From an uncultured Acidimicrobiaceae bacterium (GTDB taxonomy: Bacteria > Actinomycetota > Acidimicrobiia > Acidimicrobiales > SZUA-35), in NCBI GenBank assembly GCA_947259095.1, contig CAMYLA010000004.1:1-64000 (forward strand): 64,000 nucleotides of DNA, given 5' to 3'. Positions 1 to 64,000 of this stretch are shown one piece after another. Positions within the stretch are counted from its first letter, which is position 1. Each line of letters begins with the position of its first letter. The translations under genes and the position numbers were made by a program. The notes beneath the pieces were generated by a model. The model was not told where the DNA came from, searched no databases, and saw nothing but the letters and a program-made list of their open reading frames with translations.

Positions 1-98
1 TGATCAATCCGATTGCGATGGATGAGGGTTTGCGGTTCGCTATTCGTGAGGGTGGTCGGACGGTTGGCGCCGGACGAGTGACGAAGATCATCAAGTGA
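1..98 (+). CDS. tuf: Elongation factor Tu, C-terminal end (partial)
   Basis: Only the last 31 codons are inside the window; the reading frame enters at base 3 and stops with TGA at 96-98. The residues [13 protein letters not shown] followed by [13 protein letters not shown] are the nearly invariant C-terminus of EF-Tu (domain 3 end), the GTPase that delivers aminoacyl-tRNA to the ribosome. It lies 34 bp before rpsJ, as in the str-S10 region of many bacteria. The upstream part is outside the window, so nothing can be said about its start or promoter. Confidence 0.95.
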
Positions 99-132
99 TC
101 ACGACGACACCCCAAGAAACCAGGGATAAAAG

Positions 133-450
133 ATGAGCAAGCAGAAGATCCGAATTCGACTCAAGGCCTACGATCACGAGATCGTCGATCAGTCGACCAA
201 GAAGATCGTGGAAACCGTGGCCCGCACCAACGCGGAGTTCCGTGGCCCGATCCCCCTCCCGACGGAGAAGCACCGTTTCTGTGTCATCCGGTCCCCCCAC
301 AAGGACAAGGACAGCCGGGAGCACTTCGAGATGAGGATCCACAAGCGGCTCATCGACATCTTGGAGCCCAACCCCAAGACGGTCGATTCGCTACAGCGGC
401 TGGAACTGCCGGCCGGTGTCGACATCGAGCTGAAGATCCAAGAGGTCTGA
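133..450 (+). CDS. rpsJ: 30S ribosomal protein S10
   Basis: The 105-residue product has the S10 signature throughout: [15 protein letters not shown] at the N-terminus, [31 protein letters not shown] in the loop region (positions about 38-68), and the usual length. S10 is a head protein of the small subunit and, as NusE, a partner of NusB and NusG in antitermination. It sits 34 bp after tuf. Instead of running into rplC it is followed by a strong terminator at 492-532, so here it ends the str operon rather than starting the S10 operon. Confidence 0.98.
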
Positions 451-491
451 TCGCCTCACTCGGGCGCTGGCGTCCGAGCCCAGGAAATTCC

Positions 492-532
492 AGGGAGATC
501 CCGAGCTTCGTGCCCGGGATCTCCCTCGTTTT
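492..532 (+). terminator. Intrinsic terminator after rpsJ
   Basis: A perfect 12-bp stem (492-503 with 515-526, AGGGAGATCCCG / CGGGATCTCCCT) with an 11-base loop is followed by CGTTTT. This is a textbook Rho-independent terminator 41 bp after the rpsJ stop and shows that tuf-rpsJ transcription stops here. Confidence 0.9.
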
Positions 533-601
533 GGCCAGACCAGCCACCGGCTCACCACCGGCCCCCAACCGAGTTACCGGACCTAGACTGCTGGTCTTAC
601 G

Positions 602-1195
602 ATGCGCTTCACGAAACCGTTCTGGGATGGGATCGCCGACGGCTCGGTGACCGTAGCCTTCCGCAACTGGAAGTCCCCCACGGTGGTGGCCGGCCGCGCC
701 TATCGGACCGGCGGCGGCCGGATCGAGGTGCTGACGGTCGACGCGGTTGACCCGTCCTCGATCTCCGAGACCGACGCCGGCCGCGCCGGCCATGAATCGG
801 CGGCCCAGGTCCGCCAGGCGCTGCCCAGCGGCGAGGACCGCCGGTTGTATCGGGTCGAGTTCCGTCGCCTCGATGAACCGGACCCCCGGGAGTTGCTGGC
901 CGAGCAGTCCGAACTCGACCAGGACGACATCGCCGAGATCGCCGAACGGCTGGCCCGGTACGACAGGGCGAGCAGCTTCGGGCCATGGACCGCCAAGACC
1001 CTGGAGCTGATCGAACGGCACCCGGCCCGGCGGGCCCCCGACCTGGCCGACATGTTCGGCAGGGAGACCAAGCCGTTCAAGCTCGACGTCCGCAAGTTGA
1101 AGAACCTCGGTCTGACGAGGAGCCTTCGCATCGGCTACGAGCTCTCACCCCGCGGTCTTGCCTACCTCGAGGGCGTCACCGGCGGGTCGGCCTGA
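602..1195 (+). CDS. ASCH-like domain protein with C-terminal winged-helix-like region
   Basis: The first ~100 residues (MRFTKPFWDGIADGSVTVAFRNW, then a GRAYRTGGGRIEVLTVDAV strand and RLYRVEFRRL) resemble the ASCH/PUA-like RNA-binding fold, in which small proteins begin with a 'mRFxxpfxxgIxxGxkTvtfR' pattern. Residues ~125-190 contain TLELIERHPARRAPDLADMFGRETKPFKLDVRKLKNLGLTRSL in a helix-turn-helix-like arrangement, so the C-terminus may bind nucleic acid. A TAGACT -10-like hexamer lies just upstream (about 578). The 3' end overlaps the convergent lyase gene by 34 bp. The exact substrate is unknown; the assignment is by fold resemblance only. Confidence 0.6.
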   Translation: MRFTKPFWDGIADGSVTVAFRNWKSPTVVAGRAYRTGGGRIEVLTVDAVDPSSISETDAGRAGHESAAQVRQALPSGEDRRLYRVEFRRLDEPDPRELLAEQSELDQDDIAEIAERLARYDRASSFGPWTAKTLELIERHPARRAPDLADMFGRETKPFKLDVRKLKNLGLTRSLRIGYELSPRGLAYLEGVTGGSA

Positions 1196-2040
1196 CCGGC
1201 GGCCAGCAGGGCGTCGATCGTCGACCCGGCGATGCCCCGACCGAGGGGCGAGAAGTCCCCGTGGTCGAACATGGCCCTGCCGGCGTCGTGAATGGCACGG
1301 TGGGTGACCCTGGCCAGTGCCGAACCGAGCGAGATCCGGGCCACCCCGGCCGCAGCGAACTCCTCGAAGCCGACCGTGGTGAACGGACCGGCGGCCAAGA
1401 CGTTGACCGGCCTGGTGACCGTTGAGCAGATGAGCCGGACCGCATCCATATCGGGCGGGAGAGGCAGGTACAGGGCATCAGCGCCGGCCTGTTCGAAGGC
1501 CAGCAGCCTGGCGATCCCCTCTTCCAGGTCGTAGGCCCGGTTCATGACCCCATCGGCCCTGGCAAGCAGCACGAAGTCGTTCGGCAACGATCGGGCCGCT
1601 TCCACCGCGGCGGCGATCCGGTCGATCGCCAGCGAGCGATCGTAGGCCTCGGTCGTCGGCAGGGCGGTGTCCTCGATGGAGATCCCGGCCAGGCCGGCGT
1701 CGGCCGCCAGCCTGACGGTTTCGCCGACATCTTCGGGGGAGTGACCGAACCCGTTCTCGAAGTCGCCGGAGACCGGCAGCGAGGTTGCCGCCACCAGCTG
1801 CTCGGCGTGGGCCAGCGCCTCGTCCCTGGTCACCCGACCCATGTCGGGCCGGCCGAGGGTGAAGGCGTGGGCGGCCGAGGAGGTCCCGATGGCCTTTGCC
1901 CCCAGCGCGGCCAGCACCCGGGCCGAACCGACATCCCAGGCGTTGGCCAGGATGAACGGGTCGCCCGGTTGGTGCAGCGACCGCAGCACCGCTCCTCGAT
2001 CGGCCGCCGGCCCTGTGGTCATCGTCGTCGTCCCCGTCAT
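1162..2040 (-). CDS. Isocitrate lyase / PEP mutase family protein
   Basis: A (beta/alpha)8 enzyme of the ICL/PEPM superfamily: FILANAWDVGSARVLAALGAKAIGTSS near the N-terminus, SGDFENGFG (the Mg-binding DxENG-type loop), GISIEDTALP and LLARADGVMN. Members cleave C-C or C-P bonds of small 2-oxo or hydroxy acids (for example 2-methylisocitrate, oxaloacetate, phosphonopyruvate). The classical isocitrate lyase KKCGH loop is absent, so isocitrate lyase itself is unlikely. Length (~290 residues) fits the short subfamily. ATG at 2040 or 2022, or GTG at 2067, are possible starts; none has a clear ribosome-binding site. It stands alone on the minus strand between the ASCH-like gene and the AEC transporter. 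Confidence 0.8.
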   Translation of the reverse strand: MTGTTTMTTGPAADRGAVLRSLHQPGDPFILANAWDVGSARVLAALGAKAIGTSSAAHAFTLGRPDMGRVTRDEALAHAEQLVAATSLPVSGDFENGFGHSPEDVGETVRLAADAGLAGISIEDTALPTTEAYDRSLAIDRIAAAVEAARSLPNDFVLLARADGVMNRAYDLEEGIARLLAFEQAGADALYLPLPPDMDAVRLICSTVTRPVNVLAAGPFTTVGFEEFAAAGVARISLGSALARVTHRAIHDAGRAMFDHGDFSPLGRGIAGSTIDALLAAGQADPPVTPSR

Positions 2041-2160
2041 CGTCGGTAGCCGTACCGAGCCGACCACCGGTGTGTGGACGCTCAGCTTAGGAGACGAGCC
2101 GGTGACCGACGCCAGGGCGACGGGGGCGTTGCGGTCCGGGCCCGATCGGCACCTCGGCGA

Positions 2161-3063
2161 TCAGACCGCCAGCAACACCAACGGCAGGGTCAGCGCCGAA
2201 GCCAGGGTCCCCAGGACCACTGCCGCGGTGACCCGTTCCGGCAGCAGGTCGTTCTCGGACGCGACCACGGCGCAGAACACCGCCGGCGGCATCGCCGACT
2301 GGATCACCACCGCAGCGAGGAAGTCTCCCTCCAGCCCCAATGCCGTCGCCGCCAGCCATGCCGCCAGGGGGGCGACCGCAAGCTTGGCCACCAGCACCAC
2401 CGAGAGGTCATTGCTCCAGGACGGTCGACCGCTCGATACCAGCTGGATCCCCAGGGTGAACAGCATCACCGGGATCAAGGCGTCGGCCAGCAGACCGAGG
2501 GAGCGGTCGGCCAGCAGCGGCACGTCGACCCCCGACAGGTTCACCGCCAGCGCCACGCCACCGGCCACCGACATCGGTGCGGTCAAGCCTCGCAGGATCG
2601 CCCCACCGATCGAGGCGGTCCGGGCCTGGGCCATCCCCACCCCGAGGATCAGCGACGCGAGATTTATCGTCACCATCAACACCCCGGCGATCGGGAGGGC
2701 ATCCTCGCCAAGGGCGAAGGCCACGATGGCCAGCCCGGCGTTACCGACGTTGCCCCACACGCTGGTCATGGTCACGGCGGCGCCGAGCTCGTAGCCGGCC
2801 CCGCCGGCTCTGGCCCAGCCGACCGCAACCACCAGGGCGGCAGCCATCCCTGCCAGCGAGGCGGCGATCAGCTTGAACACGACCGATCGGTCCAGGTCGG
2901 CCCCGGCCAGCAGCACGAAGACGAAGGCCGGTCCGAAGACCCAGTACGCCAGGCGTGACAGAGAACCGGCGTCGATACCCAGCCGCGGACCCAGGATCGC
3001 GCCCAGCACCACCAACACCGCCACCGGGCCGAGAACGTCGAATAGTACGTTGGCCACCGACAT
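2161..3063 (-). CDS. AEC family transporter (auxin efflux carrier type)
   Basis: About 300 residues with roughly ten hydrophobic segments, for example VLFDVLGPVAVLVVLGAILG, LIAASLAGMAAALVVAVGWA and LVLLAV at the C-terminus. The pattern, including MTSVWGNVGNAGLAIVAFALG (the conserved polar N/G motif of the first repeat) and IQSAMPPAVFCAVVASEND in the second, is typical of AEC/MdcF permeases, which export or import small organic acids. Start at ATG 3063 puts the first membrane helix at the N-terminus; a longer frame to 3135 adds only low-complexity residues. A TAGCCT -10-like hexamer lies eight bases upstream of this ATG. The substrate cannot be deduced. Confidence 0.85.
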   Translation of the reverse strand: MSVANVLFDVLGPVAVLVVLGAILGPRLGIDAGSLSRLAYWVFGPAFVFVLLAGADLDRSVVFKLIAASLAGMAAALVVAVGWARAGGAGYELGAAVTMTSVWGNVGNAGLAIVAFALGEDALPIAGVLMVTINLASLILGVGMAQARTASIGGAILRGLTAPMSVAGGVALAVNLSGVDVPLLADRSLGLLADALIPVMLFTLGIQLVSSGRPSWSNDLSVVLVAKLAVAPLAAWLAATALGLEGDFLAAVVIQSAMPPAVFCAVVASENDLLPERVTAAVVLGTLASALTLPLVLLAV

Positions 3064-3352
3064 CGCCGTCGAGGCTACTGGCGGCCCGGCCGGGATATCC
3101 GGTGCCCCGGCCGGTACAGCCACCCCGGATCCCACTGTGGTTCGGCGAACCCCTCAGCCGCCTGCTCGAAGTCGTGGTGGCTGAACGAGGCTCGCTGGAC
3201 GGATTCGCCACGATGGTCTCGGCCACTGCTACCAGCACGTCCAAGCCAGGGGCTCAGAGGCGAAGATTGTCGACATGAGCTAGCGTGTGTGGCCTGCGGG
3301 CATGGCTATTGAGCGTTGAGGGATCAGCGCTCGTGAAAGAGGTTCCTAGAAC

Positions 3353-4969
3353 ATGACCCGATTCCATCGAAGTAAGCGCCTGCTCGCAGCGTTCGCGTTG
3401 TTGGTTGCGACCCTTGCAGTGTCGAGTGCTGCATCGGCCGCACCGTCAAAGAACGGTTGCATCAACCGCAATCTCAATCAGATCAACAAGCTCCTGGCGT
3501 GCGTCGATGCTGACGACGTCTTCGAGCATCTCGGAGCGTTGCAAGTCATCGCCGATGCCAATGGCGGGACCCGAGCGTCGGGAACGCCCGGCTACGACGC
3601 ATCTGCCGACTATGTCGCTGATGTACTCGATGATGCCGGATTCACCGTCGAGCGCCAGGTGTTCAGTTTCAGCCTCTACACCGAGATATCGAGTTCACTG
3701 ACTGCGGACTCGAGCAGCATTGCGACCCAAACGATGCAGTACTCGGGATCGGGTGCCATCACCGCCGGCAACGTGATCCCGGTGGACCTCGACCTCGGAC
3801 TCGGCAACAGTTCCACATCGGGCTGCGAGGCCGCTGACTTCAACGGTTCCGACTGGTCGGGGGAAAGCGACATCGCGCTGATCCAGCGTGGCGCCTGCGC
3901 CTTCGGCACCAAGGCCATCAACGCCAAGGCTGCCGGTGCGGAAGCCGTGATCATCTTCAACCAGGGAAACACTCCGGATCCCGGCCGGCAGGACATCATC
4001 GGTGGAACGCTCGGTGAGGGTGTGGTCGGTATTGTCGACATTCCGGTTCTCGACACGTCCTATAGCGACGGGCTCGTCGTCCTCGATGCCGCAGCCGTCG
4101 ATCTGGCGGCTGACACGACCATCGTCACGAACACCACCGAAAACGTGATCGGTGACCTGCCGGGCGTGAATCCCGACAATGTTGCGATGTTCGGCGCCCA
4201 CCTCGATTCGCGGATCGAAGGACCGGGCATTCAGGACAACGGGAGCGGCTCAGCGGCCCTGCTCGCCATTGCAGACGTGCTCGGCAACAACAAGAAATAC
4301 ACTCCTCAGAACACCCTGCGTTTCGCTTGGTGGGGCGCCGAGGAGTCGGGCCTGATCGGCTCGACCGAGTATGTCTTCAACCCGGAGTTCGGCCTGACTC
4401 AGGAGGAGTACGACGCGCTGGCGCTGTATCTCAACTTCGACATGGTCGGCTCACCCAACTTCATCTATGGCGTCTACGACGCTGACGAGTCCACGTTCCC
4501 GGCACCTGTCTTCGTGCCACCTGGTTCCGACGCGCTGGAAGACCTGTTCGAGGCGTACTACTCCATCGAGGGCATCCCCTACGAGGACTCCGAGTTCTCG
4601 GGTCGCTCCGACTACCAGGCGTTCATCGACGTCGGCATCCCGGCCAGTGGCCTGTTCACCGGGGCTGAGGGCATCAAGACACCCGAGCAGGCGGCGATCT
4701 GGGGCGGCACCGCCGGCGACCAATACGACCCGTGCTACCACCTCGCCTGCGACACCATCGACAACCCGAGCGAGACAGCGCTCGACGTCAATGTCGATGC
4801 GATCGCCTACGCGATATACAACGTCGCGTCGACGACCGAAGCGGTCAACGGGGTGCCAGGGGTGGAGCCGAAGGGCACAACGCCGGACGAAGTTGTCCTC
4901 GACGGCCCCCAGGGCACCTTCCTGGGCGGAGGCGGCCTGTCGCTCGGAGACGGGACACAGACCAGCTGA
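3353..4969 (+). CDS. Secreted M28 family zinc metallopeptidase with PA domain
   Basis: The protein begins with a Sec signal peptide (basic RFHRSKR, hydrophobic LLAAFALLVATLAVSS, cleavage near ASA at ~30). A protease-associated domain occupies about 130-235 (GACAFGTKAINAKAAGAEAVIIFNQ). The M28 catalytic core follows, with the complete metal set visible: H283 (GAHLDS), D295 (IQDNGSG), E330/E331 (GAEESGL), D363 (LNFDMVGS) and H463 (CYHLACD). Such enzymes are extracellular aminopeptidases related to Streptomyces aminopeptidase and bacterial leucyl aminopeptidases, and would supply amino acids from peptides. An AAAGAGG ribosome-binding site precedes the ATG. The gene stands alone and ends at a strong hairpin. 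Residues 500-538 form a short C-terminal tail of unknown role. Confidence 0.92.
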   Translation: MTRFHRSKRLLAAFALLVATLAVSSAASAAPSKNGCINRNLNQINKLLACVDADDVFEHLGALQVIADANGGTRASGTPGYDASADYVADVLDDAGFTVERQVFSFSLYTEISSSLTADSSSIATQTMQYSGSGAITAGNVIPVDLDLGLGNSSTSGCEAADFNGSDWSGESDIALIQRGACAFGTKAINAKAAGAEAVIIFNQGNTPDPGRQDIIGGTLGEGVVGIVDIPVLDTSYSDGLVVLDAAAVDLAADTTIVTNTTENVIGDLPGVNPDNVAMFGAHLDSRIEGPGIQDNGSGSAALLAIADVLGNNKKYTPQNTLRFAWWGAEESGLIGSTEYVFNPEFGLTQEEYDALALYLNFDMVGSPNFIYGVYDADESTFPAPVFVPPGSDALEDLFEAYYSIEGIPYEDSEFSGRSDYQAFIDVGIPASGLFTGAEGIKTPEQAAIWGGTAGDQYDPCYHLACDTIDNPSETALDVNVDAIAYAIYNVASTTEAVNGVPGVEPKGTTPDEVVLDGPQGTFLGGGGLSLGDGTQTS

Positions 4970-4987
4970 TCGTCTTGCGTTGACGTC

Positions 4988-5027
4988 GTGACCGAGGGTG
5001 CATCCTGTGGGTTGCACCCTCGGTCAC
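4988..5027 (+). terminator. Hairpin terminator after the M28 peptidase gene
   Basis: A perfect 15-bp inverted repeat (4988-5002 with 5013-5027) with a 10-base loop lies 19 bp after the stop codon. There is no U-run after it, so it may end transcription Rho-independently only weakly, or protect the 3' end. Confidence 0.7.
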
Positions 5028-5139
5028 CGTCATGCTCCACCGATGGTCATCCGGCTGCGCTTCCACAGCCTGAACGCCACCCAACCCCGCTCCGCGGCGG
5101 AGGGCCGGGATATCCCCGCCGTTGATTCCGGCCACGATC

Positions 5140-5145
5140 TAGGGT
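5140..5145 (+). promoter_or_regulatory. -10 element of a probable leaderless promoter (HAD gene)
   Basis: TAGGGT is followed by exactly six bases and the ATG at 5152. With a TSS six to seven bases after the hexamer, transcription would start at the A of the ATG. Confidence 0.6.
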
Positions 5146-5151
5146 GGGTCG

Positions 5152-5862
5152 ATGTCAAGCGCGGTGGTGTTCGATCTGTTCCACACCCTGATCAACCCCG
5201 AGGCCCACACACCACCGGGGTACAGCTATCGCCGGAATCTGATCGAGCTGCTCGGCGCCAACCCCCAGGACTTCATGCGATTCTGGGACGCCGGCTACCG
5301 GGAGCGGGAGACGACCCCGATCGATCTGGTCGACATGGTGGAGCGCTACCAGGTTGGTGTCGGCGGGCCCGCACTGACCGACCACCAGCGCCGTCAGGCC
5401 GACCACTGGTTCGGCATCGGCAAGGACGAGTCGCTCCGCAACCCCGACCCGACGGTGGTCGATCTGGTCCGGCGGGTGGGGGAGCGGCGCCCGGTCGGGG
5501 TGCTCAGCAACTGCCACGGGCGCGAGACCAGAGCCTGGCCGGCGTCGCCGCTGGCCGCTCCGGTCTCGGTCTTCGTTCGCTCCTGCGACATCGGTGCCAT
5601 GAAGCCGGAGATCGAAACCTATCGAGCGATCCTGGCCGAGCTCGGTGCCGACGCCGCCTCCAGCATCTATGTCGGCAATGGTGGCGGGGACGAGCTGGCC
5701 GGCGCCTCCCGGGCCGGATTCGGCACCGTGATCCACATGAACGGCTTCGATGCGGTCAACGGCGTGATTGAACCGGCCGAACAGGTCCGCCGCCGGGCCC
5801 AGGCCGACCTTGGCGCGGCGTCATCGGCCGAGTTGGCCGAGGCGCTCTTCGCGCTGTTGTGA
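5152..5862 (+). CDS. HAD superfamily hydrolase
   Basis: The 236-residue product has the HAD motifs: VVFDLFHTL with nucleophile D8 (motif I), VGVLSNCHG (motif II), MKPEIETY (motif III Lys) and YVGNGGGDELAGASRAGFGTV (motif IV). At the usual second Asp of motif I there is Phe, as in haloacid-dehalogenase-like subfamilies, so it may not be a classical phosphatase. A cap region of mainly helices lies between motifs I and II. Its TGA overlaps the GTG of the next gene, which suggests translational coupling and a shared role with the kinase-like protein. The substrate is unknown. Confidence 0.85.
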   Translation: MSSAVVFDLFHTLINPEAHTPPGYSYRRNLIELLGANPQDFMRFWDAGYRERETTPIDLVDMVERYQVGVGGPALTDHQRRQADHWFGIGKDESLRNPDPTVVDLVRRVGERRPVGVLSNCHGRETRAWPASPLAAPVSVFVRSCDIGAMKPEIETYRAILAELGADAASSIYVGNGGGDELAGASRAGFGTVIHMNGFDAVNGVIEPAEQVRRRAQADLGAASSAELAEALFALL

Positions 5863-6863
5863 AAACCGAAGGCCCCACCGTCCTGCAACGGTTGCCGGCT
5901 GCGGTTCGCAACAAGGCGTTGGCCGCCGGATCGGGCCGGTGGCTGGAGCAACTCGACGCGGTGGTGGCCGAGCTGGAGCAACGATGGTCGATCGAGGTCG
6001 GGGCGATCTTCGCCGATGCCACCGAGGCGCTGGTGGCCGAGGTCAAAACCGCACACGGTGCCGTTGCGGTTTTGAAGGTGCTGGTCCCCCACAACGGTCG
6101 GGTCCTGGACGAGATCACCGCCCTGGAGCTGATGGAAGGTCGGGCCTGTGTCGAATTGCTGCGCAGCGACCGTCAACTCGGCGCCATGTTGCTCGAACGT
6201 CTCGGTCGACCGCTCGTCGAGCTCGGGATCCCACTGCCGCGCCGGCTGGAGATCCTCGCCTCACTGGCTGCACGGGTGTGGCGCCCGGCCGGCGACCACG
6301 GTCTGGCCACCGGCGCCGACAAGGCCCGCCGACTGATGACCCGGACCGAATCGCTGTGGACCGAGCTGGACAGGCCGTGCACCGAGGCCGCGGTTGCGCA
6401 GGCGCTGGCCGCGGCCGAGCGACGAGCCGCCGCCCACCGCCAGGAGCTGGCGGTACTGGTTCACGGCGACGTGCACCAGTGGAACGCACTGCAGCGCACT
6501 GCGACCCCCAAGTCGGTCGGCGAAACGGTCGGCGGCTCCGGGTCGGGGCCTGCCGGGTTCACCTTGGTCGACCCGGACGGTCTGGTGGCCGAACCGGCGT
6601 GCGACCTCGGGGTGCTGATGCGGGAGGATCCGGTGGAGCTGGTCACTGGTGATCCGATGAACCGGGCTCGGACATTGGCGGCGTTGACCGGCTGTGACGT
6701 GACCGCCATCTGGGATTGGGGCCTGGCCGAGCGGGTGGCGACCGGCTTGACCGCGACCCGGATCGGGCTCCAACCGGTCGGCCGCCAGATGCTGGCGGCC
6801 GCAGACCGGATCGCCTGCGCCCGGTTGGGGAGGCCCAGGGCTCGTCGGGCCCCGTTGCGCTGA
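5859..6863 (+). CDS. Aminoglycoside/hydroxyurea (APH(6)) family phosphotransferase
   Basis: Protein-kinase-like fold: Lys in VAVLKVLVPH (~73), the catalytic loop VHGDVHQWNA (H202, D204, N209) and the metal-binding LVDPDGLVAEPACDLG (~245). This combination and the LMREDP segment match the streptomycin 6-kinase/APH_6_hur family, which phosphorylates aminoglycosides or hydroxyurea; many environmental members have unknown natural substrates. The GTG start overlaps the stop of the HAD gene (GTGA), and the two are likely co-translated. A glycine/serine insert lies between the two catalytic motifs (SVGETVGGSGSGPAG). Resistance is possible but not shown by context. Confidence 0.82.
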   Translation: MKTEGPTVLQRLPAAVRNKALAAGSGRWLEQLDAVVAELEQRWSIEVGAIFADATEALVAEVKTAHGAVAVLKVLVPHNGRVLDEITALELMEGRACVELLRSDRQLGAMLLERLGRPLVELGIPLPRRLEILASLAARVWRPAGDHGLATGADKARRLMTRTESLWTELDRPCTEAAVAQALAAAERRAAAHRQELAVLVHGDVHQWNALQRTATPKSVGETVGGSGSGPAGFTLVDPDGLVAEPACDLGVLMREDPVELVTGDPMNRARTLAALTGCDVTAIWDWGLAERVATGLTATRIGLQPVGRQMLAAADRIACARLGRPRARRAPLR

Positions 6864-6924
6864 ACGGCCCGGGAGGGGGGAACCTCCGGGCCGGCCTCGC
6901 TCGGCTGCGCCGAACGTCGCCGGG

Positions 6925-7800
6925 TCAGTCGTCGCCGTCGACGAAGTTGTGGTTCCAGTCCGGGTTTCGGTTCTCGAGGACGGCATCGAATCGGGGCCGG
7001 AGGTTGGCCACCATCGACAGGTCGGTGAAGATCCAGAACGAGTCGTTGACCACCGCATCGTGGACCAGGTCGGCCACGTCATCCGGGCTTCGTCCCGACG
7101 CCAGCTGATCCCGGATGACGGCGAACCGGGCCTCGACCGCCGCCGACGGTTCGGCCAGCGCATCCGGGGCGGCCCACTCGGGCCGGTTCCGGGCCGACTC
7201 GGCGATGTTGGTGTTGACCCAGCCGGGGCAGAGACAGGAGATGCCGACGGTGGAGCCGATGGTTTTGAGCTGAGTGAACAGCCCTTCACTGATCCCGACC
7301 ACCGCCCATTTCGAGGCGGTGTAGGCGCTGTGGCCTGGGAAGTGACCGGCCATCGAGGCGGTGTTGACGATGTGGCCGTCGCCGTGGTCCAACAGATGGG
7401 GCAGGAACGCCTGGTGGCCGTGGATGACGCCCCACAGGTTTACGTCGAGGACCCACTTCCAGTCCTTGGTCGAGATCGAGCCCGGCCCGTCGACCAGGCC
7501 GGTCCCGGCCACGCCGGCGTTGTTGCAGACCACGTTGACCCGACCGAAGCGGTCGATCGATTGCGCCGCCAGTTCGGCAACGGCCTGCTCGTCTGCAACG
7601 TCGGTGATCACGCCCATGGCCTCGGCGTTGCGATCGGCGGCGATGGCCGCCACCTCGTCCACCGCCTCGTCGAGCACCGGCTCCTCCACGTCGGACAGCA
7701 CGACGTTCATACCGGCGGTTGCGAAGCGACGGGCGAACGCCCGACCCATGCCGCTGGCGGCTCCGGTGACGACTGCGGTCCGGCCTTCGAGTTGATCCAC
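6925..7800 (-). CDS. SDR family oxidoreductase
   Basis: A classical short-chain dehydrogenase: cofactor motif TGAASGMG (residues 12-19), SDV at the end of beta2 (Asp favours NAD), CNNAGVAG, the catalytic serine in NTASMAG and the YTASK Tyr/Lys pair, followed by CPGWVNTNI. Length of 291 residues is usual. Start GTG 7800 places the Rossmann fold eleven residues in, and a TACCGT hexamer lies six bases upstream of it, so the mRNA is probably leaderless; a longer frame to 7830 is less likely. It is followed upstream by the MaoC gene on the same strand. The substrate (alcohol, steroid or acyl derivative) is not evident. Confidence 0.88.
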   Translation of the reverse strand: MDQLEGRTAVVTGAASGMGRAFARRFATAGMNVVLSDVEEPVLDEAVDEVAAIAADRNAEAMGVITDVADEQAVAELAAQSIDRFGRVNVVCNNAGVAGTGLVDGPGSISTKDWKWVLDVNLWGVIHGHQAFLPHLLDHGDGHIVNTASMAGHFPGHSAYTASKWAVVGISEGLFTQLKTIGSTVGISCLCPGWVNTNIAESARNRPEWAAPDALAEPSAAVEARFAVIRDQLASGRSPDDVADLVHDAVVNDSFWIFTDLSMVANLRPRFDAVLENRNPDWNHNFVDGDD

Positions 7801-7806
7801 GGCACA

Positions 7807-7812
7807 ACGGTA
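7807..7812 (-). promoter_or_regulatory. -10 element of a probable leaderless promoter (SDR gene)
   Basis: On the minus strand TACCGT is separated by six bases (TGTGCC) from the GTG at 7800, matching the TANNNT-N6-start pattern seen repeatedly in this window. Confidence 0.55.
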
Positions 7813-7846
7813 GGGCGACCTTGCCCCCACGGGCGAAATGTTGTCC

Positions 7847-8293
7847 TCAGGACGGCGGGCGTCGCCGCATGAACATCGTCGATTGCATGGTCATGACCAC
7901 CAGGCCGTCCTGATTGACCATTTCATGGCCGTAGATCAGGATCCCTCGATCCGGTTTTGTGGTGGACGGGCGCTTGTCCACCACGGTGACCCGGAGGGTC
8001 AGTCGGTCGTCCGGCCGGACCGGGGCCACCCACCGCAGCTCGTCGCAGCCCGGTGAGCCGAGGCTCGACGGCCCCAGGGTGGTGGCAAGCAGCTTCATCA
8101 GCACCGAGCCGGTGTGCCAGCCGCTGGAGATCAGCCCGCCGTAGATCGACTCCGCAGCCGGGTCGGTGTGGAACGGCTGGGGATCGAACTCGGATGCGAA
8201 CTCGATCATCCGAGCCTCGGTCATGTGGTGCGGCCCGATCTCGAAGACCTCACCGACGGTGAAGTCGTCGAACCACCGCTGGGCGATTTCCAT
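7847..8293 (-). CDS. MaoC family dehydratase (hot-dog fold)
   Basis: 148 residues with the single hot-dog domain of the MaoC/R-specific enoyl-CoA hydratase family. The hydratase motif is visible as FASEFDPQPFHTDP with D37 and H42 as the catalytic pair, followed by GGLISSGWHT. These enzymes hydrate trans-2-enoyl-CoA, mostly in fatty acid or steroid side-chain breakdown. An AAAGGCGGG ribosome-binding site precedes the ATG at 8293. It is 46 bp upstream of the SDR gene in the same direction, so the two could act in one acyl-CoA pathway (inference). A 354-bp region separates it from the divergent histidine kinase. Confidence 0.9.
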   Translation of the reverse strand: MEIAQRWFDDFTVGEVFEIGPHHMTEARMIEFASEFDPQPFHTDPAAESIYGGLISSGWHTGSVLMKLLATTLGPSSLGSPGCDELRWVAPVRPDDRLTLRVTVVDKRPSTTKPDRGILIYGHEMVNQDGLVVMTMQSTMFMRRRPPS

Positions 8294-8647
8294 CCCGCCT
8301 TTCTATCCAGCCGTGCCGGAGATCGAAGAGGGCCGCTCGGATGTGGGCGACCTACCGAGCGGCCCTGCTTCAACCGCGGACCCAAAGCGGCGGATGAGGG
8401 TGTTCCCGCGGACAGCTCCGGGTGGCCCGAAGTCATGGCTGCCATCCTGCCAACTCCACTTCGGCCCCACATGCCCAGGAAGAACCCTTTTTATGGCACA
8501 TCCGGACCGGTCCATTGGAACTACGCCACCGCAACAGCCCGCTCCTGGAGCGGGTGACGACCCCCTGTCGGCCAATGTACAAGCAGTGCGATCCGGGCCC
8601 GTGGTTCCCGGTTACAGTGTGCCGGGACCAGTTTTGAAAGGCGTGGA
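8294..8647. other. Divergent intergenic region with a 12-bp perfect hairpin
   Basis: This 354-bp gap lies between the divergent MaoC (-) and histidine kinase (+) genes. It contains a perfect 12-bp inverted repeat at 8329-8340/8355-8366 (AGGGCCGCTCGG with CCGAGCGGCCCT, 14-base loop). Close to the kinase gene there is a TACAGT hexamer at about 8614 and a GAAAGGCGTGGA ribosome-binding region directly before the ATG at 8648. No convincing gene is present; short open frames here have no recognisable product. Confidence 0.6.
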
Positions 8648-10351
8648 ATGTCAGAATGGTCTGACAATGGTGGCGCGGCCGGGGGCGTGAGCACGGCCCG
8701 GCTCTACAAATCCCTTCTCGATGGTGATCTCGATGGCGGCGAAGCGGTCCAGGCCAGTCAGCAGATGCTGCAGATGGTCATGGCCTCGATTCCCCAAGGG
8801 GTGTTCTGGAAGGACCGGGAGCTGCGGTTCCTCGGCTGCAATCAGGTCTTCGCCGACACCGTCGGCCACGACCCGGCCGACATCGTCGGCAAGACCGACG
8901 TCGAGTTGGGCTGGACAACGCTGGACGCCGGCAACTACCGGAACTGGGACGAGCTGGTCATCGAGTCGGCGAAGCCCCGGTTCGAGATCCACGAGCCGGT
9001 CCATCGGCCCGACGGTGAGATCCGCTGGCTGGAGACCAACAAGGTCCCGCTTGTCGACTTCCACGGCGAGGTGGTTGGGCTGCTCGGCACCTTCCAGGAC
9101 GTCACCTCCCGGCTCCGGGCCCAACAGCAGCTGAGCGAGGCGCTCAACGAACTGGACGAGCGGGTCCGGGAGCGCACCGGGGCCCTTTCGGCGGCCAACG
9201 AGGCGCTCCAGCTGGAGGTCGAGGAACGATCCCGGCTCCAGGAGCTGGAGCGCCGGCAGCGAGCCTATGCCGAAGCTCTTCGCGACACCGCAGCCGCCTT
9301 CAATCAGGCGGTTGACATCGACGACGTCCTCGAGCAGGCGGTCGAGTCGCTGTTCCGGCTGATCGACATCGACGTGGCCGCGGTCCTTATCGTCGGCGAC
9401 GACGGCAGGATGACCCTGGCCCGCTCCGGGTTGGTCGAAGGCCACGACTTGGCGCCGGGCAGCCCAGAAGGACTGGAGCTGGCGGTGGCGCCGCTCGAAC
9501 CATTCGACTCCAAGGTGATCGACTGTGCCGCCCCGGGGTCGACCGAGGCCCGGCTGGCCCTCGACTCCCAGTCGGTGCTGATCGCCCCGATCTCGCTGGC
9601 GGGCAAACCCATCGGCTACGTGGTGGCCGAGAGCGCCGAGGCCGGCCGTTTCGCCCAGTCCGACGCCAAGGGCATCCGCTTCATCGCCGACCAGGCCGCA
9701 GCCGCCTTCACCACCGTGCAGCTGATCACCCAGGCCCGTGAACTGGCCGCGGTCGACGAGCGGCAGCGCCTGGCCAGGGAGCTGCACGATGCGGTCAGCC
9801 AGACGCTGTGGACGGCCTGCCTGAGCGCCGAGTCGCTGGCCACCCTGGAGGACCCGTCAGACTGTCGGCGGGAGATCGATCGGCTGCGAACACTGTCCCG
9901 TGGGGCGCTGGCCGAGATGCGAACCCTGCTGCTGGAGCTGCGGCCCGCCGCCATCGACGACGCCGATCTGCCAGGCCTGATCGACCAGCTGATCGACGCC
10001 TTCGCCAGTCGCAAGAACACCAGGATCGAGCGCGACCTGGAGGAGATCGACGACATCGCACTCGACTCCAAACTGGCGCTGTATCGAATCGTGCAGGAAG
10101 CGCTCAACAACGTCGCCAGACATGCGACACCGGACGAGGTGGTGGTCAGCCTGCGTAGTCACGACGACAACATCCAGATCGAGGTCCGCGACGATGGTGG
10201 TGGCTTCGACCTGCTGGCCATCCCGCCCGGTCATTTCGGGCTCCACATCATGGTCGAGCGGGCCGAGGCGGCGGGAGGGTTCTGTACCGTCGATTCGGGC
10301 CACGGAACCACCACCGTCTCCGCCACGGTGCCGAGGGCAGCCAATGGCTGA
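8648..10351 (+). CDS. PAS-GAF sensor histidine kinase, NarL/DesK class
   Basis: A 567-residue soluble kinase. A PAS domain (about 38-155, SIPQGVFWKDRELRFLGCNQVF ... LLGTFQDVTSRLRAQQ) is followed by a coiled coil (155-205), a GAF-like domain (about 210-360), a HisKA_3 dimerisation domain with RELHDAVSQ (phospho-acceptor His380) and a HATPase domain (QEALNNVARHA N-box at ~477, VRDDGGGFD G-box at ~513). No membrane segment is seen, so it senses an intracellular ligand, redox state or chromophore. Its TGA overlaps the ATG of the response regulator by a few bases; together they form a complete two-component system. Confidence 0.93.
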   Translation: MSEWSDNGGAAGGVSTARLYKSLLDGDLDGGEAVQASQQMLQMVMASIPQGVFWKDRELRFLGCNQVFADTVGHDPADIVGKTDVELGWTTLDAGNYRNWDELVIESAKPRFEIHEPVHRPDGEIRWLETNKVPLVDFHGEVVGLLGTFQDVTSRLRAQQQLSEALNELDERVRERTGALSAANEALQLEVEERSRLQELERRQRAYAEALRDTAAAFNQAVDIDDVLEQAVESLFRLIDIDVAAVLIVGDDGRMTLARSGLVEGHDLAPGSPEGLELAVAPLEPFDSKVIDCAAPGSTEARLALDSQSVLIAPISLAGKPIGYVVAESAEAGRFAQSDAKGIRFIADQAAAAFTTVQLITQARELAAVDERQRLARELHDAVSQTLWTACLSAESLATLEDPSDCRREIDRLRTLSRGALAEMRTLLLELRPAAIDDADLPGLIDQLIDAFASRKNTRIERDLEEIDDIALDSKLALYRIVQEALNNVARHATPDEVVVSLRSHDDNIQIEVRDDGGGFDLLAIPPGHFGLHIMVERAEAAGGFCTVDSGHGTTTVSATVPRAANG

Positions 10352-11105
10352 TCCCCGAGACCCGATGGCTGCGGCCGCCGCACCGGTCGAACCGCCCATC
10401 ACGGTGGTGGTCGTCGACGATCACGACCTGCTCCGCCAGGGCGTCACCACCGCACTGAGCGGCTTCGAGGACCTGGAGGTGATCGGTGAGGCCAGAGACG
10501 GCGCGGGCGGGGTCGAGATTGCGGCCGAACTCCGACCGGATGTGGTGACCATGGATCTGGTCATGCCGACCGGCGGTGGGGTCGAGGCGATCAGAGCCAT
10601 CAACGATCGCTGCCCCACGGTCAAGGTCCTGGCCCTGACCAGCTTCAGCGACGGCACGCTGATTCGCCAGGCTCTGGCGGCCGGAGCGACGAGCTACGTG
10701 ATGAAGAACGTCGACGCCAGGGCACTGGCCGACGCGGTGAGAACCACCGCTCGGGGCCAGAGCACCCTGGCCCCGGAAGTCACCCGCCAGCTCACGATGG
10801 CTCCGGAGATCCCCGGGCAGACCATCATCGGCGGGCTGACCGAACGGGAGGTGGAGGTGGCCGAACTGGTGGCGACCGGGCTGTCGAACGCCGAGATCGC
10901 AGCCGAGCTCAACCGCAGCCTCTATACGGTCAAGAACCACGTCTCCAACGTGTTGATGAAGCTGAACGCCAAGAGTCGGACCGAGGCCGCGGCCATGATG
11001 CACCGGCACCGTCGGTTGCAGCCCGAAGCCGGCTGGCACGCCGAACCGCCGCGCTGGCCCGGATCCTCGACCGAAGCCGGTGGAACCGCACTACCCCGCC
11101 GTTAG
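10344..11105 (+). CDS. NarL/FixJ family response regulator
   Basis: 253 residues starting at the ATG that overlaps the kinase stop codon. The receiver domain (about 19-135) has the acidic pair D25/D26 in VVDDHD, phospho-acceptor D71 in VVTMDLVMP, and the Lys in YVMKN. A LuxR-type helix-turn-helix follows (LTEREVEVAELVATGLSNAEIAAELNRS, then KNHVSNVLMKL). It should be phosphorylated by the adjacent kinase and bind DNA as a dimer. A longer frame upstream of this start runs antisense-like through the kinase gene and is not coding. The 40-residue C-terminal tail is low complexity. Confidence 0.93.
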   Translation: MADPRDPMAAAAAPVEPPITVVVVDDHDLLRQGVTTALSGFEDLEVIGEARDGAGGVEIAAELRPDVVTMDLVMPTGGGVEAIRAINDRCPTVKVLALTSFSDGTLIRQALAAGATSYVMKNVDARALADAVRTTARGQSTLAPEVTRQLTMAPEIPGQTIIGGLTEREVEVAELVATGLSNAEIAAELNRSLYTVKNHVSNVLMKLNAKSRTEAAAMMHRHRRLQPEAGWHAEPPRWPGSSTEAGGTALPRR

Positions 11106-11374
11106 GCTAAGCGAGTCTGGGTTCAGCCCGAGCACTCTCTAACCAAGCGAGTCGCAGGCCCGAACCACCTAGCTGACGTCCGTGAAGGCTCCGGAACAAA
11201 CCGGCCGAAGAACCGCACGGCACAACCGAAACCCGCTCCGCGTAGCTGCGATGCCTGCTGCTGGCGGAGCGTTCGCGTGAACGGCTGCCAGCCGATTCCG
11301 ATTCGAGCTCTTGCCCCACAAGGGTTTGATAAGGATGACCGCCGTCGGCCCTCTGACGGGGAAAGAAGAAAACA
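11106..11374 (+). promoter_or_regulatory. Promoter and leader of the S10/spc operon
   Basis: The 269-bp gap before rplC must carry the promoter of the ribosomal protein operon, because rpsJ is cut off by its own terminator. A TAGGCT -10-like hexamer is at 11103-11108. A 9-base direct repeat (AAGCGAGTC) occurs at 11109-11117 and 11145-11153. A short hairpin, CCGTC/GACGG, lies at about 11342-11359 just before the ribosome-binding region GGGGAAAGAAG. Whether the leader mediates L4-type autogenous control cannot be told from the sequence. Confidence 0.5.
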
Positions 11375-12049
11375 GTGAGTGGAAAAATCGGGCCGCAAAA
11401 GGCCATTGTCGGCGAGAAGGTCGGCATGACACAGGTGTGGGACGAGAACAACAACATCGTTCCCGTCACCGTGGTCAAGGTCACGCCGTGCCGTGTGGTG
11501 CAGGTGAAGTCCCCCGATACCGATGGCTATTCCGCCATCCAGGTCACCATCGGCCACAAAGAAGCAAAAAAACTCTCCTCACCCGAGGCCGGGCACTTCG
11601 CCAAGGCCGGGGTCGAGCCGGGAACCGAGCTGGTGGAACTCCGGCTCGAGGATGTTTCCGAGTACCCCGTCGGCCATGAGTTCGGCGCCGACACCTTCGA
11701 GGCCGGCGAGACGGTCGACGCCATCGGCATCAGCAAGGGCAAGGGCTTCGCAGGCGTGATGAAGCGCCACAACTTCTCAGGCCAGCGGGCCACCCACGGT
11801 GCCCACCTGGTCCACCGCATGCCGGGCTCGATCGGCCAATGCGCCACGCCGGCCCGGGTGTTCAAGGGCACGAAGATGGCGGGTCGCATGGGCTCGGACC
11901 GGGTCACCACCCAGAGCCTCAAGATCGTGCAGACCGACCCGGAGAAGAACGTCGTCCTGGTCAAGGGCTCGGTACCCGGGCCGAAGGGCGGCACCGTGAT
12001 CATCCGCGATGCGATCAAGCGCAGTACAGGGAAGGTGAGTGGCTCCTGA
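11375..12049 (+). CDS. rplC: 50S ribosomal protein L3
   Basis: 224 residues with the L3 hallmarks: [24 protein letters not shown] at the N-terminus, [33 protein letters not shown] in the extended loop reaching the peptidyl transferase centre, and [18 protein letters not shown]3 starts 50S assembly by binding 23S rRNA near its 3' end. GTG 11375 is the start giving a normal N-terminus. It is the first gene of the operon here and its TGA overlaps the ATG of rplD. Length is slightly above the usual 205-215 residues. Confidence 0.97.
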
Positions 12050-12732
12050 TGGTCACCGTTGCAGTAAAGACGCTGTCCGGATCGGCATCGGGATCGGTCG
12101 ACCTCGACGAGGAGACCTTCGGTATCGAGGCCAACATCCCGCTGATGCACCAGGTGGTCAACGCCCAGCTGGCGGCACGCCGGGCCGGCACCCACAGCAC
12201 CAAGACCCGTAATGAGGTTCGTGGCGGCGGCGCCAAGCCGTGGAAGCAGAAGGGCACGGGCCGGGCCCGGGCCGGCTCCACCCGCTCGCCGATCTGGATC
12301 GGTGGCGGCATCGCCCATGGGCCGAAGCCCCGCAGCTACGCCGAGCGGACAAACAAGAAGATGATCAAGCAGGCCCTGCGGTGCGCCCTCTCCGATCGGG
12401 CCGCCGATGACAAGGTGCTGGTGGTCGACGCCTGGAGCTTCGATCAGCCGAGCACGAAGCAGGCAAAAGCGGCATTGGGGGCACTCGGCGTCGAGGGCCG
12501 GGCCCTGGTCGTGGTCGGTCGCGAGGACGACAACGCCGTCCGCAGCTTCCGCAACCTTCCCGACGTCCACCTGCTGCTCGCCGATCAGCTCAACGCCTAT
12601 GACGTCCTGGTCAGCGACTACGTGGTCTTCTCCAAGGACTCGTTGCCCTCGACAGTCGAGGTTGCGCCGGCAACCTCGAGCCAGGCGCCAAGCGCCGACG
12701 GCGCCCCGGAGACCGAGGAGACAAGCTCATGA
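12049..12732 (+). CDS. rplD: 50S ribosomal protein L4 with C-terminal low-complexity tail
   Basis: 227 residues from the ATG overlapping the rplC stop. The core shows HQVVNAQLAARRAGTHSTKTRNEVRGGGAKPWKQKGTGRARAGSTRSPIWIGGG, the long loop that lines the peptide exit tunnel, and the usual globular part. L4 is also the autogenous repressor of S10 operons in some bacteria. Residues ~204-227 ([18 protein letters not shown] and a few more) are a Ser/Ala/Glu-rich tail absent from typical L4; its first part matches a segment in the S17 N-terminal extension. Stop overlaps rplW start (ATGA). Confidence 0.96.
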   Translation: MVTVAVKTLSGSASGSVDLDEETFGIEANIPLMHQVVNAQLAARRAGTHSTKTRNEVRGGGAKPWKQKGTGRARAGSTRSPIWIGGGIAHGPKPRSYAERTNKKMIKQALRCALSDRAADDKVLVVDAWSFDQPSTKQAKAALGALGVEGRALVVVGREDDNAVRSFRNLPDVHLLLADQLNAYDVLVSDYVVFSKDSLPSTVEVAPATSSQAPSADGAPETEETSS

Positions 12733-13022
12733 ACGATCCCCACGATGTGATCATCGAGCCGGTGGTGTCGGAGAAGTCGTTCGTCACCGCCGAAGACCAC
12801 AACGCCTACACCTTCATCGTCCACGCCAGCGCCAGTAAACCGGAGATCTCCGATGCGGTCGAAGCGATGTTCGACGGTGTGAAGGTGGCCAAGGTCAACA
12901 CGCTGAACCGCAAGGGAAAGCTGGTGCGGAACCGTCGCAACAACACCACCAGCTCCCGTCCGACAATCAAACGGGCAATCGTCACCCTCTCCGAGGGTGA
13001 GATCGACCTCTACTCGAACTGA
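12729..13022 (+). CDS. rplW: 50S ribosomal protein L23
   Basis: 97 residues, normal length, with [63 protein letters not shown], the standard L23 fold. L23 sits at the tunnel exit and is the docking site for trigger factor, SRP and the Sec translocon. The ATG overlaps the rplD stop by four bases, and rplB follows after 10 bp, so it is translated as part of the S10 operon. Confidence 0.97.
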
Positions 13023-13032
13023 GGCCCAGGCA

Positions 13033-13869
13033 ATGGCAATCCGCAAACGCAAACCAACCAGCCCCGGCCGTCGGTTCCAGACCAGCTCCGATTTCTCAGA
13101 CGTCACCGCCGACAACCCGGAGAAGTCGCTGCTGGCAAAGCAGCACGGCACCGGTGGCCGCAACAACCATGGCCGCAAGACGTCCCGACATCGCGGCGGT
13201 GGCCACAAGCGCCGCTATCGGGTGGTCGACTTTCGCCGCACCAAGGACAACGTGCCGGCAACGGTGGCATCCATCGAGTACGACCCGAACCGCAACTCTC
13301 GGATCGCATTGCTCCACTATCACGACGGCGAGAAGCGCTACATTCTCGCTCCTCGCGATCTGAAGGTCGGCGACCGGGTCGAGTCCGGCAACGGCGCCGA
13401 CATCCAGCCCGGGAACTCACTCCCGCTGCGCTACATCCCCGTCGGCACCGTCGTCCATGCGGTCGAGCTCCAGCCCGGCGGCGGGGCCAAGATGGCCCGT
13501 TCGGCCGGAACCAGCGTGCAGCTGGTGGCCAGGGAGGGCACAACCGCCACGCTGCGGCTGCCAAGCACCGAGATGCGCCGGGTCTCGATCGATTGTCGGG
13601 CCACGATCGGCGAGGTCGGCAACGCCGAGGCCGAGCTGATCAAGGTCGGCAAGGCCGGCCGCTCCCGTTGGAAGGGCAAGCGCCCGCAGACCAGGGGTGT
13701 CGCCATGAACCCGGTCGACCACCCCCATGGTGGCGGCGAAGGAAAAACGTCGGGTGGTCGTCACCCGGTCTCCCCCTGGGGTCAGCCCGAGGGTCGAACC
13801 CGCAAGAAGGGGAAGAAATCAGATGATCTCATCATCCGCCGCAGGCGGAAGCGTGGCGGTCGGAGGTAG
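13033..13869 (+). CDS. rplB: 50S ribosomal protein L2
   Basis: 278 residues beginning [17 protein letters not shown]. Conserved features include [28 protein letters not shown], the OB/SH3-like middle and [31 protein letters not shown], with the His of the HPHGGG loop near the peptidyl transferase centre. L2 is required for subunit joining and peptidyl transferase activity. The start is the ATG at 13033; an open frame 36 bp longer overlaps the end of rplW and is not supported. Followed two bases later by rpsS. Confidence 0.98.
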
Positions 13870-13871
13870 TT

Positions 13872-14150
13872 ATGCCCAGAAGTCTTAAAAAAGGTGCATT
13901 CGTCGACGACCATCTCTTGAAGAAGGTCGACAACCTGAACGACAAGAACGAGAAGCGGGTCATCAAGACCTGGTCTCGCCGTTCCACCATCATCCCCGAC
14001 ATGGTCGGCCACACCATCGCCGTCCACGACGGTCGCAAGCACGTGCCGGTGTACATCACCGAGTCGATGGTCGGTCACAAGCTCGGCGAGTTCTCGCCGA
14101 CCAGGACCTTCAAATTCCACGCAGGCCAGGAACGCGGAGGCCGACGCTGA
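13872..14150 (+). CDS. rpsS: 30S ribosomal protein S19
   Basis: 92 residues with [68 protein letters not shown], all standard for S19, which sits in the head of the 30S next to S13 and contacts the A-site tRNA region. Starts two bases after the rplB stop and its last base pairs overlap the rplV start (TGATG), indicating coupled translation. Confidence 0.98.
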
Positions 14151-14839
14151 TGGCCACCACGATCTCGAATCGCCCCGGCACGAAAGCCCACGCCAGGATG
14201 GTCAGGATGTCGGCATCCAAGGCTCGGGTCGTGCTGAACCTGATCCGGGGCAAGCAGGTCAACCAGGCGATGGAAATCCTCTCGTTCAGTGAACGGCTGG
14301 CCTCCGAAGTGATCGGCAAGTGCCTGGCCTCGGCCGTGGCCAACGCCGAGCACAACGACGGTCTCGACGCAGACGAGCTGTTCATCTCGGCCTGTTTCGC
14401 CGACCAGGGCCCGACCCTCAAGCGGTTCCGGCCCCGGGCCCGTGGTCGAGCCGGTCGGATTCACAAGCAGACGTGTCACATCACCATCGAGGTCAGCCGC
14501 TACACCGAGGCCGAACTCGATCAGCTCCGGGTGTCGAGCGATCTCAAGAGTGAGGGCCGCCAGTCCCGCTCCAGGGGCAGCGAAGGCGGCGGCGGCGATC
14601 GTGCCCGCCGGGTTGCCAAGTCCCGGGCCGCGACCCAAGCCGACGAGGCCACACAGGAGTCCTCCGACGAGACGGTCGAGGAGGAAGCGACCGACGTCGC
14701 AGTCGAAGCGACCGCCGAAGCAACCGAGACCGACGCCTCCGATCAGGCGGCCGAAGCCACCGACGCCGACACCGAAGCCGGCGACAAGGCGGAGATCGCC
14801 GACGGAGCCAGCGAGACCGAAGCCGAGGAGAGCAACTAA
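14150..14839 (+). CDS. rplV: 50S ribosomal protein L22 with ~114-residue acidic C-terminal extension
   Basis: Residues 1-115 are a normal L22 ([71 protein letters not shown]), including the hairpin that lines the exit tunnel. The remaining ~114 residues are unlike L22: first a basic/Gly stretch ([19 protein letters not shown]), then a Glu/Asp/Ala/Thr-rich tail. Typical L22 is 110-130 residues. The L22 C-terminus lies on the ribosome surface, so the tail would be a flexible acidic arm. The frame is open and in register with the ATG of rpsC (TAATG overlap), so this is not a frameshift. Confidence 0.95.
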
Positions 14840-15762
14840 TGGGTCAAAAAGTTCATCCCTACGGCTTCCGCCTCGGCGTCACCACCGACTGGAAATCCCG
14901 GTGGATCGCCGACCGCCAGGAATATCGTGATTACCTGGCGGAGGACGCCGCCATCCGTCGCTACCTGATGGAGCAGCTCCCAAACGCCGCCATCAGCCGC
15001 ATCGAGGTCGAGCGGACCAGGGACAAGTTGCAGATCGACGTCCACACCGCCCGGCCCGGCATCGTCATCGGCCGCAAGGGTTCCGAAGCCGATCGGCTCC
15101 GCAGCGGTCTGACCAAGCTCACCGGCAACCCCCGGGTGAAGCTCAACATCGTCGAGATCAAGCAACCGGAGCTCGACGCAGCGCTGATCGCCCAGGGCGT
15201 CGCCGACCAGCTGATGGGCCGGATGGCGTTCCGTCGGGCCATGAAGCGGGCCATGCAGAACGCCATGAAGGCCGGGGCCAAGGGCATCCGGATCCAATCG
15301 TCTGGTCGCTTGGGCGGTGCCGAGATGGGTCGCACCGAGTGGTACCGCGAGGGTCGGGTCCCGCTGCACACCCTGCGGGCCGACATCGACTACGGCCTGC
15401 GCGAGGCCCACACCACCTACGGGCGCATCGGCGTCAAGGTCTGGCTGTACAAGGGTGACATCCTGCCCTACAAGGCCACCACCGACAAAGCGGCGAAAGA
15501 GGCGGCCATGGCCGTCGGGGAAGCGGCAGGCGCCGCAGACGCCCCCCGCACCGTCGTATCGTCTTCTCGGCGCCCCAAGGCTGCGGCGCAGACCGAGGAA
15601 GCCGCCCCGGAGACGCCGGCCGACGAGGAACCGGCACCGCTGGTCAAAGAGGCCGACCCCGAATTCGAACGACTGTTGGCCGAGGAAGAAGCCATCGAGG
15701 AATCGCTCAAGGGCAAGTCCACCGGCGAAGACCTCCACTTCCGGCCCGAGGATGGTGACTGA
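14839..15762 (+). CDS. rpsC: 30S ribosomal protein S3 with acidic C-terminal extension
   Basis: 307 residues. [22 protein letters not shown], the KH domain ([24 protein letters not shown]) and the C-terminal domain ending near [14 protein letters not shown] (~200) are standard. Residues ~212-307 are an additional Ala/Glu/Pro-rich acidic tail ([20 protein letters not shown] and so on). S3 forms the mRNA entry channel and has helicase activity with S4 and S5. Actinobacterial S3 is often longer than that of E. coli, but this tail is on the long side. Its stop overlaps the rplP start. Confidence 0.96.
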
Positions 15763-16184
15763 TGTTGATGCCGAAGAAAGTCAAGCACCGCAAGCAGCAT
15801 CGTGGTCGCACCACCGGCCAGGCCAAGGGTGCCACCGAAGTCGCATACGGCGACTACGGCATCCAGGTGCTCGAGCCCGGTTGGCTCACCGCTCGCCAGA
15901 TCGAAGCGGCCCGTGTGGCCATGACCCGCCACGTCCGTCGTGGCGGCAAGGTCTGGATCAACGTCTTCCCGGACAAGCCCGTCACCCAGAAGCCGGCCGA
16001 GACCCGCATGGGCTCGGGCAAGGGTAACCCGGAGCACTGGGTTGCGGTCGTGAAGCCGGGACGGGTCGTGTTCGAGCTGTCCTATCCCGACGAGCAGATC
16101 GCCAAGCAGGCCATGAACCGGGCAATCCAGAAGTTGCCGGTGAAGGCCAGGGTCATTACACGGGAGCACGGTTTCGATGGCTGA
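15762..16184 (+). CDS. rplP: 50S ribosomal protein L16
   Basis: 140 residues: [78 protein letters not shown]. These are the invariant L16 segments; the protein contacts the elbow of A-site tRNA. ATG 15762 overlaps the rpsC stop (TGATG); an ATG two codons later (MPKKVKHR) is an equally possible start. The 3' end overlaps rpmC by 8 bp. Confidence 0.98.
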
Positions 16185-16404
16185 TGCCGCAATCACCGAC
16201 ATTTCGGACGCGGAGCTGGTGAAGCTCCACGACGACTCCAAGAAGGAGTTGTTCAACCTACGGTTCCAGCTGGCCACCGGTCAGCTCGAGAACTCGGCCC
16301 GCATCCGCGAGGTCAAGAAGGAAGTGGCTCGGGCCAAGACCGAGATGCGCAGTCGAGAGATTGCCGCTGCCGAGGCGCTGGCCGCTGCACAAGGAGACGC
16401 ATGA
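16177..16404 (+). CDS. rpmC: 50S ribosomal protein L29
   Basis: 75 residues with the two-helix L29 pattern: [51 protein letters not shown]29 lies near the tunnel exit beside L23. The Ala-rich C-terminus is ordinary for actinobacteria. It overlaps rplP upstream by 8 bp and rpsQ downstream by 4 bp. Confidence 0.97.
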
Positions 16405-16802
16405 TGAGCGACACCCCGACGAATGAAGAAACGGCACCCGATATCGCTGCCACCGGCGCCGTCGCCGCCGACACCCTGGCCGAGGTTGCGCCCGCGACCT
16501 CGAGCGAGCCCACCCCGAGCGAGCCGGCAGCGGCCGATTCGGCCACCGCCCGGTCGGCAAGCCGCAAGGTCCGCGAGGGCATCGTGGTGTCGAACAAGAT
16601 GGACAAGACCGCCGTGGTCGAAGTGGTCCGTCGTTCACGACATCCCCAGTACGGCAAGACGGTGCAACAGTCGAAGCGCTACTACACCCACGACGAGGAA
16701 AACGATCTCAACGAAGGCGATCGGGTCCGCATCGTGGAAACACGGCCGCTGTCGGCCAAGAAGCGGTGGCGGCTCCTGGAAGTCGTGGAGCGTGCCCGAT
16801 GA
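16401..16802 (+). CDS. rpsQ: 30S ribosomal protein S17 with N-terminal extension
   Basis: 133 residues, of which ~53-133 are a normal S17 OB fold ([60 protein letters not shown]). The first ~52 residues are an Ala/Glu/Pro/Ser-rich extension containing [15 protein letters not shown], similar to the L4 tail. The extension is in frame and starts at the ATG overlapping the rpmC stop, so it is very likely translated. An internal start near the core is not preceded by a good ribosome-binding site. S17 binds 16S rRNA early in assembly. Confidence 0.95.
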
Positions 16803-17167
16803 TTCAGCAGGAATCGAGGCTTCGCATCGCCGACAACTCCGGCGCCCGCGAAGTGCTCTGCATCAAGGTGCTCGGTGGCTCCCGCAGCCGCTACGCCGGC
16901 ATCGGTGACATCTTCGTCGCCACCGTCAAGGACGCCATCCCCGGCGCTGCGGTCAAGAAGGGTGAGGTCGTCAAGTGTGTGGTCGTCCGCACCAAGAAGG
17001 AACGGCGGCGCCCCGACGGCTCCTATATCCGCTTCGATGAGAACGCGGCCGTCCTGATCAACGAGAACCGTGAACCCCGAGGCACCCGCATCTTCGGCCC
17101 GGTCGGTCGTGAACTGCGGGACAAGCGCTTCATGCGCATCGTCTCCCTCGCCCCGGAGGTGCTCTAG
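16799..17167 (+). CDS. rplN: 50S ribosomal protein L14
   Basis: 122 residues: [88 protein letters not shown], the standard five-stranded L14 barrel that forms intersubunit bridges and is the binding site of the silencing factor RsfS. The ATG overlaps the rpsQ stop (ATGA). An open frame beginning 33 bp earlier is not used because MIQQ is the universal L14 N-terminus. Confidence 0.98.
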
Positions 17168-17169
17168 TT

Positions 17170-17487
17170 ATGAGAATCCGCAAAGGCGACCAAGTACGTA
17201 TCTTGAGTGGCAAGGACCGGGGCCGCGAAGGCACCGTGTCTGCCGCCTTCCCCGAGACCGGCAAGGTTGTCGTCGAGGGTTACAACGTGGCTCGTCGTCA
17301 CACCAAGGCCCGCTCGGCCGAGGAGCCGGGCGGCATCATCGACAAGGACATGCCGATGGACGCTTCCAACGTGGCGCTGATCAGCCCCAAAGATGGTAAG
17401 CCGACCCGTGTCGGCTACGCCATGGAGGGCGACGAGAAGATTCGTATCTGCAAGCGCACCGGCGAGAAGATTCCGGAGGTCGAATGA
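17170..17487 (+). CDS. rplX: 50S ribosomal protein L24
   Basis: 105 residues with the KOW motif ([23 protein letters not shown]) and [35 protein letters not shown], characteristic of L24, an assembly-initiator protein at the 5' domain of 23S rRNA. It starts two bases after rplN and overlaps rplE by 4 bp. Confidence 0.97.
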
Positions 17488-18089
17488 CCATGACCGATTC
17501 CCAGACGCTCGACGCGCCGGGCGGGACCAGTTTCCCACCCCGTATGAAGACGCTCTACAGCGAGCAGATCCGTGACCAGCTGAAAGCCGACCTCGATCTC
17601 GACAACGTCATGCAGGTTCCCCGCATGTCGAAGATCGTGATCAACATCGGTGTCGGAGAGGCGCTGCTGAACTCGAAGAACCTCGAGTCGGCGGTCAACG
17701 ATCTCACCATCATCGCCGGTCAGAAGCCGGTGATCACCAAGGCCAAGAAGTCGTTGGCCAGCTTCAAGCTCCGTCAGGGCAATGCCATTGGCTGCAAGGT
17801 CACCCTCCGGGGCGATCAGATGTGGGAGTTCTTCGACCGGCTGGTCACCCTGGCCATTCCCCGCATCCGCGACTTCCGGGGCCTCAGCCCTCGGTCGTTC
17901 GACGGCAACGGCAACTACACCTTCGGGCTCACCGAGCAGTTGGTGTTCCCCGAAATCGACTACGACACCATCGACACGCCCCGGGGCATGGATATCACCA
18001 TCGTCACCACGGGCAAGACAAACGAAGAAGGTAGAGCGTTGCTCGACGCTTTCAAGTTCCCGTTCCGGCGCGAAGGGCAGGCAGTGTAA
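17484..18089 (+). CDS. rplE: 50S ribosomal protein L5
   Basis: 201 residues: [65 protein letters not shown], and [35 protein letters not shown]-type motifs. L5 binds 5S rRNA and touches P-site tRNA. About 20 residues at the N-terminus ([19 protein letters not shown]) precede the conserved core. The stop TAA overlaps an ATG that opens a 5-codon minicistron (18089-18106) leading into the S14 gene. Confidence 0.97.
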
Positions 18090-18106
18090 TGGAGAGGTCG
18101 CTGTAA
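18089..18106 (+). other. 5-codon minicistron coupling rplE to rpsN (MERSL)
   Basis: The reading frame ATG-GAG-AGG-TCG-CTG-TAA begins inside the rplE stop (TAATG) and ends inside the start of the S14 gene (TAATG). It contains GGAGAGG, which is also the ribosome-binding site of the S14 gene. It may therefore be only a fortuitous start within a Shine-Dalgarno sequence, or a deliberate ribosome hand-over element. Confidence 0.4.
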
Positions 18107-18291
18107 TGGCCAAAAAGGCACTCAAGAACAAACAACAGAAGACGCCGAAGTTCAAGGTTCGGGCCTATACCCGATGCGTCAACTGCGGCCGGCCACGCTC
18201 GGTGTACCGCCGGTTCAATCTCTGTCGGATCTGTCTCCGCAACATGGCCCACGCTGGGGAGATCCCCGGTGTGACCAAGGCCAGCTGGTGA
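18106..18291 (+). CDS. rpsN: 30S ribosomal protein S14, zinc-binding type
   Basis: 61 residues, the short form of S14 (type Z, also called rpsZ). Four cysteines in CVNC and CRIC form the zinc ribbon: [41 protein letters not shown]. Bacteria with this form often hold a second, zinc-independent S14 elsewhere that replaces it during zinc starvation. The product is too short for many gene finders. ATG 18106 is preceded by GGAGAGG at a good distance. Confidence 0.97.
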
Positions 18292-18302
18292 ACGGGTAGG
18301 TG

Positions 18303-18314
18303 ATGCTGCAATGA
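18303..18314 (+). other. Three-codon minicistron before rpsH (MLQ)
   Basis: After a GGGTAGG ribosome-binding site, ATG-CTG-CAA-TGA overlaps the rpsH ATG by four bases (ATGA). Such a very short frame can arise by chance; it is noted because similar stop/start relays occur at the rplE-rpsN and rplF-rplR junctions. Confidence 0.25.
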
Positions 18315-18715
18315 CTATGACTGATCCAATCGCCGACATGCTCACTCGCATTCGCAACGCCAATGTTGCGATGCACGACGAGGTGAGCATGCCGTCCTCG
18401 AAGCTCAAGGTCGCACTGGCCGAGGTCCTGCAATCCGAGGGCTATATCGAGCGCTTCGAGGATTCGGACAACTCAAATGGTCCCGGCTCGACCCTGACCA
18501 TCGGAATGAAGTATTCGCCAGAGCGGCAGCGCGTCATCAGCGGCCTGAAGCGGGTGTCGAAACCCGGCCTTCGGGTCTACTCCAAGAACGACCAGATCCC
18601 CCGGGTTCTCGGCGGTCTGGGTGTGGCCGTTCTCTCAACCAGCAATGGACTCATGACCGACCGTGCGGCCCGCAAGGCCAAGGTCGGCGGCGAAGTCCTT
18701 TGCCACGTCTGGTAG
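18311..18715 (+). CDS. rpsH: 30S ribosomal protein S8
   Basis: 134 residues: [48 protein letters not shown] at the N-terminus and [53 protein letters not shown] at the C-terminus, the complete S8 pattern. S8 binds helix 21 of 16S rRNA; in E. coli it also represses the spc operon by binding rplE mRNA. Whether that feedback exists here is unknown. Confidence 0.98.
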
Positions 18716-18724
18716 GAGGCCGCT

Positions 18725-19264
18725 ATGTCACGCATCGGCAATGCCCCGATTCCCGTACCGTCGGGCGTGGAGATCAACATCTCCGGTTCCGACGTCACGG
18801 TCAAAGGGCCGAAGGGCACCCTCGAGCACTCGATTCCCGAGGTCATCTCGGTCGAGCTCGGCGAGGGTGAGGCTTCGGTCTCACGGGTCAACGAGGAGCG
18901 CAGCTCCAAGGCCCTGCACGGTCTGACCAGGTCGCTGCTGAACAACATGGTGATCGGTGTCAGCGAAGGGTTCCGCAAGGACCTGGAGATCATCGGCGTC
19001 GGTTACCGGGCGAACGCCAAAGGCAAGGACCAGCTCGAACTGGCCCTCGGGTTCAGCCACCCGGTCACGGTCAAGGCGCCGGACGGCATCGAATTCGACG
19101 TGCCGGAGCCGACCAAGATCGGCGTGATCGGCATCGACAAGCAGGTCGTCGGCCAGGTTGCGGCCGAGATCCGCGGCTACCGCAAACCCGAGCCGTACAA
19201 GGGCAAGGGTGTCCGATACGTCGGCGAGCGAGTGATTCGCAAGGCCGGGAAGGCCGGAAAATGA
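18725..19264 (+). CDS. rplF: 50S ribosomal protein L6
   Basis: 179 residues with duplicated L6 domains: [74 protein letters not shown] and the C-terminal signature [26 protein letters not shown]6 stabilises the base of the GTPase-associated centre. The last codons (KAGKAGK) belong to a repeat whose DNA is duplicated three times directly downstream. The TGA overlaps an ATG (ATGA), which starts the first of these repeats. Confidence 0.98.
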
Positions 19265-19338
19265 GCACAGCCGGGAAGGCCGGGAAATGAGCACAGCCGG
19301 AAAGGCCGGAAAATGAGCACAGTCGGAAAGGCTGGTAA
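19261..19338 (+). repeat. Three 26-bp tandem repeats encoding overlapping minicistrons between rplF and rplR
   Basis: Units lie at 19261-19286, 19287-19312 and 19313-19338. Each unit opens a 9-codon frame with its own stop: 19261-19290 and 19287-19316 both read MSTAGKAGK, and 19313-19342 reads MSTVGKAGK. Every stop overlaps the next start by four bases (ATGA), and the last TGA overlaps the rplR ATG (TGATG). The repeat length, 26, equals 30 minus the 4-base overlap, so reading frame is handed on exactly. The codons for AGKAGK equal the 3' end of rplF, so the array probably arose by duplication of that end. Each unit has a GGAAAGG-like ribosome-binding sequence. Third-unit differences (GTC, GCT, GGT, AAG) show it is not a recent perfect copy. 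Confidence 0.85.
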
Positions 19339-19341
19339 GTG

Positions 19342-19713
19342 ATGGCTACCAGAGCTGCCGGCCGCGCGGCCGCACGGTCACGCAGGCAACGCCGGGTCCG
19401 CAAGAAGGTCGTCGGCACATCGCAACGGCCCCGTTTGGCCGTGTTCCGGTCGAACAAGCACATCAGCGTCCAGCTGATCGACGATTCGAAGAGCCACACC
19501 TTGGCCGCGGCCTCGACCTACGAGAGCGCCGCCGGTTCCGGCGATGCCGGCACCGGGTCGGCGGCCGCAGCCTCGACCGTCGGTCGGTTGATCGGCGAGC
19601 GGGCGTCGGCCGCCGGCATCGACACCGTGGTGTTCGACCGCGGTGGCAACCGTTATCACGGCCGGGTGGCGGCGCTGGCCGATGCCGCCCGCGAAGCCGG
19701 ACTGAAGTTTTGA
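19342..19713 (+). CDS. rplR: 50S ribosomal protein L18
   Basis: 123 residues: [48 protein letters not shown] and [29 protein letters not shown]18 carries 5S rRNA into the 50S subunit. Residues ~66-80 ([19 protein letters not shown]) form a looser Gly/Ala loop than usual. The ATG at 19342 overlaps the TGA of the last minicistron; GTG 19339 one codon earlier is possible. Confidence 0.97.
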
Positions 19714-19752
19714 GCCGCCCCCAGAGCCTTCGGGACAGATTCGAGGAAACAG

Positions 19753-20340
19753 ATGGCTAACGAACGAAACGATCGAAACACCAGGGGCGGCCCCGATCAG
19801 GGCCGCGAATCAAGGGTGATCGCAATCAACCGGGTGGCAAAGGTGGTCCGTGGTGGTCGCCGGTTCGCCTTCACCGCTCTGGTGGTGCTCGGCGACGGCA
19901 ACGGCCGGGTCGGCCTCGGCTACGGCAAGGCAAAGGAAGTGCCGCTGGCCATTCAGAAGGGCACCGAGGAAGCACGCAAGCTGATGTTCAACGTCCCGAT
20001 GGCGGCCGGCACGGTCACCCACGAGATCATCGGCGAACAGGGTGCAGGCCGGGTGCTCATCAAGCCCGCCGCTCCCGGTACCGGCGTCATCGCCGGCGGT
20101 GCGGCCCGGGCCATCCTGGAAGAGGCCGGCATCCGCGACGTGCTCTGCAAGTCGCTCGGTTCGGCCAACCAGATCAACGTCGCCAGAGCCACCATCAATG
20201 CCCTCCAAGGCCTCAAGCGGCCGGACGAGGTGGCCAGGCTCCGGGGCCTCGATGCCTCCGAGTTCACCCCGAAGGGCATGCTCGAGGCATACCAGGAGCG
20301 GGAGCGGTCCCTCAAGGCCGGCGCCGCGGAGGTGTCGTGA
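19753..20340 (+). CDS. rpsE: 30S ribosomal protein S5
   Basis: 195 residues: [52 protein letters not shown], the double-stranded RNA-binding fold, then [49 protein letters not shown]5 helps decoding accuracy and mRNA unwinding. A GAGGAAAC ribosome-binding site precedes ATG. rpmD starts one base after its stop. Confidence 0.98.
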
Positions 20341-20341
20341 C

Positions 20342-20551
20342 ATGAGCGAGATTCTCGTCACCCAAACCCGATCGGCGATCGGGTCGAAGCCGAAGCAGCG
20401 GGGAACGCTGCGGGCGCTCGGCCTCGGTCGAATCGGTAAATCCAATGTTCTCCCCGACCGGGCGGAGATCCGTGGCATGATCGCCCGGGTCCCCCACCTG
20501 GTCGACGTCTCGGACCCGGCCGACGCTGCGTCGGCGTCGGAGGAATGCTAG
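20342..20551 (+). CDS. rpmD: 50S ribosomal protein L30
   Basis: 69 residues: ILVTQTRSAIGSKPKQRGTLRALGLGRIGKSNVLPDRAEIRGMIARVPHLVDV, the L30 ferredoxin-like fold and its conserved TLRALGLGRIG. The start ATG is one base after the rpsE stop. The last ten residues are a short acidic/serine tail. rplO follows after four bases. Confidence 0.96.
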   Translation: MSEILVTQTRSAIGSKPKQRGTLRALGLGRIGKSNVLPDRAEIRGMIARVPHLVDVSDPADAASASEEC

Positions 20552-20555
20552 TCCC

Positions 20556-21041
20556 ATGAAGGTTCACGATCTCAAGCCGGCAGACGGTTCGCGCACCAGG
20601 CGCAAGCGGAAGGGCCGGGGCATCGGCGGCAAGGGCGGCAAGACCGCAGGCCGCGGCACCAAGGGCCAGAAGGCTCGCAACACCGTTCGACTCGGTTTCG
20701 AGGGCGGGCAGCTGCCGCTGCAGCAACGCATGCCGAAGCTGCGGGGCTTCAACAACCCGTTCCGGGTCGACTACCAGGCCATCAATCTCGACACGATCAC
20801 CGAGTCCGGTCTCAGCGATGTCTCCCCGGAGGCCCTGCTCGACAAGGGCCTGGTCGGCAAGGGTGCCTTGGTGAAGATCCTCGGTCGGGGTGAGCTGACC
20901 GGTGCGGTCAACGTCAAGGCCCACGCCTTCTCCGCCTCGGCCGAAGCGGCGATCACCGCCGCCGGGGGCACCGTCGAGAAGCTGCCCCTTCCGTTCAAGG
21001 TCCGGCCCGCGGCCCAGGGCAACGCCCTGACCAACCGCTGA
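20556..21041 (+). CDS. rplO: 50S ribosomal protein L15
   Basis: 161 residues: MKVHDLKPADGSRTRRKRKGRGIGGKGGKTAGRGTKGQKAR, the Gly/Lys-rich N-terminal extension that penetrates 23S rRNA, followed by FEGGQLPLQQRMPKLRGFNN and the globular end. Last gene of this transcription unit: a terminator follows five bases after its stop. Confidence 0.97.
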   Translation: MKVHDLKPADGSRTRRKRKGRGIGGKGGKTAGRGTKGQKARNTVRLGFEGGQLPLQQRMPKLRGFNNPFRVDYQAINLDTITESGLSDVSPEALLDKGLVGKGALVKILGRGELTGAVNVKAHAFSASAEAAITAAGGTVEKLPLPFKVRPAAQGNALTNR

Positions 21042-21045
21042 CAGC

Positions 21046-21074
21046 TGGCGGGCGACGCCCGCCACCTCGTTTTT
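21046..21074 (+). terminator. Intrinsic terminator between rplO and secY
   Basis: Perfect 8-bp stem TGGCGGGC / GCCCGCCA (21046-21053 with 21057-21064), a 3-base loop, then CCTCGTTTTT. It lies directly after rplO, so the ribosomal protein operon is ended or attenuated before secY. Confidence 0.85.
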
Positions 21075-21112
21075 CGGCCGGAGACCGAAACTGGCTGGAA
21101 CGACACCAGGTC

Positions 21113-21118
21113 TAGGCT
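21113..21118 (+). promoter_or_regulatory. Candidate -10 element for secY-adk
   Basis: TAGGCT lies 29 bp before the secY GTG, after the rplO terminator. A -35 box is not clear. It would give a short leader of about 23 bases containing AGAGAAGG as ribosome-binding site. Confidence 0.4.
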
Positions 21119-21147
21119 TGAAGCTTGGCGACTAGAGAAGGCACCTC

Positions 21148-22485
21148 GTGGAAACACTGCGCAACGTTCTGAGAACATCGGAGCTCCGGAACAAGATCCT
21201 GTTCACGATCTTCATCATCGCCCTGTACCGGTTGGGAGCCCAGATCCCGGCGCCCGGGGTCAGCCTCGACGGCATTGAGGAGCTTCGAAACCGGGCCGAT
21301 GAGAACCAGGGGGGTGTGTTCGGCTACCTCACCCTGTTCACCGGCAGTGGCGGCGTACTCAACCTGTTCGGCCTCGGCATCCTGCCGTACATCACCTCGT
21401 CGATCGTCATCCAGATCCTCACCGTTGCGGTGCCAAAGCTGGAGGAGTGGCAGGCACAGGGGGCGGTCGGCCAGCGAAAGATCACCCAGTGGACCCGCTA
21501 TATCGCGGTGATCCTGGCCCTCATCCAAAGCGCCAGCCTGACCTTCCTGATCAACCGCAGCCCGGAGCAGATCTTCGGCTACGACCCAGGGCTGTTCCCT
21601 GACGGCTCGCCCGGTCGCATGCTGATGGCCATCATCTGTGTCACCACCGGCACCGCCATCTTGATGTGGATGGGTGAGCTCATCACCGAGAAAGGCATCG
21701 GCAACGGCATGTCGGTGCTCATCTTCGCATCGGTGGTCGCCGGCCTGCCGGTGCTGGGGGTCCAGATCTATCAGCTCCGGGGTTGGCCGTGGCTGATCAT
21801 CGCCCTGCTGGTACTGGTCGGCTTGTGTGTTGGCATCGTGTTCATCGAGCAGGGCCAGCGGCGCATCCCCATCAACTTCCCGAAACGGGTCGTCGGTCGC
21901 AAGCAGTACGGCGGCAACAAGACCTACATCCCGCTCAAGGTCAACCAGGCCGGCGTGATCCCGGTCATCTTCGCCAGCTCGCTGTTGCAGCTACCGAGCC
22001 TCATCGCCACCAGCCTGCCGACCAGCGGCAACGAACTCGACCCCAACTGGGGTGACAACGTTCGGGAGTTCATCCAGAACCGGCTGTTCCGCCCCACCGA
22101 TCCGGCCTACCTCATCGTGTTCGGCCTGTTGATCATCGGCTTCGCCTACTTCTACAACGCCATCGCGTTCGACCCGGCCCGTCGCGCCGACGAGCTGCGC
22201 AAGTCCGGCGGCTTCATCACCGGGGTACGGCCCGGCCCCCAGACCGAGCGCTACCTGTCAAAGGTCCTGAACCGGATCACCCTGCCCGGTTCGCTGTTCC
22301 TCGCCGCCATCGCCCTCATCCCGTCGGCCCTGCTGTTCCAGCTGCTGGGCAGCGGCGGCAACAACGTCGGTCTGCTCGGCTTCTCCGGCATCTCGATCCT
22401 CATCGGGGTCGGTGTCTCGCTGGAGCTGATGAAGCAGATCAACTCCCAGCTGATGGCCCGCAATTACGAAGGATTCTTGAAGTAG
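21148..22485 (+). CDS. secY: Protein translocase subunit SecY
   Basis: 445 residues with ten membrane segments. Diagnostic segments are RLGAQIPAPGVSLDG after helix 1, GSGGVLNLFGLGILPYITSSIVIQIL (plug and helix 2), QWTRYIAVILALIQS and the cytoplasmic loop RRIPINFPKRVVGRKQYGGNKTYIPLKVNQAGVIPVIFASSLL. It forms the membrane channel for secreted and membrane proteins with SecE and SecG. Start GTG 21148 gives METLRNVLRTSELRNKILFT. Followed 99 bp later by adk. Confidence 0.98.
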   Translation: METLRNVLRTSELRNKILFTIFIIALYRLGAQIPAPGVSLDGIEELRNRADENQGGVFGYLTLFTGSGGVLNLFGLGILPYITSSIVIQILTVAVPKLEEWQAQGAVGQRKITQWTRYIAVILALIQSASLTFLINRSPEQIFGYDPGLFPDGSPGRMLMAIICVTTGTAILMWMGELITEKGIGNGMSVLIFASVVAGLPVLGVQIYQLRGWPWLIIALLVLVGLCVGIVFIEQGQRRIPINFPKRVVGRKQYGGNKTYIPLKVNQAGVIPVIFASSLLQLPSLIATSLPTSGNELDPNWGDNVREFIQNRLFRPTDPAYLIVFGLLIIGFAYFYNAIAFDPARRADELRKSGGFITGVRPGPQTERYLSKVLNRITLPGSLFLAAIALIPSALLFQLLGSGGNNVGLLGFSGISILIGVGVSLELMKQINSQLMARNYEGFLK

Positions 22486-22584
22486 CGCTCCGGTGCTTTC
22501 GAGACTCCGCACCGGCCCGGACCGGTCGTGACCGGTTGTCCTGGTAGGTCCAGCCCACAGAGTTTCTGACAGGAAGCGCCTCAC

Positions 22585-23166
22585 ATGAACAGCACAGCTA
22601 CCCGCCTCGTCATCTTCGGCCGTCAAGGTGCCGGCAAGGGCACCCAGTGCGACCGCATCGTCGAGAAGTACGGGGTGGTCCATCTCAGCACGGGGGACAT
22701 GTTCCGAGCGGCCAGGGACCAGGGCACCGAGCTCGGCAACAAGGTGGCTCCGATCATGGCTTCCGGTGGCCTGGTGAGCGACGAATTGACGATCGCCATC
22801 GTGGAGGAACGGCTGGCCTCCGAGGACATCCAGCGGTCGGGCTTCGTGCTCGACGGTTTCCCCCGAACCCCCACCCAGGCCGAAGCGTTGCTGGAGATGC
22901 TCGGCAAGGATCGACTGCATGCGGTGATCAACCTCGACGTCCCGCTGGAGGAGGTCACGGCCCGGATGAAGGCCAGGGCCCGTGAGGACGACACCGACGA
23001 CGGGATCGCCAAGCGGTTGGCCCTCTACGAGCAGGAGACGGTGCCGACCATCGAGTGGTTCGCCGATCGGGATCTGCTGGTCACCGTGGATGGCCTCGGC
23101 ACCGAGGACGAGGTCACCGAGCGGCTGTTCGAAGCCATCGACGGCGTGCTGGCCGCCACGTCCTGA
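22585..23166 (+). CDS. adk: Adenylate kinase, short (LID-less) form
   Basis: 193 residues: P-loop FGRQGAGKGT (12-20), HLSTGDMFRAA, GLVSDELTIAIV, GFVLDGFPRTPTQAEAL. It interconverts AMP, ADP and ATP. The short INSERT/LID region lacks the zinc-finger cysteines of long bacterial kinases, as usual for actinobacterial enzymes. A CAGGAAG ribosome-binding site precedes the ATG. In most actinobacteria map follows; here an unrelated AlkZ-like gene does. Confidence 0.97.
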   Translation: MNSTATRLVIFGRQGAGKGTQCDRIVEKYGVVHLSTGDMFRAARDQGTELGNKVAPIMASGGLVSDELTIAIVEERLASEDIQRSGFVLDGFPRTPTQAEALLEMLGKDRLHAVINLDVPLEEVTARMKARAREDDTDDGIAKRLALYEQETVPTIEWFADRDLLVTVDGLGTEDEVTERLFEAIDGVLAATS

Positions 23167-23211
23167 GCTCCGGCTCGTGAAAACCGCCGACCTGTCGACC
23201 GGTCCGGCGCC

Positions 23212-24432
23212 ATGAGCGGGCGGACGGTCACCGTCGAGGAGCGTCGGGCCCGGCTCGGCGTTCGCCATCGGCTGGCGGTCCCACCCCGATCGGTCGAGGA
23301 ACTGGTCGACGACCTGGTGGTGCTGCACGCAACCGACCCGGCGACGATCTACCTGTCGGTCGGCTCCCGGCTGGCAGACGGCACCGTCGATTCGATCCAC
23401 GATGCGCTGTTCGAGCGGCGGACCCTGCTGCGGACCCTGGCCATGCGGCGGACACTGTTCGTGGTGACCACGGCCGGTGCCGCTGCGGTGGAGGGCTCGT
23501 CATCGCCCGGTGTCGCCGCCACCGAGCGGGCAAAGCTGGAGAGGTTCCTGCAGGACTCCGACGTTGCGGAGCCGAGCCGTTGGCTCGATGGGCTGTTCGA
23601 GCAGGTGCTGGCCGCCCTCGACGACGAACCCGGCGGTCTCCAGGCCCGGGAGTTGACAAAAGCGGTGCCGGACCTCGGGACCAGGCTCGTCATGGGGGCC
23701 GGCACCCGCAATGCGGTCGAGGTCGGGGCCACGTCACGGGTGCTGGGACTGCTGGCGGTCGAGGGACTGCTGGTCCGCGGCCGACCGACCGGCGACTGGA
23801 CCAGCCGGCTGTACCGCTGGCACCGACGGGATCGATGGTGGCCAGACGCCGAGGATCGACCGGCCGTCGATCGCTCGGAAGAGGAGGCATCCGAGGAGCT
23901 GCTGGCCCGCTGGCTCAGCCGCTTCGGCCCGGCGACGCTGACCGACATGAAGTGGTGGACCGGCTGGACGATGACCAAGACCCGCCGGGCGCTGGCGGCC
24001 ATCGACGCGGTCGAGGTCGAGATCGAGCTCGGTAGCGACGACGACGGCCGGGTCGAAACCGCCACCGGCTACCTCATGGCAGACGACGTCGAGCCCGTTG
24101 TTGCCGACGGGCCGTGGGCCTCGCTGTTGCCGTCGCTCGACCCGACGCCGATGGGATGGAAGGATCGCAGCTGGTACCTCGGCCCCCACCAGCCGGCTTT
24201 GTTCGACCGCAACGGCAACATCGGCCCGACGGTGTGGGTCGACGGCAGAATCGTCGGCGGGTGGTCCCAGCGCCCAGATGGTGAGGTGGTGATCGCACTG
24301 CTGGAGCCGGTCGGGGCCGACCAGCAGTCGATGATAGATGCCGAGGTCGACCTGATCACCAGGTTCGTGGGCCCGGTGGTCGTCAAACCCAGTTTCCCGA
24401 CGCCGCTGCAGAAGAAGCTGTCGGCCGGTTGA
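23212..24432 (+). CDS. Winged-helix DNA-binding protein, AlkZ/YcaQ-like (HTH_42)
   Basis: 406 residues of the HTH_42 family that includes the DNA glycosylases AlkZ and YcaQ. Visible family features are the N-terminal RLGVRHRLAVPPRSVEELVDDLVVLHATDPATIYLSVGSR, RTLAMRRTLFVV, the WL(S)RFGPATLTDMKWWTGWT segment and the C-terminal GRIVGGW and FPTPLQKKL. In AlkZ a QxQ/QxD motif does catalysis; I do not find a clear equivalent, so glycosylase activity is uncertain. It follows adk by 45 bp on the same strand and ends 6 bp from the convergent MFS gene. Confidence 0.82.
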   Translation: MSGRTVTVEERRARLGVRHRLAVPPRSVEELVDDLVVLHATDPATIYLSVGSRLADGTVDSIHDALFERRTLLRTLAMRRTLFVVTTAGAAAVEGSSSPGVAATERAKLERFLQDSDVAEPSRWLDGLFEQVLAALDDEPGGLQARELTKAVPDLGTRLVMGAGTRNAVEVGATSRVLGLLAVEGLLVRGRPTGDWTSRLYRWHRRDRWWPDAEDRPAVDRSEEEASEELLARWLSRFGPATLTDMKWWTGWTMTKTRRALAAIDAVEVEIELGSDDDGRVETATGYLMADDVEPVVADGPWASLLPSLDPTPMGWKDRSWYLGPHQPALFDRNGNIGPTVWVDGRIVGGWSQRPDGEVVIALLEPVGADQQSMIDAEVDLITRFVGPVVVKPSFPTPLQKKLSAG

Positions 24433-24438
24433 GGGCGC

Positions 24439-25689
24439 TCACCGGTCCGGTCGCGCCGGTGCCGCCGCCGGCGACGACTGCGGCCCGGCCCGTACCGATC
24501 GGACCGGGGGCAGTCTGGTTGCCAGCAGGCAGGCGCCGGCATTGAGACCGGCGGCGATGGCGAACGCCGATCGGTAGCTGCCGGTGGTGTCGAAGAGCAG
24601 GGCCGCCACATAGGGTCCGATCGCCGCCATGGTTCCGGCCGAGGCGAACATCCGGCCGACGATCGAACCGGCGCTGGCCCGGCCGAAGTAGTCGGCCACC
24701 AGGGCGGGGAACACCGCAACCGCCCCGCCGTAGCCGAACCCGAAGGCCACCGCGGAGGGATACAACCCGACCAGGCCATCGGCGGTGGCGAAGCCGAGGA
24801 AGGCCACCACCTGCAGGCCCAGGGAGAACACGACCGCACGGCGCCGATCGATGCGATCGGAGATCCAGCCGACCGACAGCCGGCCGACGAGCCCGCCGAT
24901 GCCGATGGAGCTGATCACCGTCGCCGCCGAGAGGCTGGACACACCGAGGCCGACGGCGAAGGCCGAGCCGTGGACGAAGGGCACGAAGACCACCAGGAAC
25001 GTCACCGAATACATGGCCCACATGATCCAGAACGTGCCGGTGCGGCTTGCCTCCCGGGGGCTGAGCGCAGGCGAGGTGGTGTCGGTCAGCGGTGCCCGGC
25101 TGTCGCCGTCGGGGAACAGGCCCACCGATTCGGGGCTCCTGGCCAGCAGCGCCGCTGCCACCAGCAGCAGGACCAGCCCGCCGATGGCCATGGTGGTCAA
25201 CGCGGTCCGCCAGCCGTTGGCGGCGATCAGGGACGCGGCAATCGGCGGTCCGGCGATGTTGCCGACCGAGCCGCCGGCGGTCACGATGGCGCTGGCGGTG
25301 CCCCGGCGCCTCACGAACCAGCGGACGGCGGTGGCGTTGACCGGCACCCAGGAGCAGCTCATGCCGATGGGGGCGATCACCGCCAGGGCCAAAGCCACCT
25401 CGACCAGGGTTTCGGCCCGGGCCCACAGGATATAGCCGGAGCTGAGCACGAGCGCACCGAAGGCCACGGTGACCCGGGGGCCGAAGCGGTCGGTTGCCCA
25501 CCCCGAGACGGCCGACAGCGCACTGTAGATACCGATGTAGACGGCGAAGATCAGCGACAGTGAGGTCTGTGACCAGCCCTCGTCCTCGGTCGCCGCCAAC
25601 CGGAACTCGCCGTAGCTGAACTGGAGGCCGTAGACCACGAACAGCACCAGGAACCCGGCGGCCACGACGTACCAGCCCCGGAACACCAC
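24439..25689 (-). CDS. MFS transporter
   Basis: 416 residues with 12 predicted membrane segments beginning WYVVAAGFLVLFVVYGLQFSYG. The loop 2-3 motif SGWATDRFGPRVTV and its second-half equivalent VGWISDRIDRRRAV are the MFS signature; VRWFVRRRGTASAIVTAGGSVGNIAGP resembles the oxalate/formate antiporter (OFA) or monocarboxylate group. Substrate is probably a small carboxylate (inference). GTG 25689 is the start, with no clear ribosome-binding site. Convergent with the AlkZ-like gene. Confidence 0.88.
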   Translation of the reverse strand: MVFRGWYVVAAGFLVLFVVYGLQFSYGEFRLAATEDEGWSQTSLSLIFAVYIGIYSALSAVSGWATDRFGPRVTVAFGALVLSSGYILWARAETLVEVALALAVIAPIGMSCSWVPVNATAVRWFVRRRGTASAIVTAGGSVGNIAGPPIAASLIAANGWRTALTTMAIGGLVLLLVAAALLARSPESVGLFPDGDSRAPLTDTTSPALSPREASRTGTFWIMWAMYSVTFLVVFVPFVHGSAFAVGLGVSSLSAATVISSIGIGGLVGRLSVGWISDRIDRRRAVVFSLGLQVVAFLGFATADGLVGLYPSAVAFGFGYGGAVAVFPALVADYFGRASAGSIVGRMFASAGTMAAIGPYVAALLFDTTGSYRSAFAIAAGLNAGACLLATRLPPVRSVRAGPQSSPAAAPARPDR

Positions 25690-25841
25690 CGGGCGAGGGT
25701 CGGCCGACGTTGGTTGTGGACGCCGGTTGGGGTCGGATCGGTCGAGCAGGCCGACAGCCTAGTGATCCGTCGATACCGGGTCATCATTTTGGCGCAGACC
25801 ACGAGATCCGAGGCCGATCTGCGGTCCGGACACCGCCGTGC

Positions 25842-27531
25842 TCAGTCCTGGGGCGACAGCCGGTCGCAGTCCAGGCTCTCGATGGCCGCCCGGGCCTCGG
25901 CGTTTGCCCGGTTCCAATCGGCGGGCCGGTCGATCCGGTAGCGATCGGCCTGCCGGCACAAACGCCCGGTCAGCCAGTCGGCGGTCGAGCGGTCCTGGCT
26001 CGCCAGCCGGTCGACGATGGCCGGCACCGCATCGGCTCCGAGGTCGCCGACCAGGTAGCCACGGTCGAGCTCGACCGCCGGTACACCGTCGAGCTCGAGG
26101 TTGGCTGCGGCCACCGTCGCCTCCGGGTTCGAGGCTCCGAAGGCCAGCACCCAGACCCCACCGAGCACGAACAGTGCCGGACCGACTCGAAACCATCGGC
26201 CGCCGGGGCGGTTCATGACGACGATGACCACCGCCATCGCCACCACCAACCAGGCCAGGAACCAGACCACCGCAGTGCGCAGCATGGTGTGGCCGAACCC
26301 GTCGATGTAGAGGGTCAGGCGGCGATGGCTGGCCAGGGCCAGCCCGAGGGTCTCGAGACCGAGCACGGTGGTCAGGGCCAGGAACCGTCGTCGATCGTCG
26401 ACGGTTCGGCGAGCGACCGTTCGATCGACGGCGACCACGACCATCAACAGGATGGCCACCACCGCCACCAGCTGGAAGAAGCCCCGCCGGGCGTGCTCGG
26501 CCGCGGTGAGGTCGACCGCGGCCAGGAGGTGTCCGGCACCGCCGAGGGCCACCACGACCTGGGTGACCCCCCACGCCCCGAGGAGCAGGATCACCGCCGA
26601 GAACACGATCGTGGCTTCCACCATCGATCCAGGCTTCGGAGGTCTCGGCGATTGGTGCTGGGGCGCCGAGTCCCGACCGGCGCCCAGGATCAGGCCGGCG
26701 GTCAGCGGCGCCAGCACCAGGGTGAGCAGCATGGTTCCAGGCCGTCCGGCCGACGATGCCGGTGGTCAGGACTCGGCCGAAGATCGGATCGGCACTGGCC
26801 AGGAGCCAGGTCAGCGGCACCAGGAGCGCGGCCGCCAACAACCCGCCCCGGAGGACCGGTCGCTGCAAGGAGCGGGCACGGCCAACGGCGAGGATCGGTC
26901 CGGCGAAGCGTCGTGTTGCCGCCACGGCATCGGCGGTGAACCCCAGCGCCACCGCCGGCACCGACGACCCCACCCGCAGCCAGTCCCGGGACGCCACGAC
27001 GAGGCATGCCGGCAGGAGCACGAACGCCGGGCCGGCCACCCAGGGCGAGGCCCGCAGCACCACCAGTACCGCTGCGCCCAGCGCCGCGGCCAGGCTCAGC
27101 GCCACGGTCGGACGGCGCCGGGCCGGTCGGCGGAGCCAGATGCCGGCGGCGACACAACCGGTTCCGGCCAGGGTGACCACCGAGCCGGGCCGGCCCTGGA
27201 GCCCGACGGTGAACAGGAGGGCCGCAGCGGCCGCCACCGCCAGATCGGCCCTGGTGAGCGCCGCCGCCGGCGACCGGTTCGACCCCACCGGCCCCGCTGA
27301 TCCGGTCGGGCCGGGTGATGCCATCGGACCTTCCGGCGGCTCGGGACCGGGATCGGGTTGCACGATCGGGTCTGGCACCATGATCGGACCGGCTGCCGGG
27401 CCCGGCGGTGGCGGCATCACCGACAGACCGACCGAGGTCGGCCGGCTGGGCGGTGGCCCCCAGGTCGGTATGGGCGGCCGAACCTCGCTCGGGGCCGCCT
27501 TCGGGGCGCGTTCGTCGAACTCGTCGTCCAC
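25842..27531 (-). pseudogene. DUF4153/DUF4173 family membrane protein, interrupted by a frameshift
   Basis: Two adjacent frames make up one protein. Part 1 (27531 to about 26740) has a Pro-rich cytoplasmic N-terminus and then membrane segments ending in LLASADPIFGRVL. Part 2 (26732 to 25842, opening at an ATG) continues with membrane segments, the family motif EHARRGFFQLVAVVAILL and a C-terminal soluble part. DUF4173 proteins have both halves in one chain, with ADPIFGR followed by the EYARRGFF motif. The first frame stays open to 25759 but its sequence after ~26740 is Arg/Gly/Pro-rich and not membrane-like. Either a real disabling mutation or a sequencing error; the function of the family is unknown. 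Confidence 0.75.
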
Positions 27532-27629
27532 GTTGTGTTCCTCTCTCCGTCGATCGGTTTTGCCGGGGCGGCGGCTGTGGCCCGGCCGACCGCTGCGTCG
27601 CCGGTCCGGGCGACCGCCCGTCGTCGTCG

Positions 27630-28691
27630 CTACTGCTGGTCGACCTCGGCCGGGGTCGGCTTCGATGGCGGGATGGTCACCCGCTGGACCCGAGGCAGGT
27701 TGACCACGAAGCAGGCGCCTCGGGGCTTGTTCTCCCGGACCTCGATCGAGCCACCGTGCTGATCGACGATCTGTTTGCTGATGGCCAGCCCGAGCCCGGC
27801 CCCGCCGGAGCCGGTCCTCGCCGTCTCGCCGGCCTGCCAGAATCGCTCGAACACCTTGGCCCGTTGGTCGGCGGGGATGCCGGGTCCGGTGTCGCGAACC
27901 GCGACCCCGGCCGATCCGTTGTTCTGGGTCACGGTGACCAGAACCGGTTCACCGGCGTGGGAGAACCGGGCCGCATTGCCGATGATGTTGATGAAGACCT
28001 GCCGCAGCCGTGCCGGCTCTCCCTCGATCCTCAGGTCGAACGGCGCCCTGACGATGACCTTGGTTGCGGGGCTGACCAGAGCGATCTCGTCGGCCACGTC
28101 GTTGAGCAGATCGCCGAGATCGACCTGATGGATTGCGTTCAGATCGGACTCGGAGTCCAGCCGGGAGAGGTCGAGTAGCTGACCGACCAGCCGCGACAGG
28201 TGCTCGGCCCTGGCCAGCATCTGGGCCAAGGTTCTGGCATCGGGCTGGCCGACGCCGTCGACCAGGTTCTCCAGCGTTCCTCGCAATGCGGCCACCGGCG
28301 TCCGCAGTTCATGTGAGGCGTTGGCAACGAACTCCTTGCGCAACCGGTCGGTTTCGGCCATCTCGGCCGCCATGGCGTTGAACGATCGGGCCAGCTTGGC
28401 CACCTCGTCGCTGCCGCCGGCCGAGACCCGGCGGCTGTAGTCACCGCCGGCCATGGCGGTTGCGGCCTCGGCCATCGTTCGCAGCGGCTTGGTCAGCCCT
28501 CGGGCCAGGAACTGCACCATGAGCAGGGCCGCCGCCCCGGACACGATCGGCCGAACCCAGACCGGCCATCCCAGCCAGAACCCGATCTGCGACGCCAGTG
28601 CGGTCATCGCCACCGCGGCCACGATGAGGATCGACAGCTTGAGCTTGATCGACGAGATCCGATCGAGTGGTCGGTGAAGTGAGGTGCTCAT
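27630..28691 (-). CDS. Sensor histidine kinase (OmpR class)
   Basis: 353 residues: two membrane helices at ~17-40 and ~46-63 with hardly any loop between them, a HAMP domain (ARGLTKPLRTMAEAATAMAGGDYSRRV), HisKA with phospho-acceptor H127 (VANASHELRTPVAAL), and HATPase with N box IIGNAARFSHAG, G1 DTGPGIP, F box FERFWQ and G2 GAGLGLAI. With no extracellular domain it probably senses the membrane itself or a partner protein. ATG 28691 overlaps the response regulator stop (ATGA on the minus strand), so the pair is co-translated. Confidence 0.94.
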   Translation of the reverse strand: MSTSLHRPLDRISSIKLKLSILIVAAVAMTALASQIGFWLGWPVWVRPIVSGAAALLMVQFLARGLTKPLRTMAEAATAMAGGDYSRRVSAGGSDEVAKLARSFNAMAAEMAETDRLRKEFVANASHELRTPVAALRGTLENLVDGVGQPDARTLAQMLARAEHLSRLVGQLLDLSRLDSESDLNAIHQVDLGDLLNDVADEIALVSPATKVIVRAPFDLRIEGEPARLRQVFINIIGNAARFSHAGEPVLVTVTQNNGSAGVAVRDTGPGIPADQRAKVFERFWQAGETARTGSGGAGLGLAISKQIVDQHGGSIEVRENKPRGACFVVNLPRVQRVTIPPSKPTPAEVDQQ

Positions 28692-29389
28692 GGCCGCCCC
28701 GCCTTTGACGCTTCGAGGGCGTAGCCGACACCATGCACGGTGCGGATCAGGTCGGCCGACAGCTTGGCCCTGACCGAGCGGATGTGGCTGTCGACGGTCC
28801 GGACCCCGGACCCGTCTCGATACCCCCAGACCATGGCCAGCAGCTGATCCCGGCTGAGCACCGCCCCGCCGGCCTCGGCCAGGGCCCGCAACAGGTCGAA
28901 CTCGGTTGGTGTGAGATGAATGTCGCGGCCGGCCTCGGTGACCCGGCGGGTCGAAGGGTCGATCTCCACCGTGTCGCCGTCGGCCTCCAGCGAGAGGGAG
29001 GGTCCGCCGCTGCCCGCCGACCGGGCCCGGCGGAGGACGGCTTTGATCCTGGCCACCAGTTCCCGGGGGGAGAACGGCTTCGTCATGTAGTCGTCGGCAC
29101 CGACCCCGAGCCCGACCAGCATGTCGGTCTCGTCGTCGCGGGCGGTGAGCATGACCACCGGAACCCGCCGGTACATGTGGATGCGCCGGCAGACCTCGAT
29201 GCCGTCGAAGCCCGGCAGGTTGAGGTCGAGCACCACCAGGTCCGGTGCCAGGGCCGCGCAACGATCGACCGCGGTCGGTCCGTCGACCGCCACCTCGACC
29301 TGGAATCCCTCGCTGCGAAGCCGTGATGCCACCGCCTCTGCGATGGTCGGCTCGTCCTCAACCACCAAAATGAGCTCTGAACTGTTCAT
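28688..29389 (-). CDS. OmpR/PhoB family response regulator
   Basis: 233 residues: receiver domain with ED at 11-12 (VVEDEP), phospho-acceptor D55 (VVLDLNLPG), Thr in MLTAR and Lys in MTKPFSP; then a winged-helix Trans_reg_C domain (LTPTEFDLLRALAEAGGAVLSRDQLLAMVWG; VDSHIRSVRAKL; VHGVGYAL). The ATG at 29389 has a GGGGAACAG ribosome-binding region; a longer frame upstream is low complexity. It is the first gene of the two-gene operon with the kinase and is divergent from infA. Confidence 0.95.
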   Translation of the reverse strand: MNSSELILVVEDEPTIAEAVASRLRSEGFQVEVAVDGPTAVDRCAALAPDLVVLDLNLPGFDGIEVCRRIHMYRRVPVVMLTARDDETDMLVGLGVGADDYMTKPFSPRELVARIKAVLRRARSAGSGGPSLSLEADGDTVEIDPSTRRVTEAGRDIHLTPTEFDLLRALAEAGGAVLSRDQLLAMVWGYRDGSGVRTVDSHIRSVRAKLSADLIRTVHGVGYALEASKAGRP

Positions 29390-29734
29390 CTGTTCCCCAC
29401 CGTAGGCGGTGGTCGATCGACTGGTCTCGGGTCTTCCGTGGCGGTTTTGTGCAGGTCGAGCGCGGCGATGGGCCCCGGGCCGGGCGTCGCTAGGCTGAGC
29501 TGACGTCAGGGAAGCGGTCGAAATCGTTCCCGGCCCCGAAATCCGCACCCTCGGGCCCGGGACGTACGTTGGTTGCTGCCACCGAGGCCACTAGCATAGA
29601 ACGCTGGTCTGTCGCGACACCCCTGCCCGGATTCCGGTGCTGCTGGGTGCCCTCGGATCAACGAGCTAGAGCTGCTTGTCGAGCAGCGTAGGAATGCCGG
29701 TTGCTAGCGCCGACACCAAACGAAAGGGCATGTT
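29390..29734. other. Divergent regulatory region between the two-component operon and infA
   Basis: 345 bp with no gene. It carries the infA promoter (next entry) and a leader of about 130 bases before infA. A hairpin GCTGCT-TGTCG-AGCAGC lies at 29671-29687, and GAAAGG at 29722-29727 is the infA ribosome-binding site. The promoter of the divergent response regulator was not clearly seen. Confidence 0.6.
29569..29597 (+). promoter_or_regulatory. Promoter of the infA-rpmJ-rpsM operon
   Basis: TTGGTT at 29569-29574, a 17-base spacer and TAGCAT at 29592-29597 form a good sigma-70-type promoter. Transcription would start near 29604, giving a leader of about 130 bases. Confidence 0.6.
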
Positions 29735-29959
29735 CTGCCAAAGCACAAAGAAGATGCGATCGTGCTGGAAGGCACCATCACTGAGTCTCTCCCCAATGCG
29801 ATGTTCCGCGTCGAACTCGAGAACGGTCACAACGTGTTGGGCCATATCTCGGGAAAGATGCGGCGCCACTACATCCGCATCCTTCCCGGTGACAAAGTCC
29901 AGGTCGAGCTCACCCCCTACGATCTCACCCGCGGCCGCATCACCTACCGCTACAAGTAG
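29735..29959 (+). CDS. infA: Translation initiation factor IF-1, probable CTG start
   Basis: The OB-fold core is unmistakable: [63 protein letters not shown]. Starting at the first conventional codon (GTG 29762, 65 residues) would remove the conserved N-terminus. Reading from CTG at 29735 gives [14 protein letters not shown], which fits the usual actinobacterial IF-1 start (MPKK..AI..EGT) and a normal 74-residue length. GAAAGG at 29722-29727 is seven bases before this CTG, a good Shine-Dalgarno distance. No ATG, GTG or TTG is available in frame at this position. IF-1 blocks the A site and supports IF-2 and IF-3 during initiation. Confidence 0.85.
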
Positions 29960-30090
29960 TTCCCGTTCGGCGGCGCCGCCGCCCGCCCCCGGGCCCCTCC
30001 AGGGTTCGGCCGACCTCCCAAGTCGCAGCCGGACCCGCAGACACCCATGACCACCGACCGTTCCAACAACCCGATTGACAGGAAACTCCG

Positions 30091-30204
30091 ATGAAGGTTC
30101 GCCCCAGCGTCAGACCGATGTGTGAGAAGTGCAAGGTGATCCGCCGAAATCGGACGATCCGGGTCATCTGTGAGAATCCGCGACACAAGCAGAGGCAAGG
30201 CTGA
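30091..30204 (+). CDS. rpmJ: 50S ribosomal protein L36
   Basis: 37 residues, too short for many gene finders: [19 protein letters not shown] followed by [18 protein letters not shown]. The C-x2-C ... C ... H zinc-binding set (Cys11, Cys14, Cys27, His32) marks the zinc-containing form. AGGAAA precedes the ATG. It lies between infA and rpsM as usual; rpsM begins two bases after its stop. Confidence 0.96.
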
Positions 30205-30205
30205 G

Positions 30206-30583
30206 ATGGCTCGTATAGCCGGCGTTGACATTCCAAGAGACAAGCGAACCGAGATCGCCCTCACCTACGTGTTCGGCGTCGGCCGCTCCACGTCGAAGAC
30301 GATCACCGATGCCACCGGCATCGATTCCGAAACCAGGGTCAAGGACCTCACCGATGACGAGGTCATGCGGATCCGGGCCTGGATCGACTCCAACCTCAAG
30401 ACCGAGGGTGATCTGCGACGTGAGGTCTCCCAGGACGTGAAGCGCAAGATGGAGATCGGCTGCCATCAGGGCATCCGCCATCGCAAGGGTCTGCCGGTCC
30501 GTGGCCAGCGCACCCAGACCAACGCCAGAACCCGCAAGGGCCCCAAGAAGACAGTCGCCGGCAAGAAGAAGGTAACGAAGTAG
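30206..30583 (+). CDS. rpsM: 30S ribosomal protein S13
   Basis: 125 residues: [33 protein letters not shown], the helix-hairpin region, and [33 protein letters not shown] at the C-terminus, which reaches P-site tRNA and the subunit bridge. ATG 30206 is the universal start; an overlapping longer frame reads through rpmJ and is not used. rpsK starts directly after the stop. Confidence 0.98.
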
Positions 30584-30982
30584 ATGGCAAAGCCAGCACC
30601 AGGGGGCCGTCGGCCTCGTAAGCGTGAGCGCAAGAACGTCACCTACGGCGTCGCCCACATCAAGTCGAGTTTCAACAACACCATCATCGCCATCTCCGAC
30701 CAGGAGGGTCGGGTCCTGGCCTGGTCCTCGGCCGGCAATGTCGGTTTCAAGGGCTCCCGCAAGTCAACCCCGTTCGCGGCCCAGATGGCCGCCGAGGCCG
30801 CGGCCCGTCGGGCCATGGAGCACGGTGTCCGCAAAGTGGATGTGCAGGTCAAGGGTCCGGGCTCCGGCCGGGAGACCGCGATCCGTTCCCTCCAGAACGC
30901 CGGCATCGAAGTGACCGGCATCAAGGACGTCACCCCGGTTCCCCACAATGGCTGCCGTCCGCCGAAGCGCCGGAGGGTCTGA
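30584..30982 (+). CDS. rpsK: 30S ribosomal protein S11
   Basis: 132 residues: [94 protein letters not shown]. The C-terminal [11 protein letters not shown] is invariant in S11. The protein forms the platform of the 30S and contacts the Shine-Dalgarno helix. One base separates its stop from the rpsD start. Confidence 0.98.
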
Positions 30983-30983
30983 C

Positions 30984-31604
30984 ATGTCTCGCTACACCGG
31001 GCCTCGAGCCAGGATCTCCCGCCGTCTCGGCACCAACATCTTCGGCACCCGAGGCGAGACCCAGGCCCTCGAGAAGCGGCCGTATCCTCCCGGCATCCAC
31101 GGGCGTACCCGCCGCCGGGGCAACAACAACACCGAGTACCTGATCCAGCTCCAGGAGAAGCAGAAGGCCCGCTTCACCTACGGCCTGAACGAGCGGCAGT
31201 TCCACCGGGTCTACGAGGAGGCCTCCCGCAAGGGCGGCGTCACCGGTGAGAACATGCTCACCTCCCTCGAGCTCCGTCTCGACAACGTGGTCTACCGCAC
31301 CGGTTGGGCCTCAACCCGGCCCCAGGCCCGTCAGTTCGTCACCCACGGCCACGTGAACGTGAACGGCAAGCGGGTGTCGATCCCCTCGTACCGGGTCCGC
31401 AAGGGAGACGTCATCGAGATCCGGGAGAAGACCCGGGAGAATGCGATCGTGCAGTGGAACAAGGACGTGCTCGACCGGACCCCTCCGGCCTGGTTGGAGC
31501 GGGGCGACAACGAGTTCGTCATCAAGGTCTACGCCGAGCCGATCCGCGAGCAGATCGACGTGCCGCTGCGGGAGCAGCTCATCGTCGAGCTCTATTCCAA
31601 GTAA
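30984..31604 (+). CDS. rpsD: 30S ribosomal protein S4
   Basis: 206 residues: MSRYTGPRARISRRLGTNIFG, the S4 domain LELRLDNVVYRTGWASTRPQARQFVTHGHVNVNGKRVSIPSYRVRKGDVI. No zinc-binding cysteines are present at the N-terminus, so it is the C-minus form. S4 nucleates 30S assembly and affects decoding fidelity. Placement between rpsK and rpoA is typical. Confidence 0.98.
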   Translation: MSRYTGPRARISRRLGTNIFGTRGETQALEKRPYPPGIHGRTRRRGNNNTEYLIQLQEKQKARFTYGLNERQFHRVYEEASRKGGVTGENMLTSLELRLDNVVYRTGWASTRPQARQFVTHGHVNVNGKRVSIPSYRVRKGDVIEIREKTRENAIVQWNKDVLDRTPPAWLERGDNEFVIKVYAEPIREQIDVPLREQLIVELYSK

Positions 31605-31690
31605 CCGTGTGGCCGGCCTGAGGCCCGCCACATCGAGTTCGACCTGCCCCCCCGATACCCCCCGCCCCTCGGAACATAAGGAAACACGCC

Positions 31691-32632
31691 ATGCTGGTGA
31701 TTCAGCGACCCACAGTTGAACAGATTGACGATGGTGAGTCGGCACGCGGCAAGTTCGCCATCGGCCCGCTCGAGCCCGGCTTCGGCCACACCCTCGGTAC
31801 CTCGCTGCGGCGGGCGCTGCTCTCGTCGGTGCCCGGGGCGGCCATCGTCTCGGTCCGCTTCGACGATGCACTCCACGAGTTCGACACCATCGCCGGTGCC
31901 CTCGAAGACGTCACCGACATCATCTTGAACCTCAAGGATGTGGTGTTGACCAGCGAGAGCGAAGAGCCGGTCGTGCTCCGCCTCGACGCCCGCGGCCCCG
32001 GTTCGGTCGCCGCCGGCGACATCTCCTGCCCGCCCGAGGTGGAGATCCTCAACCGCGACGCCCTCATCGCCACCCTGAACGACCAGGGCCGGCTGGCCAT
32101 GGACCTCACCGTCGAGCGTGGCCGGGCCTGGAACCCGGCATCGAAGCGGGCCAATGAGTCCACCACGATCGGCATCATCCCGATCGACGCCATCTTCAGC
32201 CCGATCCGGCGGGTCGCCATCTCCGTCGAACCGACCCGCGTCGAGATGTCGACCGACTTCGACCGGCTGATCCTCGATATCGAAACCGACGGCTCCATCA
32301 GCCCCCGAGACGCCCTGGCCTCGGCCGGCGCCACCGTCCGGTCGCTGTTCCAGCTGGTCGAGGAGATGAGCGAGGAGCCCGAGGGCCTGACCCTCGGCGA
32401 AGCCCCGGCCGCAGCATCCGGTTCGCCGGACCTCGACCTCCCCATCGAAGACCTCGACCTGTCCGAGCGGCCCAGGAACTGCCTCAAGCGGGCCCAGGTC
32501 AACACCATCGGCGAACTGCTGACCAAGAACCAGGACGACCTCCTGGCCATCACCAACTTCGGTCAGAAGTCGCTCGATGAAGTCACCGCCAAGCTCGACG
32601 AGCGCGGCCTTACCCTGCGCGGCTCGCGCTAG
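31691..32632 (+). CDS. rpoA: DNA-directed RNA polymerase subunit alpha
   Basis: 313 residues. The N-terminal domain has EPGFGHTLGTSLRRALLSSVPGAAI (dimerisation) and the assembly region to about 230. The C-terminal domain (~245-305, LDLPIEDLDLSERPRNCLKRAQVNTIGELLTKNQDDLLAITNFGQKSLDEV) contacts UP elements and activators. A linker (APAAASGSPD) joins them. An AAGGAAAC ribosome-binding site lies before ATG 31691. rplQ follows after 9 bp. Confidence 0.98.
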   Translation: MLVIQRPTVEQIDDGESARGKFAIGPLEPGFGHTLGTSLRRALLSSVPGAAIVSVRFDDALHEFDTIAGALEDVTDIILNLKDVVLTSESEEPVVLRLDARGPGSVAAGDISCPPEVEILNRDALIATLNDQGRLAMDLTVERGRAWNPASKRANESTTIGIIPIDAIFSPIRRVAISVEPTRVEMSTDFDRLILDIETDGSISPRDALASAGATVRSLFQLVEEMSEEPEGLTLGEAPAAASGSPDLDLPIEDLDLSERPRNCLKRAQVNTIGELLTKNQDDLLAITNFGQKSLDEVTAKLDERGLTLRGSR

Positions 32633-32641
32633 GAGCCCCAA

Positions 32642-32995
32642 ATGCCTGCACGACCACGCAAGTCCCGGCGCTTCGGCGGCTCAGCCCAACACCAGAAGCT
32701 GATGATGGCCAACCTGGTGGCTTCCCTGGTTGCCGCCGAGGGCATCGTGACCACCGAAGCCAAGGCCAAGGCGATGCGGCCGGTGGCCGAGAAGATGATC
32801 ACCAAGGCCAAGAAGGGTGGGTTGCACAACTTCCGCCAGGTGCTGTCGTACCTTGGCGACGTCGAGATGACCACCAAGCTCTTCGATGAGGTCGGTCCCC
32901 GGTACGAGAGCCGGCCGGGTGGCTACACCCGGGTGCTGAAGCTCGGCCCCCGCAAGGGCGACAACGCCCCGATGGCCCGTATCGAACTGGTCTGA
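32642..32995 (+). CDS. rplQ: 50S ribosomal protein L17
   Basis: 117 residues: [51 protein letters not shown] and [27 protein letters not shown]. Standard L17 length without the long C-terminal tail that some actinobacteria have. Directly follows rpoA; truA begins 56 bp later. Confidence 0.97.
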
Positions 32996-33051
32996 TCCGC
33001 CGGGTTCGGGGTGACGCCACATGTCGCCGCCGAACCTCGGCCGCCAACGAC

Positions 33052-33828
33052 GTGACCGTCGCCAACGTTCGACTGCTGGTGGCCTACGACGGCACCGACT
33101 TTCGAGGTCTGGCTCCGAACCAGGGTGTCCGGACCGTGGTCGGTGAGCTTCAGCGGGTCATCGAGCCGCTCATCGGCCGGACCCCCGACATCGTGATGTC
33201 GGGTCGGACCGACGCCGGGGTGCACGCCTGGGGTCAGGTCCTGTCGTTCCGGTTCGACGATGGCACCGTCGACCTCGAACGGATCCAGCGATCGGTCAAC
33301 ACCCGGCTGGGTCCCGAGGTGGTACTGCGGGAGATCTCGCTGGCCGACGAGGACTTCAGTGCCCGGTTCTCCGCCATCGGCCGTCGCTACCGGTATGACA
33401 TCGTGAACCGGCCGGTTGCCGACCCGTTCCGGGCCAGGACCGCCTGGTGGGTGCCGACACCGCTCGACCTCGACGAGATGAACCGGGCCTGCCCCCACCT
33501 GCTCGGCGAGCACGACTTCGCCTCGTTCTGCCGGCGACCGAAACCATCGCCGGACACCGATGGCCGGTGGGTCGAGGTCTCCCTGGTACGACGTATCACC
33601 GGGGCCCGCTGGCAGGCGATCGGCGACGGTTTGCTCCGGTTCGAGATAGAAGGCTCGGCGTTCTGCCACCAGATGGTTCGCAGCATCGTCGGGTTCCTCG
33701 TCGCGGTCGGCCGGGGCAAGCGTGGAGCCGATGAGCTCCCGTCGGTCCTGGCGGCCCGGGATCGCTCCGCCGCCGAGCAGCTCGCGCCGGCCAACGGGCT
33801 GACCCTGTGGCAGGTCGACTACCCGTGA
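33052..33828 (+). CDS. truA: tRNA pseudouridine(38-40) synthase TruA
   Basis: 258 residues: VAYDGTDFRGLAPNQGVRTVVGELQ at the N-terminus and SGRTDAGVHAWGQV with catalytic Asp54. HDFASFCRR and EGSAFCHQMVRSIVGFLVAVGRGK are further TruA signatures. The enzyme isomerises U38-40 in the tRNA anticodon stem. Start GTG 33052; the conserved rplQ-truA order supports the call. Confidence 0.96.
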   Translation: MTVANVRLLVAYDGTDFRGLAPNQGVRTVVGELQRVIEPLIGRTPDIVMSGRTDAGVHAWGQVLSFRFDDGTVDLERIQRSVNTRLGPEVVLREISLADEDFSARFSAIGRRYRYDIVNRPVADPFRARTAWWVPTPLDLDEMNRACPHLLGEHDFASFCRRPKPSPDTDGRWVEVSLVRRITGARWQAIGDGLLRFEIEGSAFCHQMVRSIVGFLVAVGRGKRGADELPSVLAARDRSAAEQLAPANGLTLWQVDYP

Positions 33829-33890
33829 CCGGACCGCAGGCTCCGCCGGCCGGTGGTGAACCGGGTCGTGAGGTTCTGCCGGTCCCGACG

Positions 33891-33920
33891 TTGGAGGCCG
33901 TCGATCGGCGGCCGTAGACT
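33891..33920 (+). promoter_or_regulatory. Promoter of rplM-rpsI
   Basis: TTGGAG (33891-33896), an 18-base spacer and TAGACT (33915-33920) lie 114 bp before rplM. The ~108-base leader may hold regulatory structure but no clear hairpin was identified. Confidence 0.5.
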
Positions 33921-34033
33921 AGCTGGTCGGCCGAATTCCGTTCGTTGACCCGGTGTCGCCGGAACCACAACGGAAACGCCGTCGCCCGTAGGGCATCAGA
34001 CCTCCGGAACTCCGAATCCCTTTCGAGGTAGCT

Positions 34034-34483
34034 GTGAAGACGTACGCACCAAAAGCATCAGAGATCACCCGCGACTGGTTCGTCGTCGACGCCGAGGGCA
34101 TGACCCTCGGCCGCATGGCAACCGAGGTGGCACGGGTCCTGCGAGGCAAGCACAAGCCCACCTTCGCCCCCTACATCGACACCGGCGATCACGTCATCGT
34201 GATCAACGCCGAGAAGATCGTGCTCAGCTCCAACAAGGCAGAGAAGAAGCAGGTCCACCACCACTCCGGCTATCCCGGCGGCCTGCGGACCCAGTCCTAC
34301 GCCGAGATGCTGAATCGCCGCCCGGCCGACGCAGTCCGTCAGTCGATCGTCGGCATGCTCCCCAAGAACCGGCTCGGCCGCCAGCAGGCGACCAAGCTCA
34401 AGGTCTACGCAGGGCCAACCCACCCCCACACAGCCCAAAAACCGACGCCGATGGACATCGCCGGCGCCCGTCGTCAGCGATAA
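34034..34483 (+). CDS. rplM: 50S ribosomal protein L13
   Basis: 149 residues: [64 protein letters not shown] and [30 protein letters not shown]13 is an early 50S assembly protein. GTG start with a CGAGGTAG ribosome-binding site. Forms the conserved pair with rpsI, 38 bp apart. Confidence 0.98.
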
Positions 34484-34521
34484 CTACGAGCAGTAGCCAG
34501 GAAGCAGAAGGAACCGATCAC

Positions 34522-34908
34522 GTGTCAACCGTTCAAGCCACCGGCCGTCGTAAGCAAGCAATCGCCAGAGTCCGGCTCAGCCCCGGCACCGGCAAGATCA
34601 TGGCCAACGGCCGTGAGTTCGACGACTACTTCCCGTCCGCGGTGCACCGCACGCTGATCACCGAACCGCTCCGGCTCACCAGCACCGAGGAGAACTACGA
34701 CATCTCGGTCACCCTTTGCGGGGGAGGGCTGTCCGGCCAGGCCGGCGCCTTCCGGCTCGGCATCACCCGGGCCCTGATCGAGCTGAATCCCGAGGATCGG
34801 CCGAACGTGAAGTCGGCCGGCCTGCTGACCCGCGATCCTCGGAAGAAGGAATCCAAGAAGTACGGCCTCAAGAAGGCCCGTAAGGCCCCGCAGTACAGCA
34901 AGCGCTAG
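34522..34908 (+). CDS. rpsI: 30S ribosomal protein S9
   Basis: 128 residues: [57 protein letters not shown] and the invariant C-terminal tail [25 protein letters not shown], whose final SKR touches the P-site tRNA anticodon loop. GTG start. Followed by glmM after 34 bp. Confidence 0.98.
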
Positions 34909-34942
34909 AACCGGGCTCGACGGCACGGTTCGAGATCCCCGG

Positions 34943-36319
34943 ATGGCACTCCAGTTCGGTACCGACGGGATCCGCGGTGTTGCCAATACCCAGTTGTCAC
35001 CGGAGGTGGCGCTGGCCCTCGGCCGGGCCGCAGTGGAGGTGCTTGGCGGCGACCTGTTCGTGATCGGGGCCGACACTCGGCGATCCGGCCCGATGATCGA
35101 AGGTGCACTGACGGCTGGGATCTGCTCGGCAGGGGCCGACGTGGAATCGCTGGGGACCGTGCCGACGCCGGCCGTCGCCTGGGCCTCGGCCGACCGACAG
35201 GCCCCGGCAGCCATGATCTCGGCCTCCCACAATCCTTTCATCGACAACGGCATCAAGTTGTTCGCCCCCGGTGGCCGCAAGCTCAGCGATGATCTGGAGT
35301 CCCGCATCGAGAAGCGGTACCTCGAACTGTTGCAGCGGCCGCCCGATGCCGATGGCGATGCCGATGGCGGCCCCCGCGGGTCCGGGCGTGCCGGGCCAAC
35401 CACCGCGGTGGGAACCCGCCGGCCCAGCGACGGGGTGGACGGCTGGGTGGATCTGATCACCGGCTCGGTCGCCCCCGGGGCGCTCCGTGGCGCCCGGTTG
35501 GTGATCGACTGCGCCAACGGCGCCGCCAGCGAGCTCGGGCCGGAACCGTTCCGGCGGCTCGGGGCCGAGGTGGTGGTGATCGGCGATCGGCCCGACGGCT
35601 GCAATATCAACGACGGGTTCGGCTCCACCGACACCGCCGCCCTGCAGGCCAAGGTGGTTGCGGCCGGGGCCATGGCCGGTCTGGCCCTCGACGGCGACGC
35701 CGATCGGCTGATCGCGGTCGACGAGCGGGGTCTGGTCGTCGACGGCGACCGCGTCCTGGCCATCCTCGCCGCCAATTGGGCGGCCACCGGCCGGCTGCGA
35801 AACGACACCGTGGTGGTCACGGTGATGACCAACCTCGGTTTCCATCGGGCCATGGACGAACTCGGTATCACCGTCAGGTCCACCGCAGTCGGCGACCGCA
35901 ACGTCCTGGCCGCCCTCGACGAGCACAACCTCTCGCTCGGCGGCGAGCAGTCCGGCCACGTGATCTGTCGCGACCTGGCATCAACCGGCGACGGGATCCT
36001 GACCGCGGTGCAACTGCTGGATGTGGTCCTCCGCTCACAACGGCCGTTCTCGGAACTGGCCGACGGGGTGATGGACAGAGTCCCGCAGGTGTTGGAGAAC
36101 GTCAGGCTGGCCCGCCGGGAGGCCGATGCGGCCTCGGCGCTCGCCGATCAGGTGGTCGAGACCGAGGCGGCGTTCGGGCCAGACGGTCGGGTCCTGGTCC
36201 GAGCCTCGGGCACCGAGCCATTGCTCCGGATCATGGTCGAGCACATCGACGCCGAGGTGGCCCAGCGGGCCTGCGACCGCCTGGTCGACGCGGCCAAACA
36301 ACTGTTTGGCGTCGAGTAG
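34943..36319 (+). CDS. glmM: Phosphoglucosamine mutase
   Basis: 458 residues: MALQFGTDGIRGVANTQLSPE, active-site serine S95 in MISASHNP, metal-binding LDGDADR and the phosphate-binding RASGTEPLLRIMVE near the C-terminus. It converts glucosamine-6-phosphate to glucosamine-1-phosphate for peptidoglycan precursor synthesis and is activated by phosphorylation at S95. A Gly/Asp-rich insertion (DADGDADGGPRGSG, ~135-150) lengthens the domain 1 linker. The GlmS-like gene follows 79 bp later, completing the pathway branch. Confidence 0.97.
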   Translation: MALQFGTDGIRGVANTQLSPEVALALGRAAVEVLGGDLFVIGADTRRSGPMIEGALTAGICSAGADVESLGTVPTPAVAWASADRQAPAAMISASHNPFIDNGIKLFAPGGRKLSDDLESRIEKRYLELLQRPPDADGDADGGPRGSGRAGPTTAVGTRRPSDGVDGWVDLITGSVAPGALRGARLVIDCANGAASELGPEPFRRLGAEVVVIGDRPDGCNINDGFGSTDTAALQAKVVAAGAMAGLALDGDADRLIAVDERGLVVDGDRVLAILAANWAATGRLRNDTVVVTVMTNLGFHRAMDELGITVRSTAVGDRNVLAALDEHNLSLGGEQSGHVICRDLASTGDGILTAVQLLDVVLRSQRPFSELADGVMDRVPQVLENVRLARREADAASALADQVVETEAAFGPDGRVLVRASGTEPLLRIMVEHIDAEVAQRACDRLVDAAKQLFGVE

Positions 36320-36398
36320 GAGCCCCCCGGGCCCAGTAGTCTTACCGGTTGTCGCAGCTCCAGCGGGTCGGGACATCCCTCGGAGGGAACAGCAGCAC

Positions 36399-39300
36399 AT
36401 GTGTGGAATCATCGCCATCGTCAGACGACGAACCGATCGACGCCCCCCGGACCTTGAGCGGCTCCTGGCCGAGGTCCGGACCGCCTCGGACGAGATGCCT
36501 GCCGCCGGGGCGCCCGGCCCGCCCCCCGCAATCACCGCAGTTGCGGATCGGGTGGCGGCCGCAGATCGCCTGCTTCGGGGAGAGGCCGGTCTGGCGGCCA
36601 TGATCGGGTCGCCCGGTTTCGCCCCGGCCATGGCCGAGATCCTGGCCGAGATGAATCTGAAGGTGGAAGCGGTCGAGGCCCATCTCGAGGCCAAGGGCGA
36701 CGAGATCACCAATCTCGAAGCCATCAACGGCGCCCTGGTCGGTCTCAAGGATGCGCTCTGGGCCATCGAGCGGGATCGGCTCCGGGCTGCCGGCGAAGTG
36801 GTGGCGCTCGGCGGACCGGACCTCGCCGGGGCCCGGCTGGCGGCCACCTTCAGCATCCAGCAGGCGCTGAGCAACCTCGATCGGCTCGAGGTCCGGGGCC
36901 GGGACTCGGCCGGGCTGCACGTGCTGGTCAGAGGCCATCGCCTCGAACTTCAATCCGAGGCGGTCAGGGCGTTGCTTGCCGACCGGACCGGCGATCTGCT
37001 CTTCGTCGACCGGGCGGTCCGAGTGGTCAACGGCCACCTCGGATTCGTCTACAAGGCCGCAGCCGAGATCGGTGAACTGGGAGACAACACCGCAGCCATG
37101 CGGGAGGCCATCGCCGCCGACCAGCTGCTCCACCGGGCGCTGGAGGCCGACAGTGCCGAGGTCACGGTGCTGGCCCACACCCGCTGGGCGTCGGTCGGCA
37201 TCATCAGCGAACCCAACGCCCACCCTGTCAACTCCGATGAGATCGGCACCGACCCCGGCCCATACGTGACCGCCACCCTCAACGGCGACGTCGACAACTT
37301 CGCCGATCTGATCGCCGCCGACGGCCTGGCGATCGCAGCCGAGATCACCACCGACGCCAAGGTCATCCCCACCATGGTCAGCCGGGGCCTTGCCGAGGGG
37401 CTCGATCTCGACGAGGCCGTCCGGTCATCGGTGGCCCAGTTCGAAGGTTCGGTGGCCATCGGCGTCAGCACCGCCCAGCACCCCGAAGACGTGCACCTGG
37501 CCCTGCGGGGCAGCGGCCAGGGGGTGTATGTCGGGTTGGCCGAGGACTGCTATGTGGTGGCCTCCGAGCCATACGGAGTGGTCGAGGACTCCGACGTGTA
37601 CTTCCGGATGGACGGCGAAACGCCGGCCGACCCGGACAACCCGACGGCCAGCCAGGGCCAGATCATCCGCCTGTCGGGGGCCATGGCCGGCGACCGCTCA
37701 GGGGTGTCGCGGATCTCCTACGACGGCACGCCGTTGCCGCTCGGCGAAGACGAGTGGAAGACCCCGGCGGTCACCACCCGTGACATCGATCGGGGTGACG
37801 CCCCCCACTTCCTGCTCAAGGAGATCAGCGAGTCGCCGACGTCGTTCCGCAAGACCCTCCGGGGTCGGCTGGTGGAGCAGAGCGGGGTACTCGATGTGAA
37901 CCTGCCGGCCGACACCGTCTCGGAGGGGGTGGCCAAGCGGCTCTCGGCTGGTCAGCTGACCAGGATCCACGTGATCGGCCAGGGCACCGCGGCCGTTGCC
38001 GGTCTGGCCATCGCGGCCGCCATCGAGAACGCGCTGGCCGGGTCCGACGTGGCCATCGAGGCGGTGACCGCAACCGAGCTGTCCGGGTTCCGCCTCCGGG
38101 ACGACATGTCCGACACGCTGGTGGTGGCGGTCAGCCAGTCCGGCACCACGACCGACACCAACCGGACCGTCGACCTGTGCCGGTCCCGCGGCGCCGCGGT
38201 CATCGCCATCGTCAACCGCCGCGGCAGCGATCTGGCCGACAAGTCCGACGGGGTGCTGTACACCTCCGACGGTCGCGACGTCGAGATGAGCGTGGCGTCG
38301 ACCAAGGCCTTCTACGCCCAGATCGCCGCCGGATTCCTGCTGGCCGATGGCCTGGCCCAACTCATCCCCGGGGTTGCGGTTGGCGCCACCGAGCGCCAGG
38401 CCACCCTGGCCGGACTGCGGGACCTGCCGGACGCCATGGCGGCCACGCTGACCCTGCGGCCCCAGATCGCATCGGCTGCGGCCCGACATGCGCCAAGCCG
38501 TCGGTACTGGGCGATGGTCGGCAACGGCCCGAACCACGTTGCGGCCAAGGAACTGCGGATCAAGCTGTCCGAGCTGTGCTACAAGTCGATCGCCTGCGAT
38601 GTCACCGAGGACAAGAAACACATCGATCTCTCGTCTGAGCCGATGATCCTGGTCTGCGCCGCCGGCCTCGTCGGCTCCAACGCCGACGACGTCGCCAAGG
38701 AGGTGGCGATCTTCCGGGCCCACAAAGCGGCTCCGATCGTGATCGCCACCGAGGGTGAGAACCGTTTCTCGGCCGCTCTCGACGTGATCGCCGTCCCCGA
38801 GGTCAACCCCCGGCTGGCGTTCGTGCTCTCCACCATCGTCGGCCACCTCTTCGGCTACGAGGCGGCGCTGGCCATCGATGCGTCGGCCCGGCCGCTGCGG
38901 GAGGCCAGGGGGGCGATCGAGCGCTACGTCGGCAAGGCCGTTGCCGGCCCGGCCACCGACGACTGGTTCGATCGATTCGGACGGGAGATCGCAAGTTCCG
39001 CCGCCCGCTTCTTCGACGGGCTTCGGGCCGGTTCCTACAACGGTCATCTCGAGGCCTCGACCGCAACCAAGGTTGCCGGGTTACTACGATTCGCCACCGG
39101 CGCAGTGCCGATCGAGTCCTACCAGACCGAGTTCGGCAAGGTCGGGACACCGGGCGTGGTGGTGGAGGATCTGGCCTTGGCCCTCACCTCGGCCATCGAG
39201 GAGTTGACCAGGCCGATCGACGCCATCAAGCACCAGGCCAAGACGGTCACCGTCGGGATCAGCCGGGCCGACGAGAGCCTGCTCCAGGCCGCCCTGATCC

Positions 39301-39848
39301 AGAAGGTGCTGGCAACCGGCTGCCCCCGGGATCGGCTCAGCTACCGGACCCTGCGCACCCTGGCGGCCATCACGCCGGCGGTCGACGAGGTGGTGGGCTA
39401 CACCCGGTACCGGCTGGAGGGCGACCTTGGCACCGACTCGGTGGACGGCTCGCAGCTCCACGTGGTCGACAAGGGTGGCATTGCGGTCAACATCGCGTCG
39501 AGGGTGGAACGGGATCCGATTCTGCGGGGGACAAAGCGCCGGGTGGCGGTCGAGCGGGAACCGTTCGTCACCGTGGGGACCGACGGCCGGGTGGTACTGA
39601 TCGTGCCGGAGGTCAAGGACGCCCAGACTACCGGATTGACGCTGTGCCACGTCCGCCTCCACGACGACCTCGGGGCCGCGGTGGCCAGGACGGTGCTCCA
39701 GGGCTACCGGAACCGGTACCGCCAGCTCGTCGATGTCGTCACCGAGCGGGAGCCCGGCTTCCGGGAGGACCTTCTGGGCGAGGTGTCCACCGTCGACCTG
39801 CTCACCGCCCCCATCTCCGACGTTGCCGCCCGGTGGACCCGCTCCTAG
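36399..39848 (+). CDS. glmS: Oversized glucosamine-6-phosphate synthase-like protein (GATase2 + two SIS domains)
   Basis: 1149 residues against ~610 for normal GlmS. The start MCGIIAIV gives the glutaminase nucleophile Cys2. A helical insert (~10-155) follows before LEVRGRDSAG (~162), HTRWASVG (~260) and LNGDVDN (~293), the counterparts of LEYRGYDSAG, HTRWATHG and HNGIIEN. SIS domain 1 starts near 525 (VIGQGTAAVAG; SQSGTTTDTNRTVDLCR; EMSVASTKAF); SIS domain 2 near 706 (VGNGPNHVAAKELRIKLSELCYKS; KKHIDLSSEP). A GlmS-end-like QAKTVTVG is near 948, then ~200 residues of unknown fold. It lies next to glmM and is probably the working aminotransferase making glucosamine-6-phosphate. Long open frame upstream of the ATG overlaps glmM and is not coding. 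Confidence 0.88.
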   Translation: MCGIIAIVRRRTDRRPPDLERLLAEVRTASDEMPAAGAPGPPPAITAVADRVAAADRLLRGEAGLAAMIGSPGFAPAMAEILAEMNLKVEAVEAHLEAKGDEITNLEAINGALVGLKDALWAIERDRLRAAGEVVALGGPDLAGARLAATFSIQQALSNLDRLEVRGRDSAGLHVLVRGHRLELQSEAVRALLADRTGDLLFVDRAVRVVNGHLGFVYKAAAEIGELGDNTAAMREAIAADQLLHRALEADSAEVTVLAHTRWASVGIISEPNAHPVNSDEIGTDPGPYVTATLNGDVDNFADLIAADGLAIAAEITTDAKVIPTMVSRGLAEGLDLDEAVRSSVAQFEGSVAIGVSTAQHPEDVHLALRGSGQGVYVGLAEDCYVVASEPYGVVEDSDVYFRMDGETPADPDNPTASQGQIIRLSGAMAGDRSGVSRISYDGTPLPLGEDEWKTPAVTTRDIDRGDAPHFLLKEISESPTSFRKTLRGRLVEQSGVLDVNLPADTVSEGVAKRLSAGQLTRIHVIGQGTAAVAGLAIAAAIENALAGSDVAIEAVTATELSGFRLRDDMSDTLVVAVSQSGTTTDTNRTVDLCRSRGAAVIAIVNRRGSDLADKSDGVLYTSDGRDVEMSVASTKAFYAQIAAGFLLADGLAQLIPGVAVGATERQATLAGLRDLPDAMAATLTLRPQIASAAARHAPSRRYWAMVGNGPNHVAAKELRIKLSELCYKSIACDVTEDKKHIDLSSEPMILVCAAGLVGSNADDVAKEVAIFRAHKAAPIVIATEGENRFSAALDVIAVPEVNPRLAFVLSTIVGHLFGYEAALAIDASARPLREARGAIERYVGKAVAGPATDDWFDRFGREIASSAARFFDGLRAGSYNGHLEASTATKVAGLLRFATGAVPIESYQTEFGKVGTPGVVVEDLALALTSAIEELTRPIDAIKHQAKTVTVGISRADESLLQAALIQKVLATGCPRDRLSYRTLRTLAAITPAVDEVVGYTRYRLEGDLGTDSVDGSQLHVVDKGGIAVNIASRVERDPILRGTKRRVAVEREPFVTVGTDGRVVLIVPEVKDAQTTGLTLCHVRLHDDLGAAVARTVLQGYRNRYRQLVDVVTEREPGFREDLLGEVSTVDLLTAPISDVAARWTRS

Positions 39849-39904
39849 AACCACTGGATCCCCCTGGGGTCCAGGGACCCGACCTGTCGGGCCTGCTCGG
39901 TCTG

Positions 39905-40315
39905 GTGGTGGTGGCCATCGGCGCCGATCTGGTGGACATCGACCGCCTTCGCGACGTCATGGCCCGCACCCCCGGCTTCGCCGAGCGGGTCTTCACTGCC
40001 GACGAGCGGGCCTACTGCGACCGTCGCAATGATCCGGCGGAACGCTATGCGGTCCGCTTTGCGGCCAAGGAGGCGGTGCTCAAGGCGCTTGGCACCGGTC
40101 TGGGCGGTGGCGACTTCACCGATATCGAGGTGCTCCGGCTGCCGTCCGGCAAGCCGGAGCTCCGGGTCGAGGGCCGGGCTGCGGTCAAGGCAACCGAGCT
40201 CGGTATCGAGCGTTGGCTCATCACGATGAGCCACAGCGACCACGTGGCTCAGGTCTTCGTGGCCGGGCTCGGGCCGACACAGGAGGGCGCCGCCGGTGGA
40301 CCGGGTCCGCAGTAA
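39905..40315 (+). CDS. acpS: Holo-[acyl-carrier-protein] synthase
   Basis: 136 residues: VAIGADLVDIDRL (metal-binding Asp), RVFTADERAYC, RYAVRFAAKEAVLKALGTG (Glu of the second metal ligand) and MSHSDHVAQVFV at the C-terminus. The enzyme transfers 4'-phosphopantetheine from CoA to ACP. GTG 39905 gives the normal N-terminus (two in-frame GTG codons follow directly); the open frame extends upstream into glmS without homology. The 3' end overlaps the next gene by 20 bp. Confidence 0.93.
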   Translation: MVVAIGADLVDIDRLRDVMARTPGFAERVFTADERAYCDRRNDPAERYAVRFAAKEAVLKALGTGLGGGDFTDIEVLRLPSGKPELRVEGRAAVKATELGIERWLITMSHSDHVAQVFVAGLGPTQEGAAGGPGPQ

Positions 40316-40898
40316 CCGGCTCCGATCGGCCCAGGCCGGCCTGTGGGACACCATGGCAGAGGACTACGGGCTGTTCCCCGACCTGGCCTTCGACGCGGTG
40401 ATGGCCAGAGCGGAACGGGGCGAGCTGGTCACCGCCACTCCCCGGCTGGTGGAGCTGCTGGTCGATCAGCAGCTGTCGGTCATGGACTCGGCTGCGGTCG
40501 TCTCCACCCTCGGCGACCAGCGCTGGGACAACGGCAGGCGAGCGGCGCTCGAGGAGGTGTTCGACGCCTGGTGGCAGGAGACGCTGCTGTTGGAGCCGGG
40601 CGAGCACCAGCCGCCGTTCACCCCCGAGGTGGTGTTGGGGGTCCTGGTCGGGTACGGCGCCCCCATGGTCCGCTGGCTGGCACCGTGGCTGGTCGAACTG
40701 GACGGGCCGGGCGCAGCCCACCTGGCCGCGGTGGTGCTGGGCGGCCTCGACGGGCCGGCGTGGCGTGGCAAGGCCGATCAGGCAGGCCAGGTCATCGGCT
40801 GGGCCAGAACCGAGACGGTCATCAACGGGCTGGCCCTCATCGGTTGCACCCATCTCGACGATCAGATCCTCAGCGATGTCCTCGACCGGCTCATCTGA
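40296..40898 (+). CDS. Hypothetical protein between acpS and nnr
   Basis: 200 residues I do not recognise. The start GTG 40296 lies inside acpS. The sequence is acidic and helical, with conserved-looking stretches AQAGLWDTMAEDYGLFPDLAFDAVMARAERGELV, GYGAPMVRWLAPWLVELDGPGAAHLAAVVLGGLDGPAW and GLALIGCTHLDDQILSDVLDRLI. There is no signal peptide or membrane helix and no cysteine pair. The tight position between acpS and nnr suggests co-transcription, but no function can be assigned. Codon use matches the neighbours, which supports it being real. Confidence 0.7.
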   Translation: MDRVRSNRLRSAQAGLWDTMAEDYGLFPDLAFDAVMARAERGELVTATPRLVELLVDQQLSVMDSAAVVSTLGDQRWDNGRRAALEEVFDAWWQETLLLEPGEHQPPFTPEVVLGVLVGYGAPMVRWLAPWLVELDGPGAAHLAAVVLGGLDGPAWRGKADQAGQVIGWARTETVINGLALIGCTHLDDQILSDVLDRLI

Positions 40899-40961
40899 TC
40901 GGCGGAGCGCGATGAACAACCCGGTCCGCCGGCACTCGACATCCTCCCGGACGAAAGGCAC

Positions 40962-42362
40962 ATGATGGATCCGATCGTCACCCCGTCGCAGATGGCGGCC
41001 ATCGATGCCGAGGCCCCGGAGCCGGTGGAGCAGCTGATCGAACGGGCCGGGTGGGCCACCGCCATGGCGGCCAAGGCCCTGCTTGGCCGTTCACCATACG
41101 GCACGCGGGTGGCGGTGTTCGCCGGCGGCGGCAACAACGGTGAGGACGGCCGCAGGGCGGTCCCGCACCTGGAGCGATGGGGAGCCCGGTGCCGGGTGTT
41201 CGACATCCCCCACGGCGACCGCCACGCCGGGCCGGGGAGTGGGGCGGCGTTCGATCTGGTGATCGACGCCTGCTACGGCACCGGGCTGCGACGGGACTTC
41301 GACGCCGCCACGCTGCCATTCGACGTCGGGTCGGTGCCGGTGCTGGCGGTCGACATCCCGTCGGGGGTCGACGGGCTGACCGGCCGGCTCCGGGGTCGGC
41401 CACTGCATGCTGCGGCCACCGTCACCTTCGCCGCAGTCAAGCCGGGCCTGCTGGTCGGGCCCGGTCGGGCCTACGCCGGGCCGATCACCGTGGCCGACAT
41501 CGGCCTCGACTGCTCACGGGCAACGACGTGGTGGCTCGATCGATCCGACATCGTGGCCCATTGGCCCCGACGGGGCGCCGAGGCCAACAAATGGCTTCAG
41601 GCGGTCTACGTGGTCGGTGGGAGCCCGGGGCTCACCGGTGCCCCGGCACTGGCCTCGTCCGGGGCGTTGCGGGCCGGTGCCGGCTATGTGGCCCGCTCCA
41701 TCCCCGGTCAGGCCGACGGTCCCCGATCCAACGATCCGGGCCCGATCGAAGCGGTCACCTATCCGGTGCCCGGCCGATGGGCCGAACCGGTGCTGGCTCG
41801 CCTGGATCGGTTCGGTGCGGCGGTGGTCGGCCCCGGCCTGTCGACCGAGGACCACACCGAGCTGGCCCGGTACCTCCAGCGGACCGGGACCCCGACCGTC
41901 TTCGATGCCGGGGCCATCGACGGTCTGGCCGCCATCATCGCCGACCGCCCCGATGCCCTGGCCGGACCGGACGGTCCCCGCCACGTGGTGACCCCCCACG
42001 ACGGCGAATTCGCCAGATTGCTCGGCCGGCCGCCGGGAGAGGATCGAATCGCAGCGGCCACCGGGGCCGCCCGGCGCCTCGGGGCGGTGGTGTTGTTGAA
42101 AGGACCGACCACCATCGTGGCCCACCCCGACGGCCGGGCCCTGTTGTCGACCGCCGGTGATCAGCGGCTGGCGACGGCCGGCACCGGCGACGTGCTCTCG
42201 GGAGTGATCGGCGCCGGTATGGCCGGCGGCCTCGACCCGTTCCATGCCGCCGGTGTCGGGGCCGAGCTCCACGGCTTGGCCGGAATCCGAGGGTATCGAG
42301 TGGGCGCAACCGCAGGCGATCTACCATCGCAGCTAGCGGAACTGCTGTCGGACCTCTTCTGA
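40962..42362 (+). CDS. nnr: Bifunctional NAD(P)H-hydrate epimerase / ADP-dependent dehydratase
   Basis: 466 residues with both domains. YjeF_N epimerase (~1-205): GGGNNGEDGRRAV (phosphate loop), DLVIDACYGTGLRRDF, AVDIPSGVDGLTGR. C-terminal ribokinase-like dehydratase (~215-460): VVGGSPGLTGAPALASSGALRAGAGYV, VVGPGLSTED, VTPHDGEFARLLG, VLLKGPTTIV and GTGDVLSGVIGAGMA with catalytic Asp410. Together they repair hydrated NADH/NADPH. The GNNG.DG loop has Glu where Gly is usual. In related genomes alr and tsaE follow; here a glycosyltransferase intervenes and alr is not present in the window. Confidence 0.95.
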   Translation: MMDPIVTPSQMAAIDAEAPEPVEQLIERAGWATAMAAKALLGRSPYGTRVAVFAGGGNNGEDGRRAVPHLERWGARCRVFDIPHGDRHAGPGSGAAFDLVIDACYGTGLRRDFDAATLPFDVGSVPVLAVDIPSGVDGLTGRLRGRPLHAAATVTFAAVKPGLLVGPGRAYAGPITVADIGLDCSRATTWWLDRSDIVAHWPRRGAEANKWLQAVYVVGGSPGLTGAPALASSGALRAGAGYVARSIPGQADGPRSNDPGPIEAVTYPVPGRWAEPVLARLDRFGAAVVGPGLSTEDHTELARYLQRTGTPTVFDAGAIDGLAAIIADRPDALAGPDGPRHVVTPHDGEFARLLGRPPGEDRIAAATGAARRLGAVVLLKGPTTIVAHPDGRALLSTAGDQRLATAGTGDVLSGVIGAGMAGGLDPFHAAGVGAELHGLAGIRGYRVGATAGDLPSQLAELLSDLF

Positions 42363-42496
42363 TACCACGACCGGTCCCGCTCGATCGATGCCGGTGCCGG
42401 CTCGACCGTCCGATTCGTTGACAATCGACCGGATGATTCGACAAGCTCGGCGTCTGTTGACAGTGCTGAACGGCGGAAGACCATTGGAGTTGTGCA

Positions 42497-43721
42497 ATGA
42501 GAATTCTGCTGGTGGAACCGTGGCAGACCGGATCCCATCTGGCCTGGGCCGAAGGGTACCGGGCATCGAGCGGTCACGACGTCGACATCGTCGGCCTGCC
42601 CGGCGAGCTGTGGCGATGGCGACTTCGGGGCGGTGCGCTGCCGCTGGCCGAGAAGATCACAAACTGGATCGACGGCAACGGCCAACCGGACCTGTTGTTG
42701 ATCTCGGGTCTGGTCGACGTGGCCGAGATGCTCGGTCTGGCCCGCCGCAACCTGTCGCCGGACGTCGGCGTTGTGATCTACCAGCACGAGAGTCAGCTGG
42801 TCTATCCGGTGGCGGAGGGCAACTACGACAACGGGGCGGCGCTGCGGAATTGGATGTCGTGGTGCGTGGCCGACCTGGTGCTGTTCAACAGCTACCACCA
42901 CATGCGGGCGGTCACCGAGGCGCTGCCCGGCTTCGTCGAGTCACTCCCGGACCGGACCCACGAGCCGATGCTGGAGACGGTGCTCGGGAAGTTCGAGGTC
43001 TTCCCGGTCGGGGTTGATCTTGGCGGCATTCCGGAACGGGAACCGTTGCCGCCACCAACCGCCCACCCCAGCAGTCTCCGGTTCCTCCAGTCCGGCGGCG
43101 GTCCGGGCCCGGACGCAGCCGGCGGTGTCCCGGGCCCGATCGAAGGGTCCACCGAGGCCGGATCGCCGGGTCGTCCGGTGATCCTGTGGCCCCACCGGTG
43201 GGAGCGGGACAAGGACCCGGCGGCCTTCGTGGGTCCGCGATGCCGGGCTCGACTTCGGTCTGGTGCTGGCCGGTCAGGATCCGCCAAGCGGCAGCACGAT
43301 CGCCGAGGACGAGCGGGCGGCGGCCGAAAAGGAGTTCTCGGAGCACATCGTGGCCTCCGGCGAGTTCGACCGGGCCGACTACCTCGACTACGTGGCCCAG
43401 TGCGACCTGGTGGTGAGTTGCGCCAAACACGAGTTCTTCGGGGTGGCCGTGGTGGAGGCGGTGGCCAGCGGCTGCATCCCGCTGTTGCCGAACGCCTTGA
43501 GCTACCCCGAACTGATCCGGCCGCCCTGGCACTCGACGACGCTGTATGAACCGGGCACGTTCGGTACCAGGCTGGTCGATGCGGTCAGGCGGATCGACCA
43601 GCTCCGGGACGAGGCGGTCGGTCTGTCACAGACGATGCGGCGGTTCGACTGGGCCACGATGGCCAAGGTCTACGACGACAGGATCGCCGCCGTCTCGGCC
43701 CGCCTCACCACTGCGGCCTGA
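42497..43721 (+). pseudogene. DUF3524/QTMAN-like glycosyltransferase, frameshifted
   Basis: The frame from 42497 starts MRILLVEPWQTGSHLAWAEGY and contains YQHESQLVYPV, CVADLVLFNSYHHM and ILWPHRWERDKDPAAFV (to ~43230). The continuation, VRDAGLDFGLVLAGQDPP ... YLDYVAQCDLVVSCAKHEFFGVAVVEAVASGCIPLLPNALSYPELI, is in another frame up to the TGA at 43719-43721. All of these motifs occur in order in one chain of the tRNA-queuosine alpha-mannosyltransferase family (animal QTMAN/GTDC1). A few bases seem to be missing near 43230. Gly/Pro-rich insert at ~195-225. It may be a sequencing error or a dead gene. The bacterial substrate is not established. Confidence 0.8.
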
Positions 43722-43736
43722 GGACCCCGCGGGCGG

Positions 43737-43742
43737 TACAGT
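43737..43742 (+). promoter_or_regulatory. -10 element of a probable leaderless promoter (P1 peptidase gene)
   Basis: TACAGT, then six bases (GCCCCT), then the GTG at 43749. Same geometry as at several other genes in the window. Confidence 0.6.
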
Positions 43743-43748
43743 GCCCCT

Positions 43749-44651
43749 GTGATCACCGACGTGCCAGGCGTCCTGGTCGGCCACTGGACCGACCGGGAGG
43801 CGAAGACCGGCTGCACGGTGGTGGTGCTCCCACCGGGAACCGTGGCCTCCGGCGAGGTTCGGGGCGGCGCACCGGCCAGCCGGGAGTTCGCCCTCCTCGA
43901 CCCCACCAGGACCGTCGGCAACGTCGACGCCATCGTGCTGTCCGGGGGCTCGGCGTTCGGCCTGGCCGCCGCCGACGGGGTCATGGCCGGGCTGGCGGCC
44001 CGGAACCGGGGATTCGAGACCAAGGCCGGCCCGGTCCCCATCGTGGTCGGGTTGTCCCTGTTCGACCTCGCCGTCGGCGACGGGGCGGTCAGGCCGGGAC
44101 CGGCCGAGGGTCGGGTCGCCTTCGATGCCGCCGGGTCCGGACCGCATCGGGTCGGTCAGGTCGGCGCCGGGACCGGGGCAACCGTCGGCAAGTGGTGGGG
44201 CCGCCAGGACCCCGGCGGCCTTGGCACGGCCACCATACGGTCGGGTGATCTGGTGGTGGCCGCGCTGTTTGCGGTCAACGCCTTCGGCGCCATCGACGAC
44301 GGGTCGTCGGTCGAGGACATCGGCCCCCCGGTCCGCCCCGACGGCGGTGACGAGGGCGATGACGGTGACGGTGATGACGGTGACGGTGACGGTGGCGGCT
44401 CCGGATCGGCGGCCAACACCACGATCGGGGTGGTGGTGACCAACGCCACGATCGACAAGGTCGGCTGCCTCGGCCTGGCCCAGGCCGCCCACGACGGCTT
44501 GGCCCGCTCGCTGTTGCCGGCCCACACCGGCGCCGACGGTGATGCGGTGGTGGCCGGGGCCACCGGCCAGGTCGAGGCCGACCCGATGCATCTTCGGGCG
44601 CTGGTCCAGGCCGTTGTGGCCTCTGCGGTCCGCTCGGTCGGGGCCGACTGA
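43749..44651 (+). CDS. P1 family peptidase (DmpA/L-aminopeptidase-D-esterase type)
   Basis: 300 residues: DVPGVLVGHWTDREAKTGCTVVVLPPG, GNVDAIVLSGGSAFGLAAADGVM, VGAGTGATVGKW and, after the cleavage site, NTTIGVVVTNATIDKVGCLGLAQAAHDGLARSL. Members are self-cleaving N-terminal-nucleophile hydrolases; the nucleophile should be the Thr in NTTIG. Just before it lies an unusual Asp/Gly repeat linker (EGDDGDGDDGDGDGGGSGS). GTG start with a -10 hexamer six bases before it, so probably leaderless. The physiological peptide is unknown. Ends 15 bp from the convergent aminotransferase. Confidence 0.9.
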   Translation: MITDVPGVLVGHWTDREAKTGCTVVVLPPGTVASGEVRGGAPASREFALLDPTRTVGNVDAIVLSGGSAFGLAAADGVMAGLAARNRGFETKAGPVPIVVGLSLFDLAVGDGAVRPGPAEGRVAFDAAGSGPHRVGQVGAGTGATVGKWWGRQDPGGLGTATIRSGDLVVAALFAVNAFGAIDDGSSVEDIGPPVRPDGGDEGDDGDGDDGDGDGGGSGSAANTTIGVVVTNATIDKVGCLGLAQAAHDGLARSLLPAHTGADGDAVVAGATGQVEADPMHLRALVQAVVASAVRSVGAD

Positions 44652-44666
44652 GCCGGCAGGCTGGGT

Positions 44667-45920
44667 TCAGATCAGGGGGTCGAGCGCCTCGATGGCCCGG
44701 TCGACCTCGGCGACGGTGTTGTAGTGGACCATCGAGATCCGGACAACGCCCGCCGGCCGGCCGATGGCCTCCACCAGCCGCGGGGCGTAGAAGTCGCCGT
44801 GGCCGATCCCGATGCCGGCCGCCGCCAGTGCCTCGACGATGGCGGCGTTGTCGGTTCGCCTGGAGGTGAAGGCCACGGTGGGGGCCCGGACCGATCGTGA
44901 TGTGTCCGGCGAACCGACGATGTCGGCCCCCCGGGCCACCAGGAACTCGATCAGCGGGGTCATCAACGCTTCCTCGTGGGCGGCAACCAGGTTGTAGACC
45001 GCGGCGATCTGGTCGACCGGCGACCTATCTGCGGCCTGGGCCGAGGGGCCGAAGTGATGGCGATGGAGGGCCTGGTAGTAGTCGACGATGCCGGCGGTGG
45101 CGGCCACCGCGGCGTGATCGGGCCCGGCCGGGGTCAGCTTGGCGGTCGGGCGGTCTGCGTTGAAGTAGTGGCCCTGGTTCTCCAACCGATCGAGGACCGA
45201 CCGTCGTGTGTAGAGCAGTCCCTGGTGCGGGCCGTAGGTCTTGTAGGTGCTGTAGAGGTAGAAGTCGCAGTCGAGCCGGCGCACGTCGATCGCCGCATGG
45301 GGGGCCCACGACACGCCGTCGACCACCAGCAGCGCATCGTGGCGGTGCACCAGCTCGGCGATTTCGGGGATCGGGTTGATGGTGGCGGCCAGGTTGGAGG
45401 CGTGGGTCACGCACACGAGGCGGGTGCGATCGCCGATCAGGCGGGCCAGGTCCTCGGTGTGGAGCAGGCCCGTGTCGGGGTCGACCGACCACTCCCGCAC
45501 CGTCAACCCGGTGTCTGCCAACCGGCGCCAGGAGCCGATATTGGCCTCGTGGTCCTGATTGGTCACGATCACCTCGTCGCCGTCCTGCATCGTCGGCCGA
45601 AGCGCTCTGGCCAGCACGTAGGTGTTCTGGGAGGTCGACGGGCCGAAGTGGACCTCGTCGATGGCCGCGTTCAGCGTTGCCGGAACCAATTGCCGGGCTC
45701 GATCCATGGCCTCGCCTGCGGCCTTGGCCGGCCCGGCCGGCCCGTACGGCTGGACCTTGGTGGTGCGGTAGAACTTGGTCAGCAGGTCGATGACCTGCGA
45801 CGGGACGTAGCTGCCGCCGGCGTTCTCGAAGTGCACCCAGTCCGCCAGTTCCGGTGTGGTGAAGGCCGGGAACTGCGCTCGGACGAAGTCGATGTCGAGG
45901 GATGCCGGCGCTGCTGTCAT
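44667..45920 (-). CDS. Class V aminotransferase / cysteine desulfurase-like PLP enzyme
   Basis: 417 residues of PLP fold type I: HFENAGGSYVP near the N-terminus, STSQNTYVLARAL, DHEANIGSW, VTHASNLAATINPIPEIAEL, VVDGVSWAPHAAIDV with the PLP-binding Asp201, and Lys227 in YSTYKTYGPHQGLLY. The subgroup is annotated as cysteine-desulfurase-like proteins of the SufS/CsdA fold, but the mobile-loop cysteine of true desulfurases is not evident, so another beta-elimination or transamination is possible. ATG 45920 is preceded by TAGGGT and six bases, so the mRNA is probably leaderless. Confidence 0.87.
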   Translation of the reverse strand: MTAAPASLDIDFVRAQFPAFTTPELADWVHFENAGGSYVPSQVIDLLTKFYRTTKVQPYGPAGPAKAAGEAMDRARQLVPATLNAAIDEVHFGPSTSQNTYVLARALRPTMQDGDEVIVTNQDHEANIGSWRRLADTGLTVREWSVDPDTGLLHTEDLARLIGDRTRLVCVTHASNLAATINPIPEIAELVHRHDALLVVDGVSWAPHAAIDVRRLDCDFYLYSTYKTYGPHQGLLYTRRSVLDRLENQGHYFNADRPTAKLTPAGPDHAAVAATAGIVDYYQALHRHHFGPSAQAADRSPVDQIAAVYNLVAAHEEALMTPLIEFLVARGADIVGSPDTSRSVRAPTVAFTSRRTDNAAIVEALAAAGIGIGHGDFYAPRLVEAIGRPAGVVRISMVHYNTVAEVDRAIEALDPLI

Positions 45921-45926
45921 GCCCCG

Positions 45927-45932
45927 ACCCTA
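45927..45932 (-). promoter_or_regulatory. -10 element of a probable leaderless promoter (aminotransferase gene)
   Basis: On the minus strand TAGGGT is six bases (CGGGGC) from the ATG at 45920. Confidence 0.6.
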
Positions 45933-46005
45933 CTGCTGAGCTCGATGCCGGCCCCCGCCGGTTGCCGCCGTCTGGCCATTTCGGCCCGCCCGGGCCCGGC
46001 CGGCG

Positions 46006-46998
46006 TCAGGCCAGGTCGGTCGGTGAGGTGTTGGCGCCGCAGACCACGATGCCGGTGTGGCGGCCGGGCCCGGGCCTCCAGGCGCCGCTGAGCAGGGCGG
46101 CCACCGGTACGGCCGCCGAGTGCTCGACCACGATCCGGAAGCTGTCCCACAGCCAGCGACGGGCCTCGACGACCGGCCGATCGTCGACCAGCACGCTGAG
46201 GGCGCCGGCCTGACGCAGCGCATCGAAGGCCAGCGTGCCGATCCTCGTCGCCCCCAGGGCATCGGCGGCCACCCCCGTCACGGTGACGTCGATCGGGCGG
46301 CCTGCGTCCAGCGCCGACGCATAGGCCGAGGTGCGGTTGGTCTCGCAGGCCACGATCCCGGTGTCGGGTCCGAACCAGGTGGCGATCCCGCCCACCAGAC
46401 CCCCGCCCCCGCAGGCCACCAGCAGGTCGTCGAGCGGCGGTAGCCCTTCGGCGGCGACCTGGGCCTCGAATTCCCGGCCGGTGGTCCCCGCCCCGGCGAA
46501 GACGTCCGGTGCCTCGTAGGCGTGGATGGCGGTGGCGCCGGTGGCGGCCTCGTGCTCGACGCAGGCCTCCAGCGCCTCGGCGTAGACCTTGCCGACCTGG
46601 ACCACCTCGGCCCCGTAGCTCCGCAGCCGGTCCACCTTGGCCGGGGCCGAGATGGTTGGCACGAAGATGGTGGCTCGATGGCCCAGCTGCTGGGCCGCCC
46701 ACGCCACCGCCGCACCGTGGTTGCCACCCGAGGCGGCGGTGACCCCGGCCGGTGAGATGTCGTTCCCGAGCACGAAGTTGGTCGCCCCCCGGGCCTTGAA
46801 CGTGCCGCTGTGCTGGAGGTACTCGAGCTTCAGGGTGACCGTGCCCTCGGCGGTGTCGGCGGTGTCGGCGGTGTCGCCGGTGGCCGACTGGTCGAACTCG
46901 GACCGGGGAACCGACAGCAGAGGGGTTCGGCGGAGACGGGGGGCGATCCTGGCCGCCGCCGTTTCGATGTCGGAGCGGTTGACGACGGGCGTGGTCAC
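46006..46998 (-). CDS. Threonine/serine dehydratase-like PLP enzyme (fold type II)
   Basis: 330 residues: RLRRTPLLSVPRSEFD, LEYLQHSGTFKARGA with PLP Lys68, AASGGNHGAAVAWAA, the PLP-phosphate loop CGGGGLVGG, and ACETNRTSAY. These are the motifs of the threonine ammonia-lyase/serine racemase group; without a regulatory ACT domain it is the catabolic (short) type. A 9-bp tandem repeat adds TADTADTA at ~43-50. The GTG at 46998 has TACGGT six bases upstream. A much longer open frame on this strand to 47865 runs antisense through tsaE and is not coding. Confidence 0.88.
   Translation of the reverse strand: MTTPVVNRSDIETAAARIAPRLRRTPLLSVPRSEFDQSATGDTADTADTAEGTVTLKLEYLQHSGTFKARGATNFVLGNDISPAGVTAASGGNHGAAVAWAAQQLGHRATIFVPTISAPAKVDRLRSYGAEVVQVGKVYAEALEACVEHEAATGATAIHAYEAPDVFAGAGTTGREFEAQVAAEGLPPLDDLLVACGGGGLVGGIATWFGPDTGIVACETNRTSAYASALDAGRPIDVTVTGVAADALGATRIGTLAFDALRQAGALSVLVDDRPVVEARRWLWDSFRIVVEHSAAVPVAALLSGAWRPGPGRHTGIVVCGANTSPTDLA
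46849..46878 (-). repeat. 9-bp in-frame tandem repeat in the dehydratase gene
   Basis: About three copies of GCGGTGTCG (plus strand) in a row encode the acidic stretch TADTADTA between two strands of the enzyme. Length is a multiple of three, so the frame is kept; such tracts vary readily in copy number. Confidence 0.7.
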
Positions 46999-47004
46999 CG
47001 GGTC

Positions 47005-47010
47005 ACCGTA
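47005..47010 (-). promoter_or_regulatory. -10 element of a probable leaderless promoter (dehydratase gene)
   Basis: On the minus strand TACGGT is six bases (GACCCG) from the GTG at 46998; it is divergent from the tsaE promoter 46 bp away. Confidence 0.6.
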
Positions 47011-47055
47011 GCGGTGCCTGCAGGCTGTCGGATCCCGGTCCGAGCCTTCTGCCCG

Positions 47056-47061
47056 TAGCCT
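47056..47061 (+). promoter_or_regulatory. -10 element of a probable leaderless promoter (tsaE operon)
   Basis: TAGCCT is six bases from GTG 47068. The ATG at 47065 is only three bases away, so by the pattern seen at other genes GTG 47068 is the more likely start. Confidence 0.5.
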
Positions 47062-47067
47062 TGAATG

Positions 47068-47715
47068 GTGAATCGAGATCGGGTTTCCGAACCGGCCCCC
47101 ACCGCTGGTGGGGCCCCCACCGGCAGCGGCGTGCCGTGCACTCCGGTGCTGGCTCGTTTGCTGACCACCGGGCCGGACGACACCCGGGCTGCGGCGGCCG
47201 AGCTTGCGACGGTACTGGTCGACGGCGACCTGCTGGTACTCACCGGCGATCTCGGTGCCGGCAAGACCTGTTTCACCCAGGGGCTCGGCCGGGGACTCGG
47301 CATCGAGGACCGGTTGACCAGCCCGACCTTCACGTTGGCCAACCGCTACCGGGGCCGCCTGCTGTTGCACCACCTCGACGTCTACCGCCTCGATTCGGTG
47401 GCCGAGACCGTCGATCTCGGCCTGGCCGAACTGCTGGAAGACGGGGTGACGGTCATCGAGTGGGGGGACCGGATCGCCGAGGTCCTGCCCCACGACCACC
47501 TGGTGGTGGCCATCCGTTACCCCGAGCTCGGAACCGAGCTCACTCGGCCGACGGAAAGGGGATCGGGCGCAGCGGCCGAGACGGGCGACATCGACTGGGA
47601 CGGCGCCGCCATGTCGCAACGGATCATCGAGCTGGCGACCGCTGCCGGCGCCCCGTCCGGTTGGGCCGATCGGGACCTGGATCGGCTGCTGGCCCCCTGG
47701 CGGGCCGACCGATGA
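47068..47715 (+). CDS. tsaE: tRNA t6A biosynthesis ATPase TsaE
   Basis: About 215 residues: P-loop LTGDLGAGKTCFTQGLGRGLG (Lys66), SPTFTLANRYRG, HHLDVYRLDSVAE, VIEWGDRIAEVLP. TsaE binds the TsaB-TsaD complex and its ATPase cycle supports threonylcarbamoyl transfer to A37 of tRNAs reading ANN codons. There is a ~30-residue low-complexity N-terminus and a ~60-residue C-terminal extension beyond the usual ~150-160. The stop overlaps the tsaB ATG. Start either GTG 47068 or ATG 47065. Confidence 0.94.
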   Translation: MNRDRVSEPAPTAGGAPTGSGVPCTPVLARLLTTGPDDTRAAAAELATVLVDGDLLVLTGDLGAGKTCFTQGLGRGLGIEDRLTSPTFTLANRYRGRLLLHHLDVYRLDSVAETVDLGLAELLEDGVTVIEWGDRIAEVLPHDHLVVAIRYPELGTELTRPTERGSGAAAETGDIDWDGAAMSQRIIELATAAGAPSGWADRDLDRLLAPWRADR

Positions 47716-48518
47716 CGGCGGCCACCGGGGGGTTGACCCTGGCGGTGACCTCGTCAACCGGGGTGATGGCCCTGGCCATCGGCCGCCCCCAGGACCCCGG
47801 GTCTGCGGGGCGGTTGGCCGCGGTGGAGGTGGTGACCGATCGCCGTCATGCCGAGGAGATCGCACCCCGCCTCCAGGAATTGCTGGACCGGACCGGCGTG
47901 ACCCTGGCTGATCTGGACCGTCTGGTGGTGGACATCGGGCCGGGTCGCTTCACCGGGCTCCGGGTCGGGCTGGCCACGGTTCGGGCACTCGGCTTTGCAC
48001 TCGACATCCCGGTGATCGGCCTGACCAGCTTGGCCATCCTGGCCGCCGGGCCCCGACTCACGGCCGCCGGGCCCCGACTCACGGCCGCCGGGCCCCGGCT
48101 GACCGACGCCGGATACGTCATCGCCTCCACCGACGCCGCCGGATCCGGGGCCGTGACCGCGTCCATCGACGCCCGTCGAAACGAAGTGTTCCAGCAGACC
48201 TTCGTCGATGGTGTCCCTGTCGAGGGGCCCCGGGTCGGTCCCCCCGACGAGCTGGCTTCCCTGGCCCGGGGCGTGGTGATCGGCGACGGGGTCGACCGGT
48301 ACTTCGACCACTACAGCAACCAGGCCGCGACCACCGGCATCGAACCGATCCGGGGGGTGAACCCCGATGCAATGGTCATGATCGCCCTCAGCCGGGGTCT
48401 GCCGGGAACGTCCGGCGCAGAGGTCCAGCCCCTGTACCTTCGCGAACCCGACGCCAAACCGAACATCAAGATCCGGGCCGGCGCCGAGGCGTCTCGAACC
48501 ACCGCCGGGGCTCCGTGA
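47712..48518 (+). CDS. tsaB: tRNA t6A biosynthesis protein TsaB
   Basis: 268 residues: LTLAVTSSTGVMALAIG, HAEEIAPRLQELLDRTGVTLADLDRLVVDIGPGRFTGLRVGLATVRALGFALDIPVIGLTSLAILA, the ASKHA-type half-site shared with TsaD. It is the structural partner of TsaD. A 21-bp repeat in three copies (48041-48103) inserts GPRLTAAGPRLTAAGPRLT after the conserved SLAILA segment. ATG 47712 overlaps the tsaE stop; rimI starts four bases before its end. A longer open frame upstream is the shadow of tsaE. Confidence 0.93.
   Translation: MTAATGGLTLAVTSSTGVMALAIGRPQDPGSAGRLAAVEVVTDRRHAEEIAPRLQELLDRTGVTLADLDRLVVDIGPGRFTGLRVGLATVRALGFALDIPVIGLTSLAILAAGPRLTAAGPRLTAAGPRLTDAGYVIASTDAAGSGAVTASIDARRNEVFQQTFVDGVPVEGPRVGPPDELASLARGVVIGDGVDRYFDHYSNQAATTGIEPIRGVNPDAMVMIALSRGLPGTSGAEVQPLYLREPDAKPNIKIRAGAEASRTTAGAP
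48041..48103 (+). repeat. 21-bp tandem repeat, three copies, within tsaB
   Basis: Copies at 48041-48061, 48062-48082 and 48083-48103; the first two are identical and the third differs at a few positions. They encode AAGPRLT three times, in frame, in the loop after SLAILA. Confidence 0.85.
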
Positions 48519-49099
48519 AGGGCACCGGGGCGTCGATCGCCCGCCGGCCGGCCATCGGCATCCGGGCCCTGGCCGCCGACGACCTGACGGCGGTCCACCG
48601 AATCGAGAAATCGGTCAGCCCCGACCCATGGAGCGAATCGCTGTTCGCCGAAGAGTTGTCGGCCGGGGGCGATCGCCACTGGCTGGTGGCCACGGCCGGG
48701 CCGCTGGTCGTCGGCTTCGGGGGCCTGCTGTTCGTGGCAGACGAGGCTCACCTCATGAACCTCGCCGTCGCCCCGGCCCATCAGCGCCACGGCATCGCAA
48801 CCCGGCTGGTGGCCAACCTGCTGCTCGGCGCCGGCGATCGGGGATCGGTTGCGATGACGCTGGAGGTTCGGGCCTCGAACCGGGGCGCCCAGGACCTCTA
48901 CCGGCGATTCGGTTTCCTCGATGCCGGTCACCGGCCCCGCTACTATCCCGACGGCGAGGATGCGGTGATCATGTGGGTGCACCATATGCACCGCATCGAG
49001 TACCAGAGGATGCTGTGCGATCGGGCCGGCGGTACCGACGCCGACCCGGTCCAGAACCCGGGCCATGACTCCGACACCGGAGACCGACATGAATGGTGA
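48515..49099 (+). CDS. rimI: Ribosomal-protein-alanine N-acetyltransferase RimI-like
   Basis: 194 residues, GNAT fold: IRALAADDLTAVHRIEKSVSPDPWSESLFAEEL, HLMNLAVAPAHQRHGIATRLVANLL (acetyl-CoA pyrophosphate loop, R/QxxGxG/A type: QRHGIA), LEVRASNRGAQDLYRRFGFLDAGHRPRYYPDGEDAVIMW. This set is typical of RimI encoded between tsaB and tsaD. It acetylates protein N-termini (S18 in E. coli). GTG start overlaps tsaB. Low-complexity C-terminus after ~165. Confidence 0.92.
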   Translation: MKGTGASIARRPAIGIRALAADDLTAVHRIEKSVSPDPWSESLFAEELSAGGDRHWLVATAGPLVVGFGGLLFVADEAHLMNLAVAPAHQRHGIATRLVANLLLGAGDRGSVAMTLEVRASNRGAQDLYRRFGFLDAGHRPRYYPDGEDAVIMWVHHMHRIEYQRMLCDRAGGTDADPVQNPGHDSDTGDRHEW

Positions 49100-50114
49100 G
49101 CGCACCGAGCGCCGTCTGATCCTGGCCATCGAGACGAGCTGTGACGAGACCGCGGTGGCCGTCGTTGCTGACGGGACCGAGGTCCTGTCCAACGTGGTGT
49201 CGAGCCAGATCGACCTCCATGCCACCTTCGGCGGGGTCGTCCCCGAGGTGGCGAGCCGGGCCCACCTCGACAAGTTGGAGACGGTGACCGCCGAGGCGAT
49301 GGACCGGGCCGGTGTCAGCCCGACCGATCTCCACGGGATCGCCGCAACCTGCGGCCCCGGTTTGATCGGGGCGCTGCTCATCGGGGTCAGCGCGGCCAAG
49401 GCACTGGCGATGGCCTGGGATCTGCCATACGTCGGTGTCAACCACATGGAGGGCCATCTCTTCGCCACCTTCCTGGAAAAACCGGACCTCGAACCGCCGG
49501 TGGTGGTCCTGCTGGTCTCCGGAGGCCACACCATGATCGTCGAGGTTGCCGAGCCCGGCCGCTACCGCTATCTCGGGTCGACGATCGACGATGCGGCCGG
49601 CGAGGCCTTCGACAAGGTGGCCCGCTACCTCGGCCTCGGCTACCCCGGCGGGCCGATCATCGATCGCCTGGCCGCCGACGGCGACGCCGGAGCGGTCCGG
49701 TTCCCCCGGGCGATGATGGACGATGGCTTCGACTTCTCCTTCAGTGGGCTGAAGACGGCGGTGGTGAACTACGTTCGCCGCCACCCCGAGGTCGACAACG
49801 CCGATATCGCCGCTGCCTTCCAGGATGCGGTGGTCGACGTGCTGGTGACAAAGACGATCCGGGCCGCGCTGGCGGTGGGGGCCAGGACCGTCTGCCTCGG
49901 TGGTGGGGTGGCGGCCAACTCCCAGCTCCGCGCCCGGTTCGCCGCAGAAGCCGAGGCCGCAGGGCTGGCCCATCTGGTGCCCGATCGAGCCTTTTGCACC
50001 GACAATGCGGCGATGATCGCCGCCGCCGGTCATTGGCGACTGCGCAACGACGGCCCAACCGGCCTCGACGGGGGCGCCGATCCCTCGCTCAAGCTCCCGG
50101 TCACCCGGTCCTGA
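49089..50114 (+). CDS. tsaD: tRNA N6-adenosine threonylcarbamoyltransferase TsaD
   Basis: 341 residues: LAIETSCDETAVAVV, HATFGGVVPEVASRAHLDKL, metal ligands H119 and H123 in VNHMEGHLFA, LLVSGGHTMIV, TIDDAAGEAFDKVARYLGLGYPGGP, and CLGGGVAANSQLR. It carries out the final transfer of threonylcarbamoyl to A37. ATG 49089 has GGAGA seven bases upstream and overlaps the end of rimI; ATG 49065 is less well placed. Last gene of the tsaE-tsaB-rimI-tsaD operon. Confidence 0.97.
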   Translation: MNGERTERRLILAIETSCDETAVAVVADGTEVLSNVVSSQIDLHATFGGVVPEVASRAHLDKLETVTAEAMDRAGVSPTDLHGIAATCGPGLIGALLIGVSAAKALAMAWDLPYVGVNHMEGHLFATFLEKPDLEPPVVVLLVSGGHTMIVEVAEPGRYRYLGSTIDDAAGEAFDKVARYLGLGYPGGPIIDRLAADGDAGAVRFPRAMMDDGFDFSFSGLKTAVVNYVRRHPEVDNADIAAAFQDAVVDVLVTKTIRAALAVGARTVCLGGGVAANSQLRARFAAEAEAAGLAHLVPDRAFCTDNAAMIAAAGHWRLRNDGPTGLDGGADPSLKLPVTRS

Positions 50115-50204
50115 CACCCCCGCCACCGGCTTGGCCGGTGCCCTCGGCCGCCCCCGGGCGGGCCGCCGTCCGCTCGCTCGCCGCCAGCGCCGTCAGGGCA
50201 CCGA

Positions 50205-50245
50205 ACCCTGAGACAACCCTCAGGGTCGGGCCGCCGAACCCTGAG
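50205..50245. promoter_or_regulatory. Three-part ACCCTGAG / CTCAGGGT inverted and direct repeats upstream of the ABC exporter
   Basis: ACCCTGAG (50205-50212), CTCAGGGT (50219-50226) and ACCCTGAG (50238-50245). The middle copy can pair with either neighbour, and CCGAACCCTGAG is a 12-bp direct repeat (50201-50212 and 50234-50245). The likely TSS of the ABC operon is near 50325 (TACGGT -10 at 50313-50318), so this is more probably a DNA operator for a dimeric regulator than an RNA switch. Confidence 0.55.
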
Positions 50246-50312
50246 TCGAAACCCGGGGGAGCCAAGGGTGCAATCAGGAGGACGCCCGATGGGCCGCCGG
50301 TGGGCCCCGTCG

Positions 50313-50318
50313 TACGGT
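50313..50318 (+). promoter_or_regulatory. Candidate -10 element of the ABC exporter operon
   Basis: TACGGT would start transcription near 50325, leaving a ~58-base leader with AGAGGGG as ribosome-binding site for the ATG at 50383. Confidence 0.4.
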
Positions 50319-50382
50319 CGACGTGACAGCAACACCCGACGTCACCGTCGAACGACACCACGTCCACAGAGGGGCAAGAGCC

Positions 50383-51144
50383 ATGACCATCCTGATCGAA
50401 ACCGAACCTCGCCGAACGGCGGTCCCGGCCGCGGCCGCATTCGCCGCCACCAAGACCTACGGGACGGGCGATACCGAGGTCACGGCCCTCGACAACATCG
50501 ACGTGAGCTTCGACGTCGGGCGGATGACCGCCATCATGGGCCCGTCCGGCTCCGGCAAGTCGACGCTGATGCAGTGCATGGCCGGACTCGACCAGCTCAC
50601 GACCGGCCGGGTGGTCATCGGCGACATCGAGCTGTCGTCGCTGAACGAGCGCCAGATGACCCGGCTTCGGCGGGATCGTATCGGCTTCGTCTTCCAGGCC
50701 TTCAACCTGATCCCGACCCTCAGTGCCATCGAGAACATCACCCTGCCGATGGATCTGGCCGGAACCAAGCCAGACCGGACGTGGCTCGATCATGTGATCG
50801 ACACCGTGGGCCTCGGGGATCGTCTCAGTCATCGGCCGGGCGAACTGTCCGGTGGCCAACAGCAGCGGGTGGCGGTGGCCCGGGCCCTCGCCGGACGTCC
50901 GGAGATCATCTTCGCCGACGAACCGACCGGCAACCTCGACTCCCGAACCGGGGGCGAGATCCTCCATTTCATGGGCTGGGCGGTCGGTGAACTGGGCCAG
51001 ACCATCGTCATGGTCACCCACGACCCCGTTGCCGCCGGCTATGCCGATCGGGTGGTCTTCCTGGCCGACGGTCGCCGTGTCGGCGAACTCGACAACCCGA
51101 CCGCCGACTCCGTCCTGGACCGCATGCGCGGCCTCGGCGGCTGA
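50383..51144 (+). CDS. ABC transporter ATP-binding protein (MacB/LolD type)
   Basis: 253 residues: Walker A GPSGSGKST (53-61), Q-loop FQAFNLIPTLSAIENI, signature LSGGQQQRVAVARAL, Walker B IIFADEPTGNLDS and the H-loop VTHDP. The LSGGQQQRVAVARALAGRPEIIFADEPTGNLDS pattern and the partner permease place it in the MacB/LolD/FtsE group, which drive extracytoplasmic work rather than simple transport. ATG 50383 has AGAGGGG upstream. The permease starts 37 bp after its stop behind GGAGGA. Confidence 0.95.
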   Translation: MTILIETEPRRTAVPAAAAFAATKTYGTGDTEVTALDNIDVSFDVGRMTAIMGPSGSGKSTLMQCMAGLDQLTTGRVVIGDIELSSLNERQMTRLRRDRIGFVFQAFNLIPTLSAIENITLPMDLAGTKPDRTWLDHVIDTVGLGDRLSHRPGELSGGQQQRVAVARALAGRPEIIFADEPTGNLDSRTGGEILHFMGWAVGELGQTIVMVTHDPVAAGYADRVVFLADGRRVGELDNPTADSVLDRMRGLGG

Positions 51145-51181
51145 CCGAACCAGCCACGTCGATCCAGGAGGAATCAGCACC

Positions 51182-53707
51182 ATGTTTCGTCTCACCATCA
51201 AGAATCTGGCGGCCAACCGCATCCGCCTCGCCCTCACCACCTTCGCCGTCGTCCTGGCGGTGTCATTCGTCGTGGCCTCGTTCGTCCTGACCGACGGCCT
51301 CCGGTCCAGCTTCGGCTCCCTGTCTGAGGACATCGTCTCCGGCACCGATCTCGAACTGCGCCCGGTCGACGACTTCGGCCAGAGCGATCTGCTGGCCGAG
51401 TCGGTTCTGGCCGATGTCCAGGCCATCGACGGGGTGGCCGCCGCCGCCCCCGTGGTGGCGGCCGAGAACAACATCCGACCGATCAACGGCGCCGGCGAGG
51501 AGATCAGCCTGAGCGGCCCGCCGCAGATCGCCTTCGGCTGGGTCGGCGATGCCAGGCTGTCCCGATTCGCTCTCGTCGACGGGACCGACCCCGAGGTCGG
51601 CCAGTTCACCATGGACCTCGACGCGGCCGAGAACCACGGTTTCGTGGTCGGCGAGCGCTATGACGTGATCACCCCCACCGGACGGGTCGAGCTGACGCTC
51701 AGCGGCCTGACCAGCTTCGGGGAGAACAACGACACCCTGGGCGCAACGCTGATGCAGTTCGACGTCGACCAGCTCCAGGAGATGGTCGATCGGCAGGGCT
51801 ACGACTCGGTGGCGGTGGCCCTGGCGGCCGGCGCCGACCGGGCCCAGGTGGCCGAGGTCATGGCCGATGTCGCCCCGTCGACCGAAGTTGTCGACCAGGC
51901 CACCCTCGAATCGGAGACCAAGGCGGACTTCAACCAGGGCATCGACATCATCGGCAACATCCTGCTCGGCTTCGCCGGTCTGTCACTGTTCGTCTCGATC
52001 TTCATCATCTACAACACCTTCTCCATCGTGCTCGGCCAGCGGACCAGGGAATTGGCCCTGCTGCGGACCGTCGGCGCCGATCCGGCCCAACTCCGCCGGT
52101 CGGTGCAGCTGGAGGCGCTGGTCATCGGGGCGGTGGCGTCGATCATCGGGATCGTCGCCGGCGTTGGGGTGGCGTTCGGTCTGCGCTCGCTGTTCGGCGC
52201 CGTCGGGGCCGAGCTGCCGGACTCGCCGGTGATCCTGTCGGCCAGGACCATGCTGGTGGCGGCCGCGGTCGGTGTCGGCGTGACCTTGGCTTCGTCGATC
52301 GCCCCGGCCCGCAAGGCGTCCCGGGTCCCGCCGATCGCCGCCCTGCGGGACGGCGCGGAGGCCGGCTCGCTGCGCAGTCGGACCAGGATCTCGATCGGCG
52401 GCGCACTGACCGTGGTCGGGCTGGCGACGATCGCGGTCGGCTTGTTCGTCGCCTCGGCGACCGCCTCGGTGGTCGCCACCCTGGCCCTCGGTTCCATCGG
52501 GGTGTTCGTCGGCGTGACGATGCTGAGCCCGATCGTGGCCCGGCCCCTCACCGCTCTGTTCGGTTGGCCGCTGCATCGCACGACGGGTCTGTCTGGCCGC
52601 CTGGCCCAACAGAACGCCGGTCGGAATCCGCAGCGGACGGCCACCACCGCCGCCGCCCTGATGATCGGCCTGGCCCTGGTGGCCATGACGCTGACCGTCG
52701 GCGAATCGGTGAAGGCCCAGCTCCGGTCGACCCTGGACAGTTCGGTCAAGGCCGACTACTTGGCATCGGAGACCGGCGACAACACCGCCTTCCCGGCCGA
52801 GGTGGCGGCCGCCTTCGACCGGTTGCCGGAGACCGATCAAGTCGCCAGCTTCCGCTACGAGGAGGCCATGGTCGACGGCGAGCTCCGGCTCGTCATGGCC
52901 ACCGATCTGGCCATGACCGACACCCTCTTCGACCTGGGGGTCGAGCAGGGTGGGGCCGGCGAAGGCTCGGTCGTCGATCCGCTGATGGTCTCAAACGAGG
53001 AGGCCGAGGCGTCCGATATCGAGGTCGGCGACGTGGTTGCCATGTCGTTTGCCAGTGGCGCCGAACGTGACCTGACCGTGATCGGCATCTACCAGGACGA
53101 CATCGTCACCGACGAGCCGTTCCTGCTCGACCTGTCGACCTGGGAGGCGGTCGGTGCCGAGGCCGGCGATACCTGGCTCGCACTGTCGCTGGCCGAGGGT
53201 GTCACCGCCGAGCAGGCCGACCTGGCGTTCGCCCCGATTGCCGCCGACTATCCGCAGGTCCAGGTCGACACCGCCGGTGGCTATGTCGAACGGATCGAAG
53301 CCACGATCGACCAGGCGCTGGCCGCGGTCAACGTGATGGTGGCGCTGGCGGTGATCATCGCCCTGATCGGCATCGCCAACACACTGGCGCTGTCGGTCTT
53401 CGAGCGGACCCGTGAGCTGGGGCTGCTGCGGGCGGTTGGCATGACCCGCCGCCAGCTGCGGCGAATGATCAGGCTCGAAGCGGCGCTGGTTGCACTCTTC
53501 GGTGCCGCCCTCGGTGTGGCCCTCGGGGTGCTGTTCGGCTGGGCCGCAGTGCTGGCGTTGCCGGCCACCGTCACTTCCACCCTGTCGATCCCGGTCAGTC
53601 GGATCCTGATCCTGGTTGCGGTCGCCGGTGCCGCCGGACTGGTGGCGGCCTGGGGCCCGGCCCGCCGGGCAGGTCGGCTCGACGTCCTCGAGGCCATCGC
53701 CGCTTGA
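51182..53707 (+). CDS. ABC transporter permease, double FtsX type
   Basis: 841 residues. A first membrane helix (~15-37, LALTTFAVVLAVSFVVASFVL) precedes a MacB periplasmic-core domain (~40-235). The first FtsX domain is at ~258-400 (LSLFVSIFIIYNTFSIVLGQRTRELALLRTVGA), then a further core-like extracellular domain, and the second FtsX domain at ~717-838 (LIGIANTLALSVFERTRELGLLRAVGMTRRQLRRMIRLEA). Each half carries the coupling helix next to RTRELxLLRxVGA. It pairs with the ATPase; likely exports a lipid or peptide or transmits force to the cell wall. ATG 51182 with GGAGGA at ideal distance; a longer upstream frame shadows the ATPase gene. Confidence 0.94.
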   Translation: MFRLTIKNLAANRIRLALTTFAVVLAVSFVVASFVLTDGLRSSFGSLSEDIVSGTDLELRPVDDFGQSDLLAESVLADVQAIDGVAAAAPVVAAENNIRPINGAGEEISLSGPPQIAFGWVGDARLSRFALVDGTDPEVGQFTMDLDAAENHGFVVGERYDVITPTGRVELTLSGLTSFGENNDTLGATLMQFDVDQLQEMVDRQGYDSVAVALAAGADRAQVAEVMADVAPSTEVVDQATLESETKADFNQGIDIIGNILLGFAGLSLFVSIFIIYNTFSIVLGQRTRELALLRTVGADPAQLRRSVQLEALVIGAVASIIGIVAGVGVAFGLRSLFGAVGAELPDSPVILSARTMLVAAAVGVGVTLASSIAPARKASRVPPIAALRDGAEAGSLRSRTRISIGGALTVVGLATIAVGLFVASATASVVATLALGSIGVFVGVTMLSPIVARPLTALFGWPLHRTTGLSGRLAQQNAGRNPQRTATTAAALMIGLALVAMTLTVGESVKAQLRSTLDSSVKADYLASETGDNTAFPAEVAAAFDRLPETDQVASFRYEEAMVDGELRLVMATDLAMTDTLFDLGVEQGGAGEGSVVDPLMVSNEEAEASDIEVGDVVAMSFASGAERDLTVIGIYQDDIVTDEPFLLDLSTWEAVGAEAGDTWLALSLAEGVTAEQADLAFAPIAADYPQVQVDTAGGYVERIEATIDQALAAVNVMVALAVIIALIGIANTLALSVFERTRELGLLRAVGMTRRQLRRMIRLEAALVALFGAALGVALGVLFGWAAVLALPATVTSTLSIPVSRILILVAVAGAAGLVAAWGPARRAGRLDVLEAIAA

Positions 53708-53734
53708 TGCGGCCCGGCCCTCGGGCCGGGCACC

Positions 53735-54487
53735 TCAGCACAGCAGGTCTCGACGGTCGACCACCGACCGTAACCGGTGCAACCGGGTGCTGACCGTGCC
53801 CGCTCCCAACCCCAGCTCGGCGGCGATCGCCGAGCGGGGTTGGTCGAGTATCCAGGCCCGGTAGGCCATGGTGGCGGTGAGCCGCCGAGACGACGCCGAC
53901 CCCGGCAGACGCTCCACAGCAGCCACGATGGCGGACCTCGCGGCCAACCCGGAGCCCGGATCGTGATCGTAGGCGGTCGGCTCGACCGTTGGCCCCGGCC
54001 GCCGGCCGCTCGATGACGGCCGCTGATGGTGCCGGCTCCAGGTGTCCGGCCCCGATCCTGTCGCCGCTCGATTCGATCGGGTGAGCCGCTGGCGACTGTC
54101 GAGGATCAGGTTGGCCGCGATCTTGCGGGGCCGCCGGTCCAGTCGGTGGCGATAGAGCGTTTCGAAAAATGCGGCCCGGACCTCGTCTGTCGCCTCGTGC
54201 CACGACCACATGTGGCGGCCAACGCTCCACCGGCACAGTCGTGTCAGCCCGGGCCGCAACTGGACGAGCAGCAGATGGGCCGCCTCGCCCTCGCCCCGCT
54301 GGGCCACCGCAACCAGCGCCGCCTGCATGGCGTCGGTCCGTTCCGACCCGGTGGGGGCGATCAGGTCGGTGGTGGTCCAGCCCTGCAGGGCCGGGTGGTC
54401 GCCGGACCACTGCTCCCACCGGGCGGTGCCCCGCCGTCCTTCCAACCACTGCTGCCAGTGTCCGACGTCGACCAGCTGTCCCGTCAT
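53735..54487 (-). CDS. Sigma-70-like protein (region 2-like and region 4-like HTH)
   Basis: 250 residues. N-terminal half has a helical stretch ending HEATDEVRAAFFETLYRHRLDRRPRKIAANLILDSRQRL, which resembles a diverged sigma region 2. The C-terminus (TATMAYRAWILDQPRSAIAAELGLGAGTVSTRLHRLRSVV) is a helix-turn-helix like sigma region 4. A Ser/Arg/Pro-rich linker (~165-190) joins them. ATG 54487 has GGAGGT six bases upstream. It may be a diverged sigma factor or a simple HTH regulator. Convergent with the ABC permease and divergent from the exported protein gene. Confidence 0.6.
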   Translation of the reverse strand: MTGQLVDVGHWQQWLEGRRGTARWEQWSGDHPALQGWTTTDLIAPTGSERTDAMQAALVAVAQRGEGEAAHLLLVQLRPGLTRLCRWSVGRHMWSWHEATDEVRAAFFETLYRHRLDRRPRKIAANLILDSRQRLTRSNRAATGSGPDTWSRHHQRPSSSGRRPGPTVEPTAYDHDPGSGLAARSAIVAAVERLPGSASSRRLTATMAYRAWILDQPRSAIAAELGLGAGTVSTRLHRLRSVVDRRDLLC

Positions 54488-54622
54488 GTCACGACCTCCT
54501 CGATCCGCCACCATCACAGCCGCGACCCCTCCAGAACCGACCCCCGCGACGACTCTCGGGACCGGTCCAGAATGCGGTCCTTTTGTCACCTCGCTGACTG
54601 GGGCCCGTCACATCGGATTGTG

Positions 54623-54628
54623 TACGTT
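54623..54628 (+). promoter_or_regulatory. -10 element of a probable leaderless promoter (exported protein gene)
   Basis: TACGTT, six bases (GGGTGT) and the ATG at 54635; no ribosome-binding site is present, which fits a leaderless mRNA. Confidence 0.6.
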
Positions 54629-54634
54629 GGGTGT

Positions 54635-55558
54635 ATGGTCCGCCGCCGACAACAAGGACGCAGGGTGTTGTTGGTCAGCGGCCTGGCCTCTGTCTTCATC
54701 GCCACGGCGGTGGTCGTCGTCGCCTCCTTCGGGGCGACCAGCGGAGGCGGCCAATCGGTGGTGGCCCACGCGGCCGAGGTTGCCCGTTCCTCGGGCCAGG
54801 TTGTCGTCGCCCCGGAGGGTCCCGATGTCGGCTCAACCCTTGCCGACACCGACCGCACCGAGGGCGCCGACAGCACCGCCGAGGCCGAGAGCGGCACCGA
54901 ACTCGAGGCCGAGGACATCGAGCGGGCGGCCCGGAAATTCGAGCCCGACCTGCTTGGTCGTCCGGTCGAACCGCCGATCGCCAAGGTGGTCCAGCCGAAC
55001 CCGGGCGCCGACCTCGGCGACGAGCCCTTCGTGCCGCCGCTCCGACCGGATGGGATCGAGTTCGTCTACGCCGACGGCCAGGTCGGACCGATCGTGCTCG
55101 GCAGCTCCATCGACGAGATCGCTGCGGCCCTCGGTCCCGACTACGACATCACCCCCGAGGCCTCGATCCGGGCCGGGTTCGGCTCCGGCCACTCGATCAC
55201 CAACGACGGGGAGGTCCTGTTCTGGTGTATCGAGGAGGACGGTGTGATCACCGTGGCCATGACCACCAGCCCCCGCGTCGGTCTCGACTCCGGGCTCCGG
55301 TCGCGACTCCCGCTCAAGCGGGCGATCGCCGTTCACGGCGAGCCCAGCTTCCGTATCGGGCCCGACAGCCGGGAGTTCGTGAGCTTCGACGACGGGGCTG
55401 GTGACGGCGACGGGTTGTCGGTGCTGGTGGCGATCGGCCGGTTCGGCGGTCCGGTCGGGGTCTACGAAGCCGGGCCCGACATCGGCTCGGAGACCACGGT
55501 CTACGAACCGGGCCAGGCCACGGTCAACGAGCTGTGGTTCTGGGCCCCGGGACGCTGA
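54635..55558 (+). CDS. Hypothetical exported or membrane-anchored protein
   Basis: 307 residues starting MVRRRQQGRRVLLVSG, with a hydrophobic segment LASVFIATAVVVVASFGATSG (~17-37) that can act as signal anchor. An acidic, low-complexity linker (~60-130) follows, then a globular domain from ~145: FVYADGQVGPIVLGSSIDEIAAALGPDYDI, GEVLFWCIEEDGVITVAMTT and an acidic stretch. The GPIVLGSSIDEIAAALG element resembles repeats in secreted proteins where a short helix follows a beta-strand, but I recognise no family. Divergent from the sigma-like gene, so the two may be linked in regulation (inference). Confidence 0.7.
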   Translation: MVRRRQQGRRVLLVSGLASVFIATAVVVVASFGATSGGGQSVVAHAAEVARSSGQVVVAPEGPDVGSTLADTDRTEGADSTAEAESGTELEAEDIERAARKFEPDLLGRPVEPPIAKVVQPNPGADLGDEPFVPPLRPDGIEFVYADGQVGPIVLGSSIDEIAAALGPDYDITPEASIRAGFGSGHSITNDGEVLFWCIEEDGVITVAMTTSPRVGLDSGLRSRLPLKRAIAVHGEPSFRIGPDSREFVSFDDGAGDGDGLSVLVAIGRFGGPVGVYEAGPDIGSETTVYEPGQATVNELWFWAPGR

Positions 55559-55585
55559 CCGGTCCGGCGGCCGGCCACCACCATC

Positions 55586-56290
55586 TCAGCGGGCCAGCGC
55601 GACCACCACGGCGTCGAGATTCTCCAGCCTGGCGTGGTCGAAATCGGCGTGGTGGTCGAACGGGTCGAGCTGGACCACCTGCATCCCGGCGCTCATGGCC
55701 CCGGCAACGTCGGCGTGGACCGTGTCACCGACGTACAGCACCTGCGCCGGGGCCCGCCCCAGGGCATCGAGAGCCGGCGTGAAGATGGCCGGGTCGGGCT
55801 TGGCCACCCCGGCCAGGGTCGAGTCGACGATGGCCGCCACCGACGGCAGCGGCCCCTCGCCGACCTGGCACACGCCGTAGTCCCGCATCTGATCGGGGGC
55901 GGTGCCGTTGTTGTTGCTGACGATGGCCACCGGCAGCCCGGTGGCCGCCAGGCGGTGGAACGCAGCCACGTTCTCCTGGTGGACCCAGCTCCACCCGACC
56001 CGCATCGCCACCCGGAAATCGTCGAGCGCTGCGGGCTCGACACCGAGGGTGAGCGCATAGGCCTCGTCGTAGTGGCCCCAGAAATCGGCTTGGTGTTCGG
56101 CGGCCGGGTGGCCGGACACCGCCAGCGCCAGTACCCCGGCATGGTGGGCTCGGCGGTAGGCGACGATGTCGTCGGGCGGGCCGATGCCGATCTCGGTCAG
56201 CTTGTCCGCCACCGGCTCGTAGTCGGGATAGGTGAACACCCCACCGATATCGAATACCGCAGCTTCTACCGTCTCAGGCTGAAATGTCAC
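55586..56290 (-). CDS. HAD superfamily hydrolase (IA subfamily)
   Basis: 234 residues: AAVFDIGGVFT with nucleophile D14 (motif I, with Gly at the second-Asp position), VAIVSNNNG (motif II), AKPDPAIFTPALDAL (motif III) and VLYVGDTVHADVAGAMSAGM (motif IV). The helical cap contains WGHYDEAYALTLG. Motif I DIGGV is typical of epoxide-hydrolase-N/YihX-like HADs. GTG 56290 puts the motif near the N-terminus; a longer frame extends to 56389 without support. Convergent with the exported protein gene; its promoter region overlaps that of the PH-domain operon. Confidence 0.86.
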   Translation of the reverse strand: MTFQPETVEAAVFDIGGVFTYPDYEPVADKLTEIGIGPPDDIVAYRRAHHAGVLALAVSGHPAAEHQADFWGHYDEAYALTLGVEPAALDDFRVAMRVGWSWVHQENVAAFHRLAATGLPVAIVSNNNGTAPDQMRDYGVCQVGEGPLPSVAAIVDSTLAGVAKPDPAIFTPALDALGRAPAQVLYVGDTVHADVAGAMSAGMQVVQLDPFDHHADFDHARLENLDAVVVALAR

Positions 56291-56393
56291 GTTGACCAGT
56301 GTGGCGTAATCTGCTTGCAGCGGCACCCGATCCGCCGACACCGAGTGTCGACCGGCACAATGGCAAGCAGTGGAGTTGCGAAAGGACATCGAG

Positions 56394-57032
56394 ATGGAGG
56401 CACCGTTTCTGAACGAACCGCTCGATGTGCGCGGCCTTCCCTCGCTGCCGGTCGAGGCGTTCGAATCGCTCGACCCGAACTACCTCCGGGCCCGTCTCAT
56501 CGCCGACGCCATCTTCGCCGGCATCGTGATCGTGGGCGCCGGGGCGCTCACCCTGGTCGTTTCGTTGTGGTGGCTGCCGTTGTTGATCGGCGTCGGGCTG
56601 TTGTCGTTCACCGCCCTGACGGCATGGCTGCAGAAGATCGAGGTCGACCGCATCGGCTATCTGGTCCGCGACAAGGATTTCTCGTTCCGCAGCGGGGTGA
56701 TCAGCCGCAACATCACGACGGTGCCCTTCGCCAGGGTCCAGCACGTCAGCATCGACCGTGGTCCGCTGGCCCGGTCGTTCGGTCTGGCCACGTTGCAGTT
56801 GCGGACCGCGGGTGACGGCCTGACCGTGCCGGGGATGAGCCATGATGTCGCCCTGCGCCTGAAGGCACTGGTCACGGCAAGGGCCGCCGCCGTTGCGGCC
56901 GAGGAATACGACGAGCAGTACCGCGAGGAGCACGCCGAGCCGTACGTCGAGGAGTACAGCGAGCCGCACGCCGAGCCGCCCGCCGAGGATGTCGCCAGCC
57001 CGGAGGAGGGCCCGATTGTCGGGGGCCGCTGA
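56394..57032 (+). CDS. PH-domain (bPH2/YdbS-like) membrane protein
   Basis: 212 residues. An N-terminal soluble segment is followed by two membrane helices (~38-60 IFAGIVIVGAGALTLVVSLWWL and ~62-82) and a bacterial PH (bPH2, formerly DUF304) domain: IGYLVRDKDFSFRSGVISRNITTVPFARVQHVSIDRGPLARSFGLATLQLRTAG. The C-terminus is an acidic Glu/Tyr/Pro-rich tail. ATG 56394 has AAAGGA seven bases upstream. It overlaps the next gene, encoding the larger PH protein; such YdbS/YdbT pairs occur together in Bacillus and actinobacteria. Confidence 0.88.
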   Translation: MEAPFLNEPLDVRGLPSLPVEAFESLDPNYLRARLIADAIFAGIVIVGAGALTLVVSLWWLPLLIGVGLLSFTALTAWLQKIEVDRIGYLVRDKDFSFRSGVISRNITTVPFARVQHVSIDRGPLARSFGLATLQLRTAGDGLTVPGMSHDVALRLKALVTARAAAVAAEEYDEQYREEHAEPYVEEYSEPHAEPPAEDVASPEEGPIVGGR

Positions 57033-58623
57033 CGGACCGATCGAAGATGCCGTCCAGCCACCGCCGCCGGGGCGGCTGGCCACCGATCGTGCGCTGTTGG
57101 CCACGCCGTCGAGACAGTCACCGGTTGCCGTGGTGTTCATCGCCTGGCGGTTCATCAAGAACCTGGGAATGGTGAACATCGGCATCGCCGGGGCCTTCCT
57201 TCTCACCGGCCGGCTGTCCGGCGTGCTGTTGGGGGTTGCGATGATGGCGGCGTCGGTCGGCCTGGTGTTCATGGTGCTGGCCTGGTGGCGCTTCGAGTTC
57301 AGCGTCGAGGGCGACGAGCTCCTGGTGGCGAAAGGGGTGGTGGCCGAGGAACGGTTGACCACGCCGCTCGATCGGGTCCAGAGCGTTGCCATCAATCAGA
57401 AGTTCCTCCACCGGCCCTTCGGTCTGGTGTCGGCCTCGGTCGACACCGCCGGCTCGTCGGCCGCCGAGTTCGAGATCGATGCGGTCGAGCGGCCAAAGGC
57501 CGAGGCGCTGCAGCGCCTGGTGGCGGCCCAACGGCGGTCCGGCGCGTCCCGCTCGCCCGACCGTTCCGACGGTGGTCCTGGCCCGGCGGGACCGCCGCCG
57601 CCGTTCGGGTCCGGCCCACCGGGCGGGGGCGGCGCCGAGGCCGACACCGACGTGGAGATCGAGGTGCTGCGACGAGCCCCGGTCGATCTGGTCAGGATCG
57701 GGGTCAGTCGGTGGCCGTGGGCCGGCCTGGTGGCGCTGGCCCCGCTGGTGGCTCTGGCCGAGGACCTGCAGTCGGTGGTCCCGTTCGACCTCCCGGACGA
57801 GGCGTTGGTCCAGGACACCCTGCCATCGGAGGTGGGGGCGGAACTGCTGGCGTTTGCCGTCGTCGGGATCCTGCTGATCGTGCTCGTGATCTCGCTCCTC
57901 GGTGCGTTCCTCCAGGTGGGGCGGGAGCTCGTCACCAACTGGGACCTGCGGCTGGTGCGAACCTCGAACGACCTCCGCCGCACCGCAGGGTTGTTGAGCA
58001 AGACCAGCAAGGCCTCGACACTGAGCCGAATCCAGGCCCTGCAGACCGATCAGACACCGATTCAGCGGCTTCTCGGGATCCGGAACCTGATCCTGCCGAC
58101 GGTGGGGGAGGGAGACATCGGCGTCCCGGGGGTGAGCGAGGCCGAGGTCGGCACGATCCGCCAGATCGTCTTCGGCCGCGGCCGGGAACCGGTGTTGGAC
58201 CGCAAGATCTCGCCACTCTCGATCTTGCTTTCGGTCCGCAAGCGTGTGCTGATCGTGCTCCCGCTGATCGTCCTGCTGTGGCGGCCGATCGGTTGGCCGG
58301 CGTTGCTGATCTTGTTGGCCATTCCACTCGAGTGGCTGGTGGCCCGCCGCAGATGGCGGCTCCGCCGTTGGAGCCTGTCACCGACGAGGATCGCCGAGTC
58401 CTACCAGCTGGTCAACCGCCACACCGCCGAGATCGACCTGATCAAGGCCCAGACGGTGTCGGTCTCCCAGAGTTTCTTCGAGCGCCGCCGGGGCCTGGCC
58501 ACCGTGAGGATCGCAACCGCGGCCGGGCACCTCACCGTTCCCCTGATCGACCACGCCGAAGCAACGGCGGTTCGGGATCGGGCGCTGTACGCGGTGGAAT
58601 CCGATCGCCGCAGCTTCATGTAG
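57016..58623 (+). CDS. PH-domain (bPH2/YdbT-like) membrane protein, probable TTG start
   Basis: 535 residues. Three PH domains are alternated with membrane helix pairs: domain 1 FEFSVEGDELLVAKGVVAEERLTTPLDRVQSVAINQKFLHRPFGLVSASVDTAG; domain 2 LRLVRTSNDLRRTAGLLSKTSKASTLSRIQALQTDQTPIQRLLGIRNL; domain 3 WSLSPTRIAESYQLVNRHTAEIDLIKAQTVSVSQSFFERRRGLATVRI. Pro/Gly-rich linker at ~185-210. TTG 57016 is the best start because GGAGGAGG lies just before it (57002-57009); it overlaps the preceding gene by 17 bp. Function unknown; B. subtilis YdbST has been linked to bacteriocin resistance. Confidence 0.88.
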   Translation: MSGAADGPIEDAVQPPPPGRLATDRALLATPSRQSPVAVVFIAWRFIKNLGMVNIGIAGAFLLTGRLSGVLLGVAMMAASVGLVFMVLAWWRFEFSVEGDELLVAKGVVAEERLTTPLDRVQSVAINQKFLHRPFGLVSASVDTAGSSAAEFEIDAVERPKAEALQRLVAAQRRSGASRSPDRSDGGPGPAGPPPPFGSGPPGGGGAEADTDVEIEVLRRAPVDLVRIGVSRWPWAGLVALAPLVALAEDLQSVVPFDLPDEALVQDTLPSEVGAELLAFAVVGILLIVLVISLLGAFLQVGRELVTNWDLRLVRTSNDLRRTAGLLSKTSKASTLSRIQALQTDQTPIQRLLGIRNLILPTVGEGDIGVPGVSEAEVGTIRQIVFGRGREPVLDRKISPLSILLSVRKRVLIVLPLIVLLWRPIGWPALLILLAIPLEWLVARRRWRLRRWSLSPTRIAESYQLVNRHTAEIDLIKAQTVSVSQSFFERRRGLATVRIATAAGHLTVPLIDHAEATAVRDRALYAVESDRRSFM

Positions 58624-58660
58624 GCCGGTCCCGGCGGGGACGAACACCGACGGAGACGGC

Positions 58661-58730
58661 CGATCCTCGGCCTGGTCGGAACCGTTACGGAAAGTGTGCT
58701 TTTGAGGTTGGTGGTTTCGATCCTCGGCCT
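58661..58730 (+). repeat. 13-bp direct repeats CGATCCTCGGCCT flanking the groES promoter region
   Basis: Identical copies at 58661-58673 and 58718-58730, 57 bp apart. The first lies in a 6-bp inverted repeat (GGCCGA/TCGGCC) and the second in the promoter spacer. Possibly a second operator in addition to CIRCE. Confidence 0.6.
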
Positions 58731-58736
58731 TAACAT
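58708..58736 (+). promoter_or_regulatory. Promoter of groES-groEL
   Basis: TTGGTG (58708-58713), a 17-base spacer and TAACAT (58731-58736); CIRCE begins at the end of the -10 box. Confidence 0.6.
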
Positions 58737-58762
58737 TAGCACTCGTCCATTGAGAGTGCTAA
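58736..58762 (+). promoter_or_regulatory. CIRCE element (HrcA operator)
   Basis: TTAGCACTC-N9-GAGTGCTAA, a perfect match to the CIRCE consensus, 22 bp before the groES ATG and overlapping the transcription start. It indicates repression by HrcA and heat induction. hrcA is not in the window. Confidence 0.97.
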
Positions 58763-58784
58763 CGCCCAACACGGAGCTACCTGC

Positions 58785-60727
<1,943 letters not shown>

Positions 60728-60774
60728 GAACCCGCCAGGGTTCGGGAACCCACGAGGTTTCCTTTGAGTATTGC

Positions 60775-60807
60775 CAGGAGACCGGGGCCCAGGGCCCCGG
60801 TCTCCTG
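60775..60807 (+). terminator. Strong hairpin terminator after groEL
   Basis: A perfect 15-bp stem with a 3-base loop (60775-60789 with 60793-60807). Two weaker AACCC/GGGTT-type inverted repeats lie between it and the groEL stop. No U-run follows. It is the most stable hairpin seen in the window. Confidence 0.85.
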
Positions 60808-61006
60808 TCGTGTTCGGGGCCACGCCCGCCGGGCCCGGACATCGGGCAACGTCCCGGCGCGTCGAGTCCGGCATCTGTCCCCGGTCCGATGGCCGGGGTA
60901 GCATCTGGCCAGGTGAACCATGGAGGCCGGTCGGGCAACGCCGCCGTCCTCGACGGGTCCGTCTCGGCCCCTGCGAGCCGATGACGGAGGAGAGGTCCAT
61001 GACGGA

Positions 61007-62167
61007 GTGAGCGACCGAACGAGGGTGGAGGACCCAACCCCGGCCGACCGGGCCCGGCCCCTGCTCGACGGCGTGGCAGCGGCGGCCGAGGACAGCCAGG
61101 CCCGGCGGCAACCGGTCGAATCGGTGATCCGGGCCTTCGCCCGGTGCGGTTTGCTTCGCATCCTGGCCCCGGCTCGCTACGGCGGCGAGGAGGCGACCGG
61201 TCGCCAGTTCCTGGAGCTGGTCGAGGCCGTGGCCCGGGTCGACGGCTCGGCGGCGTGGACGGTCATGACCCTCAACGAGGAAATGGAGATCGCCTGCGCC
61301 TACCTCCCGGCCGAGCACATGGCTTCGGTGGTCGGGTCGCAGCCTCCGGTGGTGATCGCCGGCGCCGGCGCCCCGATCGGCCGCGCCGTAGCCGTCGACG
61401 GTGGCTGGCAGGTGACGGGACGGTGGCCGTTCGTGACCGGTGGCCCGTGCGCCGACGTCATCGTTCTCGGCACGATCATCGATGGGCCGAAGCCAAGGTC
61501 GCTGTGTTACGTCCTGGTGCCGGCCGACGAGGTCGACATCCTCGACACCTGGGACACCGTGGGATTGCGGGGCACCGGGTCCCACGATGTGGAGCTGCAC
61601 GACCTGTTCGTGCCGGCTCAGCGGGCCGGGCTGACCACCGGCACCGATCACACGGTGCCGGACGGTCCGTTGTTCCGGCTGCCGGCGTCGCTGCGGTTCC
61701 CGTTCCCCAAGGTCGGGGTTGCGGCCGGTATCGCCCGCGGTGCGCTTGACGCCTTCGTCGAGCTGGCCGAAACCAAGCGGGCCCGGCTCGGGAATCGAAC
61801 ACTTCGGGACCAGCCGGACGCCCAGCTGGCGGTTGCCGAGGCCGAAGCACTGCTCGGCTCCGGCCGGGCCTTCGCCATCGAGATGTTGGAGACGGTCTGG
61901 GGGCTGGCGATGAACGGCGAACCGATCCCGGCCCCCGTCCATGCCAGGACCCGCCTGGCCTGCACCACCTCGGTCGCCAATTCGGTGCGGGCGGTGGAGT
62001 TGCTGGCCACTGCGGCCGGCACGACCGCCAATCGTCGGGGCCATCCGCTGCAACGTCGCCTGGCCGATGTGCGGGCGGTGCCCCAGCACTTCATGGTCGG
62101 CGGGTATCACCGGTTGTCGGCCGGTCAGGTGCTCCTCGGTCTGGAGGCCGACGACCCGGCCTTCTGA
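61007..62167 (+). CDS. Acyl-CoA dehydrogenase family protein (flavin monooxygenase-like)
   Basis: About 386 residues. PTPADRARPLLDGVAAAAEDSQARRQPVESVIRAFARCGLLRILAPARYGGEEATGRQFLELVEAVARVDGSAAWTVM is the N-terminal helical domain; WQVTGRWPFVTGGPCADVIVLG the beta-barrel, and WDTVGLRGTGSHDVELHDLFVP precedes the C-terminal four-helix bundle. The combination of AAWTVM and RGTGSHDVEL with QVTGRWPFVTG is typical of the two-component flavin-dependent hydroxylase branch (HpaB/HsaA-like) rather than of true dehydrogenases. GTG 61007 fits the family start and follows GGAGGAGAGG; ATG 60920 would add 29 low-complexity residues. Neighbours give no pathway. Confidence 0.82.
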   Translation: MSDRTRVEDPTPADRARPLLDGVAAAAEDSQARRQPVESVIRAFARCGLLRILAPARYGGEEATGRQFLELVEAVARVDGSAAWTVMTLNEEMEIACAYLPAEHMASVVGSQPPVVIAGAGAPIGRAVAVDGGWQVTGRWPFVTGGPCADVIVLGTIIDGPKPRSLCYVLVPADEVDILDTWDTVGLRGTGSHDVELHDLFVPAQRAGLTTGTDHTVPDGPLFRLPASLRFPFPKVGVAAGIARGALDAFVELAETKRARLGNRTLRDQPDAQLAVAEAEALLGSGRAFAIEMLETVWGLAMNGEPIPAPVHARTRLACTTSVANSVRAVELLATAAGTTANRRGHPLQRRLADVRAVPQHFMVGGYHRLSAGQVLLGLEADDPAF

Positions 62168-62239
62168 TGCCAATCCGGTGCCGGGGCTCTGTGGTCCGAG
62201 CCGGGGTGGATCGACCCGGCACCCGATCGGCTGGAGGCC

Positions 62240-62545
62240 TCAGCCCTGTTCGATGTGGGCCTTGACGGCATCGCCGGCGTCGTTGAGCCAGCCGTTGGAA
62301 TCGGCGAACTCCAGCATCTTGGCGAATCCGGATTCCCATGCTGCGGTGGCGGCGTCCCCGGCCAGGGTGCGGACGGCGTCGATCTTGACGAAGACGTGAT
62401 CGTCTTGCGATGCGGCTTCGCCGTGCGGCCCCAACGCCTCGAGCACCGCTGCGGCGTCGGGATCGGTGGCCTGGACGTCGAACGCGGTGAACTCGGTCGG
62501 CTTGTCGAGGCCAAGGGTGCCGTCGTCGGAGATGGTGATGTGCAC
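62240..62545 (-). CDS. Hypothetical small acidic protein
   Basis: 101 residues, acidic, starting MHITISDDGTLGLDKPTEFTAFDVQ and including FVKIDAVRTLAGDAATAAWESGFAKMLEFADSNGWLNDAGDAVKAHIEQ. No signal peptide, membrane helix or known motif. GTG 62545 is preceded by TAGTGT and seven bases (minus strand), so it is probably leaderless. The product is not recognised; a longer frame to 62611 has no start support and is basic. Confidence 0.65.
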   Translation of the reverse strand: MHITISDDGTLGLDKPTEFTAFDVQATDPDAAAVLEALGPHGEAASQDDHVFVKIDAVRTLAGDAATAAWESGFAKMLEFADSNGWLNDAGDAVKAHIEQG

Positions 62546-62552
62546 CGGGGTG

Positions 62553-62558
62553 ACACTA
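62553..62558 (-). promoter_or_regulatory. -10 element of a probable leaderless promoter (small acidic protein)
   Basis: TAGTGT on the minus strand, seven bases before GTG 62545. Confidence 0.45.
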
Positions 62559-62645
62559 GTTCGACCCCGACCCGGGTCCTGATTCGGCCGCCGGTTCGGC
62601 CTCGATGCCATCGACGTCGGTACCGATGGCGTTGCCAGGCAGAGG

Positions 62646-63428
62646 TCAGCGGCCGGGGAGGCTCAGCCTGGTGCCGGTCGGGTTGACCCTGGTGGTGGCG
62701 GTCCGCTGCACGAACCCGACATCGTCGACCGAGGTGTTGGTGTTGGCACAGCCACCGTTGCTGAACGTCTGGTAGTTCAACCGGACCGACGATGCCCGGA
62801 TCGCCTCGCCCCCGATCGAGCGGGCCTCCAGGTCCGACCAGCGGACAACGACCGGTGGATGGTCGCAGTGGGCGAAGACCTCGCTCCACACCATGGGGGT
62901 CAACAGGCTGTCGGCCTCCGGCCAGAGATCCCGGACGACGGTTTCGTCCCCGGTCTCCAGATCGGTGATCGAGCCGCGCCAGCCCCGCTCCGGTGACCGG
63001 TGGATCCTGTGGCGATAGGCCCGGCCCGGCCGCCACCGGTAGGTCCGGGTGTTCTGGTTGTCCAGCGCAGAGGGCAGCGCCGAACCCGAGCCCGCCAGTT
63101 CGCCGCCCCGGTCGGCGTAGCCGCCCCAGTTCACCGCCCCACCTCCGGGGTACCGGGGGTGGTACTGCAACCCGAAGTGGGCGCCACCGGTCCTGGCCTG
63201 GCCGTTCATGAAGCTGACCTGGAGGGCCCAGAAGTACAGCATCGGCACCGTCGGCGGCGCCAGAACCTCGAACGTGGCCGACACCTCGATCAGCGGTACC
63301 GGCGGCACCTCCCAGCTGAGATGGAACGACGACGCCCCGTTGCTCGATGTCGGTGGCCCGGTGGTGCGGCCCGGCACGCCACCCGAACCGGGGATCACCA
63401 GTTTCCGCAACCACGACCGCAACGCCAT
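62646..63428 (-). CDS. Hypothetical protein, possibly DUF3472-like
   Basis: 260 residues from ATG 63428 (MALRSWLRKLVIPGSGG). Rich in Trp, Tyr and Gly with beta-strand character: LYFWALQVSFMNGQARTGGAHFGLQYHPRYPGGGAVNWGGYADRGG, YRWRPGRAYRHRIHRSPERGWRGSITDLETGDETVVRDLWPEA. These stretches resemble the order of elements in DUF3472 lectin-like proteins, but the match is weak. No signal peptide is seen. A Cys occurs in GGCANTNTSVDDVGF. Codon use matches its neighbours. Function unknown. Confidence 0.65.
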   Translation of the reverse strand: MALRSWLRKLVIPGSGGVPGRTTGPPTSSNGASSFHLSWEVPPVPLIEVSATFEVLAPPTVPMLYFWALQVSFMNGQARTGGAHFGLQYHPRYPGGGAVNWGGYADRGGELAGSGSALPSALDNQNTRTYRWRPGRAYRHRIHRSPERGWRGSITDLETGDETVVRDLWPEADSLLTPMVWSEVFAHCDHPPVVVRWSDLEARSIGGEAIRASSVRLNYQTFSNGGCANTNTSVDDVGFVQRTATTRVNPTGTRLSLPGR

Positions 63429-63450
63429 GGGCCCCACTGTGCCACGGCGA

Positions 63451-63456
63451 TAGCCT
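63451..63456 (+). promoter_or_regulatory. -10 element of a probable leaderless promoter
   Basis: TAGCCT, six bases (GCCGGC), then the ATG at 63463 of a 25-codon frame coupled to the AlkZ-like gene. Confidence 0.5.
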
Positions 63457-63462
63457 GCCGGC

Positions 63463-63540
63463 ATGGATCGACCCGCCCCCGACGTTGCATCACCGCCGGC
63501 GAAGGCTGATCATCGGACCGTCGACGACATCGCCACCTGA
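63463..63540 (+). CDS. 25-residue leader peptide upstream of an AlkZ-like gene
   Basis: ATG 63463 to TGA 63538-63540, encoding MDRPAPDVASPPAKADHRTVDDIAT when read in two parts of 20 and 5 residues. Its stop overlaps the next ATG by one base (TGATG), and a -10 hexamer lies six bases before its ATG. It could be a short coupled leader peptide or simply a frame in the 5' region. No homology can be seen. Confidence 0.35.
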   Translation: MDRPAPDVASPPAKADHRTVDDIAT

Positions 63541-64000
63541 TGGCCACCATCAGTCTGGCCCGGGCCAGACGGATCGCGCTGGCGGCCCAGGGATTCAACG
63601 ATGCGAAACCGAAGGGTCCCGCCGACGTCCGCCATTTCCGTCGAGCGATGGATCGCATGACGATCCTCCAGCTCGACTCTGTCAACGTGGTGTGCCGGAG
63701 CCACTACCTGCCGATGCTGGCCCGGCTCGGCCCGTACGACCGGGATCGGCTCAACCGTTACCTCTACCATTCCGGCGAGCACTTCGAGTATCTGAGCCAC
63801 GAGGCGTCGATCACCTCCCAGGATCACCAGCCGTTGCTCCGGCCCCGGGCTCGGGCCGCCAAGCGCTGGGTCCGCCGGATCGAAGCCGAACTGCCAGACT
63901 ACATCGCCGCAGTGTTGGCGGAGGTGTCGGAACGGGGCCCGGTGTCGGTCAAGGACCTGCGCGACCCCGGCGGTCGGACCGGGCCATGGTGGGGTCATTC
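63540..64000 (+). CDS. AlkZ/YcaQ-family winged-helix protein, N-terminal part (partial)
   Basis: The gene runs off the window after ~153 codons. MATISLARARRIALAAQGFNDAKPKGPADVRHFRRAMDRMTILQLDSVNVVCRSHYLPMLARLGPYDRDRLNRYLYHSGEHFEYLSHEASIT is the N-terminal winged-helix region of the crosslink-repair DNA glycosylase YcaQ family (LQLDSVNVVCRSHYLP is the family hallmark). YcaQ/AlkZ2 enzymes open alkyl or nitrogen-mustard interstrand crosslinks. This is a different subgroup from the gene at 23212-24432. The ATG overlaps the stop of the 25-codon frame. Catalytic residues lie beyond the window edge. Confidence 0.88.
   Translation, partial: MATISLARARRIALAAQGFNDAKPKGPADVRHFRRAMDRMTILQLDSVNVVCRSHYLPMLARLGPYDRDRLNRYLYHSGEHFEYLSHEASITSQDHQPLLRPRARAAKRWVRRIEAELPDYIAAVLAEVSERGPVSVKDLRDPGGRTGPWWGH

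Follow-up and report, generated by a model that had tools for sequence, protein, structure and literature searches.

The window, a stretch of 64,000 nucleotides (64 kb), carries the genes of ribosomal proteins L6 (rplF) and L18 (rplR) inside a large ribosomal-protein operon, and the two genes are joined by an array of three short open frames, referred to here as minicistrons (Table 1). The underlying repeat was reported by Tandem Repeats Finder with a period of 26, a match of 93%, 0% indels and a score of 150, the top score among the 26 tandem-repeat rows of the window. The array was located at a single place in its own genome (assembled in 229 contigs, 6.39 Mb, 7.1% contamination), the next best match in a genome search having E = 0.09. 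Two further repeats were noted in the window: a 21-bp repeat (3.4 copies, positions 48041-48112) that runs in frame as TAAGPRL inside an open stretch of 511 codons, and a degenerate 12/24/36-bp repeat (positions 56898-56989) whose translation, within a single open frame of 240 codons, is acidic and EEYDEQ/EEHAEP-like.

Table 1. Features of the rplF–rplR junction in the window.
Feature	Position	Strand	Basis
rplF (ribosomal protein L6, 179 aa, end RKAGKAGK)	18725..19264	+	ORF list; L6 homologues in 12/12 genus genomes
rplF stop TGA	19262-19264	+	sequence
26-bp tandem repeat, 3.4 copies, begins within the rplF tail	19244..19332	+	Tandem Repeats Finder
Final 18 nt of rplF (codons AGKAGK), source copied in each unit, SD-like AAGG inside	19244..19261	+	sequence; insert-to-rplF-end alignment
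Minicistron 1, MSTAGKAGK	19261..19290	+	sequence
Minicistron 2, MSTAGKAGK	19287..19316	+	sequence
Minicistron 3, MSTVGKAGK, probably the oldest unit, common to sister species G003	19313..19342	+	sequence comparison
rplR (ribosomal protein L18) from ATG 19342; alternative in-frame GTG 19339	19342..19713	+	ORF list

Each unit consists of the last 18 nt of rplF, a TGA overlapping an ATG and a 5-nt spacer. The initial annotation had described three tandem, overlapping nine-codon frames after rplF, and these were confirmed both in the sequence and by Tandem Repeats Finder. Its four-base stop/ATG overlaps were recovered for three links (rplF to minicistron 1, 1 to 2 and 2 to 3, each an ATGA) and had to be amended for the last; here the sequence is GTGATG, in which TGATG overlaps the rplR ATG by 1 nt and a 4-nt overlap (GTGA) is obtained only with a GTG start. 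In most relatives compared, the rplR N-terminus starts at the matching ATG. The unit length had also been read as an exact fit (26 = 30 − 4); this was abandoned because any stop-free unit of 3n+2 keeps the chain, which is about one length in three. The periods of three arrays were 26, 44 and 50, all 3n+2.

Copies of the rplF end were sought in other genomes irrespective of reading frame. Each insert between the two genes was aligned, with frame ignored, to the 3'-terminal 120 nt of the rplF that it follows, and the result was compared with 1000 shuffles. Junctions with at least 12 nt from the rplF stop to the rplR start were classed as spaced, and a junction was said to be in relay when every start lay −4 to +6 nt from the preceding stop. 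In the window's family 39 genomes were searched, of which 37 had L6, and all 37 junctions were read. The order sample comprised 57 loci outside the family (54 distinct and usable) of 376 genomes with L6, the phylum sample 29 newly fetched loci of 290 genomes with L6, and the Micromonosporaceae were covered by all 41 loci of a first Micromonospora-type genus sample plus 91 loci of 146 genomes with L6. After removal of four loci without usable L6/L18 and six identical ones from a total of 335, 325 distinct junctions were obtained; most of these are direct overlaps and 76 are spaced. One locus (L300, gap 16) was scored as non-relay, and its rplR start may be misassigned.

At p ≤ 0.01, copies of the rplF end were found in 13 junctions (six in the window's family, six in the Micromonosporaceae and one in a groundwater MAG). 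All 13 are in relay, compared with 21 of the 63 spaced junctions that have no such copy (Fisher 6e-6); a threshold of p ≤ 0.025 gives 14/14 against 20/62. Two weaker loci, L024 (p = 0.025 and 0.033 in two runs) and L119 (p = 0.005 and 0.022), stand outside the 13. The best match of L119 in the first run lay in rplF 70-82 nt before the stop and not in the tail, and the best tail match of L024 has an offset of 27, which is not 3n+2 and is read through, so that its relay is closed by the whole insert only. With the insert interiors shuffled, 5.65 relays were expected and 13 were observed in a set of 13 copy junctions that includes these two weaker loci. Tail-copy offsets per link equal 2 mod 3 throughout the 13 junctions, the values for L003 and L011 being the sum of two links, and the final link is a gap of +3 to +5 nt with no overlap in L004, L005 and L119. 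The cases are not independent; they would amount to five origins if each genus-level group is counted as one and to about seven otherwise, and our own estimate of the chance by frame alone for five to seven origins is roughly 0.004 to 0.0005. Copy number varying together with frame breaks, named in the initial annotation as the observation that would speak against it, was sought across species and not seen at the rplF–rplR junction. Spaced junctions without copies showed no excess of relays (12/52 against 14.7 expected, in a count that preceded the addition of the Micromonosporaceae family loci). The bias is therefore a property of the copies and not of spacers at large, and selection for minicistrons in spaced junctions generally was rejected on the same count. 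GTG-start minicistrons at L152, L156, L157, L168, L171 and L176 were treated as chance, being formed by AAGTGA ends and ATGA starts.

The nearest named loci by L6 are those of Actinomycetota MAGs, including Acidimicrobiales and Acidimicrobiia; the source organism is probably an uncultured representative of the Acidimicrobiia. All 12 genus genomes searched contain L6, and five of them have minicistrons at the junction: the window with three units, G003 with one (MMIVGKAGK), G004 with one (MARLHGPENDAGKAGK), G006 with one of 25 codons ending TAGKAGK and G002 with two identical MPGRPQFTAGKAGK units. The other seven have none; four of these junctions are direct TAATG/TGATG overlaps and three are spaced. 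Within the family as a whole, copies at p ≤ 0.01 occur in 6/37 junctions, namely the five genus cases and L117 (two units), and the weaker L119 (p 0.022) and L024 (p 0.033) bring the total to 8/37; all eight are in relay. Five spaced junctions of the same family have no relay, from which it follows that coupling is not indispensable in all members. A tree of L6 and L18 joins the window with G003 as its sister (support 99/37) and puts G004 next (96/76), a placement that is not strong; the presence of minicistrons requires at least five changes on this tree, three of which are forced by well-supported branches.

Of the 132 Micromonosporaceae loci, 119 have direct overlaps or a spacing below 12 nt and 13 are spaced further; 12 of these 13 are in relay, and five of the 12 relays (L211, L220, L234, L247 and L273) copy the local rplF end. 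Micromonospora rosaria (L046, DSM 803) is a sixth locus of the family with such a copy. Copies of this type also include 18-24 nt of rplF that lie about 25-50 nt ahead of the stop. In all loci but L211 this stretch precedes the tail, gives the best score and is read in a frame other than that of L6; in L211 the copy keeps the L6 frame. The copies match the tail of their own host, KAGKK in the Micromonosporaceae, AGKAGK in the window's family and AGKTAK in the groundwater Actinomycetota MAG (L035), whose L6 and minicistron both end in AGKTAK. The Micromonosporaceae cases show the origin of minicistrons by tandem duplication of the rplF 3' end.

Inserts of other kinds were also encountered between rplF and rplR. 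The spacers of two Micromonosporaceae loci (34 nt in L309 and 61 nt in L306) are in relay, contain no clear copy of rplF and bear little likeness to a dispersed repeat of the GTGAGCGCGAGGAGCGAGCTTGCGAGCCCCGCAGTCGCGA type. The latter forms a different insert at L240:1439-1498 (G766), with related inserts at L244, L248, L251 and L286; it is dispersed in G766 (56 matches) and was matched four times in G732, once in G823 and not at all in G235. Some of the matches are in tandem with GTGA ends, and the element looks like a repeat of the MIRU type (mycobacterial interspersed repetitive unit). An Acidimicrobiia-order relative (G235) carries a 185-nt insert (L153:421-605) with two frames of 29-30 codons and internal repeats, and the sequence of this insert is dispersed in G235 (40 scored matches of 136 candidates).

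Neighbouring junctions of the operon served as controls. Copies of the upstream gene end at p ≤ 0.01 were found at 0/129 spaced S8-L6 junctions, 0/6 L24-L5 junctions and 0/4 L14-L24 junctions. At L18-S5 they were found in four of 112 (about one expected by chance), one of the four being in relay; the same comparison gave 10/66 at L6-L18, all ten in relay, before the Micromonosporaceae family loci were included. The L5-S8 row (4/170, one in relay) was set aside, since its two genes are separated by a small ribosomal-protein gene and the junction is not a clean control. The concentration of copies at L6-L18 fits the slippage-prone GCN-GGN-AAG tail of rplF. One of the four L18-S5 cases is the rplR-rpsE junction of L012, where a 113-nt spacer contains a clear rplR-end copy (score 16.5) but is not in relay; a duplication of this sort can, it seems, occupy the next junction without a relay.

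These observations are probably best explained by tandem duplication of a module, formed by the rplF tail and its stop/start junction, that is kept only where the coupling of L18 to L6 is unbroken. Slippage or unequal recombination in the repetitive tail would generate the duplications. A ribosome that has completed L6 would terminate at the first ATGA and reinitiate on its ATG, read the nine codons of minicistron 1, go through the same cycle at the next two ATGA links and, at the end of minicistron 3, reinitiate on rplR; L18 would thereby remain coupled to L6. L18 would presumably become uncoupled by an insert of at least 26 nt that offers no relay; copies would persist only with an open chain of frames, because terminating ribosomes would otherwise be left at least 26 nt from the rplR start. 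In two E. coli pairs the upstream gene's final 15 nt were enough for termination-reinitiation, and a spacing of about 20 nt nearly abolished coupling in six pairs (PMC10666635); the unit, with 18 nt of tail and a stop/start, would accordingly make a complete module. Coupling over longer spacers in some studies, as cited in a review (PMC12548453), counts against this explanation. The junction has the overlaps of a termination-reinitiation pair (three links of −4 and one of −1, or −4 with GTG), and the retention of the relay lends indirect support to rplR translation being dependent on rplF. Two proposals of the initial annotation, the relay and a slippage product kept because coupling stays intact, are supported by the comparison: copy number differs among species (0 to 3 units) and the start halves vary freely, yet the relay is kept in all 13 clear copies.

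The history of the units bears on whether the peptide itself matters. The single unit of G003 has the same 26-nt offset and the same core (GTC GGA AAG GCT GGY AAG) as unit 3 of the window; between these two units 4/6 nt after the ATG differ and 1/18 nt of the tail. Since the GTC...GCT core is common to G003, unit 3 is probably the oldest in the simplest scheme, and units 1 and 2, which resemble the present-day rplF end, look like later copies. The change of V for A, which had been taken as a sign of constraint on the peptide, would be explained by this later copying without peptide selection, and the start halves diverge from G003 and are unrelated in other species. A basic nonapeptide mimicking the L6 C-terminus could account for the preservation of the tail half in the copies, but one synonymous change could hardly assign that conservation to peptide or to nucleotide signal, and neither the start halves nor the lengths (9 to 26 codons) show any relation across species, most of the relatives have no copy at all and unit 3 differs from its G003 counterpart mostly in the start half. 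The functional nonapeptide proposed earlier thus found no support among the species compared; such a role is very unlikely, and the peptides are probably by-products.

A repeat of no consequence, in which rplR has its own de novo initiation at the SD-like site of the final tail copy and the relay is incidental, would agree with the SD-like AAGG in every tail copy and with pairing energies at rplR that resemble those of rplF starts. In the window alone the minicistrons seemed to have weaker starts than some of the other ribosomal genes (19 positions, of which one, labelled L14, has no start codon), and in the window's family the pairing at rplR was alike whether a junction was in relay, direct or spaced (medians of −7.9, −7.8 and −8.2, respectively). 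SD strength was rejected as an explanation on these grounds, as the energies across loci fail to separate the three classes; their similarity would at the same time be compatible with de novo initiation at rplR. A neutral repeat, however, predicts about one third of the copies to be in frame, against the 13/13 in relay, and is considered unlikely. Loss of ribosomes at each stop/start could instead let the number of units set the L6:L18 ratio, changed by slippage and selected. The differing copy numbers in the genus (3, 1, 1, 1, 2 and 0 in 7/12 genomes) and the younger appearance of the first two units would suit such tuning, which we nevertheless regard as rather unlikely: copy number showed no trend with any other feature, and the ribosome needs L6 and L18 in equal amounts, which also counts against it. 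Fusion of the minicistrons to L6 by a −1 slip at GGAAAATGA was suggested by the four A in the rplF end of the window (GGA AAA TGA) and is highly improbable, since the rplF of relatives that share the architecture has AAG TGA or AAG TAA at its end and no run of A. The fragmentation and contamination of the source assembly would allow an artefact, a reading that is scarcely credible given that substitutions distinguish the units, that comparable structures are present in other, separate assemblies (that of Micromonospora rosaria DSM 803 among them) and that usual reads are longer than the 89 bp array.

It is a speculative step further, to which we give little likelihood, that in some Actinomycetota the rplF tail acts as a self-duplicating coupling module. 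On that view the last rplF codons would serve together as L6 C-terminus, SD-like site and stop/start junction, the slippage-grown number of minicistrons would be a heritable dial of L18 supply, and the array would be a natural case of successive reinitiations with little loss. According to PMC6728339, reinitiation efficiency at overlapping genes remains to be measured. Evolution seems to have tested this at two genes whose products are presumably required in equal amounts, and the sister-species junctions with 0, 1, 2 and 3 units would provide natural constructs for determining the loss per link. Should the in-frame-only pattern hold in larger sets, it could become a marker of obligate translational coupling that is readable from sequence.

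Minicistron arrays between rplF and rplR were not described in the literature searched, which did not extend to most subscription papers. The closest known kind would be the MIRU, and the array, a short repeat frame linked to its neighbours by stop/start overlaps, appears to work like one. The first described MIRUs reportedly occur as tandem arrays within the senX3-regX3 operon, and their unit lengths of 77 and 53 are likewise 3n+2. The frame inside a MIRU is linked to the adjacent gene through a −4 nt overlap, so that insertion hardly disturbs expression, and MIRUs are dispersed and appear mobile (PMC12548453). The array of the window, by contrast, occupies a single genomic place and derives from the gene that it follows. 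Being locally derived and not dispersed, it was not classed as a MIRU; on the speculative view of a self-duplicating tail it would be a locally born, non-mobile counterpart. Short upstream ORFs resemble the minicistrons in that a short frame whose product has no evident function may bring the ribosome to the next gene (PMC12548453), but the frames here lie between two coupled ribosomal-protein genes and are derived from the upstream one. Overlapping gene pairs share the same junction types (ATGA, TGATG) and the same proposed behaviour of the ribosome (PMC6728339, PMC10666635); the array differs in that the junction itself has been duplicated, which places several links in series.
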